Assembly (NCBI RefSeq): GCF_945906275.1
Contig: NZ_CAMDRA010000005.1
Span: forward strand, 1-44,069
DNA length: 44,069 bases
Reading direction: 5' to 3'
DNA from: Dongia mobilis
GTDB lineage: Bacteria; Pseudomonadota; Alphaproteobacteria; Dongiales; Dongiaceae
Shown: one piece after another, positions 1 to 44,069 of the stretch
Position numbering within the stretch: the stretch's first letter is position 1
How the letters are laid out: each line of letters begins with the position of its first letter
Position numbers and translations under genes: made by a program
The notes under the pieces: model-generated
What the model saw: the letters and a program-made list of their open reading frames with translations, nothing else
What the model was told of the DNA's origin: nothing
The model's database searches: none

Positions 1-2
1 GC

Positions 3-200
3 GAGGAGGAGCTGGCCCGCGTGCTGCTGCCCTTCGAACAGACCGGCACCGGGCGCAAGCAGCAGGGCAGTACGGGCCTTGGCCTTTCCATCGTCGTGCG
101 CCTTGCGGAATTGCATGGCGGCAAATTCTCGATCACCAGTGCGCCCGCCAAGGGCACCACGGTGCGGATCAGTTTCCCACCCGCGCCGAAAGCCGCCTGA
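3..200 (+). CDS. Sensor histidine kinase, C-terminal fragment (cut by window edge)
   Basis: Only the last 65 residues are inside the window. They carry the end of a HATPase_c domain: a PFEQ block followed by the G2-type glycine-rich motif STGLGLSIV, then LAELHGGKFSI and a final KGTTVRISFP strand, which is the usual ending of a HisKA-type sensor kinase. No receiver or other domain follows before the stop. The sensor part and any partner response regulator lie to the left, so the signal cannot be named. The next gene starts 217 bases on and is unlikely to be in the same transcript. Confidence 0.85.
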   Translation, partial: EEELARVLLPFEQTGTGRKQQGSTGLGLSIVVRLAELHGGKFSITSAPAKGTTVRISFPPAPKAA

Positions 201-206
201 ACAGTA

Positions 207-220
207 TTCGCAGCTGCGAA
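207..220. repeat. Short perfect palindrome after the kinase gene
   Basis: TTCGCAGCTGCGAA is a 14-base perfect palindrome starting six bases after the kinase stop. It is followed by AAA and not by a T run, so on the plus strand it is not a classical intrinsic terminator. It could be a weak hairpin or a protein-binding site. The rest of the gap up to 417 shows no further feature that I can support. Confidence 0.4.
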
Positions 221-417
221 AAACCGTTGCCGGCCACTTGCGATTATGAAACTATCGTGACGCGAGTTTGATAGGCGGCCGGAGTCTAAAACGCTCTCGC
301 GCCGCACTTGCACCCGACCATATTTCGGCCGCTCTTACCACCTGGCCGTCGGGTGGGCTCGTGACACAGGGGTAAGTGCCAAAAAAACGCGCCATAATTC
401 TATAGCAGGAGAAGGCT

Positions 418-1428
418 ATGATCCGGGTAACGCGACGTGCATTTCTGCATGCTTCGGCCGCACTGTCGGCCCTTTCCGTCACTATTGGGCTGCCGCGCGC
501 AGGCCGCGCCGCAGATGCCATCAAGGTGGCGGCGATCTACACCGTGCCCATTGAACAGCAATGGGTGAGCCGCATCCACAAGGCGGCCACCACCGCCAAG
601 GAGCGCGGTGATATCGAGTATGTGTTCTCGGAGAAGGTCTCCAACACGGATTATGAGCGCGTCATGCGCGAATATTGCGAGGCCGGCCATCAGTTGATCG
701 TCGGCGAAGCCTTCGCGGTGGAAGATGCGGCACGCGCGGTCGCCAAGGATTATCCGAACGTCGCCTTCCTGATCGGGTCATCGTTCAAGCCGGACAGGGC
801 CTTGTCCAATTTCGCGACCTTCGACAATTACATCCAGGATGCGTCCTATCTCACCGGCATGATCGCCGGCGCCATGAGCAAGAGCGGCAATATCGGCATG
901 GTCGGCGGCTATCCAATTCCGGAAGTGAACCGGCTGATGAACGCCTTCATGGCCGGCGTCAAGGAAGTGAAGGCCGACACCAAGTTCCAGGTCGCCTTCA
1001 TCGGCTCCTGGTTCGATCCGCCCAAGGCCAAGGAAACGGCGCTGGCGCAGATCGATGCGGGCGCCGATCTCCTCTATGCCGAACGCTTTGGCGTGTCGGA
1101 TGCCGCCAAGGAAAAGGGCGTGCTCGCGGTTGGCAATGTGATCGACACGCAAGGCGATTATCCAGATACCGTCGTGGCCTCGGCCTTGTGGCATTTCGAG
1201 CCGACGCTGGACCAGGCCATTGCCAAGGTGAAGGAGAAGAGCTTCGCCGCCGACGATTACGGCGCCTTGTCGTTCATGAAGGCGGGCGGTTGCAGTCTCG
1301 CACCCCTCGGCACCTTCGAGGGCAAGATCCCGGCCGAGATCGTCGCCAAGGTCCAGGCGCGCGAGGCCGAGATCAAGAGCGGCGCCTTTACCGTCACGAT
1401 CGACGATAACGAGCCGAAATCGAGCTGA
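418..1428 (+). CDS. BMP-family ABC transporter substrate-binding protein
   Basis: Periplasmic binding protein of the basic-membrane-protein (PnrA/Med) family, known for binding purine and other nucleosides. It has 336 residues. The N-terminus has a twin-arginine-like start (VTRRAFL) and a hydrophobic stretch, with likely cleavage near residue 31 (GRA-AD); no lipobox cysteine is present, so it should be soluble. The family blocks are visible: the FDNYIQDASYLTGMIAG segment and GNIGMVGGYPIPEVNR. An AGGAGAAGG ribosome site lies just ahead of the ATG. It is the first gene of a run with a double ATPase, two permeases and a deaminase-like enzyme, which supports nucleoside or nucleobase uptake. The exact ligand cannot be read from the sequence. 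Confidence 0.9.
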   Translation: MIRVTRRAFLHASAALSALSVTIGLPRAGRAADAIKVAAIYTVPIEQQWVSRIHKAATTAKERGDIEYVFSEKVSNTDYERVMREYCEAGHQLIVGEAFAVEDAARAVAKDYPNVAFLIGSSFKPDRALSNFATFDNYIQDASYLTGMIAGAMSKSGNIGMVGGYPIPEVNRLMNAFMAGVKEVKADTKFQVAFIGSWFDPPKAKETALAQIDAGADLLYAERFGVSDAAKEKGVLAVGNVIDTQGDYPDTVVASALWHFEPTLDQAIAKVKEKSFAADDYGALSFMKAGGCSLAPLGTFEGKIPAEIVAKVQAREAEIKSGAFTVTIDDNEPKSS

Positions 1429-1443
1429 TGCCAGATCCGTTTC

Positions 1444-3003
1444 ATGTCTGATGTGATGGATGGCCAGCCGGGGGATGTGGTCCTCCGGCTGGCCGGCATT
1501 TCCAAGAGCTTTGGGTCCCTCAAGGCCAATGACGGAATCAGCTTCGAGCTGAAACGCGGGGAAGTGCTGGCCCTGCTCGGCGAAAACGGCGCCGGCAAGA
1601 CGACCCTCATGAACATCCTGTTCGGCCATTACGTGGCCGATGCGGGGGAGATCATTGCGTTCGGCCGGGCGTTGCCGCCAGGCAGTCCGCGCGCTGCGCT
1701 CGAGGCCGGCATCGGCATGGTGCATCAGCATTTCACGCTGGCCGACAATCTCAGCGTGCTCGACAATATCGTGCTGGGCACGGAATCGCTCTGGTCCTGG
1801 CGCTCGCAGGGTGGGGCGGCACGGCAGCGCGTCGCACAGCTGGCCGCTGATTTCGGGCTTGGCGTGAACCCGGATGCGCGCATCGCGGATCTGTCGGTCG
1901 GCGAACGGCAGCGGGTCGAGATATTGAAGGCGCTCTATCGCAACGCCCGCATCCTCATCCTCGACGAGCCGACGGCGGTGTTGACGCCGCAGGAGAGCGA
2001 GGGATTGTTCGCGACGCTGGAAAAGCTGGTGGCCCGAGGGCTTGCCATCATCTTCATCTCCCACAAGCTTCATGAAGTGCTGGCGGTGAGCGAGCGGGTG
2101 CTGGTGCTGCGCCAGGGCAGGCTGGTCGGTGGCCGCGAGACCAAGGGTGCGACGCGCCAGGATCTCGCTGAACTGATGGTGGGGCGGCCGATCCCGCTGC
2201 CCAAGGTGGAGCCGCAGGCGGCCGGGACTGAACTCGTCAGGCTTGCACAGGTGACAATTGCCGGCAGCCATGGCCGCAACGAACTGCAATCCGTCGATCT
2301 TTCGCTCCGTGAGGGCGAGATTCTCGGCATCGCCGGGGTGAGCGGCAACGGGCAGGCAACGCTTGCCGATCTGCTGAGCGGACTTGCTGCGGCCAGCGCC
2401 GGGACAGTCACGCTCCTTGGCGACACAATCGGCGAAGCTGACGCGGCGGCCATGGTGCGGCGCGGCGTCGGGCGCATTCCGGAGGACCGCCACGCGGTCG
2501 GCCTCATCGGCGATATGTCGATCACCGAGAACATGATCGCGGAACGCTATCGCGAACAGCCCTTCTCGAGACATCATCTCATCGACTGGCAGGCAGCGCG
2601 CAATTTCTCGCAAGGGATCATCGCCGGTTTCGACGTTCGCTGCCCGGGACCGCACGCCACGGCGCGGCTGCTGTCCGGCGGCAACATGCAGAAGCTGATC
2701 CTGGGGCGGGAGATGGCGGGAAATCCAAAACTCATCCTGGCGGCGCAGCCGACGCGGGGTCTCGATATCGGCGCGGTCGGCTATGTGCATGAGCAATTGC
2801 TGGCCGCGCGCAAGCGGGGGGCCGGCATCCTGCTGATCTCCGAGGATCTCGACGAGCTGCTGACCTTGAGCGACCGCATCGCCGTCATCTATCGCGGGCA
2901 GCTCTCCGCGCCGATGATTCGCGCCGATTTTTCGGTGCAGCAGATCGGGTTGATGATGGCAGGGCATGGTTTTGCTCAACATGAGGCCGGTCATGCGGCT
3001 TGA
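1444..3003 (+). CDS. ABC transporter ATPase, two fused nucleotide-binding domains (BMP/nucleoside type)
   Basis: Cytoplasmic ATPase of 519 residues that energises the nucleoside importer, similar in plan to NupO/YufO and RbsA. Domain 1 has Walker A GENGAGKTT (about residues 46-54), signature LSVGERQRVEI (about 150) and Walker B ILILDEP (about 170). Domain 2 (from about residue 260) has a degenerate Walker A, GVSGNGQAT, a good signature LLSGGNMQK, and AAQPTRGLD in place of the Walker B acidic pair. This asymmetry is normal in the family and means that probably only one site hydrolyses ATP efficiently. The gene starts 15 bases after the binding-protein stop and its end overlaps the next permease. 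Confidence 0.93.
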   Translation: MSDVMDGQPGDVVLRLAGISKSFGSLKANDGISFELKRGEVLALLGENGAGKTTLMNILFGHYVADAGEIIAFGRALPPGSPRAALEAGIGMVHQHFTLADNLSVLDNIVLGTESLWSWRSQGGAARQRVAQLAADFGLGVNPDARIADLSVGERQRVEILKALYRNARILILDEPTAVLTPQESEGLFATLEKLVARGLAIIFISHKLHEVLAVSERVLVLRQGRLVGGRETKGATRQDLAELMVGRPIPLPKVEPQAAGTELVRLAQVTIAGSHGRNELQSVDLSLREGEILGIAGVSGNGQATLADLLSGLAAASAGTVTLLGDTIGEADAAAMVRRGVGRIPEDRHAVGLIGDMSITENMIAERYREQPFSRHHLIDWQAARNFSQGIIAGFDVRCPGPHATARLLSGGNMQKLILGREMAGNPKLILAAQPTRGLDIGAVGYVHEQLLAARKRGAGILLISEDLDELLTLSDRIAVIYRGQLSAPMIRADFSVQQIGLMMAGHGFAQHEAGHAA

Positions 3004-4042
3004 ACCGCGCCTGGAGACACCCTGGGTCCTGTGGCTGGCGGCGCCGGCCGCCGCCATCGGCGCCAGCCTGCTGATCGCAGCGCTCCTCGTTCTGTGGAGC
3101 GGGGCGGATCCGTTCGGTGTGTTCGGTCTTGTGATCAAGGGTGCGCTCGGCTCGCAATTCGCCCTCTTCGAGACATTGACGCGGGCGACGCCGCTCATCT
3201 TCACGGGCCTTGCCGCCGCCGTGGCGTTCCGCGCGCGGCTGTGGAACATCGGCGGCGAGGCGCAATTCTATGGTGGCGCCATCATGGCGGCCTTGCTCGG
3301 GACCGGCCTGCTGCCGCTCCCCGCTCCCATTCTCATTCCCATTCTGCTGATCGCGGGTGCATTGGCGGGTGCCTTGCTGCTGCTGGGGCCGACCTTGATG
3401 AAGACGCGCTTCGGCGTCGACGAGGTGGTGACGACCTTGCTGCTCAATTTCATCATCCTGCTGCTTGTCTCGTTCCTGCTGGAGGGACCGCTCAAGGACC
3501 CGATGGGCATGGGCTGGCCGCAATCACGCAAGATCATCGAGGCGGCACAGTTGCCGAAGATCATCGCGGGGAAGCGCCTGCATCTGGGTTTTGCCCTGGC
3601 GCTCGCCATGGCGGCTTTGGTCTGGTTCATCAACACCCGCACGATCCACGGCTATGAAATGCGCGCGGTCGGCTTCAATGCGCGGGCGGCCCGCTTTGCC
3701 GGCATGAAGGTCGATCTTGTGATGGTGAAGGTGGCGCTGCTCTCCGGTGGGCTTGCGGCCATGGCCGGTGTTTCGGAAGTGATCGGCCTCAAGGGCAACC
3801 TCACCCTCGATCTGTCGCCCGGTTTCGGCTATGCCGGCATCGTGGTCGCCATGCTGGCGATGCTGCACCCACTCGGCGTCGTGGCGGCGGCGATCTTCGT
3901 GGCCGCCATGTTCGTGGGCGCCGATGCGATGAGCCGGCAGGCGGGTGTCCCCAACTACATCGCCCATGTGATGGTGGCCACCGCCCTGCTCACCATGGTG
4001 GTCGGCATGCTGTTCACGCGTTTCCGCCTGCGGTGGACGTGA
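2993..4042 (+). CDS. ABC transporter permease (nucleoside/BMP type), first subunit
   Basis: Inner-membrane permease of the BPD_transp_2 family, about 349 residues, with roughly nine hydrophobic segments. The WNIGGEAQFYGGAI and RFGVDEVVTTLLLNF blocks are typical of the nucleoside importer subunit. Three in-frame starts exist: 2966, 2981 and 2993. I chose 2993 because GAGG lies six bases upstream and because the protein then begins MRLEPRLE, like its relatives. The 2966 start would overlap the ATPase gene by 38 bases, against 11 here. It forms a heterodimer with the next gene's product, three bases downstream. Confidence 0.9.
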   Translation: MRLEPRLETPWVLWLAAPAAAIGASLLIAALLVLWSGADPFGVFGLVIKGALGSQFALFETLTRATPLIFTGLAAAVAFRARLWNIGGEAQFYGGAIMAALLGTGLLPLPAPILIPILLIAGALAGALLLLGPTLMKTRFGVDEVVTTLLLNFIILLLVSFLLEGPLKDPMGMGWPQSRKIIEAAQLPKIIAGKRLHLGFALALAMAALVWFINTRTIHGYEMRAVGFNARAARFAGMKVDLVMVKVALLSGGLAAMAGVSEVIGLKGNLTLDLSPGFGYAGIVVAMLAMLHPLGVVAAAIFVAAMFVGADAMSRQAGVPNYIAHVMVATALLTMVVGMLFTRFRLRWT

Positions 4043-4045
4043 GTC

Positions 4046-4984
4046 ATGGCAGCGCTTGAAATCATCTTCACCGCGAGCCTCTGGGCAGCTGCCCTCCGCA
4101 TCGCCTCGCCGCTCATCTTCGCGACCTTGGGCGAACTCATCTGCGAACGCGCAGGTGTGCTCAACCTCGGCATCGAGGGCATCATGACGGTGGGCGCCTT
4201 CACCGGCTGGTTCACGGTCTATATGGGGGGCGATCTGTGGGTGGGCGTCGCGGTGGCGGCAGCGTCAGGTGCCGCCTTCGGCCTGCTGCATGCGTTGCTG
4301 GTCGTTCCCTTGGGTCTCTCGCAGCATGTGACCGGCATCGGCATCACTTTGCTCGCGACTTCGCTCACTTCCTATGTCTACCGCGTCTCGCTGCCGGAGG
4401 TGACCAGCCCGCCCAAGATCGAGCCGTTCCAGCCTTTGGCCATTCCGGGCCTCTCCGAGATCCCGTTCCTGGGCCAGGCTTTGTTCAACCAGACGCCGCT
4501 CACCTATCTCGCTTTTATCTCGGTGGCATTGGTGGCTTACATCCTCTACCGCACGCCGGTGGGTCTTGCGGTCCGCATGGTGGGCGAGAATCCGGCGGCG
4601 GTCGAGGCGCAGGGCATTGACGTCACCTTGCTGCGCATTGGCGCCGTCATGGTCGGTAGCGCCTTCATGGCGCTGGGGGGCGCCTTCCTCACCATGTCGG
4701 CCTTCAACTCCTTCTACTTCGACATGGTGAACGGCCGCAGCTGGATCGCAATCGCCCTCGTCGTGTTCGGGTCCTGGCGGCCGGGCAAGGCGCTTCTCGG
4801 CGCCATCCTGTTCGCGGCGTTCGATGCCTATCAGTTGCGGCTGCAGCAGATCGTGGCCGGAATCCCCTATCAATTCTTCCTGATGCTGCCCTATATCCTG
4901 TCGATCCTGGCGCTCGTCACCATGGCGCGGCGCGCGGGGTATCCGCGGGCGCTGATGATCCCCTACCGCAAGGGGGAAAGGTAA
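4046..4984 (+). CDS. ABC transporter permease (nucleoside/BMP type), second subunit
   Basis: Second inner-membrane subunit, 312 residues, BPD_transp_2 family. It shows GELICERAGVLNLGIEGIM near the N-terminus and the VGENPAAVEAQGI cytoplasmic loop that contacts the ATPase; both are hallmarks of this half of the nucleoside importer. About eight to nine hydrophobic segments are present. The ATG follows the previous stop by three bases, and the deaminase gene begins six bases after this stop, so the five genes from 418 to 6271 read as one operon. Confidence 0.92.
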   Translation: MAALEIIFTASLWAAALRIASPLIFATLGELICERAGVLNLGIEGIMTVGAFTGWFTVYMGGDLWVGVAVAAASGAAFGLLHALLVVPLGLSQHVTGIGITLLATSLTSYVYRVSLPEVTSPPKIEPFQPLAIPGLSEIPFLGQALFNQTPLTYLAFISVALVAYILYRTPVGLAVRMVGENPAAVEAQGIDVTLLRIGAVMVGSAFMALGGAFLTMSAFNSFYFDMVNGRSWIAIALVVFGSWRPGKALLGAILFAAFDAYQLRLQQIVAGIPYQFFLMLPYILSILALVTMARRAGYPRALMIPYRKGER

Positions 4985-4990
4985 AGACCC

Positions 4991-6271
4991 ATGTTCGATC
5001 TCGTCATCCGCCACGCGACCCTGCCCGATGGACGCACGGGTATCGATATCGGCATCAGCGGCGAGAAGATCGTCGCCGTCGAGCCAGGCCTGCCCGAAGC
5101 CGGCGAAGCCACCATCCAGGCGCGCGGCCTGCTGGTGAGCCCGCCCTTCGTCGATGCGCATTTCCACATGGACGCGACCTTGAGCCTGGGGCTGCCGCGA
5201 CTCAACCGGTCGGGGACGCTGCTCGAAGGCATCCAGCTCTGGAGCGAGCTGAAGCCGCACCTGACCCAGGAAGCGATCATGGAGCGGGCACTCCGCTACT
5301 GCGACTGGGCGGTGGCGCGCGGGCTGCTCGCCATCCGCTCCCATGTCGATATCTGCGACCCGCGCTTGCTGGCGGTGGATGCGCTCCTCGAGGTGAAGAA
5401 GCGCGTGAAACCCTATCTCGATCTGCAACTGGTGGCCTTTCCGCAGGATGGATTCCTGCGCAGCGAAGGTGCCGTCAAGTTGCTGAAGAAGTCGCTCGAT
5501 CGTGGTGTCGATGTGGTGGGTGGCATTCCGCATTTCGAACGCACGATGGCGGATGGCGCGACCTCCGTGCGCATGCTGTGTGAGCTTGCCGCCGAGCGCG
5601 GCCTGCTCGTCGACATGCATTGCGACGAGACCGACGATCCGATGTCGCGCCATATCGAGACGCTGGCTGCGGAGACGCATCGGCTGGGGATGCAGGGCCG
5701 CGTCACCGGCTCCCATCTCACCTCGATGCATTCAATGGACAATTATTATGTCAGCAAGCTCATTCCGCTGATCGCTGAAAGCGGTGTGGCCGCCATCGCC
5801 AATCCGCTCATCAACATCACGATCCAGGGACGCCACGATACCTATCCGAAGCGCCGCGGCATGACACGGGTCCCGGAACTGATGGCGGCTGGGATTCCCG
5901 TCGCCTTCGGCCATGACTGCGTGATGGATCCTTGGTATTCGATGGGCTCGGGCGACATGCTGGACGTCGCCACCATGGCGCTCCATGTCGGGCAGATGAC
6001 AGGCGTGGAGGCGATGCGGACCTGCTTCCAGTCGGTAACCGAGACGCCGGCCAGGATCCTGCATCTCGATGGCTATGGCATCGCACCCGGCTGTTTTGCC
6101 GATCTGGTGGTGCTTGATGCCGCCGACCCGGTCGAGGCTATCCGCCTCAAAGCGGCACGGCTCAAGGTCTTGCGCCGGGGCAAGGTCGTGGCGGAGGGGC
6201 CGGGCGGCGCCATGGCGCTTCACCTTCCAGGCCGGCCGCAGGACGTGACCTTCCATCACCGCTCAGACTAG
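4991..6271 (+). CDS. Amidohydrolase, cytosine-deaminase (CodA)-like
   Basis: Cytosolic metal-dependent amidohydrolase of 426 residues. The metal-binding signatures match the CodA branch: HFHMD after a VDA strand (HxH), MHCDETDDP (E. coli CodA has HCDE) and GHDCVMDPWYSMGSGDML (CodA: GHDDVFDPWY). CodA removes the amino group from cytosine; relatives act on isoguanine, creatinine or other aminated rings, so the substrate is inferred. AAGGGGGAAAGG precedes the start. Placement directly behind a nucleoside importer suggests that the imported base is deaminated on entry. It could also be an N-isopropylammelide-type or related deaminase. Confidence 0.85.
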   Translation: MFDLVIRHATLPDGRTGIDIGISGEKIVAVEPGLPEAGEATIQARGLLVSPPFVDAHFHMDATLSLGLPRLNRSGTLLEGIQLWSELKPHLTQEAIMERALRYCDWAVARGLLAIRSHVDICDPRLLAVDALLEVKKRVKPYLDLQLVAFPQDGFLRSEGAVKLLKKSLDRGVDVVGGIPHFERTMADGATSVRMLCELAAERGLLVDMHCDETDDPMSRHIETLAAETHRLGMQGRVTGSHLTSMHSMDNYYVSKLIPLIAESGVAAIANPLINITIQGRHDTYPKRRGMTRVPELMAAGIPVAFGHDCVMDPWYSMGSGDMLDVATMALHVGQMTGVEAMRTCFQSVTETPARILHLDGYGIAPGCFADLVVLDAADPVEAIRLKAARLKVLRRGKVVAEGPGGAMALHLPGRPQDVTFHHRSD

Positions 6272-6419
6272 TACTGGCCACAGTAAGATTGACCAAGCAG
6301 TCAGGATTGGGCAGGATTTCCCCCAAGGCCACAAAGGCCATCTAAAGACGTCCGCCTGCAAGGAATGGGCTGGCAAAACAGGGCTGGTTTGGGCTGCGAT
6401 AGCTGTCGCCTCATGGTAA

Positions 6420-6437
6420 ATCTCGCCTGCGCGAGAT
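6420..6437. repeat. Inverted repeat in the 267-base gap before the M20 hydrolase
   Basis: ATCTCGC-CTGC-GCGAGAT is a perfect 7-base inverted repeat with a 4-base centre, 101 bases before the hydrolase ATG. It sits where an operator or an upstream leader hairpin could act. A second small hairpin (TACTG-GCCA-CAGTA, 6272-6285) starts right after the deaminase stop but has no T run. I see no convincing promoter in the gap; TTGACC near 6290 lacks a clear partner. Confidence 0.4.
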
Positions 6438-6538
6438 GGGGGGGCTGCGCGAATCACGGCAATGCTCCCTGTTCTATAGGCATAACCGGCGCTCCCTGGG
6501 AAAATCCTGGGACGTTGGTGCGTACCCGGAGGGAGATC

Positions 6539-7777
6539 ATGGCGACCAATCTCAAGATTAATGGCGAGCGGCTGTGGGACAGCCTGATGGAAATGGCGAA
6601 AATCGGCGCCACGGAAAAAGGCGGCGTCTGCCGCCTCGCCCTCACCGATCTCGACCGCCAGGCGCGCGATCTCTTCGTGGAATGGTGCCGCGAGGCCGGC
6701 TGCTCGATCCGCATCGACAAGATGGGCAATGTGTTCGCCAGGCGCCCCGGCAAGGACAATTCACTGGCGCCCGTCATGACCGGCAGCCATATCGACAGCC
6801 AGCCCACGGGCGGGCGCTTCGACGGCGTCTATGGCGTGCTGTGCGGCCTCGAAGTCATCCGGTCGCTCAATGACATGAAATACGAGACGCTGCGCCCGAT
6901 CGAGGCGGCGATCTGGACCAATGAGGAAGGCTCGCGCTTTGCTCCGGCCATGGTGGCGTCGGGTGTCTTCGCCGGCGTGTTCGACCTCGATTACGGTCTG
7001 GGTCGCGCCGACCAGGACGGCAAGACCATGGGCGATGAGCTGAAGCGCATCGGCTATTACGGCGACGACGAGGTGGGTGGGCGTCCGGTCCATGCCTTCT
7101 TCGAGGCGCATATCGAGCAGGGCCCGATCCTGGAAGCGGAAAAGAAGACCATCGGCATCGTGCAGGGCGCCCAGGGCCAGCGCTGGTTCGAGGTGGTGAT
7201 GACCGGCCAGGAAGCCCATGCCGGTCCCACGCCGATGCGCGTCCGCAAGGATGCGCTGGTGGGTGCTGCCCATGTGGTGGGCGCCATCAACAAGATCGGC
7301 CTCGACAACCAGCCCTTCGCCTGTGCGACCGTCGGCATGATCAACAGCAGCCCGAACTCACGCAACGTCATTCCGGGGAAGGTTTTCTTCACCATCGATC
7401 TCCGTCATCCCGACGACAAGATCCTCTCCAAGATGGCGGCGGAAGCGAAGGCTGCCTGCGAGGAAGCGGTCGCGAAGAACCGGCTGGAGATGGATTTCAA
7501 GGAGATCTGGTATTCGCCGCCGGTGAAGTTTGACGAATCCTGTGTCGCGGCCGTGAAGAAGGGGGCCGAGGAACTGGGCCTTTCCAACCTCAACATCATT
7601 TCCGGCGCCGGCCATGATTCCTGCTACATGAACCGGGTCGCCCCCACCGCCATGGTGTTCATTCCCTGCGAAGGCGGCATCAGCCATAACGAGATCGAGA
7701 ACGCGACCAAGGAGGATTGCCGCGACGGTTGCGACGTCCTGCTGCGCGCCATGGTCGAACGCGCGAATGCGGCCTAA
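6539..7777 (+). CDS. M20-family amidase: N-carbamoyl-amino-acid hydrolase / beta-ureidopropionase-like
   Basis: Cytosolic binuclear zinc hydrolase of 412 residues, in the family of N-carbamoyl-L-amino-acid hydrolases, allantoate amidohydrolases and bacterial beta-ureidopropionases. The metal ligands are visible in GSHIDSQ, GGRFDG, NEEGSRF, EAHIEQG and the final SHNE; the dimerisation lid carries GQEAHAGPTPM. I placed the start at 6539 because CGGAGGGA lies five bases upstream; an upstream in-frame ATG at 6365 would add 58 residues unlike the family. It is followed at 32 bases by a THI5-type importer. It may cleave an N-carbamoyl product of pyrimidine or hydantoin breakdown, or deformylate a thiamine-pyrimidine precursor as YlmB does. 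Confidence 0.85.
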   Translation: MATNLKINGERLWDSLMEMAKIGATEKGGVCRLALTDLDRQARDLFVEWCREAGCSIRIDKMGNVFARRPGKDNSLAPVMTGSHIDSQPTGGRFDGVYGVLCGLEVIRSLNDMKYETLRPIEAAIWTNEEGSRFAPAMVASGVFAGVFDLDYGLGRADQDGKTMGDELKRIGYYGDDEVGGRPVHAFFEAHIEQGPILEAEKKTIGIVQGAQGQRWFEVVMTGQEAHAGPTPMRVRKDALVGAAHVVGAINKIGLDNQPFACATVGMINSSPNSRNVIPGKVFFTIDLRHPDDKILSKMAAEAKAACEEAVAKNRLEMDFKEIWYSPPVKFDESCVAAVKKGAEELGLSNLNIISGAGHDSCYMNRVAPTAMVFIPCEGGISHNEIENATKEDCRDGCDVLLRAMVERANAA

Positions 7778-7809
7778 GTGAACGCCGTATTTCTGGCCGG
7801 GGGCCGGTC

Positions 7810-8604
7810 ATGAGTGCATTCGACGTCGTGATTGACGTCCGCAATCTGGGGCTGACGTTCGAGACGCCGGACGCGCCGGTCCATGCGCTCCAGGATATCA
7901 ACCTCAACATCCGGCACGGCGAGTTCGTGACCTTCATCGGGCCGTCGGGCTGCGGCAAAACCACCTTGATGCGGATCATCGCCGATCTTGAACAGCCGAC
8001 CTCGGGTGTGGTGACGGTCAACGGCGTATCTCCGCGCGAAGCACGATTGAAGCGCGCCTATGGCTATATCTTCCAGGCGGCGGCCCTCTATCCCTGGCGC
8101 AACATCCAGAAGAATGTCGAACTGCCGCACGAGATCATGGGTGTCTCCAAAGCGGAGCGGGCCGAGAAGGCATTGCGCTATCTGGACCTCGTCGGCCTCA
8201 AGGGGTTCGAGAAGAAGTTTCCGTTCCAGCTGTCGGGCGGCATGCAGCAGCGCGCCTCGATCGCGCGGGCGCTTTCCTTCGACCCAGATCTCCTGCTGAT
8301 GGACGAGCCGTTTGGGGCGCTCGACGAGATCACCCGCGACCGGATGAACGAGGAACTGCTCAGGATCTGGGCGAAGACGAAGAAGACCGTCATCTTCGTC
8401 ACCCATTCGATCGACGAGGCGGTGCTGCTCTCGACCCGCATCGTCATCATGAGTGCAAGGCCTGGCCGCATCATCGATGTCATCGACAGCAATCTGCCGG
8501 TGGAGCGCAATCTGGAGACGCGCGAAAGCCCGGCGGCGCAGGAGCTTGCCCATCGCATCCGCCTCGGCCTCAAGGCCGGTCATTCCTATGACGAGGTGAA
8601 ATGA
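7810..8604 (+). CDS. ABC transporter ATPase (nitrate/taurine/THI5-type)
   Basis: ATPase of 264 residues of the SsuB/TauB/ThiZ group. It has Walker A GPSGCGKTT, signature LSGGMQQRASIARAL, Walker B LLLMDEPFGALDE and the FVTHSIDEAV switch. The start at 7810 (MSAFDVVI) is chosen because an in-frame ATG further upstream would overlap the hydrolase gene. The stop codon overlaps the next ATG (ATGA), which implies translational coupling with the permease. Confidence 0.93.
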   Translation: MSAFDVVIDVRNLGLTFETPDAPVHALQDINLNIRHGEFVTFIGPSGCGKTTLMRIIADLEQPTSGVVTVNGVSPREARLKRAYGYIFQAAALYPWRNIQKNVELPHEIMGVSKAERAEKALRYLDLVGLKGFEKKFPFQLSGGMQQRASIARALSFDPDLLLMDEPFGALDEITRDRMNEELLRIWAKTKKTVIFVTHSIDEAVLLSTRIVIMSARPGRIIDVIDSNLPVERNLETRESPAAQELAHRIRLGLKAGHSYDEVK

Positions 8605-9503
8605 GCGACGGTATCCTTCAGGGCGTGAAGGACAAGGCGCTGCCGGTGCTGGCGGTGGTGGCACTCATCATCCTCGGCTGGTACGCGCTGTCGGTGGCGC
8701 TCAACTGGGCGCAGGTGTCGGAGCGGCTGGTGAAGGATGGCGGCGCGCCGGGTGTGGCCGACATCGTCAAGGGCACCTGGTCGATGGAACGCCCGGTGCT
8801 GCCCAGCCCCGACCAGGTCGCGGTCGAATTCGCCAAGACCACCTTCGGCGTGAAGGTCACGGCCAAGAAGTCGCTGGTCTATCACGCAACCGTGACGGCC
8901 TCGGCGACATTGGTCAGTTTCGCGCTTGGTGCCTTGCTGGGTATCCTGCTTGCCATCGGTATCGTTCATGTCCAGACACTGGATCGCAGCCTGATGCCCT
9001 GGGTCATTGCCTCGCAGACCGTGCCGATCCTCGCCATCGCGCCCATGATCATCGTGGTGCTGGGCAATATCGGCATCACCGGGCTGGTGCCGAAATCGAT
9101 CATCTCGATGTATCTCTGCTTCTTCCCGGTCACCATCGGCATGGTGAAGGGCCTGCGTTCGCCGGACCCGATGGAGCTCGACCTCATGCGCTCCTACAAT
9201 GCGAGCCAGGCTCAGGTTTTCTGGAAGCTGCGCCTGCCGGCCTCGGTGCCGTTCCTGTTCGCAAGCCTCAAGGTGGCGGTCGCCATCAGCCTGACCGGCG
9301 CCATCGTCGGCGAATTGCCGACCGGCGCCTCGGCGGGCCTGGGCGCGCGCCTCCTCTCGGGCAGCTATTACGGCCAGACCGTGCAGATCTGGTCGGCCCT
9401 GTTCATGGCCGCGATCCTGGGCGCCACGCTCGTCTATGGCATCGGCGGCATCGAGCGGCTGGTGCTGGGCCGGGCCGGTCAATCGGCGAGTGCCCGCTCA
9501 TGA
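8601..9503 (+). CDS. ABC transporter permease (THI5-type importer), first subunit
   Basis: Inner-membrane permease of 300 residues, BPD_transp_1 family. The EAA-type loop is present as DLMRSYNASQAQVFWKLRLPASVPF, which docks to the ATPase. An N-terminal hydrophobic segment is followed by a periplasmic stretch of about 60 residues and then the five-helix core. It overlaps its neighbours by four bases on both sides, so ATPase, permease and permease are tightly coupled. Two different permeases point to a heterodimeric channel. Confidence 0.92.
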   Translation: MSDGILQGVKDKALPVLAVVALIILGWYALSVALNWAQVSERLVKDGGAPGVADIVKGTWSMERPVLPSPDQVAVEFAKTTFGVKVTAKKSLVYHATVTASATLVSFALGALLGILLAIGIVHVQTLDRSLMPWVIASQTVPILAIAPMIIVVLGNIGITGLVPKSIISMYLCFFPVTIGMVKGLRSPDPMELDLMRSYNASQAQVFWKLRLPASVPFLFASLKVAVAISLTGAIVGELPTGASAGLGARLLSGSYYGQTVQIWSALFMAAILGATLVYGIGGIERLVLGRAGQSASARS

Positions 9504-10471
9504 CGAATCGCCAGCCACATCCTTTCCTGATGAGCGTGCTGGCCGGCGGCCTGCTGCTGGCCATCACGGTCTATGGCTTCCACGGTATCGGTGTCGCGGA
9601 AGCGGCTGCCACCGTGCCAAGCCCCGGCTGGGTGACGATCCTGATCCTCGCGGCGACCGCCGCCGCCTGGTGGCTGCTCGGCAATCTCAGCGCGCTCAAG
9701 GGCTGGCCGCTCCTCTCCATCATCGTGCCGGCGGTGTTCGGCCTATCTCTCCTGCTCGGCTGGGAATTCATCTGCCGCGGCTATGGGGTCCCTAAGGTCC
9801 TGCTGCCGGCACCGAGCCAGGTATGGGATGCGTTCTTCCGCGAATTGCCGACCCTGATCGGCGATTTCCGCCAGACCTTCATGAAGGCTGTCATCGCCGG
9901 CTTTGCGCTGGGCAATGTGCTGGGCCTTGCCACCGCCCTCATCGTCGACCGTGTGCCCTTCCTGCAGCTGGGGCTGCTGCCTTTGGGCAATATGGTGAGT
10001 GCCGTTCCCGTCATCGGCATCGCGCCCATCATGGTGATGTGGTTCGGCTTCGGCTGGGAATCAAAGACGGCGGTGATTGTCTTCATGATCTTCTTCCCGA
10101 TGCTGGTGAATGCCCTGGCCGGCCTCAATGCCGCCGATGCCATGCAGCGCGACTTGATGCGCTCCTATGCAGCCGGCTATTGGGCGACCTTGTTCAAGCT
10201 GCGCCTGCCGGCGGCCTTGCCGTTCCTGTTCAACGCGCTCAAGATCAACTCGACCCTGGCGCTCATCGGCGCCATCGTGGCGGAATTCTTCGGTTCGCCA
10301 ATTTCCGGCATGGGCTTCCGCATCAGCGTCGAGGTGGCCCGCATGAATGTCGACGTGGTCTGGGCCACGATCGCCGTTGCGGCGTTGGCCGGTTCGTTGT
10401 CCTATGGACTCATCGCCCTCCTGGAACGGCGCCTGACCTCGTGGCATGCCTCGTTCCGGACCCGTTCGTAA
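9500..10471 (+). CDS. ABC transporter permease (THI5-type importer), second subunit
   Basis: Inner-membrane permease of 323 residues, a paralogue of the preceding gene with the same EAA loop (DLMRSYAAGYWATLFKLRLPAALPF). The N-terminal part holds about three extra hydrophobic segments before the conserved core. The ATG overlaps the previous stop (ATGA at 9500-9503). The binding-protein gene follows after 33 bases. Confidence 0.92.
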   Translation: MTNRQPHPFLMSVLAGGLLLAITVYGFHGIGVAEAAATVPSPGWVTILILAATAAAWWLLGNLSALKGWPLLSIIVPAVFGLSLLLGWEFICRGYGVPKVLLPAPSQVWDAFFRELPTLIGDFRQTFMKAVIAGFALGNVLGLATALIVDRVPFLQLGLLPLGNMVSAVPVIGIAPIMVMWFGFGWESKTAVIVFMIFFPMLVNALAGLNAADAMQRDLMRSYAAGYWATLFKLRLPAALPFLFNALKINSTLALIGAIVAEFFGSPISGMGFRISVEVARMNVDVVWATIAVAALAGSLSYGLIALLERRLTSWHASFRTRS

Positions 10472-10504
10472 AACAGAAACTGACAACCAAACATGGAGGC
10501 TAAA

Positions 10505-11509
10505 ATGGTATTGAAGTCATTGTTCGGTTCCGCGATCCTCGCGGGGCTCATCGCCGGTGGTGCCGCGACGGCATCGGCCGAGGACGCGCTGACGCTGCAG
10601 TTGAAATGGGTGACGCAGGCGCAGTTCGCCGGCTATTACGTGGCGGCGGAGAAGGGCTTCTACAAGGAAGCCGGTCTCGACGTCACCATCAAGGCCGGTG
10701 GTCCGGACATCAACCCCTCCCAGGTGATCGCCGGCGGCGGTGCCGACGTGGTGGTCGACTGGATGCCGTCGGCGCTGGCGACACGCGAGAAGGGCGTGCC
10801 GCTGGTCAACATCGCCCAGGTGTTCCAGAAGTCGGGCATGATGCTGACCTGCCGCAAGGATTCCGGCGTCACCACGCCGAAGGATTTCCCCGGCAAGACG
10901 CTGGGCGTCTGGTTCGGCGGCAACGAATATCCGTTCCTCAACTGGATGAACAAGCTCGGCTACAAGACCGACGGTTCCGAGGGCGGCGTCAATGTGCTGA
11001 AGCAGGGTTTCAACGTGGATCCGTTGCTGCAGAAGCAGGCGGCCTGCATCTCGACCATGACCTATAACGAATATTGGCAGGTGATCGAGGCCGGCGTGAA
11101 GCCGGACGAACTCATCACCTTCAAGTATGAAGACGAAGGTGTGGCGACCCTGGAAGACGGTCTCTACACGCTCGACAAGAGCCTCGCCGACCCGGCCATG
11201 GTCGACAAGCTGGCACGCTTCCTCAAGGCCTCGATGAAGGGCTGGGAATATGCCGTCGCCAACCAGGACGAGGCGGTGAAGATCGTGCTCGACAATGACG
11301 AGACCGGCGCCCAGACCGAAGCGCACCAGAAGACCATGATGGAAGAAATCGCCAAGCTGGTCGGCGCCAACCCGAAGGGCACCGGCTGGCTGGATGACGC
11401 CGCTGCGACACGCACCGTGGAAACCCTGATGTCGGGCGGTTCTGATCCGGTCATTACCAAGATGCCGGAAGGCGCCTGGACCCATGCGGTGATCGAAAAG
11501 GCGATGTGA
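10505..11509 (+). CDS. NMT1/THI5-like ABC transporter substrate-binding protein
   Basis: Periplasmic binding protein of 334 residues. It has a signal peptide with likely cleavage near ATASA-ED (about residue 25), then LQLKWVTQAQFAGYYVA and EKGFYKEAGLDV, the standard start of NMT1/THI5 (ThiY/SsuA-like) proteins. I chose 10505 over the in-frame ATG at 10493 because TGGAGG (10494-10499) then serves as the ribosome site with five-base spacing. Family members bind formylaminopyrimidine, riboflavin, pyrimidines or sulfonates. The partner M20 amidase favours a pyrimidine-like or N-acylated compound, but this is inference. Confidence 0.9.
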   Translation: MVLKSLFGSAILAGLIAGGAATASAEDALTLQLKWVTQAQFAGYYVAAEKGFYKEAGLDVTIKAGGPDINPSQVIAGGGADVVVDWMPSALATREKGVPLVNIAQVFQKSGMMLTCRKDSGVTTPKDFPGKTLGVWFGGNEYPFLNWMNKLGYKTDGSEGGVNVLKQGFNVDPLLQKQAACISTMTYNEYWQVIEAGVKPDELITFKYEDEGVATLEDGLYTLDKSLADPAMVDKLARFLKASMKGWEYAVANQDEAVKIVLDNDETGAQTEAHQKTMMEEIAKLVGANPKGTGWLDDAAATRTVETLMSGGSDPVITKMPEGAWTHAVIEKAM

Positions 11510-11542
11510 TCGCCCGCTGATCGTTCCTCCTGAAAGACTGAA

Positions 11543-11569
11543 CCCCGCCGAGAGATCGGCGGGGTTTTT
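11543..11569 (+). terminator. Intrinsic terminator after the THI5-type importer operon
   Basis: CCCCGCCG (11543-11550), loop AGAGAT, CGGCGGGG (11557-11564), then TTTTT. Two flanking A residues can pair with the first T residues. It lies 33 bases after the binding-protein stop and eight bases before the end of the convergent purK gene. On the minus strand the following bases (TTCAGTCTTTC) are less T-rich, so it may act weakly in both directions. Confidence 0.92.
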
Positions 11570-11576
11570 GTTTGGC

Positions 11577-12665
11577 TCAGCTCTTTGGCGTCAACTTATT
11601 CCAGTGCCCCATCTTCCTCCCCGGCCGCGCTTCGGTCTTGCCGTAGAGATGGAGCTTCACATCCGGGTCGGCCAGGAGCTGGGGCCAGCTTTCGACCTCG
11701 TCGCCGATGAGGTTGGTCATGACCGTGTCGGAATGCCTGGCAGGATTGCCGAGGCCGAGGCCGCAGACTGCGCGCACATGCTGTTCGAACTGGGAGGTCA
11801 CGGCGCCGTCCTGGGACCAATGGCCGGAATTGTGCGGGCGGGGGGCGAGTTCGTTGACCAGCACGCGGCCGTCTTTGGTCACGAACATCTCGACGGCGAG
11901 CAGGCCGATGAGGTCGATCTCGCCAGCGATGCGGCGCGCGATCGCCTCGGCGGCATGGGCGACCTTGACCGAGACGCCGGCAGGTACCGTGCTGGTATCG
12001 AGGATGTGATGCTTGTGGCTGTTGCGCGCGGGTTCATAGAGTGCGATCTCGCCAGCCGGGTTGCGGGCGACGATGACGGATATCTCGCAGTCGAAATCGA
12101 TGAAGCCTTCGAGGATCGCGATGGTGCCGCCCATCCGCGCCCAGGCCTCCTGGAGATCCATGCCGGCTTCGATGCGCACCTGGCCCTTGCCGTCATAGCC
12201 GAAGCTTGCGGATTTGAGGATCGAGGGTGTGCCCAGCGCGTCGACCGCCGCCGGCAGGTCCGCGGCACCGGTCACTTCGCGAAAAGCCGTCACGGGCACG
12301 CCGATGCTTTCCAGGAAACGCTTCTCGCGCAGCCGTTCCTGGGAAATGTGGAGGACGCGGGGACTAGGCCTTGTCGGCTTCAGCCTGGCCAGGATCTCGG
12401 CTGCCGCTGCCGGGATGTTCTCGAATTCGAAGGTCACGACATCGACGGATTGCGCGAAGGCTTCAAGAGCTGCGAGGTCGTCATAGGCCGCCACGGTGTT
12501 GCGCCAGGAAACCTGCGCCGCGGGGCCGTCCTTCTCGGGCGAGAAGATATGCACCTTGTAGCCGAGGCGGCCGGCGGCCAGCGCCGACATGCGACCCAAT
12601 TGGCCACCCCCCAGAATGCCGATCACGGAACCCGGCGGCAGGATCTGACCGTCTTCAGCGTTCAT
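11577..12665 (-). CDS. purK: 5-(carboxyamino)imidazole ribonucleotide synthase (PurK)
   Basis: ATP-grasp enzyme of 362 residues that carboxylates AIR to N5-CAIR in purine synthesis. The N-terminus has GILGGGQLGRM, the nucleotide-binding start typical of PurK. The ATP-grasp core includes LKSASFGYDGKGQ and, near the C-terminus, the ELAPRPHNSGHWS block that carries metal-binding residues. It starts five bases after the purE stop, so the pair is co-transcribed and supplies successive steps of the pathway. Confidence 0.97.
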   Translation of the reverse strand: MNAEDGQILPPGSVIGILGGGQLGRMSALAAGRLGYKVHIFSPEKDGPAAQVSWRNTVAAYDDLAALEAFAQSVDVVTFEFENIPAAAAEILARLKPTRPSPRVLHISQERLREKRFLESIGVPVTAFREVTGAADLPAAVDALGTPSILKSASFGYDGKGQVRIEAGMDLQEAWARMGGTIAILEGFIDFDCEISVIVARNPAGEIALYEPARNSHKHHILDTSTVPAGVSVKVAHAAEAIARRIAGEIDLIGLLAVEMFVTKDGRVLVNELAPRPHNSGHWSQDGAVTSQFEQHVRAVCGLGLGNPARHSDTVMTNLIGDEVESWPQLLADPDVKLHLYGKTEARPGRKMGHWNKLTPKS

Positions 12666-12670
12666 ATTGA

Positions 12671-13204
12671 TCAGCCCTCGCGCGCCGGTTTGACGGCGAC
12701 CGCATCGGTCTGCTTCTGGCGGAAGGCGGCGAGGCGTTTGGCCAGTGCTGCATCATTCAAGGCCAGCACCGCGGCGGCGAGGAGTGCTGCGTTGATGGCG
12801 CCGGCCTTGCCGATGGCGAGCGTGCCCACGGGAATGCCGGCCGGCATCTGGACGATGGAAAGGAGTGAGTCCTGCCCCTTCAGGGCCTGGCTTTCGACCG
12901 GCACGCCGAAGACCGGCAATTCGGTGAGGCTCGCCGTCATGCCGGGGAGGTGCGCTGCCCCGCCGGCGCCGGCGATGATCACCTGCAGGCCGCGGCCCTT
13001 GGCCTTCTGCGCATAGTCGAACATGCGCTTGGGTGTGCGATGGGCGGAGACGATTCGCGTTTCGGCGGCGATCTTCAGGGCGTCGAGTGTTTCGGCGGCG
13101 TGGCGCATGGTCGCCCAGTCGGATTGGCTGCCCATGATGATGCCGACCTTTGGCGCGGCCTTGCCTGAAGCCGGGGCAGAATTGCGTTTCTCTTTTGTTG
13201 CCAT
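12671..13204 (-). CDS. purE: N5-carboxyaminoimidazole ribonucleotide mutase (PurE, class I)
   Basis: Cytosolic mutase of 177 residues that converts N5-CAIR to CAIR. MGSQSDW (about residues 24-30), SAHRTP and [10 protein letters not shown] are the class I substrate-binding and catalytic blocks. The first 20 or so residues are a charged, Ala/Lys-rich extension compared with the core enzyme. It is followed by purK and preceded by a recognisable sigma70 promoter. Confidence 0.97.
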
Positions 13205-13242
13205 GGTCTTACGCCTTCATAAGGGTCCCCGGAAAGGCCGGG

Positions 13243-13270
13243 ATTATAGGTCCTGGCGACCCTTTGGCAA
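13243..13270 (-). promoter_or_regulatory. Sigma70-type promoter for purE-purK
   Basis: On the minus strand TTGCCA (13265-13270) and TATAAT (13243-13248) are separated by 16 bases. This matches 5 of 6 and 6 of 6 consensus positions. Transcription would begin near 13236, giving a leader of about 30 bases before the purE ATG. Confidence 0.75.
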
Positions 13271-13288
13271 GCGTTGCCGGACGCCGCA

Positions 13289-13304
13289 TTAACGTCACCT
13301 TAAC
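13289..13304 (+). promoter_or_regulatory. CtrA-type binding box upstream of the diguanylate cyclase
   Basis: TTAA (13289-13292), seven bases, then TTAAC (13300-13304) fits the full alphaproteobacterial CtrA consensus TTAA-N7-TTAAC. It is in the divergent gap between purE and the GGDEF gene, about 200 bases before the preferred GGDEF start and 68 before an alternative GTG. Known: CtrA controls motility and signalling genes in this class. Inferred: it controls the c-di-GMP gene here. Confidence 0.6.
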
Positions 13305-13494
13305 CGAGTTAGCGTCATGATTCGGCGTTATTTTTTGTCACTCGGCCAGTGCTTGGCCAAGGCGCCAGAAAGTGGTTGCGGGCATTACCCTGGATCGCCA
13401 ACATCCGGGACCAAGAGATTCGGCGATACCTCCCTCAGGGCTTGAAGCGGTTCGGGGCTTGAGCGGTTCGGGGCAAGGCGCGAAAGGCGGCAGG

Positions 13495-14313
13495 ATGAAG
13501 ATCAGAGATCGAGCTGGCGGTCCGGCGGGCGTTGGTCCCGCGGGTGGCGCCCGGCCGGTTTCCAAGGTCGGCAAGGTCGCCAAGAGTGCGGCCGCTGCGA
13601 GCGTTGATGCGACGGCGTCGGCCACCCATGCAGCCCCCGTCGACCAGGCGACATTCCTGGGCCTCAGTGAAGCCGAACTCTCGCCCAATGTGCGCGCCGC
13701 CCTCACCGCCCTCCTCGATGAAGTGCGGCATCTGCGCGACGAGCTGGACCGGACCAGGAAACGCATCTCGCATCTGGAGCGCGTCGCCGACGAAGACGCG
13801 ATGCTGCCCATTGCCAACCGCCGCGCCTTCGTGCGCGAGCTGACGCGGCTCATCTCATTCTCGGAACGTTATGGCTCTCCGGGCTCGGTGCTCTATTTCG
13901 ATCTCAACGGCATGAAGCAGATCAACGACCGGTTCGGCCATCTGGCGGGCGATGCGGCCTTGCGCCATTTCGCCACCATGCTGCTCAACAATGTGCGTGA
14001 TTCCGATGTGGTCGGGCGTTTGGGCGGCGATGAATTCGGCGTCATCCTGGCGCAGGCCGATATGGTGCAGGCGCAGGACAAAGCCAACCAGCTGCTCTCG
14101 GTCATCGCCCGCTCGCCGCTCATCTGGGAGGGTGTCGACATCCAGCTTTCCTGCGCCGTCGGCATGCATGAATTCCACGGCCAGCAGACGGCCGACGATG
14201 CGCTCAGCCAGGCCGATGCCTCGATGTACCAGGCCAAGCGCGAACATTACGCCGGCAAGAATGGCGCAGCACCCACGGACGCGGACGAGGCGGAAAGCGA
14301 ATCCGACTTGTGA
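13495..14313 (+). CDS. Diguanylate cyclase (GGDEF domain)
   Basis: About 272 residues; makes cyclic di-GMP from two GTP. The GGDEF active site is intact (about residues 177-181, RLGGDEFGVIL), and an inhibitory I-site RxxD (RDSD, about 168-171) lies five residues before it, so product inhibition is expected. The N-terminal 70 residues are basic and low in complexity, followed by a short coiled coil (VRHLRDELDRTRKRISHLE); no sensor or membrane domain is present. I chose the ATG at 13495; a GTG at 13372 would add 41 residues of poor quality. The stop overlaps the GTG of the next gene. Confidence 0.88.
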   Translation: MKIRDRAGGPAGVGPAGGARPVSKVGKVAKSAAAASVDATASATHAAPVDQATFLGLSEAELSPNVRAALTALLDEVRHLRDELDRTRKRISHLERVADEDAMLPIANRRAFVRELTRLISFSERYGSPGSVLYFDLNGMKQINDRFGHLAGDAALRHFATMLLNNVRDSDVVGRLGGDEFGVILAQADMVQAQDKANQLLSVIARSPLIWEGVDIQLSCAVGMHEFHGQQTADDALSQADASMYQAKREHYAGKNGAAPTDADEAESESDL

Positions 14314-14987
14314 CCCTGCGCAAGCGGATTGCCTGCCTCCATACCGCCGCCGGCAACATTGCCTTGTTTGAGGCGGCCGCCGTGGACCTCGCCCTCGATC
14401 TCAGACATCTTGTCCGTGCCCACCTGCTGGCAGCGGCGGAGCAGGCGGGTGGTCTAACCCCATCGATCGTTGAAGAAACCGAAGCAGCCTTGCGCGCGGC
14501 GGCGGGTGATGCCGATTTTGTGCTGCTGGCCTGTTCGACCCTGGGGCCGGTCGCGGATGGGCTGCGCGCCAAGGTGCCGACCCTGCGCATCGACCGCGCC
14601 TTGGCCGAGGCCGCGGTGAAGAATGGCGGCAGGGTGGCGGTGCTCTACACCTTTCCAGGCACCGCGCAGGCGAGTGGGGACCTGTTCCGGGAGGTCGCGG
14701 CGGGAACAGAGGCCGAGATCGATCTGCAACTGGTGCCGGGCGCCTGGGACCTGTTCAAGGAAGGCGATCAGCAACAGTATCTCGCGATGATCGCCGATGC
14801 CGCCGACCGCGCCTTTGCCGCTGGCGCCGCCAGCGTCGCCTTTGCCCAAGCCTCGATGGCGCCGGCAGCGGGGCTTTGCGTCAAGGGAACGCCCCTCACC
14901 AGCCCGCGCGCGAGTCTGCTCAAGGCGATGCAAGGCGGGCGGATGAACGACGCTGGGCGCCATGGTAAGATCGCGCCCTGTCAATAG
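14310..14987 (+). CDS. Aspartate/glutamate (hydantoin) racemase family protein
   Basis: 225 residues, GTG start overlapping the cyclase stop by four bases (GTGA). It looks like the Asp/Glu/hydantoin racemase superfamily: an N-terminal KRIACLHTAAGN strand-turn and FVLLACSTLGPVADGL, which supplies the first catalytic Cys. Where the second Cys is expected near the C-terminus there is VAFAQASMAPAAG, with no Cys. It may therefore not be a two-base racemase; it could be a decarboxylase- or isomerase-like member. Its substrate is unknown, and its coupling to a c-di-GMP enzyme is probably positional only. Confidence 0.72.
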   Translation: MTLRKRIACLHTAAGNIALFEAAAVDLALDLRHLVRAHLLAAAEQAGGLTPSIVEETEAALRAAAGDADFVLLACSTLGPVADGLRAKVPTLRIDRALAEAAVKNGGRVAVLYTFPGTAQASGDLFREVAAGTEAEIDLQLVPGAWDLFKEGDQQQYLAMIADAADRAFAAGAASVAFAQASMAPAAGLCVKGTPLTSPRASLLKAMQGGRMNDAGRHGKIAPCQ

Positions 14988-15191
14988 CGACGCCATCCTG
15001 CTATGTTTCTTCTGCCCGGGAAGCGGTTCGCGCGTCTTCGATACAACCGTGATGTGAAAGTGAGTATCTCGGTCAAGAGTGGCTCACTCGACGAGCCGCC
15101 TGACCTCGCCCAAGCCCATCAGATCTGGACCTGCCGCAAGCTGCCCGACATCGCAATTCTCGATCACGCGAGACAGTTCGAGGGGGTGTGA
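14983..15191 (+). pseudogene. Remnant of a GFA-family (glutathione-dependent formaldehyde-activating enzyme-like) gene
   Basis: Two pieces of one protein family lie in different frames. From 15004 one frame reads CFFCPGSGSRVF, matching the FCxxCGSR zinc-binding segment of GFA/CENP-V proteins but with the second Cys replaced by Ser, and it soon meets a stop. From about 15057 the next frame reads VSISVKSGSLDEP, then HQIWTCRKLP and FEGV-stop at 15191, the usual GFA C-terminus. The N-terminal half of the domain is missing. This is therefore a truncated, frameshifted gene. It lies just after the racemase gene and three bases from the end of the foreign-looking DUF3800 gene. Confidence 0.7.
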
Positions 15192-15193
15192 GA

Positions 15194-16300
15194 CTAAAGG
15201 GGCTTCCCTTTTCCCGACTCTATGATTGCTACCATGAGGTCCACAGGATCGGCATCGGTCAATGGTCCAGGAGGACCATCTGGAAAGTCCTCACCCGGTG
15301 CTATGCCGTTCATCGGGATATCCTTGAAACCAGTAGAGTGGATGGACCGAAAGAGTGTTTCAACATCGGGTGAGCGGGTGGTATCCAGAAATTTCGTGGT
15401 AAGGCCAGCAACGATATCGCAGAGTTGGATAGCAGCGCTCGTCTTTGAGTCTACAGCTTCTGACATTTTGATCGGCAAGGGGAACGGGATTGCGGGGCCA
15501 TTTGCAACAGGGTGAAATTGAGGAGGTACGTCGGGAGAAGTTATTGCCCTCCAAAGCTCTCTCTGAGCGAAGAACGCATTTGATTGGTCATGAAACAGGC
15601 GCAACGGTGTAGAAGCTTTTAGTGACCAATGACCGACACTTGTCAGCATTGAGGTAAGATAGATTTCCAGGTTTCCTTTGAATGCCTCGATATCATAGAA
15701 TTTATGAAACAGTGTTGCTCCTAACCAGCATGATCGAAAGAAGAATCTCAGTTCCTCTGGCGCACTGTTCTCCAGCAACTTGAGGCGATTTTGCATGCCT
15801 ACCAGCGAAGCATCGGTTGGATCCCTCGCGAAATCATAGTACGTGTTCACCGCCGCATCGTAGAGTTCAGGAGACCCAACATGCGTCAGTCCGAAGTGAA
15901 CATAGTTGGCAAGTTTATAAGCGTAAGCATTCTGATAGAAATTTTGCCCGGCAGCGTGCGCCAAAGGCTCCATTAGGTAGCCAATCATCTTAGTAAGCAC
16001 GCAGAACTTCTTATCTACCTGCCAAACGAATAGCGACGAATTGAACTCACCAAGTCGGCCACAAAATTCCACAAGCCGTTTACGTGACCTTTCTCGCGAC
16101 CAGATATTCCTGAATTTGTACTCCGGGCCTTGATAGTCGGGAAACGCGGCCTCAAGGAGTTTCTTTGCGGCCGCATCCTTAATGATGCTTGATGCAATGA
16201 CAAAATGTGGTTGTACGGGATCGAGGAGTGCTTCCCCTGTAAAGCCAGACTCATCAAAGAAGATGTCAGTCAAGGTTTCGGAGCTCTTGTCCGCGCCCAT
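15194..16300 (-). CDS. DUF3800 domain-containing protein
   Basis: 368 residues, no signal peptide or membrane segment. The N-terminal IFFDESGF strand and the late IQLCDIVAG segment are the two acidic motifs that define DUF3800, a family often proposed to have an RNase H-like fold; its function is not established. Base use differs from the neighbours: 27 of 60 bases are G/C in 15601-15660, and codons ending in A or T are common, while flanking genes are near 65%. Its stop is three bases from a decayed GFA gene and its start 89 bases from the gyrB end. These points suggest horizontal gain. A role in defence or a mobile element is possible but unproven. Confidence 0.85.
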   Translation of the reverse strand: MGADKSSETLTDIFFDESGFTGEALLDPVQPHFVIASSIIKDAAAKKLLEAAFPDYQGPEYKFRNIWSRERSRKRLVEFCGRLGEFNSSLFVWQVDKKFCVLTKMIGYLMEPLAHAAGQNFYQNAYAYKLANYVHFGLTHVGSPELYDAAVNTYYDFARDPTDASLVGMQNRLKLLENSAPEELRFFFRSCWLGATLFHKFYDIEAFKGNLEIYLTSMLTSVGHWSLKASTPLRLFHDQSNAFFAQRELWRAITSPDVPPQFHPVANGPAIPFPLPIKMSEAVDSKTSAAIQLCDIVAGLTTKFLDTTRSPDVETLFRSIHSTGFKDIPMNGIAPGEDFPDGPPGPLTDADPVDLMVAIIESGKGKPL

Positions 16301-16388
16301 TCCGCCGCCTCGTTGTGCAGAAGATCAACTGTCAACACTCTAAAGGCAATGATGAGTCATACGCTATTCGCGATGTGCAGAGAGATGT

Positions 16389-18860
<2,472 letters not shown>

Positions 18861-18885
18861 TCAGGTTGAGATGGCTGGGCTAAGT

Positions 18886-20205
18886 TCATACCCGGGTCAT
18901 ATCCGGCAGCAGGCGGCCATCGCCTGCGGTCATGAACTGGGCCCAGCCATCCAGGGATTGGAACGTCTCGCGTTCCGTGCCGGTCAGCCAGCATTGCGCC
19001 TGGAGCGCCTGCAACTCGGCAAAGAGGGCATCGCGGCGCTGGCGGTCGAGATGGGCCGCTACTTCATCGAGGAGCAGCACCGGCGCTTCGCCGCGGCGTT
19101 TGGTCGACAGCCGCGCCTCGGCGAGGATGATCGCCACCAGCAGGGCCTTCTGCTCGCCGGTCGAACCATCGCCGGCGCGCAAGGGGACTCCCCCTAGATG
19201 GCGACCCGAGAGCGTCACGACACGGTCGGAGCGGTGCGTGCCCCATTGTGTCACACCGCTCTCGGCATCGCTCTGGCGGGCGGCGGCGAGGCGCGCTTTC
19301 AGCAGATCCTCGGCTTCCAGCGCCGGCATGAAATCCAGCGAGGCTTCGACGGCGCCGGCCACGGCGAGGTCGGCCTGCGGGAAGGGGCCCACGGCTTCCG
19401 CCATGGCGGCGTTGAGGCTGGTGCTGGCATCGAGCCTTGCCGCCGCGATGGCGACGGCTTGTCCCGCCATCTCGGCTTCAAGCCCGGAGAGCCAGGCGTT
19501 CATGTCGCCGCCGGGGGCGGTGGGACCTTCGCCGCGCAGGAGGCGGGCGCGTTCGCGCATGGCCTGTTCGTAGGCAGCCACACGGGCGGCATGGGTGGGG
19601 TCGAGGCCATAGACCAGCCGGTCGAGGAAGCGGCGGCGCGAGGAGGTCGCCTCACTGAACAGCCGGTCCATTTGCGGGGTGAGCCACAGCACGGTGAGGA
19701 TTTCGGCAAAGCTCGCCTGGCTGCGGACATTGGCGCCGTTGATGCGCGAGATGCGGCGCTCGCGTCCGCTCTGGGCCAGGGCCAGCGGATCGCGGCCGGT
19801 GCCCATGGCATGTTCGCCGCCACGGCCCTGGTAACGGGCGTGGACCGCCCAGGCGATGCCGCCCTGGCGCGCGAAACCATCCTGCGTCTCGGTACTGTGC
19901 ACGCCTGCGTGATTGCCGGCATTGCGGAACTCGATCTCGGCGATGGTCGCTTGGCGCAGGCCGGAACCGGGCGCGAGATAGGAGAGGGCTTCCAGGAGAT
20001 TGGTCTTGCCGGCACCATTGCGCCCCGTCAGCACGATGGCGCCGAGGCCACGATCGAGTCCGGTTTCCAGCCCCACCTCGCGGTAATTGCGGAACGACGT
20101 CAGCGAGAGGTATGAAAATCCGTTCGCCACCTGCGTACCTGTGCCCGACACGACCCGATGGGGCGTGATGTGGGTGATGTCGGTTCCGCGCTCGGCGACC
20201 GACAT
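18886..20205 (-). CDS. recF: DNA replication and repair protein RecF
   Basis: SMC-like ATPase that helps load RecA at gaps; 439 residues from the ATG at 20205, four bases after the dnaN stop. A GTG at 20217 would add four residues and overlap dnaN. Walker A is GRNGAGKTNLLEA, the signature is GSTGEQKALLVA and Walker B is VLLLDEVAAHLD. The conserved LTSFRNY start is preceded by about 35 extra residues (rich in Thr, Val and Gly), making the protein longer than the usual 360-380. The extension could be real or reflect a later start, but no better in-frame ATG is seen. Confidence 0.95.
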   Translation of the reverse strand: MSVAERGTDITHITPHRVVSGTGTQVANGFSYLSLTSFRNYREVGLETGLDRGLGAIVLTGRNGAGKTNLLEALSYLAPGSGLRQATIAEIEFRNAGNHAGVHSTETQDGFARQGGIAWAVHARYQGRGGEHAMGTGRDPLALAQSGRERRISRINGANVRSQASFAEILTVLWLTPQMDRLFSEATSSRRRFLDRLVYGLDPTHAARVAAYEQAMRERARLLRGEGPTAPGGDMNAWLSGLEAEMAGQAVAIAAARLDASTSLNAAMAEAVGPFPQADLAVAGAVEASLDFMPALEAEDLLKARLAAARQSDAESGVTQWGTHRSDRVVTLSGRHLGGVPLRAGDGSTGEQKALLVAIILAEARLSTKRRGEAPVLLLDEVAAHLDRQRRDALFAELQALQAQCWLTGTERETFQSLDGWAQFMTAGDGRLLPDMTRV

Positions 20206-20209
20206 TGCC

Positions 20210-21328
20210 TCACACACGCATCGGCATCAGCACATAGAGTGCCTGGGCATCCGCCATGTCGCGCAGCAGAGTGGGGGCCACGGAATCGGCGAGTTTCAGC
20301 TCCAGGCCCTGGCCCTCGATCTCATCGGCGACATCGAGCAGATATTTCGAGTTGAAGCCGATTTCCATCGGCTGGCCGTCATACTTCACCTCGATTTCTT
20401 CCGAGGCGCTGCCATTCTCGGCGCTGGTGGCCGAGAGGGTAAGCGTGCCCGGCTTGAGGCTGAGCTTCACCGCGCGCGACTTCTCGCTGGAGATCGTGGA
20501 GACGCGGTCGACAGCGTCGCGGAATTCCTTGCGGTCCACTTCGAGGATCTTGTCGTTGGCGGTGGGAATGACGCGCTGATAATCGGGGAAAGATCCGTCG
20601 ATCAGCTTCGAGGTCAGCACCACGTCGGCAAAGGCGAAGCGGATGCGGCTGTCGGAAAGGGAGACGTCGACCGTGCCGTCGAAATCCTCAATGAGTTTCC
20701 GCACCTCGTTGACCATCTTGCGCGGCACGATGACGCCGGGAATGCTCTCGGCGCCCTCGGGCAGCGGCATCTCGACCCGCGCCAGGCGATGGCCGTCGGT
20801 CGCCACCGCGCGCAGGCTGGTCTGCTTGCCGGCGGCATAGGCGTGGACATAGATGCCGTTGAGGTAATAGCGCGTCTCTTCCGTCGAGATCGCGAACTTG
20901 GTGCGATCGATGAGGCCTTTGAGGTCGGCGGCGGAGAGCGGGAATTTGTGGGGCAAGTCGCCGGCATGGATGGCCGGGAAATCCTCCTTGGGCAGGGTCG
21001 CCAGGGCAAAGCGCGAGCGGCCGGCTTTCACCGTGACCTGCTGGCCGTCTGCCGCAAGCTCGATCTGGACCTGGGCGCCTTCCTGCAGCTTGCGGACGAT
21101 GTCGTAGAGCGTGTGGGCGGGCACCGTGGCGGCCCCGGGGGCGGCGATATCGGCCGGCACCTTTTCCACGACCGCGAGGTCCATGTCGGTGGCGGTCAGG
21201 GCGAGTTGCCCGTCCTTGGCCTCGGCCAGCACGTTGGAGAGGATGGGAATGGTGTTGCGGCGCTCGACAACGCTCTGCACGTGGCCCAGCGCCTTCAGCA
21301 GGAGGGTCCGTTCGATGGTCAGTTTCAT
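20210..21328 (-). CDS. dnaN: DNA polymerase III beta subunit (sliding clamp)
   Basis: 372 residues, the standard length for the ring-shaped clamp that tethers the replicase. It begins MKLTIERTLLLKALGHVQSVVERRNTIPILSN and ends YVLMPMRV, both hallmark DnaN termini; three clamp domains of about 120 residues fit. It is followed by recF at four bases. It is separated from dnaA by 286 bases holding its own likely promoter, so it need not depend on dnaA transcription. Confidence 0.98.
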   Translation of the reverse strand: MKLTIERTLLLKALGHVQSVVERRNTIPILSNVLAEAKDGQLALTATDMDLAVVEKVPADIAAPGAATVPAHTLYDIVRKLQEGAQVQIELAADGQQVTVKAGRSRFALATLPKEDFPAIHAGDLPHKFPLSAADLKGLIDRTKFAISTEETRYYLNGIYVHAYAAGKQTSLRAVATDGHRLARVEMPLPEGAESIPGVIVPRKMVNEVRKLIEDFDGTVDVSLSDSRIRFAFADVVLTSKLIDGSFPDYQRVIPTANDKILEVDRKEFRDAVDRVSTISSEKSRAVKLSLKPGTLTLSATSAENGSASEEIEVKYDGQPMEIGFNSKYLLDVADEIEGQGLELKLADSVAPTLLRDMADAQALYVLMPMRV

Positions 21329-21499
21329 GGCCTAACTCAACCCTGTTTCTGGCCGCTGGCGGGACCCGCCACACCGGGCCGATGAGGCCTCGCATGCGGG
21401 TTCCGACGCCGTCGGTCCGATCGTTTCCAACCTTGCCTGAAGATCCCCCGCGCAAGGCGGCATAGGCCGAATCGGCCGATGTTTTCCAGCAAGTGGGAG

Positions 21500-21508
21500 A
21501 TTATAGCA
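21500..21508 (-). promoter_or_regulatory. Extended -10 promoter for dnaN
   Basis: The minus strand reads TGCTATAAT: a perfect TATAAT (21500-21505) with the TGn extension (21506-21508). No good -35 box is at the right distance (CTGTTG with 17-base spacing), which is usual for extended -10 promoters. It implies a leader of about 165 bases. The remaining dnaA-dnaN gap has a short hairpin (TGCCGG-AGGT-CCGGCA, 21552-21567) that may lie in the dnaA 3' end. Confidence 0.5.
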
Positions 21509-21614
21509 GGTTAGGCCCCGGGCAACAGGGTTTTATGGCCCGGAATGACCCTGCCGGAGGTCCGGCAAGCCCGCAGAAATCCTCGATAAAGCGCCCGGAA
21601 AATCCGGCTGGAAA

Positions 21615-23108
21615 TCAGCCTTCCAGCATGCGCTTCAGGAGGTCGATATCCTCGGAAAAGGAGATGTCGCCAGCTGCCAGTTCCTCGACCTTTTTCACGG
21701 CGTGCATCACGGTCGTATGATCTCGCCCGCCGAAGGAGCGACCGATATCGGGGAGCGATTTGGTGGTCAGCTGCTTGGCGAGATACATGGCGATCTGGCG
21801 CGGGCGCGAGACCTGGCGAGCGCGCCTGGGCGAGCTCATGTCGGCAAGCTTGATGTTGTAATGCTCGGCCACGCGGCGCTGGATCTCCTCGATGGTGACG
21901 GAGCGATCGTTGGCGCGCAGCAGGTCCTTCAGCAGTTCCTGGGCGGATTCGACCGAGACCGGACGGCCGACCAAGGTCGCATGCGCGATGATGCGGGTGA
22001 GGGCGCCTTCCAGTTCGCGCACGTTCGATGAGATGCGGTGGGCGAGGAATTCCAGCACTTTGCTGGGAATCTGGATCGGCGCCTGTTCGGCCTTGGCCTG
22101 CAGGATGCCGAGGCGCAGTTCGTAGGTGGTCGGATGGATGTCCGCCACCAGGCCCCAGCCGAAGCGCGTGCGCATGCGCTCCTCGAGCCCCTGAAGGTCC
22201 GAGGGCGATTTGTCGGCCGAGAGCACCACCTGCTTGTTCTGGTCAAAGAGCGCGTTGAAGGTATGGAAGAATTCTTCCTGGGTCGATTCCTTGCCAATGA
22301 TGAACTGCACATCGTCGACCATCAGCACGTCCACGGAACGGAACAGTTCCTTGAAGGCCATGGTGTTCTTGTTCCGCAACGCGCGGATGAACTGGTACAT
22401 GAACTTCTCGGCGGAGAGATAGATGACCCGCTTTTGCGGCTGCTTCTTCTTGATGTGATGCGCGATGGCATGCATGAGATGCGTCTTGCCGAGGCCGACG
22501 CCACCATAGAGAAACAGCGGATTGAACGGCACAACGTCGGATTCGGCGACGCGGATCGCCGCCGCGTGGGCGAGTTCGTTGGACTTGCCGACCACGAAAT
22601 TGTCGAAGGTCAGGCGCGGATCCAGCGTGGCGCTCACTTCGGCAAGACCGTCGGCCTCGGCCTGGCTCACCGCCGACATGACCCCCTGGCGGTCATTGGC
22701 GGCAGGTCCATCGACGGTCGCAGGGGAAGGCGCATTGCCGGTCGCAAAATCGTCCGCCGTCGCATCATCGACGGCGGCTGTGTCGCGGCTGTCGACGATC
22801 ACCTCGACCGAGCGGATCTCCGGGCATTCGCTGCACCACAGTGCCATGATCCGGTCGGCGTAATGCGTCGCCACCCAGTCGCGCATGAAGCGCGACGGCA
22901 CGGCCACGCGCAGATCCTGCCCACGGCGGCCGGCAAGTGTGAGCGGCTTCAGCCAGGAGCGGAACGTGGCCTCGCCGAACTCGGCGCGCAGCCGGCCGCG
23001 CACCCGGGCCCATTGCGCGTTGAGGAGCGAATCGCTGCCCGCTTCGATCATGGCCTTGCCCCCTAACCCCAGATTCATCTCGTCGTTGCGGCTCATGATG
23101 CTGCTCAT
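21615..23108 (-). CDS. dnaA: Chromosomal replication initiator protein DnaA
   Basis: 497 residues from the ATG at 23108. Domain I starts with QWARVRGRLRAEFGEATFRSWL; a long Ala/Asp-rich linker follows (roughly residues 95-165); the AAA+ domain has Walker A GGVGLGKTHLMHA (about residue 200) and Walker B VLMVDDVQFI; the C-terminal DNA-binding helix-turn-helix has GRDHTTVMHAVKKVEE. Later in-frame ATGs exist (23096, 23078, 23051), but 23108 overlaps the stop of the upstream rhodanese gene as TGATG, a coupled start. It is the first gene of the replication cluster. Confidence 0.95.
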   Translation of the reverse strand: MSSIMSRNDEMNLGLGGKAMIEAGSDSLLNAQWARVRGRLRAEFGEATFRSWLKPLTLAGRRGQDLRVAVPSRFMRDWVATHYADRIMALWCSECPEIRSVEVIVDSRDTAAVDDATADDFATGNAPSPATVDGPAANDRQGVMSAVSQAEADGLAEVSATLDPRLTFDNFVVGKSNELAHAAAIRVAESDVVPFNPLFLYGGVGLGKTHLMHAIAHHIKKKQPQKRVIYLSAEKFMYQFIRALRNKNTMAFKELFRSVDVLMVDDVQFIIGKESTQEEFFHTFNALFDQNKQVVLSADKSPSDLQGLEERMRTRFGWGLVADIHPTTYELRLGILQAKAEQAPIQIPSKVLEFLAHRISSNVRELEGALTRIIAHATLVGRPVSVESAQELLKDLLRANDRSVTIEEIQRRVAEHYNIKLADMSSPRRARQVSRPRQIAMYLAKQLTTKSLPDIGRSFGGRDHTTVMHAVKKVEELAAGDISFSEDIDLLKRMLEG

Positions 23109-23536
23109 CAGTCCTGCACCCAGGGAAGGTCCGCGACCTTCCAGCCATTGGCGCGGCCACGATGGCTGCCAGCATCCTTGTCGCCCTCGAATCCACCGCT
23201 GATGTTGAAGCAGGGGCCAAGGCCGACCTCGGTCATGGCGATGGCGGCCGCCCGCGACCGCGCGCCCGACCGGCACAGAAAATAGAGCGGCCCTGCCGCC
23301 TCGCCCAACTGGGCCTTCACATTGCCGACGAAATCGGCATCGACCGCCATGTTGGGATAGACCTGCCAGGAGGCGAGGATCACCTTCTTGCCGATGGGGG
23401 AAAGGTCGGGAATGCCGACAAAGCTCCATTCCGGCTGGGTGCGGACGTCGATCAGGCGCGCCTGCGGGGTGCTGACGAGGGCGTCCCAGGCAGTCTGCGG
23501 CGTGACATCGCCCGCATAGGTTCCAGTGTTGCTCAT
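23108..23536 (-). CDS. Rhodanese-like domain protein upstream of dnaA
   Basis: 142 residues, single rhodanese domain. It shows LIDVRTQPEWSFVGIP and the active loop FLCRSGARSRAAA with Cys 88, so sulfur transfer (or arsenate/phosphatase-like chemistry) is possible. No signal peptide is seen. I used the ATG at 23536, which leaves a GGGGGA stretch ahead of it. Its TGA shares a base with the dnaA ATG, so the two are probably translated together. The reason for a sulfur-transfer protein in the initiator operon is unknown. Confidence 0.9.
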   Translation of the reverse strand: MSNTGTYAGDVTPQTAWDALVSTPQARLIDVRTQPEWSFVGIPDLSPIGKKVILASWQVYPNMAVDADFVGNVKAQLGEAAGPLYFLCRSGARSRAAAIAMTEVGLGPCFNISGGFEGDKDAGSHRGRANGWKVADLPWVQD

Positions 23537-24227
23537 GCCGTGATCCCCCAACAAACGTCATTTCCGCCACCGCATAGGAGTCAAGCGCCATAAGGCGGCG
23601 TGGCACCCGGATCGGCGGCGGTCTTAATGGTTAACTTAAGCCCGGCCCCCGAACCTGTTGGGATCGGGTGAGTAAGGCTGCAACCAATGCGCGATTATTC
23701 CATGAAGGCGCGCAATGTAGCCGTGACTTGGTTGCCACAGGTGGAGATGGGGGAAAACAGGCGCTGAAAGGAGTCCAGACCGCGTGAATCTGGTGGCTTT
23801 CCGGCGGTCACTGGCGAGCTTGGCGGAGATACCGCGGCAGCTTCGGCAAGCGAACGGATGAAACGTGGCTTCACGCATCATAGATCTTTGTTTTTTATAG
23901 CAAATTTTCCCGTGATTGAGCTCGTTCCGAGCCCCGGCCAACGCCCTGTCTCGCGGCCGAAAGGGACTCTACGCGCGCACAATAGTGCATGCAACAAGTC
24001 CGAATCGAGAACGAGGGGGAATCTACTCTTGGCACCCTCTCTGTGGCCTAAACATCACAGATTCAACAGCTGATTCTGGTCGAACCGCTACAACGGATGG
24101 TGTCGTATCGGCTAAACAGCCACAAACGGCAACCGCGGCCCTCGGAGAGGTGCCGCGGTTTACGCGATAGCTGCCAGACCCTTACGGGCCGGGTTTCAGA
24201 TGGGACCTGAGAACGGCCCCGCCTATT
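23537..24227. other. Gene-free region between rpsT and the rhodanese-dnaA operon
   Basis: About 690 bases with no credible gene; the open frames here lack family resemblance and ribosome sites. It must hold the promoter of the rhodanese-dnaA operon and the 3' end of rpsT. Visible items: an AT-rich run at 23881-23912; an inverted CTTAA/TTAAG repeat at 23623-23640; and a GC-rich hairpin at 24131-24160. Reading both strands I found no TTATNCACA DnaA box, even with one mismatch, so I cannot call it oriC. Confidence 0.6.
24131..24160 (-). terminator. GC-rich hairpin, possible rpsT terminator
   Basis: AACCGCGG (24131-24138) pairs perfectly with CCGCGGTT (24153-24160); inside, CCTC and GAGG can pair again. 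It lies 68 bases past the rpsT stop on the minus strand. The T content after it on that strand is modest (GCCGTTTGTGG), so termination is plausible but not certain; a structured RNA element is the alternative. Confidence 0.4.
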
Positions 24228-24491
24228 TCAGGCGAGGGTGCGCAGACGCTTGGTCAGGCGGGACATCTTGCGGGCGGCGGTGTTCTTGTGCACCACGCCC
24301 TTGACGACGCCACGGGCCAATTCCGGCTGCGCTGCCTTAAGCGCTGCTTCGGCTTCGGCCTTGTTGCCGCTGGCGATGGCCATCTCGGCCTTCTTCACGG
24401 CGGTCTTCAAACGGCTGTTGTTGGTGCGGTTGCGCGCCGTGCTGACGACGGTCTGACGGATGCGCTTTTCCGCTGATTTGTGATGAGCCAT
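24228..24491 (-). CDS. rpsT: 30S ribosomal protein S20
   Basis: 87 residues, very basic. It begins MAHHKSAEKRIRQ and contains RNRTNNSRLKTAVKK and HKNTAARKMSRLTKRL, the diagnostic S20 segments; it binds 16S rRNA in the small subunit. The start at 24491 is fixed by family alignment; the frame stays open further upstream but that part is leader. A consensus promoter sits about 45 bases ahead. The gene lies next to dnaA, a common alphaproteobacterial arrangement. Confidence 0.98.
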   Translation of the reverse strand: MAHHKSAEKRIRQTVVSTARNRTNNSRLKTAVKKAEMAIASGNKAEAEAALKAAQPELARGVVKGVVHKNTAARKMSRLTKRLRTLA

Positions 24492-24536
24492 GGGGCAATA
24501 CCTGCTTTGAAACGTAAGAAATTCTATTGGCGGCGG

Positions 24537-24565
24537 GTTATACAGAGGGTGGCCCCACCCGTCAA
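24537..24565 (-). promoter_or_regulatory. Sigma70 promoter for rpsT
   Basis: On the minus strand TTGACG (24560-24565), a 17-base spacer and TATAAC (24537-24542): 5 of 6 matches in each box with ideal spacing. Transcription should start near 24530, giving a leader of about 39 bases. Such strength suits a ribosomal protein gene. Confidence 0.85.
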
Positions 24566-24660
24566 CCGGTGCCGTGGAGCGGCAATCCGGCGCCGGGCTC
24601 CGCCCCGGATAATAGTGTGTGCCCTGCATCCGACGCAGGGGGCGATCCTACTGAAATCAT

Positions 24661-24679
24661 TGGACTTGGGGCAAGTCCA
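24661..24679 (+). repeat. Perfect inverted repeat in the dapF leader
   Basis: TGGACTTG-GGG-CAAGTCCA is an 8-base perfect inverted repeat with a 3-base loop, 30 bases before the first dapF ATG. It may be a leader hairpin or an operator. No T run follows, so it is not a simple terminator. Confidence 0.45.
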
Positions 24680-24702
24680 CCGGCATAACCACACGAGTTC
24701 AA

Positions 24703-24726
24703 GCCAGGATGACCGCCAGGATGACC
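24703..24726 (+). repeat. Tandem 12-base duplication spanning the dapF ribosome site and start
   Basis: GCCAGGATGACC occurs twice without a gap (24703-24714 and 24715-24726). Each copy carries an AGG and an ATG in the same frame, so dapF has two equivalent start contexts four codons apart. Confidence 0.8.
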
Positions 24727-25578
24727 GCTGTCCCGTTCCTCAAGATGCATGGCCTCGGCAATGATTTTGTCGTGCTGGATGCGCGTCGGCAGAAGCTGAC
24801 CTTGTCGGAACAGCAGCGCCGGCGCCTCGCCGACCGGCATCTGGGGGTCGGTTTCGACCAGATGGTGACGCTGGAGAATCCGGTGACGCCGGGCGCCGAC
24901 GTGTTCATGCGGCTCCACAATGCCGACGGGTCCGAGGCGCGTGCCTGCGGCAACGCCACGCGCTGCATCGCGGCACGCATCATGGGCGAAAAGGCCGATA
25001 GCCAGGTGGTGATCGAGACGGTCGCCGGCCTGCTGCCGGCCGAAGCGCTGCCCAACGGTCATATCGCGGTCGATATGGGACCGGCCCATCTCGACTGGCA
25101 GGATATCCCGGTGGCGGCTGCCTGCGACACGCTGCACATGCCCGTGACGCTGGGGCCGGTTTCCGATCCGGTCGGTGTCAATGTGGGGTCGAGCCACGCG
25201 GTCTTCTTCGTGCCGGATGTGGACGCCATCGACCTGCCGCTGCTGGGGCCGCAGCTGGAGAACCATCCGTTCTTTCCCAAGCGCGCCAATATCGAATTCG
25301 TGCAGATCCTGTCGCCAGCCAGCATGCGCATGCGGGTCTGGGAACGTGGCGCCGGCATTACGCTGGCTTGCGGGTCCGGTGCCTGTGCGACGCTGGTCGC
25401 CGCCGCGCGCCGTGGCCTCACGGGCCGCAAGGGCGAGGTGATCGTCGATGGCGGGACGCTCACCATTGAATGGCTGGAAAACGGCCATGTGCGCATGACC
25501 GGCCCCTGGACCTTGTCCTATGAGGGGGTGATCGATCTCGACAGTCTTGTGAACGGGCCTGTGAACGGCCATGGCTGA
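24709..25578 (+). CDS. dapF: Diaminopimelate epimerase
   Basis: 289 residues; interconverts LL- and meso-diaminopimelate for lysine and peptidoglycan. KMHGLGNDFVVLD opens the fold. The two catalytic cysteines are Cys 80 in ARACGNATRC and Cys 221 in ITLACGSGACAT. Start 24709 or 24721 is undecided, because the start region is a tandem duplication; the family needs only a few residues before KMHG. The end overlaps mtaB by eight bases, the common dapF-mtaB-ftsY arrangement. Confidence 0.97.
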   Translation: MTARMTAVPFLKMHGLGNDFVVLDARRQKLTLSEQQRRRLADRHLGVGFDQMVTLENPVTPGADVFMRLHNADGSEARACGNATRCIAARIMGEKADSQVVIETVAGLLPAEALPNGHIAVDMGPAHLDWQDIPVAAACDTLHMPVTLGPVSDPVGVNVGSSHAVFFVPDVDAIDLPLLGPQLENHPFFPKRANIEFVQILSPASMRMRVWERGAGITLACGSGACATLVAAARRGLTGRKGEVIVDGGTLTIEWLENGHVRMTGPWTLSYEGVIDLDSLVNGPVNGHG

Positions 25579-26878
25579 GGAAACGCTCGCCCCCGTCATC
25601 GAGGCAGCAACGCCAGGTCAGCCGCAGTTGGTGACCTTCGGCTGCCGCTTGAATGCCTTCGAGAGCGAAGTGATCCGCAATCATGCCTCGGCGGCGGGAT
25701 TGAGTGACGCCATCATCATCAACACCTGCGCCGTTACCTCGGAAGCCGAGCGCCAGGCGCGCCAGGCCATCCGCAAGGCGCGCCGCCTCAACCCCACCGC
25801 GCGCATCATCGTCACCGGTTGCGCGGCCCAGATCGCGCCGGAAAAATTCGCGGCGATGGATGAAGTGGACGCGGTCCTCGGCAATGAGGAGAAACTGAAG
25901 GCGGAGAGCTTCACCGCTTTGTCGCTGTCCCGGGAACCGCATGTGGCGGTGGCCGACATCATGACGGTGACGGAAACGGCACCCCATCTCATTTCTGGTT
26001 TCGCCGCGCGCGCCCGCGCCTTCGTCGAGATCCAGCAGGGCTGCGATCATCGCTGCACCTTCTGCATCATCCCGTTCGGCCGCGGCAACAGCCGGTCGGT
26101 GCCGACCGGCGCCATTGTCGAGCAGATCCGCCAGCTAGTCGCGAACGGTGTCCGCGAAGTGGTGCTGACCGGTGTCGACATCACCTCCTATGGCGGCGAT
26201 TTGCCGGGCAAGTCGGGCCTGGGAGCGCTGACGCGGCGGATCCTGACCCTGGTGCCGGAACTGCCGCGCCTGCGTCTGTCGTCGATCGACGTGGTCGAGG
26301 TGGATGACGAACTCCGCCGCCTGATCATTTCCGAAGAACGACTGATGCCGCATCTCCATCTGTCGCTGCAGGCCGGCGACGACATGATCCTGAAGCGCAT
26401 GAAGCGCCGCCACAGCCGCGACGATGCGATCCGCTTCACCTCCGAGATGCTGTCAGCGCGGCCGGACCTGGTGTTCGGCGCCGATCTCATCGCGGGCTTC
26501 CCGACCGAGACGGAGGCGATGTTCGAGAATTCGCTGCGCCTCGTTGAGGATTGCAACCTCACCTTCCTCCATGTCTTCCCCTATTCGGCGCGCAGCGGCA
26601 CGCCGGCCGCGAAGATGCCGCAGGTGCCGGGACCGGTGCGCAAGGCGCGCGCCCAGGCCTTGCGCGCACGCGGCCTTGTCGCCCAGCGCGCCTATTTCGC
26701 GCGCCAGTTCGGTGCCGCCACCCGCGTGCTGGTCGAGAAGTCGGACGGCAATGCCGCCTTCGGTCACAGCGATCATTTCGCCCCCGTCTCGCTGGCTTTC
26801 AGCGCCGTGCCGGGCAGTATCATCGACACCCGCATCAATGGGGCGACGGACGAGCATCTCACCGCCATCGCCGCATGA
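25571..26878 (+). CDS. mtaB: tRNA (N6-L-threonylcarbamoyladenosine(37)-C2)-methylthiotransferase MtaB
   Basis: 435 residues; radical SAM enzyme that methylthiolates t6A37 in tRNA. The N-terminal UPF0004 domain has its three cluster cysteines (Cys 25 in TFGCRLN, Cys 53 in NTCAVTSEAE, Cys 84 in VTGCAAQ). The radical SAM CxxxCxxC is at Cys 158, 162 and 165 (GCDHRCTFCIIP). GRGNSRS and a small C-terminal TRAM-like tail follow. The TFGCRLN and AVTSEAE forms favour MtaB over MiaB or RimO. It sits between dapF and ftsY. Confidence 0.93.
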   Translation: MAEETLAPVIEAATPGQPQLVTFGCRLNAFESEVIRNHASAAGLSDAIIINTCAVTSEAERQARQAIRKARRLNPTARIIVTGCAAQIAPEKFAAMDEVDAVLGNEEKLKAESFTALSLSREPHVAVADIMTVTETAPHLISGFAARARAFVEIQQGCDHRCTFCIIPFGRGNSRSVPTGAIVEQIRQLVANGVREVVLTGVDITSYGGDLPGKSGLGALTRRILTLVPELPRLRLSSIDVVEVDDELRRLIISEERLMPHLHLSLQAGDDMILKRMKRRHSRDDAIRFTSEMLSARPDLVFGADLIAGFPTETEAMFENSLRLVEDCNLTFLHVFPYSARSGTPAAKMPQVPGPVRKARAQALRARGLVAQRAYFARQFGAATRVLVEKSDGNAAFGHSDHFAPVSLAFSAVPGSIIDTRINGATDEHLTAIAA

Positions 26879-26903
26879 TCCAGATTTGCAGTTCCGATCG
26901 CCC

Positions 26904-27842
26904 ATGACCGACAGTACGACACGCGAGAAGCAGGGCTGGTTCCAGCGCCTGAAATCCGGCCTCAGCCGCTCCTCCACCAAGCTCACCGACAGCATCACCG
27001 GCATCTTCACCAAGCGGAAGCTCGACCGGACCTTGCTCGATGAGCTGGAAGAAGCGCTCATCGCCGCCGATCTCGGGCCAGCGACGGCGGCCAGACTGAC
27101 GGCCAACCTCGCCAAGGATCGCTTCGACAAGGAAGTGACCTCCGAGGAAGTGCGGGCACTCTTTGCCGACGAGATCGCAGAGATCCTGGCGCCGGTTGCA
27201 AAGCCCCTGGTGATCGCGCCGCATTGTCCGCATGTCGTCCTCGTGGTGGGCGTCAACGGGTCGGGCAAGACCACCACCATCGGCAAGCTGGCGCGGCTCT
27301 ATCAGGGCCAAGGCAAGAAGGTGATGCTGGCCGCCGGTGATACATTCCGCGCCGCCGCGGTCGAACAGCTGAAGATCTGGGGCGAGCGCGCCGGCGTGCC
27401 GGTGATCGCGCGCGGCGAAGGCGCCGATCCGGCGGGGCTTGCCTTCGATGCCGTGCAGGAAGCCAAGGCCCAGGGCATCGACCTCCTCCTCATCGATACG
27501 GCGGGCCGCTTGCAGAACAAGGCGGGCCTCATGGAGGAACTGGCCAAGATCGTGCGCGTGGTGAAGAAGGTCGACCCATCGGCGCCCCACGATTGCCTGC
27601 TGGTGCTCGATGCGACCGTGGGGCAGAACGCGCATTCCCAGGTCGATATCTTCAAGCAGATCTGTCAAGTGACCGGCCTTGTCGTCACCAAGCTGGATGG
27701 GTCAGCCAAGGGCGGCGTGCTGGTGGCGCTCGCCGAGCGTTTCGGCCTGCCGGTGGTGGCGATCGGCGTGGGCGAGGGCCAGGACGATCTCAAACCCTTC
27801 GCCGCGCAGGAGTTCGCCCGCTCGCTGATGGATGTGGCCTGA
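26904..27842 (+). CDS. ftsY: Signal recognition particle receptor FtsY
   Basis: 312 residues; SRP GTPase that receives ribosome-nascent chain complexes at the inner membrane. The N-terminal acidic domain is nearly absent: KQGWFQRLKSGLSRSSTKLTDSI leads straight to the N domain. The GTPase shows G1 GVNGSGKTT (about residues 116-124), DTFRAAAVEQL, LIDTAGRLQNK and TKLDGSAKGG. The start at 26904 is chosen by family; it lies 25 bases after the mtaB stop. Confidence 0.96.
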   Translation: MTDSTTREKQGWFQRLKSGLSRSSTKLTDSITGIFTKRKLDRTLLDELEEALIAADLGPATAARLTANLAKDRFDKEVTSEEVRALFADEIAEILAPVAKPLVIAPHCPHVVLVVGVNGSGKTTTIGKLARLYQGQGKKVMLAAGDTFRAAAVEQLKIWGERAGVPVIARGEGADPAGLAFDAVQEAKAQGIDLLLIDTAGRLQNKAGLMEELAKIVRVVKKVDPSAPHDCLLVLDATVGQNAHSQVDIFKQICQVTGLVVTKLDGSAKGGVLVALAERFGLPVVAIGVGEGQDDLKPFAAQEFARSLMDVA

Positions 27843-27854
27843 GGAGAGTTCGCG

Positions 27855-28271
27855 GTGGCAGTTCCTGTTCGCGGTGCAAAGGACATGCTGGCCGGGATGT
27901 CGCCAACCCTGATCGACGGCGATTTTGCCTTCTGCAGCACCGATGATCCCGGTCTGGCCGCCCGCGCCAAGACTCATGCCATCGGCTGGTTCAGGGAAGT
28001 GGAAGGGGTTTCGCTGATTCTGCCCCTATCCGAGGCAGCGGCGCTCGGGTTCGATTGTGCGGCGCCGATGCGGCAGATCACGCTGTCGGTCTATTCGGCG
28101 CTGGATGGCGTCGGCCTCACCGCCGCCGTCGCGGCTGAGCTCGCGGAGCACGATATCCCCTGCAACATGGTGGCAGCCTTCCATCACGACCATGTCTTTG
28201 TCCCGCGCCATCTTGCAGAGCAGGCACGACACTTGCTGCTGGCGCTGCAGGGGCGCGCTGCCGCTACTTGA
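27855..28271 (+). CDS. ACT domain-containing protein
   Basis: 138 residues with a GTG start 12 bases after ftsY. The second half (ITLSVYSALDGVGLTAAVAAELAEHDIPCNMV and HHDHVFVP) is a clear ACT ligand-binding domain, the type that senses amino acids. The first half (FCSTDDPGLAARAK and FREVEGVSLILP) resembles a second, more divergent ACT unit. No catalytic domain is attached. Its ligand and partner are unknown. It overlaps the end of the convergent DUF2177 gene by eight bases. Confidence 0.78.
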   Translation: MAVPVRGAKDMLAGMSPTLIDGDFAFCSTDDPGLAARAKTHAIGWFREVEGVSLILPLSEAAALGFDCAAPMRQITLSVYSALDGVGLTAAVAAELAEHDIPCNMVAAFHHDHVFVPRHLAEQARHLLLALQGRAAAT

Positions 28272-28665
28272 ACGCGGCGCTGGCGATGCGCCAGCCGAGA
28301 GACGCCGACACGGCGGAGAGCAGGGCGCCCCAGATCATGTCGAGCAGCGAGAGGCCCAGCGGCCAATCCCTCAAGGTGGCAAGGTTGGTGAGATCATAGG
28401 TCATGTAGGCCATAAAGCCGAGGAGGGCGGCGCGCTGGGCGATGGCTGCCATGGTCTGCCGGGTCGTACCGGCGATCGCAAAGAAAACCAGCCCGGCCGG
28501 ATAGAGCAGATAGAAGGCGGCGGCAGCCACCCAGTTCGGCGTCGGCGCCATCAACCCGCCGATGCCCTCGAGGTAGAGGCCGCTGGCCACCAGGCCCAGC
28601 CAGATACCGTCGATGAGGATGAACAGGATGAGGACGGCAAGGTAGGTTACGAGATATCTGCGCAC
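28264..28665 (-). CDS. DUF2177 family membrane protein
   Basis: 133 residues with four hydrophobic segments: an N-terminal one starting YLVTYLAVLILFILIDGIWLG, then APTPNWVAAAAFYLLYPAGLVFF, ALLGFMAYMTYDLTNLATL and MIWGALLSAVSASLGW. The DGIWLG and YMTYDLTN blocks mark DUF2177, a four-helix inner-membrane family of unknown function. It is convergent with the ACT gene and divergent from the CreA gene. Confidence 0.88.
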   Translation of the reverse strand: MRRYLVTYLAVLILFILIDGIWLGLVASGLYLEGIGGLMAPTPNWVAAAAFYLLYPAGLVFFAIAGTTRQTMAAIAQRAALLGFMAYMTYDLTNLATLRDWPLGLSLLDMIWGALLSAVSASLGWRIASAAFK

Positions 28666-28748
28666 GCTTGCTCTCTCTTGCTATGCTGCGAGGGAACCCA
28701 GGCAGCTGCCGAAGGTTCCTGTTGGCGGCCATCAAGACGGGATACGAG

Positions 28749-29231
28749 ATGATCATGAATCGGGTTCAATATTCTCTGGGAATTTTGGGGATCGGCGTCA
28801 CGCTGTCGATGGGGGCATACCAGGCGCTGGCGCAGGAGACGATCGGCGAGGTGTCCACAACGTTCCGGATGATGAGTCCCAACGACAAGGTCGTCATCGA
28901 GCGCTATGACGATCCCAAGGTCGAGAACGTGTCCTGCTATCTCAGCCGCGCCGAAACCGGCGGCTGGAGCGGTGCCATGGGCTTTGCCGAGGATCCCAGC
29001 CGCTTTTCCATCGCCTGCCGCGCGGTCGGCCCCACCCGGGTCACCGGCAAGATCCCCACCGACAGGAAGGGCGAGGTGGTCTTTTCCGAGGATGCCTCGA
29101 TCCTGTTCAAGGAACTGCGCATCAGCCGCTTCATGGATGTGGAGAAGAACGTGCTGGTCTATCTGGTCTGGTCGACCAAGCTGATCGACGGCTCGCCCTA
29201 CAATTCGATCTCGGTCGTACCGCTCGACTAG
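28749..29231 (+). CDS. CreA family protein
   Basis: 160 residues. It has an N-terminal signal peptide (NRVQYSLGILGIGVTLSMGAYQALA-Q) and the CreA core: FRMMSPNDKVVIERYDDPKVENVSCYLSRA, GFAEDPSRFSIACR and a late YLVWSTKLIDGSPYNSISVV. The family is periplasmic and its function is not known. ATGs at 28749 and 28755 are both possible; an earlier in-frame start at 28668 would bury the signal peptide. Confidence 0.87.
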   Translation: MIMNRVQYSLGILGIGVTLSMGAYQALAQETIGEVSTTFRMMSPNDKVVIERYDDPKVENVSCYLSRAETGGWSGAMGFAEDPSRFSIACRAVGPTRVTGKIPTDRKGEVVFSEDASILFKELRISRFMDVEKNVLVYLVWSTKLIDGSPYNSISVVPLD

Positions 29232-29336
29232 GGGCCGGCTGGCTCAAGGGATTATCTATCGGTCGCGCGCGACCTATGCGATTTCACCTATGCCCCCATC
29301 GAAACAAGCGATTGGGCAGGATGTCATGCATATGTC

Positions 29337-30215
29337 ATGGTCCGGCCCATCATGATGACACTTTCACTTTCGATGACGCTGCTGGTGCTGCTGGCCGCCG
29401 TCATGCACGCCAGCTGGAACGTTCTGGTCAAGATCGGCCACGACACCCTGCTCAATATGGGCCTCACCATGGGCCTCGCCGGCATCATCGCCCTGCCGTT
29501 CCTGTTCGTGACCGAGATCCCGGCGCCGGAAAGCTGGATCTATCTGCTGGGGTCGCTCCTCACCCATCTCGGCTATTACCTGTTCCTGGTACTGGCCTAT
29601 CGCCATGGCGAACTCAGCCAAGTCTATCCCATCGCACGCGGCTCGGCGCCGCTGCTGGTGGCGGTCTCGGCTTGGATCCTGCCGCCCCATGAGATCCTCG
29701 CCGGCTGGCAGATGGCCGGCGTCGCCGCCATTTCCATCGGCATTCTGAGCCTGTCGGTGGAGAAGCCGCTGGTCGGCAAGCATAAGTGGGAACCGGTCGC
29801 CTTTGGCCTCATGACCGGCATCTGCATCATGAGCTACACGCTGTGCGATGGCCTCGGCATCCGCCATGCCGGCCCCCAAGAGGCACAGCAGTTCGGCTAT
29901 ATCGCCTGGCTGTTTGCGCTGGATGCGCCGTTGCTGGTGCTGTTCTGCCTGTGGCGCCGTGGCGTCGGCACCGCCATCGCCTATTGGGCCAAGGCCTGGA
30001 AAGTTGGTCTCGCCGGCGGTGCGCTTTCCGCCGGCGCCTATGCCATCGCCATCTTTGCGATGAAGTCGGGGGCCTTCGCCCATGTCAGCGCCCTGCGCGA
30101 GACCAGCGTGATCTTCGCTGCCCTCATGAGCGCGTTTCTGTTGAAGGAACGGTTCCGCAAGCGGCGCTATGCCTCAGTGAGCCTGGTGGCCCTCGGCGCC
30201 GTCCTGCTGCATTGA
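29337..30215 (+). CDS. EamA/DMT-family transporter
   Basis: 292 residues with about ten hydrophobic segments in two repeats, as expected for the drug/metabolite transporter superfamily. The first repeat includes VMHASWNVLVKIG and QVYPIARGSAPLLVA, the second ALRETSVIFAALMSAFLLKERF; these paired loops are typical of EamA exporters. The substrate cannot be read. It ends eight bases from the convergent small gene. Confidence 0.88.
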   Translation: MVRPIMMTLSLSMTLLVLLAAVMHASWNVLVKIGHDTLLNMGLTMGLAGIIALPFLFVTEIPAPESWIYLLGSLLTHLGYYLFLVLAYRHGELSQVYPIARGSAPLLVAVSAWILPPHEILAGWQMAGVAAISIGILSLSVEKPLVGKHKWEPVAFGLMTGICIMSYTLCDGLGIRHAGPQEAQQFGYIAWLFALDAPLLVLFCLWRRGVGTAIAYWAKAWKVGLAGGALSAGAYAIAIFAMKSGAFAHVSALRETSVIFAALMSAFLLKERFRKRRYASVSLVALGAVLLH

Positions 30216-30222
30216 ACCCGGA

Positions 30223-30510
30223 TCAGTGCGCGGCGCCGTCCATCAACTGGAAGCGGCGTGCTGAAATCAGCGACGACACCGACAGCAGCTTGTGGGCGTA
30301 GGGATCGCTCACATTGCGCAAGGACACATGCGGCTGGTCGCCCGGCCCCTTGAAGCGCTTTTCAACGCGCCAATGGGCATACATATGCTGCGGCAGCTTG
30401 TCGGAAATTTCGATGAGTACGGTGCCCACATCCAAGGTGTCGCTCTGCTCGTCGGCCAGAACCTTGTCGTCCCGATGCCACGGCAGCCAATTCAATAAAA
30501 CCCGCCCCAT
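30223..30510 (-). CDS. Hypothetical protein, 95 residues
   Basis: A small soluble protein that I do not recognise. It starts MGRVLLNWLPWHRDD and includes YAHWRVEKRFKGPGDQPHVSLRN and a positively charged C-terminus. AGGGGCG lies a few bases upstream of the chosen ATG; an in-frame GTG at 30576 would add 22 residues. No membrane segment or signal is seen. It is convergent with the EamA gene. Confidence 0.6.
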   Translation of the reverse strand: MGRVLLNWLPWHRDDKVLADEQSDTLDVGTVLIEISDKLPQHMYAHWRVEKRFKGPGDQPHVSLRNVSDPYAHKLLSVSSLISARRFQLMDGAAH

Positions 30511-30669
30511 AGTTGCGCCCCTAAAACCATGCTGGTGGCCGACCCCATGTCGGTCACCTGTCAGACACCTGACCATGGCAGTTTAGGCCTCATGTCTTAA
30601 CAAGAGGTTTCAGGAGCGCAGCTAAGTTATTGAGCTAATTTGGAAGTATAGGATTTTAGCGATTTGCCG

Positions 30670-31149
30670 TTATTCGAACCGGATGTGGTTGATCTCGTCG
30701 CCCATCTCTAGGGATTGTAGGACATCCAGTCCTTCGACGATCTGGCCGAACACCGTATGGCCACCATCGAGATGCGGCTGCTTCTCCAAAACGAGAAAAA
30801 ATTGTGAGCCGCCGGTGTCGCGGCCGGCATGGGCCATGGAGAGGGCGCCTTCGACATGCTTGTGCGGGTTGCCCTTGGTCTCGCAGGCGGTGCGCCAGCC
30901 GGGGCCGCCGGTGCCGGTGCCTTCCGGGCAGCCGCCCTGGGCCACGAAACCGGGAATGACGCGGTGGAAGCTGAGCCCGTCATAGAATTTGTCCTCGGCA
31001 AGGACATAAAAATTGGCGACCGAATTGGGCGCCTCTTCCGGGAACATTTCGAGCTTCATGTCGCCCTTGCTGGTCGAAATGGTGCAATGCTTGAGGCTCT
31101 TGATCTTCTCTGGCGTCAGATCGTGAACCTTGAGGGCGCCGCGGGACAT
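30670..31149 (-). CDS. Cyclophilin-type peptidyl-prolyl cis-trans isomerase
   Basis: 159 residues, no signal peptide, so cytoplasmic. Core motifs: [45 protein letters not shown] and [15 protein letters not shown], which include the catalytic Arg and the substrate-binding residues of PpiB-like enzymes. The start at 31149 is preceded by AAGGA, which is itself half of a palindrome (AAGGAATTCCTT, 31151-31162). An upstream in-frame start at 31179 is possible but less likely. Confidence 0.95.
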
Positions 31150-31248
31150 GAAGGAATTCCTTTCGTTTTGACCCCGCACCTGTTCTGGGCGCGGGCCGAG
31201 TGATGAGCGATGGGCGCCTATCTATGGTGATCGGTCCCCGAATTCAAG

Positions 31249-31283
31249 CAATTCCCCCGGCAATTCCCCCGGCATTTCCCCGG
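31249..31283. repeat. Short tandem repeat between cyclophilin and the Mla lipoprotein gene
   Basis: CAATTCCCCCGG occurs twice in tandem (31249-31260 and 31261-31272), followed by an 11-base variant, CATTTCCCCGG (31273-31283). Confidence 0.7.
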
Positions 31284-31296
31284 CCGTGCGGCCGGG
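31279..31296 (-). terminator. Hairpin directly after the Mla operon
   Basis: CCCGGCC-GTGC-GGCCGGG (31279-31296) begins on the minus strand one base after the lipoprotein stop. The following minus-strand bases are not T-rich, so it is a weak terminator candidate or an mRNA 3' stabiliser. Confidence 0.4.
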
Positions 31297-31297
31297 T

Positions 31298-31918
31298 TCA
31301 GCCGCGCTGGGCGAGGTCGGCCGCGAACTGGGCGAAGATCTCATTGAGGCCGGCATTGAGTGCATGAACCGCATCGTCGATGTTGGGGCCGCTCGCATCC
31401 TTGGTCACCTCATAGATGCCAGTGGCGACGATATCGTCGGTTTCCTTGTCGATGAGCGAGAGTTCGAGGGCGATGACACCGCCATTCCTGGCGCCGGACA
31501 GCTGTTCGAGGCGCTTGATGCGGCCTTCGACGCGGTACTGGGCGTTGACCCTGAGTTCGCTGGGGACGACCTGGTCGGCGAGCTTCGCGGCGCCAAGGAA
31601 GGCCACCAGCTGGTCGCGCAGCATGGCGGGCGGCGGGTCGGTCCAATAAGCGTAATTGCGCTGCTCGAGCTTCATGCCGTTATCCTGGGTGAACAGCAAC
31701 GGCCGTTCACCCATGACACCTTCGGCCTGGAAGGGCGGCACTTCGACGGTGCCAGACAGCGGATTGCCGACCGGTGCCGGATCAGCGCTGCTGATCAGGC
31801 GGAAATATTGCTCCTTGGGAACCGGCGGTGCCGAACCGAAACAGCCGGCAAGGCCGAGGAGCAGGACCGAACTCAGCCCGGCCAGGAGGGCGCGGCGCAG
31901 GGGGAAAATCATCGTCAT
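31298..31918 (-). CDS. ABC-type transport auxiliary lipoprotein of the Mla/MCE system
   Basis: 206 residues. A lipoprotein signal peptide ends in the lipobox LAGC (Cys 26), so the protein is anchored in a membrane facing the periplasm. The rest (EQYFRLISS, VEVPPFQAEGVMGERPLLF, WTDPPPAMLRDQLV) matches the ABC_trans_aux/PqiC-like family that often ends MCE operons. It replaces the soluble MlaC carrier of E. coli in this layout. The start overlaps the MlaD stop by four bases. Confidence 0.88.
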   Translation of the reverse strand: MTMIFPLRRALLAGLSSVLLLGLAGCFGSAPPVPKEQYFRLISSADPAPVGNPLSGTVEVPPFQAEGVMGERPLLFTQDNGMKLEQRNYAYWTDPPPAMLRDQLVAFLGAAKLADQVVPSELRVNAQYRVEGRIKRLEQLSGARNGGVIALELSLIDKETDDIVATGIYEVTKDASGPNIDDAVHALNAGLNEIFAQFAADLAQRG

Positions 31919-32937
31919 TGTGCACCATCCCCGCTGTTGGGGCTGAGGCCCTTGTCGGTTTCCGGATTGCTGCCGGACAGCAGCAGGCCGGGATGCTGGC
32001 GGATGAGGCGGCTGAACTCGTTCATGTTGCGGGTCGTTCCGTCCAGATTGTGGGTGATGGAGTCGATATTCTGCGCCACGGCACGCAACGTATATTCCAG
32101 ATCGGCGATCGATTTGTCGACGCTCTTGCGATTGTCGGCCACCAGGGCGCTGATCTGGTCGGCCACCTTGGTGATCTGGCCTCCGAGGCTGCGCAGGTCC
32201 TGGCTCGCCACCTCGGCATTGGCGGTGGCGCGCTCGATATTGCCCAGCGAGCTCTCGATGGCACCGAGATTCTTCTCCGACAGGAGCTGATCAACCTTGG
32301 CCATTTCGACATTGAGCTGGCTCGAGAAGGTCTCGACATTGCCGACGATGACCGGTGTCTTGGCGTTCACTTCGCGGGCGATTTCGTTGAGCGAGCCCAT
32401 CAACTCCTTGAGGTTGACCTCGGTCGTGTTGCCGATGCGGTCGATGATGTCGCCGATCTTGGCGACCAGCGGCCGGAGCGAAGATTTGGAGAGATCGCCG
32501 ATTTCGCCCGCGACCTGGGCCATCAGCGAGAACATGTCGGCTGCGGTGCCGCCGGCGATTTCGCCGCCGGGTGTGATCGTGGCGCTGGCGAGGCCACCAT
32601 TCACTTCCAGCGTCTTGCCGGCAAGGAAGCTCGATGCGGCGATGCGGGCGATCGAATCCTGCGGGAACTTCCAGCCTTCCTGGACGGCGATCTGCAGGCG
32701 GAAGCGGTACTTCCCGTCGCTGTTTTCCGGTGTGATCTTTTCGACCTGGCCGATCGGGAAGCCCGCGAAGCGGACGACGGTGCCGTATTTGACGTCGGTC
32801 ACGTCATCGAGCACGACGAAATAGGTGTCGGTCGGCCCCGTGCGGCCAGACAGCATGGAGAGCGCCACCACCAGGGCCGCGATCATGGCGGCGACGAAGA
32901 TGCCCACCGCCGTGTAATTGAGAAAGTGATTCCGCAT
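31915..32937 (-). CDS. mlaD: MlaD-like MCE-domain substrate-binding protein
   Basis: 340 residues: a single N-terminal membrane helix (about residues 8-28), then the MCE domain (DTYFVVLDDVTDVKYGTVVRFAGFPIGQVEKI) and a long helical, coiled-coil C-terminus ending RLIRQHPGLLLSGS. MCE proteins form hexameric rings that bind phospholipid in the periplasm. The long helical tail suggests a needle or tunnel, longer than E. coli MlaD. It is 24 bases after the ATPase gene and overlaps the lipoprotein gene. Confidence 0.9.
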   Translation of the reverse strand: MRNHFLNYTAVGIFVAAMIAALVVALSMLSGRTGPTDTYFVVLDDVTDVKYGTVVRFAGFPIGQVEKITPENSDGKYRFRLQIAVQEGWKFPQDSIARIAASSFLAGKTLEVNGGLASATITPGGEIAGGTAADMFSLMAQVAGEIGDLSKSSLRPLVAKIGDIIDRIGNTTEVNLKELMGSLNEIAREVNAKTPVIVGNVETFSSQLNVEMAKVDQLLSEKNLGAIESSLGNIERATANAEVASQDLRSLGGQITKVADQISALVADNRKSVDKSIADLEYTLRAVAQNIDSITHNLDGTTRNMNEFSRLIRQHPGLLLSGSNPETDKGLSPNSGDGAQ

Positions 32938-32961
32938 CGGTCTTCAATCTCCCGGATCGGT

Positions 32962-33819
32962 TCAATCGCCAGCTAGGCGGCGCAAATATTCGGTTGGGTC
33001 AATCTCGGCCTGTTCGGACCGGCGATGCAGCAGGTTCTGCACCCGTTCATTGGCCGAGTTGCGGACCGCATCGACGCGATCCGAAATGAGGATCTGGCCC
33101 TTGTCTAGGATCGTGATCCGATCGGCGATCTTGTAGGCGCTTTCGACATCATGGCTGACCACGACCACGGAGATGTCCATGGCGTCGCGCAGCTTCAGGA
33201 TGAGATCGTCAAGCGCCGAGGACACGACAGGATCGAGCCCCGATGACGGTTCATCGAGGAAGATGAGCTTGGGGTCCATGACAATGGCGCGCGCGATCGA
33301 AGCACGCTTCATCATGCCGCCGGAAAGATCGGAGGGCATCAGATGACCGAAGCCCGAGAGGTTGCACACCTCCAGCTTCATGTTGGCCATGATGTCCATG
33401 GTGCGTTCCTCAAGATCTGTGAGCTCGCGCAGCGGCAGCTTCACGTTTTCGGAAACGCTCATCGAGGAAAAGAGGGCGCCGAACTGGAAGGCGACGCCGA
33501 TGCGCCGCTTGAGGTCCAGCAACTGCATGCGCGATAGGGCACCCATATCCTTGCCCAGCAGCTTGATCTTGCCTGGGAGCGGCGGCATCAGGCCGACAAG
33601 GTGTCGCAGCAAGGTGGTCTTGCCGGAGCCGGAGCCACCCATGATCACCATGATCTCGCCTTCGCGGACATCGAGATTGATGTCGAACAGCACCTGGCGC
33701 GGACCGAAGGACCAGTCGAGATGATCGACCTCGATCACCTTGCGGCGCGCGGCGATGTCTTCGGCGCTGGGGCGGTTGGCCTGGTTGACGGCTTCGGCGG
33801 TGAGGGTCTGGTTCGTCAT
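32962..33819 (-). CDS. mlaF: MlaF-like ABC ATPase for lipid transport
   Basis: 285 residues. Walker A GGSGSGKTTLLRH, signature LSGGMMKRASIARAI and Walker B LIFLDEPSSGLDP; the FGALFSSMSVSENV Q-loop region and long C-terminal tail (RRSEQAEIDPTEYLRRLAGD) match MlaF. In E. coli the STAS protein MlaB binds MlaF and is needed for its activity; a STAS gene is two genes upstream here. It starts three bases after the permease gene. Confidence 0.94.
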   Translation of the reverse strand: MTNQTLTAEAVNQANRPSAEDIAARRKVIEVDHLDWSFGPRQVLFDINLDVREGEIMVIMGGSGSGKTTLLRHLVGLMPPLPGKIKLLGKDMGALSRMQLLDLKRRIGVAFQFGALFSSMSVSENVKLPLRELTDLEERTMDIMANMKLEVCNLSGFGHLMPSDLSGGMMKRASIARAIVMDPKLIFLDEPSSGLDPVVSSALDDLILKLRDAMDISVVVVSHDVESAYKIADRITILDKGQILISDRVDAVRNSANERVQNLLHRRSEQAEIDPTEYLRRLAGD

Positions 33820-33822
33820 GGC

Positions 33823-34620
33823 TTACTGCGTCGTCATGTAGGCGAAGATCATGTCCGCGACGACAATGAGCGTGATCGAGATCACGACCGAGCGGGTCGT
33901 CACCTTGCCGACACCTTCTGCGCCACCCTGCACCATCGAGCCATTGATCACGCCGACGAGGGCGATGATGATGCCGAACAAAGTCGCCTTGCCGAGGCCG
34001 TGCCAGACATCGCCGGTCTTCAAGACTTCGATCGTGTCGTTGAGATAGGCGCCGAAGGATTGGTTGAGTTCGGCCGAGACATAGAGGCCGGCGGCCAGGA
34101 TCGAGACCAGATTGGCCCACATGGCCAGGCACGGCATCATCAGCACCAGGGCGATGAGGACCGGCGACACCAGGAAGCGGACCGGGTTGATGCCCATCAC
34201 CTGCAGGGCATCCACCTCCTGGTTGATGCTCATGGTGGCGAGCTTTGCCGCAATGGCGGAGCCGGAACGGCCGGCAATGAGAATGCCCATGATCATCGGG
34301 CTGAACTCGCGCACCACGGAAAGAGCGATGCCGATATAGGCGTAATGCTCTGCGCCGAACAGGCCGAGGCTGTAGAGGCTCTGGATGGCCAGCATCAGGC
34401 CGATGGTCGCAGCGAGGAGTGTCGCGATCGGAAGTGCTGCGACACCGAACTGCATCATGGCGGCGAAGGTTGCCGTGACGCGCACGGGCTGACGGTAACG
34501 CCAGCCTGCGAGAGTCCAATAGATCGCCTCGAAGAAGATGGCGGCAGCATAGCCCATCTCGTCCAGACCAGCGACGGTGCGCCTTCCGATCGTCTCGAAG
34601 ATTTTTGCTGGATTGGCCAT
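33823..34620 (-). CDS. mlaE: MlaE-like ABC permease
   Basis: 265 residues of the MlaE/DUF140 family. The conserved cytoplasmic loop RSGSAIAAKLATMSINQEVDALQVMGINP is complete, flanked by about five to six hydrophobic segments. It forms the membrane dimer that moves phospholipid between MlaD and the inner membrane. It starts 27 bases after the STAS gene. Confidence 0.94.
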   Translation of the reverse strand: MANPAKIFETIGRRTVAGLDEMGYAAAIFFEAIYWTLAGWRYRQPVRVTATFAAMMQFGVAALPIATLLAATIGLMLAIQSLYSLGLFGAEHYAYIGIALSVVREFSPMIMGILIAGRSGSAIAAKLATMSINQEVDALQVMGINPVRFLVSPVLIALVLMMPCLAMWANLVSILAAGLYVSAELNQSFGAYLNDTIEVLKTGDVWHGLGKATLFGIIIALVGVINGSMVQGGAEGVGKVTTRSVVISITLIVVADMIFAYMTTQ

Positions 34621-34647
34621 CAGGAACAGTTCCGCCTCATGCTGACC

Positions 34648-34983
34648 TTAGGGCCTCGCCGCGAGGGCTGTGGCGACATCGGCGTGGATCGCAAACACCT
34701 TGTCGAGGCGCGCCAGTTCCAGCACGCGCAGGGCGCGCGGGCTCACCGAGACCAGGGACAGTTCGTTCTTCTGCTTGCGCGCCACCTGCAGGCCTTCGAC
34801 CAGGCTGGCAATGCCGGACGAATCGATATAGCTGACCGCGGACAGGTCGATCAGCAGGTCTTTCTTCTGCTTGAGGTTGGCGAGGAGGGCCTTCCGGACC
34901 TCGCCGGCATTTTCGAGGTCGATATCGCCCTCGAGAGCGATCACGATCCTGCCCTGTTCTTCCTTGATGTTGGCCACCGACAT
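34648..34983 (-). CDS. STAS-domain protein (anti-sigma-factor-antagonist / MlaB-like)
   Basis: 111 residues, a single STAS domain. LLIDLSAVSYIDSSGIASLVEGL carries the Ser 55-Ser 56-Gly site at the position phosphorylated in SpoIIAA/RsbV. The protein could act as a regulator in a partner switch or as the MlaB subunit of the transporter; its place between a PP2C/kinase gene and mlaE allows both. It starts three bases after the upstream gene's stop. MlaB and SpoIIAA share this fold, so sequence alone does not separate the roles. Confidence 0.88.
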   Translation of the reverse strand: MSVANIKEEQGRIVIALEGDIDLENAGEVRKALLANLKQKKDLLIDLSAVSYIDSSGIASLVEGLQVARKQKNELSLVSVSPRALRVLELARLDKVFAIHADVATALAARP

Positions 34984-34986
34984 CCC

Positions 34987-36771
34987 CTAATTCCCACCCT
35001 TGCTATCCGCCCCACCTGCCGCGGCAACAGCCGTGGCTTCGGCGGATTCCGTCGCGTTCTTGCGCCGTTTGACAAGCTCCAGCAGGTTCCCCTCACCGTC
35101 CGGCAAGGGGATGAAGCTGGCATCGTCCATGATGGCCCGGATGAAATGCGTCCCCAATCCACCGGGTCTGACCTCGTCTAGCGGTCTTGGTTCTATCTTA
35201 CCGGCATCCACGCGGGGAGCAAAATCCCGCAACCGGAGCATGATTCCGTCCGGCAGGCGGTGCACCGCCAGTGTGATTTCGCCCTTCACCTGGCCGCCAT
35301 AGGCATGGATCATGATGTTTTCGATGGCTTCGCCGGCCGCCAGGACCAGATCCTGGATCTCGTCCTCGCCGAACTGGCAGGCCTTGGCGGCGGCTTCCAG
35401 GGCTGGGCGCATCATCTTGAGGCGGCTGGGGTCAGCGGGGAAGGAGAGGCCGAACAGGAAGTCGGCCTCGGCCGGGGCCGCCACCGCCGGAACCCGCTCC
35501 CGCTGCCAGGCCTTGCCGGCAGCCCGGTCATCGATGGCGAGCAAGGTGAGGTCGTCCTTCGCCTGCCAGCCACCCTGGTCGAGTTCCGCCAGCACCATTT
35601 CGAGGCGCTGTCGCAGGGGGCCGTCATGGGCGTATTCCAGCAGCTGGTTGAGGCCGTCGACCCCCAGTTCCTCGTCGCCATAGCGGAACTCGGTGAGGCC
35701 GTCGGAGAAGGCCACGAACAGGCCACCCTTGAGGTCGATCTCGTGATCGATGAAATGCATGTCGCGCAGGATGCCGAGCGGCGGGGCGTCCGGTGCCACG
35801 GTCTCGTAGAGATGATCGGGAAACTTGATGAGCGGCGGCAGGTGCCCGGCATTGGCATAGCGCAGCAGGCCGGTTGCCGGTTCATATAGCCCAGCCACCA
35901 TGGTGACGAACATGCCACGGCTGGTCGTTTCGCAGATCTCGCGGTTGAGGATCGAGAGCAGGCGTGCCGGGTCGCGGATGGTCTTGCCGAGGCAGCGAAA
36001 GAGGCTGGCGGTCTTGGCCATCAGCAAGGCCGCATTCATGCCCTTGCCGGACACATCGCCCAGCGCAAAGGCGATCGTTCCGTCGGGCAGTTCGAAATAA
36101 TCATAGAAATCGCCCGAAACCTCGCGGATCGGGCGATTGATGCCGCAGATCGGCAGATCGTCATCCTCGGCCGGCAGGAGGCTGCGCTGGATTTCTGATG
36201 CCAGTTCCAGTTCGCGCTTGATGCGCTCCTGTTCCAGCAACTGGTCGGCGAGCCGTGCATTGGAAATGGCCAGCGCCGCGGCGTTGGCCATCACCTGCAG
36301 CATGTTGGCGTCCTTGCCGTCGACGCCGTCGAAAGGATGGCCGGACCGCTTGTTGAGAACCTGGACCGCGCCGATCAGCTTGTCGCCGACGCGCATCGGC
36401 GCGCACAGGATCGACCGCGTGACGAACCCGGTGCGCTCGTCGGCGGCCTTGAAGAAATTCTTGTCCTCATAGGCGTTCTCGACCACCAGCAGGCGGTCCT
36501 CGGCCACGGCACGGCCGACGATGCCCTGGCCCATGGGGACCGCAAGGCCGTCGATCTTGACCGGACCGACGCTGGCCCGGCAGACCAGCATGGCGCCGGT
36601 ATCGTCGAGCAGGAACAGCGACCCCGCCTCTGTTTCCAGCAACTGGATGATGCTGGCGAGTGCCTGCCCGACCGTGGCGTCGACATTGAGTGAGGCAGCA
36701 AAGGAACGAGCCAGGGTGGCGGCGAAATTGAGGGCACCGGAATCGCCGGAATTGGTCGTCGTGATTGTCAT
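34987..36771 (-). CDS. GAF - SpoIIE (PP2C) phosphatase - HATPase fusion regulator
   Basis: 594 residues from the ATG at 36771. In order: a GAF sensor domain (about 20-170: MLVCRASVGPVKIDGLAVPMGQGIVGRAVAE); a linker helix ending EIQRSLLPAE; a SpoIIE/RsbU PP2C phosphatase (about 220-415: SGDFYDYF, LGDVSGKGMNAALLMAK, FSDGLTEF, with metal-binding Asp residues); and an RsbW/SpoIIAB-type HATPase (about 455-585: N-box GEAIENIMIHAYGG, G2-like PGGLGTHFIRAIMD). It thus unites the phosphatase and the kinase for a STAS protein, which is encoded next. No membrane segment is seen. An upstream in-frame extension to 36897 looks non-coding. Confidence 0.9.
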   Translation of the reverse strand: MTITTTNSGDSGALNFAATLARSFAASLNVDATVGQALASIIQLLETEAGSLFLLDDTGAMLVCRASVGPVKIDGLAVPMGQGIVGRAVAEDRLLVVENAYEDKNFFKAADERTGFVTRSILCAPMRVGDKLIGAVQVLNKRSGHPFDGVDGKDANMLQVMANAAALAISNARLADQLLEQERIKRELELASEIQRSLLPAEDDDLPICGINRPIREVSGDFYDYFELPDGTIAFALGDVSGKGMNAALLMAKTASLFRCLGKTIRDPARLLSILNREICETTSRGMFVTMVAGLYEPATGLLRYANAGHLPPLIKFPDHLYETVAPDAPPLGILRDMHFIDHEIDLKGGLFVAFSDGLTEFRYGDEELGVDGLNQLLEYAHDGPLRQRLEMVLAELDQGGWQAKDDLTLLAIDDRAAGKAWQRERVPAVAAPAEADFLFGLSFPADPSRLKMMRPALEAAAKACQFGEDEIQDLVLAAGEAIENIMIHAYGGQVKGEITLAVHRLPDGIMLRLRDFAPRVDAGKIEPRPLDEVRPGGLGTHFIRAIMDDASFIPLPDGEGNLLELVKRRKNATESAEATAVAAAGGADSKGGN

Positions 36772-37104
36772 CAAAATGCCGCCTGGAACGCCTGTTGGGT
36801 CATCGCACGTGCCTTTGCCTTGCCGGACAGGCTGGAATGTCGCGTGCCGTCGATCTCGTGTGCCGGCACTGTAGCGCGCCGATCTCCGCGGCAGCAACAG
36901 GTCCGCGGGCCCAAAGCCAGGTTACATGCGGTCAAGAGAGCTGGATCACACTCCCTGGATCGACTGCCTCAGTCCGATCGCCACCGGTCATCCCGGGGCA
37001 GGGCAAACGCTTTCCCGGACCGGTCCAAGGCGTGTATGATCAGCAAAACAAGGCGCTACCAAAGGCGCCAGACAAGAAAATCACCATGGGGGGGAAACGG
37101 CGGC
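36772..37104. other. Divergent gap between the GAF-PP2C gene and the response regulator
   Basis: 333 bases that must hold promoters for both the minus-strand Mla operon and the plus-strand regulator. I see no consensus sigma70 pair. The region stays GC-rich, with a short hairpin near 37052-37069 (GGCGC/GCGCC). In-frame ATGs for the regulator occur at 36820 and 37036, but the sequence before 37105 is not protein-like. Confidence 0.5.
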
Positions 37105-37830
37105 ATGGCGGTCAAGGGCCAAGGCCAGGATTTGATCCAGGAAGCGGGAGCGCAGCAGGCCGGCGCCTTGGCCTTTGTCGTGGCGGACGACCACCCGATG
37201 GTGCGCGAGGCCCTGGCGGCAGCGCTCCGGGGCGGCTTCGAGGGCGCCCGCATCGCATTTGCGGGAACGCTCACGGAAACCAGAACGGCGATCGAGGCGG
37301 CACCCGATACCGATCTTCTGGTCCTCGACCTCGACATGCCCGGCATGCTGGGTCTGGCTGGGCTGGCGGCCTTGCGCGCTGCGCATCCGGCCCTGCCGAT
37401 CGCCATCGTCTCGGCCAGCACCAATTCCGCCGCCATGCGGCAGGCCATCGAAATGGAGGCCGCGGGGTTCATTCCCAAGCTGGCGGCGGCGGACAAATTC
37501 CTCGACGCGGTCCGCGCGATTCTGAGCGGCGCCGTCTATCTGCCGGACGAGGCGCGTGACGAGGCGCTGACCTTGCGCGACCGCGACCTAGCGCAGCGGG
37601 CGGCACAGCTGACGCCGCAGCAACACCGCGTTCTGTCACTGCTGGCCGAGGGCATGGCCAACAAGCTCATCGCCTATGAAATGCAGATCAGCGAGCCCAC
37701 CGTAAAGGCGCATGTCACCGAGATCCTGCGCAAACTGGGCGTCACATCACGGACGCAGGCGGTAATCCTGGCGCAGCGGCTGGCGCTGGAGCCGGTCTCG
37801 AAACCGGTACCGATGGGCTCGGAAGACTAG
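37105..37830 (+). CDS. NarL-type response regulator, CrbR/ErdR-like
   Basis: 241 residues. Receiver: VVADDHPMVREAL, the phosphate acceptor in LLVLDLDMPGM, IVSAST, and Lys in GFIPKLAA. DNA-binding: a LuxR/GerE helix-turn-helix, LTPQQHRVLSLLAEGMANKLIAYEMQISEPTVKAHVTEILRKLGV. The HTH form and receiver layout resemble CrbR/ErdR, regulators paired with SSS-domain kinases that switch on acetyl-CoA synthetase; such a kinase is encoded at the right edge. The start at 37105 gives a normal-length receiver; an upstream start at 37036 is possible. The end overlaps ohrR by four bases. Confidence 0.85.
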   Translation: MAVKGQGQDLIQEAGAQQAGALAFVVADDHPMVREALAAALRGGFEGARIAFAGTLTETRTAIEAAPDTDLLVLDLDMPGMLGLAGLAALRAAHPALPIAIVSASTNSAAMRQAIEMEAAGFIPKLAAADKFLDAVRAILSGAVYLPDEARDEALTLRDRDLAQRAAQLTPQQHRVLSLLAEGMANKLIAYEMQISEPTVKAHVTEILRKLGVTSRTQAVILAQRLALEPVSKPVPMGSED

Positions 37831-38291
37831 CCGGCAACGGCGTCCATGCGCGCGCGCAGATCGGTCAGTTGCTGACGCAGGGCAACGATGTCCGGGATCG
37901 GGCGGCCGATCGCCTGGGCGAGCTTCTTCGGAATTCCCTCCGCTTTCTTGCGCAAGGCGCGCCCGCTCTCGGTCAGATGGACGCGCACCTGGCGTTCATC
38001 GGCGGAGTCACGCACACGCTCCACCAGCCTTGCTGTCTCCAGCCGCTTGAGGAGCGGGGTCAGCGTGCCAGAGTCGAGTTGCAGCCGGGAGCCGATCTCC
38101 TTGACGGTGAGGTCGTCCGCCTCCCACAGCACCAGCATGACCAGATATTGCGGGTAGGTCAGCTCAAGCGGTGCCAGAAGCGGCTTGTAGGCCCGGTTGA
38201 AGGCATGTGTCGCCGCATAGAGCGCAAAGCAGAGCTGCTGCGAGAGCTGCAGCAAATCCTCGGCGGTATTTGAATTCTCTGATCGTCCCAT
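37827..38291 (-). CDS. ohrR: Organic hydroperoxide-sensing MarR-family repressor OhrR
   Basis: 154 residues, winged helix of the MarR family. Cys 21 (LSQQLCFALYAATHAF) is the peroxide-sensing cysteine of OhrR; YKPLLAPLELTYPQYLVMLVLWE and DSGTLTPLLKRLE (recognition helix) are diagnostic. It is divergent from ohr, with a palindromic operator between them, so it should repress both genes until Cys 21 is oxidised. Confidence 0.93.
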   Translation of the reverse strand: MGRSENSNTAEDLLQLSQQLCFALYAATHAFNRAYKPLLAPLELTYPQYLVMLVLWEADDLTVKEIGSRLQLDSGTLTPLLKRLETARLVERVRDSADERQVRVHLTESGRALRKKAEGIPKKLAQAIGRPIPDIVALRQQLTDLRARMDAVAG

Positions 38292-38423
38292 GTTCGGCCT
38301 CGGAACGGGGTCTGGTTTCAGTCGTTAACAATTTAACCCCTCAAGCAATCTAGGCCCTCCGGAGGCCGTAGGAAATAGATTGTGTAAAATTGAATTGCGC
38401 AATCCAGACATGCGATTCATGCA

Positions 38424-38442
38424 TGCACAATTAAATTGTGCA
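38424..38442. promoter_or_regulatory. OhrR operator: 19-base perfect palindrome
   Basis: TGCACAATTAAATTGTGCA is a perfect palindrome about a central A. It resembles known OhrR boxes with CAATT/AATTG arms. A second imperfect copy overlaps its right side (38439-38457), and an AATT-G-AATT core occurs at 38388-38396 nearer ohrR. A possible ohr promoter, TTGTGC (38436-38441), 17 bases, AATATG (38459-38464), overlaps these sites, so binding would block transcription. Confidence 0.85.
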
Positions 38443-38540
38443 CAATTTAATTTATGCCAATATGCACTTCAGTTGCGGCGGGCAATCGGGCCGGCCGCGA
38501 TCGGCCCAGGCAAACAGGGCGTAGCGAAAGGAAGCGAATC

Positions 38541-38969
38541 ATGAGCGTCAACGTGCTCTATCGGACCAAAGCCACGGCAACGGGTGGCCGCGACGGCAAG
38601 GCGGCCACGGCGGACGGCGCGTTCAGCGTCAACCTCTCGACTCCCAAGGAGCTGGGCGGCGCCGGCGGCGCCGGCAACAATCCCGAACAACTGTTTGCCG
38701 CCGGTTATTCTGCCTGCTTCATCGGCGCCATGAAATTCGTGGCAAGCCAGGGCGGCACCGCGAAGGTCCCGGCCGACGCGACCGTCACCGCCGAAGTTGG
38801 CATCGGCCCGCGCTCGGAAGGTGGTTTCGGCCTGGAAGTCTCGCTCGAAATCTCGCTGCCGGGTGTGCCCAAGGCGGATGCGGAAGCGCTGGTCGCCAAG
38901 GCGCACCAGGTGTGCCCGTATTCGAACGCCACGCGCAACGGCATCGACGTGAAGTTGAGCGTGAAGTAA
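38541..38969 (+). CDS. ohr: Organic hydroperoxide resistance protein Ohr
   Basis: 142 residues of the OsmC/Ohr family; a thiol peroxidase that reduces organic peroxides using lipoylated proteins. The catalytic Cys 59 ([12 protein letters not shown]) and resolving Cys 125 ([12 protein letters not shown]) are both present, with [10 protein letters not shown] and [10 protein letters not shown] around them, which marks Ohr and not OsmC. The start at 38541 has AAGGAAG upstream; an earlier in-frame ATG at 38454 lies close to the operator and is unlikely. Confidence 0.95.
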
Positions 38970-38984
38970 GCGGCCCCCTCCCGA

Positions 38985-39006
38985 CCTCCCCCCTGAAGGG
39001 GGGAGG
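38985..39006. terminator. Strong hairpin between convergent ohr and epimerase genes
   Basis: CCTCCCCCC (38985-38993), loop TGAA, GGGGGGAGG (38998-39006): a 9-base perfect stem between two convergent genes. No T run follows on either strand, so it is best seen as a shared stop or processing hairpin. Confidence 0.55.
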
Positions 39007-39016
39007 AGACGGTGGC

Positions 39017-39895
39017 TTACCCCCGCCGGACCTGCGCTTCCTGTGCCGCCTTGAGATTGGCATGGATGAAGTCGCGGGCGTGGGATGCAAGATCGGTGCT
39101 GTCTTCCCAGAGATTGCGCCAGATCGCCAGAATTCCGGAGAGCTGCTTGTTGACCACTGTCGACGAGAAACTCTCGAAGGTGATCGGACCCTTGTAGTTG
39201 GCGCGCGCGAGACCGCGGAAGATCTTGTCGAAATCGACCGTGCCGGCGCCGAGATAGCCGCGGTTCGATTCGCCGATATGGAAATAGCCGAGGTAATCGC
39301 CGGTGGCGACGATCGCCTGTTCGATATCGGCTTCCTCGATGTTCATGTGATAGGTGTCGAGATGCACCTTCACATTGGGCGCACCCACGCGCTTGCAGAA
39401 ATCAACCGCCTGCGCCGCCGTGTTGAGCACGTTGCTCTCATAGCGGTTCACGACTTCGAGGCCGATCGTGATGTTGCTTCTGGCGGCTTCGGCGCAGATG
39501 CGGCGCAGCACGTCGGCCGAGTTCTCCTTGCCGCGCTCGGTCGTCGGGTCGGCATATTTCATGAAGCCCGAATAGAGAATGCCGCACATATGCGTGCCGC
39601 CCATGTCGCGGGTGACGGCCAGCGCCTCGCGCAGCAACTGCTCGCCCCGCTTGATCTTGTCCGGATCTTCGCTGGAGATGTCGGCGCTGCCGTCGAGGCC
39701 CAGGGAGACCGTGATGCCGAGTTTGTTGGCCTCGGCCGTGCGCCTGGTATGGACGGCATCGATGGTGCTGGGGTCGAGGGCCGGAATTTCGATGATGTCG
39801 TAACCCAGGGCCGCCGTCTTCTCGATCGCCTGGGCCGCTTCCGCGTGACTCCAGCCACCAACCCAGACCAACGCGTGGACACCGATCCTGTTCAT
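39017..39895 (-). CDS. D-tagatose/D-psicose 3-epimerase-like sugar isomerase (TIM barrel)
   Basis: 292 residues of the xylose-isomerase-like TIM-barrel family. The metal and substrate ligands characteristic of ketose 3-epimerases are present: Glu in LEVVNRYES, Asp in VHLDTYHMNIEE, the FHIGESNRG block and Glu in ITFESF. It probably epimerises a free ketose at C3; related enzymes act on L-ribulose or on keto-inositols. The ATG at 39895 has AAGGAG upstream. It is isolated, with no sugar transporter nearby, so the substrate is open. Confidence 0.87.
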   Translation of the reverse strand: MNRIGVHALVWVGGWSHAEAAQAIEKTAALGYDIIEIPALDPSTIDAVHTRRTAEANKLGITVSLGLDGSADISSEDPDKIKRGEQLLREALAVTRDMGGTHMCGILYSGFMKYADPTTERGKENSADVLRRICAEAARSNITIGLEVVNRYESNVLNTAAQAVDFCKRVGAPNVKVHLDTYHMNIEEADIEQAIVATGDYLGYFHIGESNRGYLGAGTVDFDKIFRGLARANYKGPITFESFSSTVVNKQLSGILAIWRNLWEDSTDLASHARDFIHANLKAAQEAQVRRG

Positions 39896-40050
39896 CCCGA
39901 CACTCCTTGCCCGAATTCGAGCCAAATTATTGATTCCATGATTGAAATTAGCCCGTTGAAGGAGTCCTGGCCAGCGCGCGATGGGTGATTGAGCAAGATT
40001 GATGCGAGGTGGGGTCAGCCGACGCCATTTTCGTTTAGCCAGGATTACGC

Positions 40051-40073
40051 TTTCGCATTGCTGCAATGCGAAA
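40051..40073. promoter_or_regulatory. 23-base perfect palindrome in a divergent promoter region
   Basis: TTTCGCATTGC, a central T, and its exact complement GCAATGCGAAA. It lies 156 bases upstream of the epimerase start and 115 upstream of the small unknown gene. A looser related element, TATTGCAGTGCAGCAA, is at 40113-40128. The size and symmetry suggest a dimeric repressor or activator site; the protein is unknown. Confidence 0.65.
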
Positions 40074-40187
40074 TGAATATTGAAAACTGACCGCTATAGG
40101 CCATCTAGTTTGTATTGCAGTGCAGCAACCGATGGCCATGACCATTGGAGCACGGGAGGAAGATCCACTCTTACTTGGAGGTCTTCC

Positions 40188-40538
40188 ATGTGGCCGTATA
40201 ACGACGAAGAAAATGGTTGGCTCGGGCAGAACACCGCCTACGGCAAAATTGCGGGCCCAGCCCATTCCCCTCGGGAACAATCCTATCTGCCCGACTATTA
40301 CCTGCCCGAAACCGGGCCGGTGACGCCTGAACTGGTCGCCTTCTATCAGCAGCGGGCGCGGCAACTGCGCCACGCGGCTATCGGCGGCTTCTTGGCGCGC
40401 CTCGCGGCAAGTGCCGCGGCGATGTTACAGCAACTGAGCCAGCTGAGCAGCGGCAACCGCGCCAAGATCGAGGCGGTCATTGCCGACATGCGGCAGCAGG
40501 CGACTACGCCACGGAACGCTGGGACCGCTGGGCGATAA
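40188..40538 (+). CDS. Hypothetical protein, 116 residues
   Basis: Begins MWPYNDEENGWLGQN with a good ribosome site (GGAGG, six bases upstream). The N-terminal half is rich in Tyr and Pro (SYLPDYYLPETGPVTPEL); the C-terminal half is a basic amphipathic helix (AFYQQRARQLRHAAIGGFLARLAASAAAM). The helix recalls short DUF1127-like alphaproteobacterial proteins, but I cannot place it in a family. Its last 35 bases overlap, antisense, the end of the large kinase gene. Confidence 0.65.
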   Translation: MWPYNDEENGWLGQNTAYGKIAGPAHSPREQSYLPDYYLPETGPVTPELVAFYQQRARQLRHAAIGGFLARLAASAAAMLQQLSQLSSGNRAKIEAVIADMRQQATTPRNAGTAGR

Positions 40539-43500
40539 GGGCGCGCAGCTTCGCCGGCTTGACCGGTTTGTGAAGCACGTCGAGGCTCAATGCCTTGGCG
40601 CGCGCCATCACGATCGGGTCGCGATTGGCGGTGATGAGCACGGCCGGCACCGCATCGCCCCAGGCGTCGCGGAGCTTGGCGATCTCGTTGATGCCGTCCG
40701 GCTGTTCGTCGCCCAGATGAAGATCGATCAGCAGCAGATCCGGCGGGCCGGCCCTGCCGGCTGAGGCGAGCAGCGCGAGATCTGCACTGGCCGCGGTGAT
40801 GACATCGCAGCCCCAGCTCTGCAGCAGAACGTCCATGCCCTCGCGCACCTGTTCCTCGTCATCGATACAGATGACGAAGGGTACCCGCGCCAGGGCGCCG
40901 GTGCGGGCATGATCCGGCTGCACATCCTTGAGGCTGACCGGATCGGCCATGGCGAGCGGCAGGTCGATGGTGAAGGCAGCGCCCTTGCCGGGCGCCGAAA
41001 TCAGACCACGCGGATGGCCCAGCATGCGGGCGATGCGGTCGACGATGGCAAGGCCTAAGCCCAAACCGCGTTCGCCGCCGACGCTGGCCGGCTTCAAGCG
41101 AATGAACTCCTGATAGATATTGGTCTGCTGGTTGGTGGCGATGCCGGGACCGTTATCGCGCACCTCGATGCGGATGCCGGTCGGGATGCGGCGGCAGCCC
41201 ATGAGGACGCGCGGCAGCCGGTCATTGCCGCGCCCATAGCGAATGGCATTCGACAGATAGTTCTGCAGCACGCGGCGCAGCAGGGCGGGATCGGTCCGTA
41301 CCCAGGCCTTGCTCGGCATCATGCGCAATTCGATGCCGGCGCGCTCCGCCAGCGGCGCAAAGGCATCACCCAGGGACTTCAGCAGCGGCCCCAGCGGAAC
41401 GGCGCGCGGCTCCGGCTTGATGGCGCCGGCATCGAGCTTGGCGATATCGAGCAGCGCATCCAGCAGCGCCTCGACCGAAGAGAGGCCGAGATCGACCTTG
41501 GCCACCAGCTCGTCGGCGACATGGCGCTCCGACAGAGCCGCCACAAACAGGCGCGCGGCATGCAAGGGCTGCAGCAGATCGTGACTGGCGGCAGCGATGA
41601 AACGTGTCTTGTCGATATTGGCTTCCTCGGCGCGGGCGCGGGCCGCCTCCAGTTCGGCGGTGCGGGTCGCCACCCGCCGCTCCAGCCCTTCATTGGCATT
41701 GCGCAGCGCTTCTTCCGCCCGGCGCCGCTCGGTGATGTCGACATAGAGGAGGAAGAAACCGAGCACCTGGCCGCTTTCGTCGAAATGCGGGATATAGGTG
41801 CCGCGGGCCACCTCGATCTTGGCATCGTTGGTGGGGAAATCGATCTCGAACTCCTGCTCCTGGCCCGCCAGCACCGCGTCGATATAGGGCTTCAGCTGCC
41901 GATAGCGTTCCTGCCCCAGCACTTCGCTGACATGGCGGCCTTCGGTGGCACCTTCGCCACCCTTGAGCGAGGCCTGATAGGGCAGGTTGGTGAAGCGATA
42001 ATGCTCGTCGCGGTCGATATAGGCGATCAGCACCGGCACATTGTCGGTGACGATGCGGGTCCGCCTTTCGCTGTCGCGCAGGGCCTCGGCGGCGCGCACC
42101 CGCGCCGTCACATCATTGGCGGTGACGATGACACCGCCGCCGGCGAGCGGGTCGACCCGCAGTTCCGTGACGGACCCGTCGGCCAGCTTGATTTCGCGCA
42201 TCGCACCCTGCTCGGTATCGAGGAGGGCGGCCAGCGATGGAATGTGCGAAGGCAGATTGGCGATGTTGACGCCGATGGCCAGCAAATCGCGCTCCAGCCC
42301 GCTCAGCACCGCGAAGCGGTCGTTCCAGACTTCGAGCTTGCCGGTGGCGTCGAACACGGCAAGGCCAAGGCCCATGTGATCGAGCGTGCGGCGCAGAAGA
42401 TCGGCGTTGTAGCGGATCGCGGCCGTTGCCTCGTCCAGCATTTCACGCATCGAGCCCAGCATCCACAGCCCCTTGCGCCGGGCGGTCGTCACGACGACGC
42501 GGGCGGAGGCGGCGCCGATCGTGCCGGAGAGCAGGCGCTCGGTGAATTCGACCGCGGCGGCCCCGGAGAGCTTCAACTCGCGGAACGCTTCCTCGGCGCG
42601 CTCGCTGCCGATGAAGCGCGCCGCAAGCTCCATCAACTGGTCAAGCTCGTTGCGCGCCGGCGAGACGGGCTTGCTGTGATCGCTCGGACCACCGTCACCG
42701 ACAAAGGCCGCCGCCTGCTGCCGGTCCCGGGCCATGGGTTTTGCCAGGAGCGATCCCACCACCAACAAGGCGATGTTGACCGCCATGGCGACGACGAAGC
42801 CGCGCAGCAGCGGATCGAACCAGACGAGCGGCCCCCAGGGCGGCAGCGTCGAGGCTTGATGGGGCTGGATGGTCGGCCACAGGATTGCCCAGAACCAGAC
42901 GGCAAAGCCACCCAGCAGCCCGGCGATCACGCCATGGCGGTGGGCGCGCCGCCAATAGAGGCCAAGGAGCAGCGGTGGCGCAAAATTGGCAACCGCACAG
43001 AACGAGATGAGGCCGATGGTGACCAGCGGCAGCAGGCCGGCGATGGTGCGGTAATAGGCGTAGGCTGCAAGCAGGATGGCGACCACGGCGAGGCGCCGCA
43101 CCAGGAGGCCGAGCTGGCCGAGATTGGCGCCTTCCTCCTGATTACGCCGCAGCAGCCAGGGCATCACCAACTCGTTGCCGACCATGCCGGAGAGCGCCAT
43201 GCAGGCAACGGCGACCATGCTGGTCGCTGCCGAGAGACCGCCGATGAAGATGAGGGCGGTGAGCCAGTCCGCCCCGGCGGAAAGCGGCAAGGTGAGGACG
43301 TAGAAATCCGGCGCATGGCCAGCATCGAGCCGGGCCAGGCCGGCCATGGCGATCGGCACCACGAAGATATTGATGGCGACGAGATAGAGCGGAAACATCC
43401 AGCGCGCCGTGAGCAGGCTGCGTGGATGAACATGTTCCACGACCGCCACATGGAATTGTCGCGGCAGGCAGAGAAAGGCAAAGCCCGACAGCACGGTGAG

Positions 43501-44069
43501 CGCCAGCCAATTGGCGTTGACCGCGGGATTGAGCATATGGCTGGCCGCGGGAATGCCTTGCGCCACGCGCAACAGATCGGCTGGCCCATCAAATACCGAC
43601 CAGACAATGAAGACGCCGCCAGCCAGCAGGGCGCATAGCTTGACCAGGCTCTCGATGGCGATGGCCAGCATCATGCCGCGATGCTGTTCGCTGGCTTCGA
43701 CATGGCGGACGCCGAACAGGATCGTGAAGGCGGCCATCAGCAAGGTGACGATGAGGGCTGTGTCCTGCCAGATCGGCACATGGAGAGTCGACACCGCCGG
43801 GCTGGCGCCGGCGATTTCGCCGGAGAGCGCCTCGAAGCTGAATGAGACGGCCTGGAGTTGCAGCGCAATATAGGGCATGGCGCCAACAACAGCGATCAAG
43901 GTGGCGATGACCGCCACCGCCCGACTGCGGCCATAGCGGGCGCCGAGGATGTCGGCGATCGAGGTGACGTTCTGCTGCTTCGCAAGTGCAACAATACGCG
44001 CCATCACGGGCCAGGCCAGCACAATCACCAGGGCTGGTCCCACATAGATCAACGCAAAATCGAGACCAT
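40504..44069 (-). CDS. SSS-transporter/STAC/PAS hybrid sensor histidine kinase with receiver, CrbS/MxtR-like (N-terminus cut)
   Basis: At least 1187 residues; the frame is still open at the window edge (the TTG at 44052 is not a natural start). Residues below count from 44052. About 1-450: a sodium/solute symporter (SSS/SLC5) domain with a dozen hydrophobic helices. About 470-550: a STAC domain (LLSGTIGAASARVVV). Then two PAS domains (near 555 and 670), a coiled coil, HisKA with His 824 in AAASHDLLQPLHAARLF, HATPase_c (LSNAIRYG, DNGPGIA, GLGLGLAIVDR) and a C-terminal receiver (CIDDEEQVREG, LLIDLHLG). This is the CrbS/MxtR plan, linked in other bacteria to acetate and acetyl-CoA synthetase control. 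The likely partner regulator is at 37105-37830. Confidence 0.92.
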   Translation of the reverse strand, partial: GLDFALIYVGPALVIVLAWPVMARIVALAKQQNVTSIADILGARYGRSRAVAVIATLIAVVGAMPYIALQLQAVSFSFEALSGEIAGASPAVSTLHVPIWQDTALIVTLLMAAFTILFGVRHVEASEQHRGMMLAIAIESLVKLCALLAGGVFIVWSVFDGPADLLRVAQGIPAASHMLNPAVNANWLALTVLSGFAFLCLPRQFHVAVVEHVHPRSLLTARWMFPLYLVAINIFVVPIAMAGLARLDAGHAPDFYVLTLPLSAGADWLTALIFIGGLSAATSMVAVACMALSGMVGNELVMPWLLRRNQEEGANLGQLGLLVRRLAVVAILLAAYAYYRTIAGLLPLVTIGLISFCAVANFAPPLLLGLYWRRAHRHGVIAGLLGGFAVWFWAILWPTIQPHQASTLPPWGPLVWFDPLLRGFVVAMAVNIALLVVGSLLAKPMARDRQQAAAFVGDGGPSDHSKPVSPARNELDQLMELAARFIGSERAEEAFRELKLSGAAAVEFTERLLSGTIGAASARVVVTTARRKGLWMLGSMREMLDEATAAIRYNADLLRRTLDHMGLGLAVFDATGKLEVWNDRFAVLSGLERDLLAIGVNIANLPSHIPSLAALLDTEQGAMREIKLADGSVTELRVDPLAGGGVIVTANDVTARVRAAEALRDSERRTRIVTDNVPVLIAYIDRDEHYRFTNLPYQASLKGGEGATEGRHVSEVLGQERYRQLKPYIDAVLAGQEQEFEIDFPTNDAKIEVARGTYIPHFDESGQVLGFFLLYVDITERRRAEEALRNANEGLERRVATRTAELEAARARAEEANIDKTRFIAAASHDLLQPLHAARLFVAALSERHVADELVAKVDLGLSSVEALLDALLDIAKLDAGAIKPEPRAVPLGPLLKSLGDAFAPLAERAGIELRMMPSKAWVRTDPALLRRVLQNYLSNAIRYGRGNDRLPRVLMGCRRIPTGIRIEVRDNGPGIATNQQTNIYQEFIRLKPASVGGERGLGLGLAIVDRIARMLGHPRGLISAPGKGAAFTIDLPLAMADPVSLKDVQPDHARTGALARVPFVICIDDEEQVREGMDVLLQSWGCDVITAASADLALLASAGRAGPPDLLLIDLHLGDEQPDGINEIAKLRDAWGDAVPAVLITANRDPIVMARAKALSLDVLHKPVKPAKLRALIAQRSQRSVA

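Follow-up and report, generated by a model that had tools for sequence, protein, structure and literature searches.

A GAF-PP2C-kinase regulator and an RsbV-like STAS protein encoded with an MCE lipid transporter in Dongia mobilis: a candidate phospho-switch

What does a partner-switching module control when its genes stand at the head of a lipid transporter operon? In the RsbU-RsbW-RsbV, SpoIIE-SpoIIAB-SpoIIAA and Rv1364c systems, the output is a sigma factor. The window analyzed here, a stretch of 44,069 nucleotides from Dongia mobilis, contains six genes, all on the minus strand, encoding a regulator (REG), a STAS protein, MlaE, MlaF, MlaD and a PqiC-type lipoprotein (window ORFs, Pfam). 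They are spaced by gaps of 3, 27, 3 and 24 bases and one 4-base overlap, and these spacings agree with those of the original prediction. Scanning the region for promoters gave no site resembling a sigma-70 promoter. We read the operon as a probable partner-switching module with an MCE lipid ABC transporter, rather than a sigma factor, as its output. The features are as follows.

34987..36771, minus strand: REG, 594 aa; GAF, SpoIIE-type PP2C phosphatase and RsbW-type HATPase kinase (Pfam, alignment, PDB matches)
36175..36771, minus strand: GAF part of REG (PDB sequence matches)
35047..35484, minus strand: HATPase (RsbW-type serine kinase) part of REG (Pfam, RsbW alignment)
34648..34983, minus strand: STAS protein, 111 aa, RsbV/SpoIIAA-like (Pfam, predicted phosphosite Ser55)
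33823..34620, minus strand: MlaE-type permease, 265 aa, without a fused N-terminal STAS domain (Pfam MlaE)
32962..33819, minus strand: MlaF-type ATPase, 285 aa (ABC_tran; LSGGM signature; C-terminal extension ending EYLRRLAGD)
31915..32937, minus strand: MlaD/MCE protein with a long C-terminal region, 340 aa (Pfam MlaD)
31298..31918, minus strand: ABC_trans_aux (PqiC) type lipoprotein, 206 aa (Pfam)

The regulator, the STAS protein and the transporter

The REG coding start is taken as the ATG at 36771; the open frame extends to a TTG at 36897. The protein is made up of a GAF domain (residues 31–169, E 4e-14), a SpoIIE-type PP2C domain (residues 229–413, SpoIIE E 4.3e-40) and a HATPase domain (residues 444–568, HATPase_c_2 E 1.1e-22). 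That a single gene would encode both a SpoIIE-type phosphatase and an RsbW-type kinase, as originally predicted, is borne out by scores of 138.1 bits against PF07228 (cut-off 25) and 80.9 bits against PF13581 (cut-off 27.4). PDB matches are to RsbW for the kinase part, and also to P. aeruginosa response regulators, Rv1364c and SpoIIE; the HATPase part aligns with RsbW (6m36) at the E, N and H box and at GGLG. In an alignment of 19 REG sequences, from which one (L042) was omitted for its stop codon, the PP2C residues D221, D224, D239, D357, D406 and D407, which we take to bind metal, are invariant (19/19), as are the kinase residues E481, N485, H489, D516, G537 and G540 (19/19). The nearest solved sequences to the GAF domain are the cyclic-nucleotide GAFs of PDE5, PDE2 and an adenylate cyclase. 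The structure model of REG has a mean pLDDT of 77.6, with parts of low confidence, and was left out of the fold search. The source genome has one SpoIIE domain in all.

The STAS protein (Pfam E 1.2e-20) does keep the predicted phosphorylatable Ser-Ser-Gly, as Ser55 and Ser56 of the motif YIDSSG, with a predicted phosphosite at Ser55; all 42 distinct STAS proteins of the family have the phosphorylatable Ser after Asp, as D-S-S. Ser55 aligns with Thr52 of E. coli MlaB. According to excerpts of the E. coli work, the T52E change weakens MlaF binding (PMC7367683), and T52A keeps assembly while abolishing ATPase activity (PMC5016091), so that this residue may do more than switch binding. The original prediction likened the protein to MlaB, which stands insofar as a free STAS protein is encoded beside mlaEFD; by family, it is RsbV/SpoIIAA-like rather than MlaB-like. 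It scores 73.9 bits against TIGR00377 (anti-sigma factor antagonist, cut-off 53.45) and 30.0 bits against mlaB_1 (cut-off 90), and a fold search with its model (pLDDT 90.8) places RsbV closest, with SpoIIAA alike and MlaB 47th.

Four STAS matches in the source genome exceed the cut-off. Two of them were rejected as substrates of the switch, both being SulP transporters (PF00916). A further STAS frame on contig 114, of 134–144 aa and reaching close to the contig end, has only a STAS domain by Pfam. It may be a SulP tail or a stand-alone protein, so that a second substrate is possible.

The assignment to an Mla/MCE transporter holds in its MCE part. The Pfam E values are 1.2e-64 (MlaE), 9.1e-31 (ABC_tran), 5e-11 (MlaD) and 1.3e-12 (ABC_trans_aux), and the scores against PF02405 (218.2 bits), ABC_tran (107.7 bits) and PF02470 (43.1 bits) all exceed the cut-offs for an MCE lipid ABC transporter. 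A canonical Mla system is not what the NCBIfam models return, since all four scores fall below the cut-offs (in bits, MlaB 30 against 90, MlaE 130.5 against 315, MlaF 201.9 against 441, MlaD 60 against 135). Pfam finds neither mlaA nor mlaC among the six operon genes. The 340-aa MlaD and the ABC_trans_aux score (48.1 bits, cut-off 26) are as expected of Mpc; the permease-fused N-terminal STAS of Mpc is missing, the window MlaE having no N-terminal extension (read in L197). Thus, the PqiC-type lipoprotein, the long MlaD and the lack of mlaC and mlaA together indicate an Mpc-like Mla-Pqi chimera, not an E. coli Mla. A second operon in the source genome, on contig 27, is of the STAS-fused MlaE type. 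An apparent N-terminal MlaE extension at locus L042 was dismissed as a frame artefact.

The C-terminal Y-x3-L motif of MlaF, which touches MlaB in E. coli, is found in 29/31 complete distinct MlaF proteins of the REG-STAS set; it is missing in L158 and L207, and L167 has H for Y. It is absent from the MlaF proteins that adjoin a STAS-fused MlaE or an MlaE with no nearby STAS match.

Linkage of regulator, STAS and transporter across genomes

Conserved gene linkage was one of the checks proposed with the original prediction, and it was found. STAS and MlaE lie beside REG in 32 of the 43 distinct loci at which REG comes with a kinase domain, under thresholds chosen with the data in view (a REG score of 300 bits or more, with kinase, STAS and MlaE no farther away than 3, 2.5 and 5 kb, respectively). 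The same neighbors adjoin none of 52 weaker PP2C relatives, of which 12 have a kinase domain, 13 a STAS match and 0 MlaE. The 32 loci thus represent more than a chance arrangement. Five survey loci duplicating contig-search loci and four short same-place loci (L142–L145) were removed before counting, and the truncated L046 and L166 stand outside the locus table. Counts from the genome surveys are lower bounds, as only each genome's best few candidates were scored. In the taxonomic order of the window, REG is found in 11/17 genomes, and the six-gene order in all 11.

The linkage extends from Alphaproteobacteria to loci whose titles name Gammaproteobacteria or Lysobacterales, and its layout varies: the regulator is fused or split, the arrangement is convergent in L167, and L160 and L161 have two STAS genes. 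At several loci, split PP2C and HATPase genes remain with STAS. In the Marinicella-type arrangement, REG lies elsewhere, adjoining a phosphatidyltransferase gene, and STAS heads a STAS-MlaE-F-D-LPP operon in 5/5 genomes searched, of 8 such loci; the search for STAS elsewhere covered 5 loci, L039, L040 and L041 being left out. In the two Marinicella-type genomes searched for MlaE, the sole MlaE is that of the STAS-headed operon.

Phylum-wide, REG matches at E 1e-60 occur in 17/398 genomes. Three of these are mla-linked. Another 12 belong to a single GAF-PP2C family lacking the kinase domain; they were rejected as REG and are included in the 52 weaker relatives. Of three of their neighborhoods read gene by gene (L117, L118 and L128), L117 has STAS and no mla. 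L044 has neither STAS nor MlaE, and L029 has MlaE with no adjoining MlaF. One genome (G291, 100% complete) has PP2C, HATPase and STAS with no adjacent MlaE and one other MlaE, and in another (G509, 81% complete) REG-STAS adjoins another ABC ATPase gene. Neither has a REG-type MlaF, and STAS there probably acts on another target.

Among 385 Alphaproteobacteria, REG occurs in 19, the REG-type MlaF in 16 and both in 13 (Fisher p 2.7e-17, genomes being counted regardless of kinship). An MlaF match without REG occurs in three. Two genomes that passed the MlaF threshold (G556 and G645) probably do not have a REG-type MlaF: MlaE is encoded there by frames of 389 and 402 aa, and their MlaFs group with L190, the MlaE of which has an N-terminal extension. 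Both were retained as MlaF-only in the 2x2 table. G691 does have a REG-type MlaF, and its MlaE begins at base 57 of the contig, so that an adjoining REG would be beyond view.

L027 and L028 have an MlaE type that differs from the window's. L028, which encodes both MlaA and MlaC, combines MlaE, MlaD, MlaA and MlaC of the ordinary Mla type with a REG-type MlaF: its MlaE is 42% identical to that of E. coli and 26% to that of the window, whereas its MlaF is 54% identical to that of the window and 35% to that of E. coli. This module swap has clade supports of 0.98 and 0.998 and AU test p values of 0.0025 and 1.8e-6; the MlaF tree omits six loci at which MlaF is truncated. On sequence grounds, then, it is the MlaF type, not the MlaE type, that follows REG-STAS, even with an ordinary Mla-type MlaE.

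A switch acting on the transporter, and its alternatives

It had been predicted that the switch controls MlaFE. Linkage, MlaF co-occurrence, the module swap, the conserved residues and the lack of a SigB/F/G sigma factor over the cut-off support, at the level of sequence, a switch that would belong to the transporter; we infer that STAS is phosphorylated and binds MlaF, and likewise in which direction the switch works, its ligand and the lipid. We propose that the RsbV-like STAS stands in for MlaB. Unphosphorylated STAS would bind MlaF at its helical subdomain and C-terminal handshake, whereupon MlaFE would assemble and hydrolyze ATP, turning transport on. The RsbW-type kinase of REG would bind the same face of STAS and phosphorylate Ser55, releasing STAS from MlaF and turning transport off. 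A GAF signal, perhaps a cyclic nucleotide, would activate the PP2C, which would dephosphorylate STAS and restart transport.

The first alternative is an ordinary partner switch: the target of REG and STAS would be a sigma factor or some other regulator of transcription, with the transporter merely cotranscribed or part of the regulon. We consider this unlikely. It would suit the TIGR00377 score of the STAS protein and its RsbV- and SpoIIAA-like fold, the two genomes with REG-STAS and no adjacent mla, and relatives such as HsbR-HsbA, which act on RpoS and FlgM according to excerpts of PMC6482189. The original prediction saw no sigma factor nearby, and our whole-genome search, which covered the SigB/F/G family alone among sigma factors, returned no member over the family cut-off: the best TIGR02980 score was 132.4 bits, for a 663-aa frame, against 234.35, and two weak matches both lie on other contigs. 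Also against it, the Marinicella-type STAS remains with mlaEFD after REG relocates, REG-STAS tracks the type of MlaF and not that of MlaE, and the linkage spans the alphaproteobacterial loci and those titled Gammaproteobacteria or Lysobacterales.

In a second and improbable alternative, STAS is a structural MlaB needed for assembly, and REG binds it or governs its stability, no true phosphorylation switch being involved. E. coli MlaF needs MlaB to join MlaE, according to excerpts of PMC7367683 and PMC5016091, and the MlaF C-terminal motif is retained, both in keeping with such a role. It sits poorly with the invariance of kinase and phosphatase catalytic residues in every aligned REG, with the universal D-S-S, and with split PP2C and HATPase genes that still accompany STAS. 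That the linkage reflects shared ancestry or one transferred neighborhood without functional coupling is very improbable: the rarity and patchiness of REG across the phylum are compatible with block transfer, but the set is kept in differing arrangements (fused or split, convergent, with two STAS genes), with another MlaE type in L027 and L028, and with an unlinked REG and linked STAS in the Marinicella type.

To return to a switch that acts on the transporter, the retention of this gene set in related bacteria suggests that phosphorylation can turn the flow of lipids to the outer membrane on and off. We lean, with some reserve, towards a more general proposal: a class of lipid ABC transporters may be gated by a dedicated, ligand-responsive phospho-switch, in which an RsbV-type STAS replaces MlaB as an exchangeable MlaF subunit under one bifunctional GAF-PP2C-kinase, and the flux of envelope lipids is set post-translationally by a signal from the cytoplasm, which might be a cyclic nucleotide. 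In the Marinicella type, the phosphatidyltransferase gene beside the regulator suggests that lipid synthesis and export are coordinated. If true, partner switching would extend from transcription to the direct control of a lipid ABC transporter.

Regulation of MlaB by phosphorylation was proposed in 2016 (PMC5016091) and 2020 (PMC7367683), and the 2020 paper, as excerpted, treats the regulation of active MlaB as an open question. The idea is thus already published; what is new is a dedicated kinase-phosphatase in the gene next to that of the STAS protein. Our searches of the open-licence PMC literature, preprints aside, yielded no report of one for an Mla STAS.

Comparison with known systems

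The window has the same PP2C, HATPase kinase and STAS modules as RsbU-RsbW-RsbV and SpoIIE-SpoIIAB-SpoIIAA of Bacillus and Rv1364c of Mycobacterium, but, unlike these switches, it lies in a genome without a SigB/F/G-type sigma factor over the cut-off. HsbR-HsbA of Pseudomonas aeruginosa and SypE-SypA of Vibrio fischeri likewise join PP2C and kinase parts in one protein, and excerpts of PMC6482189 and PMC4517449 describe HsbR and SypE as setting the phosphorylation of a STAS partner on Ser56. HsbR and SypE are response regulators, HsbR with a receiver domain, whereas REG has a GAF domain instead; the partners of HsbR-HsbA given in the PMC6482189 excerpts are FlgM, HsbD and RpoS, with no lipid transporter among them.

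With E. coli MlaFEDB, the window shares MlaE, MlaF and MlaD homologues, a stand-alone STAS and the Y-x3-L extension of MlaF (excerpts of PMC5016091 and PMC7367683). It differs in that its STAS is RsbV-like and encoded directly after a kinase-phosphatase gene, and its operon has a long MlaD and a PqiC-type lipoprotein but neither mlaA nor mlaC. The same excerpts name no kinase or phosphatase for MlaB; the locus offers a candidate for the missing pair as the neighbor of the STAS gene, in a set that dozens of genomes retain.

The Mpc system of Brucella abortus (PMC12436622) has the same E-F-D-lipoprotein order, a PqiC-like lipoprotein and a long MlaD (331 aa, against 340 aa in the window). In Brucella abortus MpcE, the STAS domain is fused at the N-terminus, whereas in the window a free STAS is encoded beside the regulator. 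The locus may also offer a reason why STAS is free in some MCE operons and fused to the permease in others.

Operon, protein families and genome

The six minus-strand genes of the original prediction, with their spacings, were exactly reproduced. The features are as follows:

31298–36771 (−), the six-gene operon
(−), REG, 594 aa, the regulator with GAF, SpoIIE PP2C and HATPase_c_2 domains
(−), STAS, 111 aa, a STAS domain
(−), MlaE and MlaF, two separate genes
(−), MlaD, 340 aa
(−), LPP, the PqiC-type lipoprotein (ABC_trans_aux)

In an alignment of 19 REG rows, four of them from the Marinicella-type loci described below (alignment A3), the Asp residues of PP2C are the same in every row, as are E, N and H of the kinase; we take their roles to be those of the corresponding residues in SpoIIE and SpoIIAB. 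The REG kinase region aligns with RsbW. The closest resemblance of the GAF part is to cyclic-nucleotide GAFs (PDE5, PDE2 and an adenylate cyclase), and a cyclic nucleotide as its ligand would be a lead and no more.

STAS falls in the anti-sigma-antagonist superfamily (73.9 bits against a cut-off of 53.45, NCBIfam), whereas the MlaB model gives it 30.0 bits, far under the cut-off of 90. Its predicted structure (pLDDT 90.8) shows a fifth strand region that is short, and a helix at the C terminus, absent from MlaB as PMC7367683 describes it. The top structural matches are RsbV in the RsbV–RsbW complex and other anti-sigma antagonists, with MlaB 47th. At the predicted phosphosite, STAS Ser55 aligns with MlaB Thr52. 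The proposed Mla transporter is present as MlaE, MlaF and MlaD genes but is not of canonical type, since these proteins do not reach the canonical Mla models either (NCBIfam). With its long MlaD and PqiC-type lipoprotein, the transporter resembles Mpc, a Mla-Pqi chimera described in Brucella (PMC12436622). In Mpc, however, the STAS domain is part of the permease itself.

The D. mobilis locus L024 matches L138, which comes from the same-genus genome G399, and this puts the window's genome in the genus of Dongia mobilis. The genome (3.72 Mb, completeness given as 100) contains one SpoIIE domain, three MlaE and four STAS matches over the cut-off. Two of the other three STAS matches are SulP transporters, and the third, near a contig end, may be a SulP tail or a free STAS. 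The second MlaE (contig 27) is N-terminally extended, STAS-fused and in an operon; the third (contig 8) is in a mlaE–mlaF pair without a STAS match. The earlier remark that no sigma factor gene lies near the operon extends genome-wide for the SigB/F/G family, of which no member exceeds the TIGR02980 cut-off: the best match, in a 663-aa frame, has 132.4 bits against 234.35. Upstream of REG and divergent from it is a NarL-type response regulator gene (36820–37830, +), kept in the Dongia-type loci L021–L024. A large open frame of 1182 aa (40504–44052, −) has a weak HATPase match under the cut-off and is perhaps a multidomain sensor kinase.

Linkage of REG, STAS and mla

A species-genome collection was pattern-scanned with REG alone, giving 64 loci, and surveys at the order, phylum and class levels added others. 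A REG locus was counted if its GAF-PP2C part had at least 300 bits and a kinase domain was present; removal of duplicates left 43 loci. The conserved linkage on which the original prediction depended was found, STAS and MlaE adjoining REG in 32 of the 43. The remaining 11 are eight Marinicella-type loci, two with STAS and without mla (L116, L157), and one with neither (L044). Among 52 weaker PP2C relatives, the kinase domain is found in 12, a STAS match in 13, and MlaE in none.

The genome surveys scored the best few candidates per genome, and their counts are lower bounds. Within the window's order, REG is found in 11 of 17 genomes, all 11 with the six-gene order. The class survey found REG in 19 of 385 genomes, 13 of them linked; of the other six, G291 and G509 have STAS and no mla, G419 is a truncated contig, and G543, G549 and G704 are PP2C matches without a kinase domain in the match. 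The phylum survey found 17 of 398: 3 linked, 12 GAF-PP2C without kinase, another PP2C-kinase protein with two STAS (G083), and a STAS without mla (G291). The low counts show the system to be rare, and most of its occurrences are linked.

Loci L118–L128, from one genus of the phylum, have a GAF-PP2C without kinase domain and no adjoining STAS or mla match; a HxlR-type regulator adjoins L118 and, judged by eye, L128. At L044 (5020–9650), the GAF-PP2C protein has an extended N-terminal region; its gene comes after one for an apolipoprotein N-acyltransferase and before a HATPase gene that is on the opposite strand.

Separate GAF-PP2C and HATPase genes replace the single regulator in L035, L048, L116, L160–L163 and L165. 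Two different STAS genes lie between the split regulator and MlaE at L160:1279–2096 and L161:6147–7051; the STAS nearer to the regulator reads YLDSSGIETLVEADR. At L167, the genes for STAS, PP2C and HATPase are convergent with LPP-MlaD-F-E. The STAS protein there (5466–6197) has 243 aa, with a long C-terminal extension, and is encoded ahead of the split PP2C and HATPase genes.

The Marinicella-type label covers 8 loci, three named Marinicella and the others metagenome bins. A CDP-alcohol phosphatidyltransferase (PssA-like) gene directly precedes REG in 7 of the 8, as identified by Pfam for one of the 7; the contig of the eighth begins within REG. The seven are:

L034, L036–L040, L045: Marinicella-type REG after the PssA-like gene, away from the STAS-mla operon

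Each of 5 genomes searched has a single STAS match at E 1e-6, and in 5/5 it is the first gene of a STAS-MlaE-F-D-LPP operon. In the two Marinicella-type genomes searched for MlaE, the MlaE of this STAS-headed operon is the only one. As a single observation, this arrangement argues most strongly for STAS belonging to the transporter and for linkage to REG being dispensable.

STAS, MlaF and the predicted phosphosite

Loci L027 and L028, titled Gammaproteobacteria, have REG-STAS ahead of MlaE and a short MlaD. In L028, MlaA and MlaC come next (Pfam), which gives the gene content that an ordinary Mla operon has. The L028 MlaF, adjacent on the other strand, shares 54% identity with the MlaF of the window and 35% with that of E. 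coli; for L028 MlaE the values are 26% and 42%. FastTree places this MlaF within the clade (34 rows, support 0.98) of REG-type MlaF, the kind found with REG-STAS, and the MlaE within the canonical clade (0.998). AU tests rejected grouping L028 MlaF with canonical MlaF (p 0.0025) and a single clade of all REG-linked MlaE (p 1.8e-6), p values that are optimistic because the groups were defined with the first tree already in view. Each of the two other MlaE in the L028 genome has its own MlaF. Across 385 Alphaproteobacteria, REG-type MlaF is found in 16 and REG in 19, with both in 13, REG only in 6, MlaF only in 3 and neither in 363 (Fisher p 2.7e-17, uncorrected for kinship); the 13 span seven families, 5 being of one genus. 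These distributions and trees indicate that REG-STAS goes with the type of MlaF rather than with the type of MlaE.

In E. coli MlaFB, Tyr261, Leu265 and Leu266 of the MlaF C-terminal extension contact MlaB, and MlaB Thr52 is near the centre of the interface (PMC7367683). Of 31 distinct complete REG-linked MlaF sequences, 29 end in Y-[LIM]-x-R-L, the exceptions being L158 (no motif) and L167 (H for Y); L207, outside this set, also misses it. Canonical MlaF (E. coli, L175, L182, L183, L186, L187, L189) ends in Y or F-x2-D-L, in a comparison of short tails whose alignment is uncertain. The Y-tail motif was found neither in MlaF of STAS-fused operons (L174, L181, L185, L087, L173, L190), fusion being assigned in 7 loci by N-terminal extensions of 100–116 aa with D-S or D-T, nor in operons without a STAS match in the stretch examined (L086, L180, L172, L169–L171). 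The predicted Ser-Ser-Gly phosphosite is kept: D-S-S is present in 42/42 distinct STAS over 60 bits, and Y-I-D-S-S-G in 18/18 STAS of alignment A1.

A proposed partner switch with a transporter output

On the simplest reading, the REG kinase domain and MlaF would be the two partners that share the STAS helical face in a partner switch. Unphosphorylated STAS would support MlaF-MlaE assembly, and STAS-P would not. This sign, unphosphorylated being on, would follow E. coli MlaB T52E, which binds MlaF more weakly (PMC7367683), and the precedents HsbR–HsbA and SypE–SypA (PMC6482189, PMC8256260, PMC4517449). Against the simplest reading, MlaB T52A keeps assembly and abolishes ATPase activity (PMC5016091), so that Thr52 may matter for ATPase beyond binding. 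Also against it, G291 and G509 have REG-STAS and lack REG-type MlaF, so that one or more further uses of the module are likely. At their loci, L116 (G291) and L157 (G509), PP2C-kinase-STAS modules of this family have no mla genes next to them. The gene that follows on the same strand in L157 encodes another ABC ATPase, which, judged by eye, resembles CcmA, a heme exporter.

MlaB phosphorylation has been proposed (PMC5016091 and PMC7367683), and PMC7367683 regards what regulates active MlaB as still open. Among the open-licence papers searched, none was found in which MlaE or MlaF is connected to a regulator of the SpoIIE or PP2C kind. We therefore judge the system to be a probable partner switch with a new output: the partner switch itself is already known, and the novelty is the type of output that it would control.
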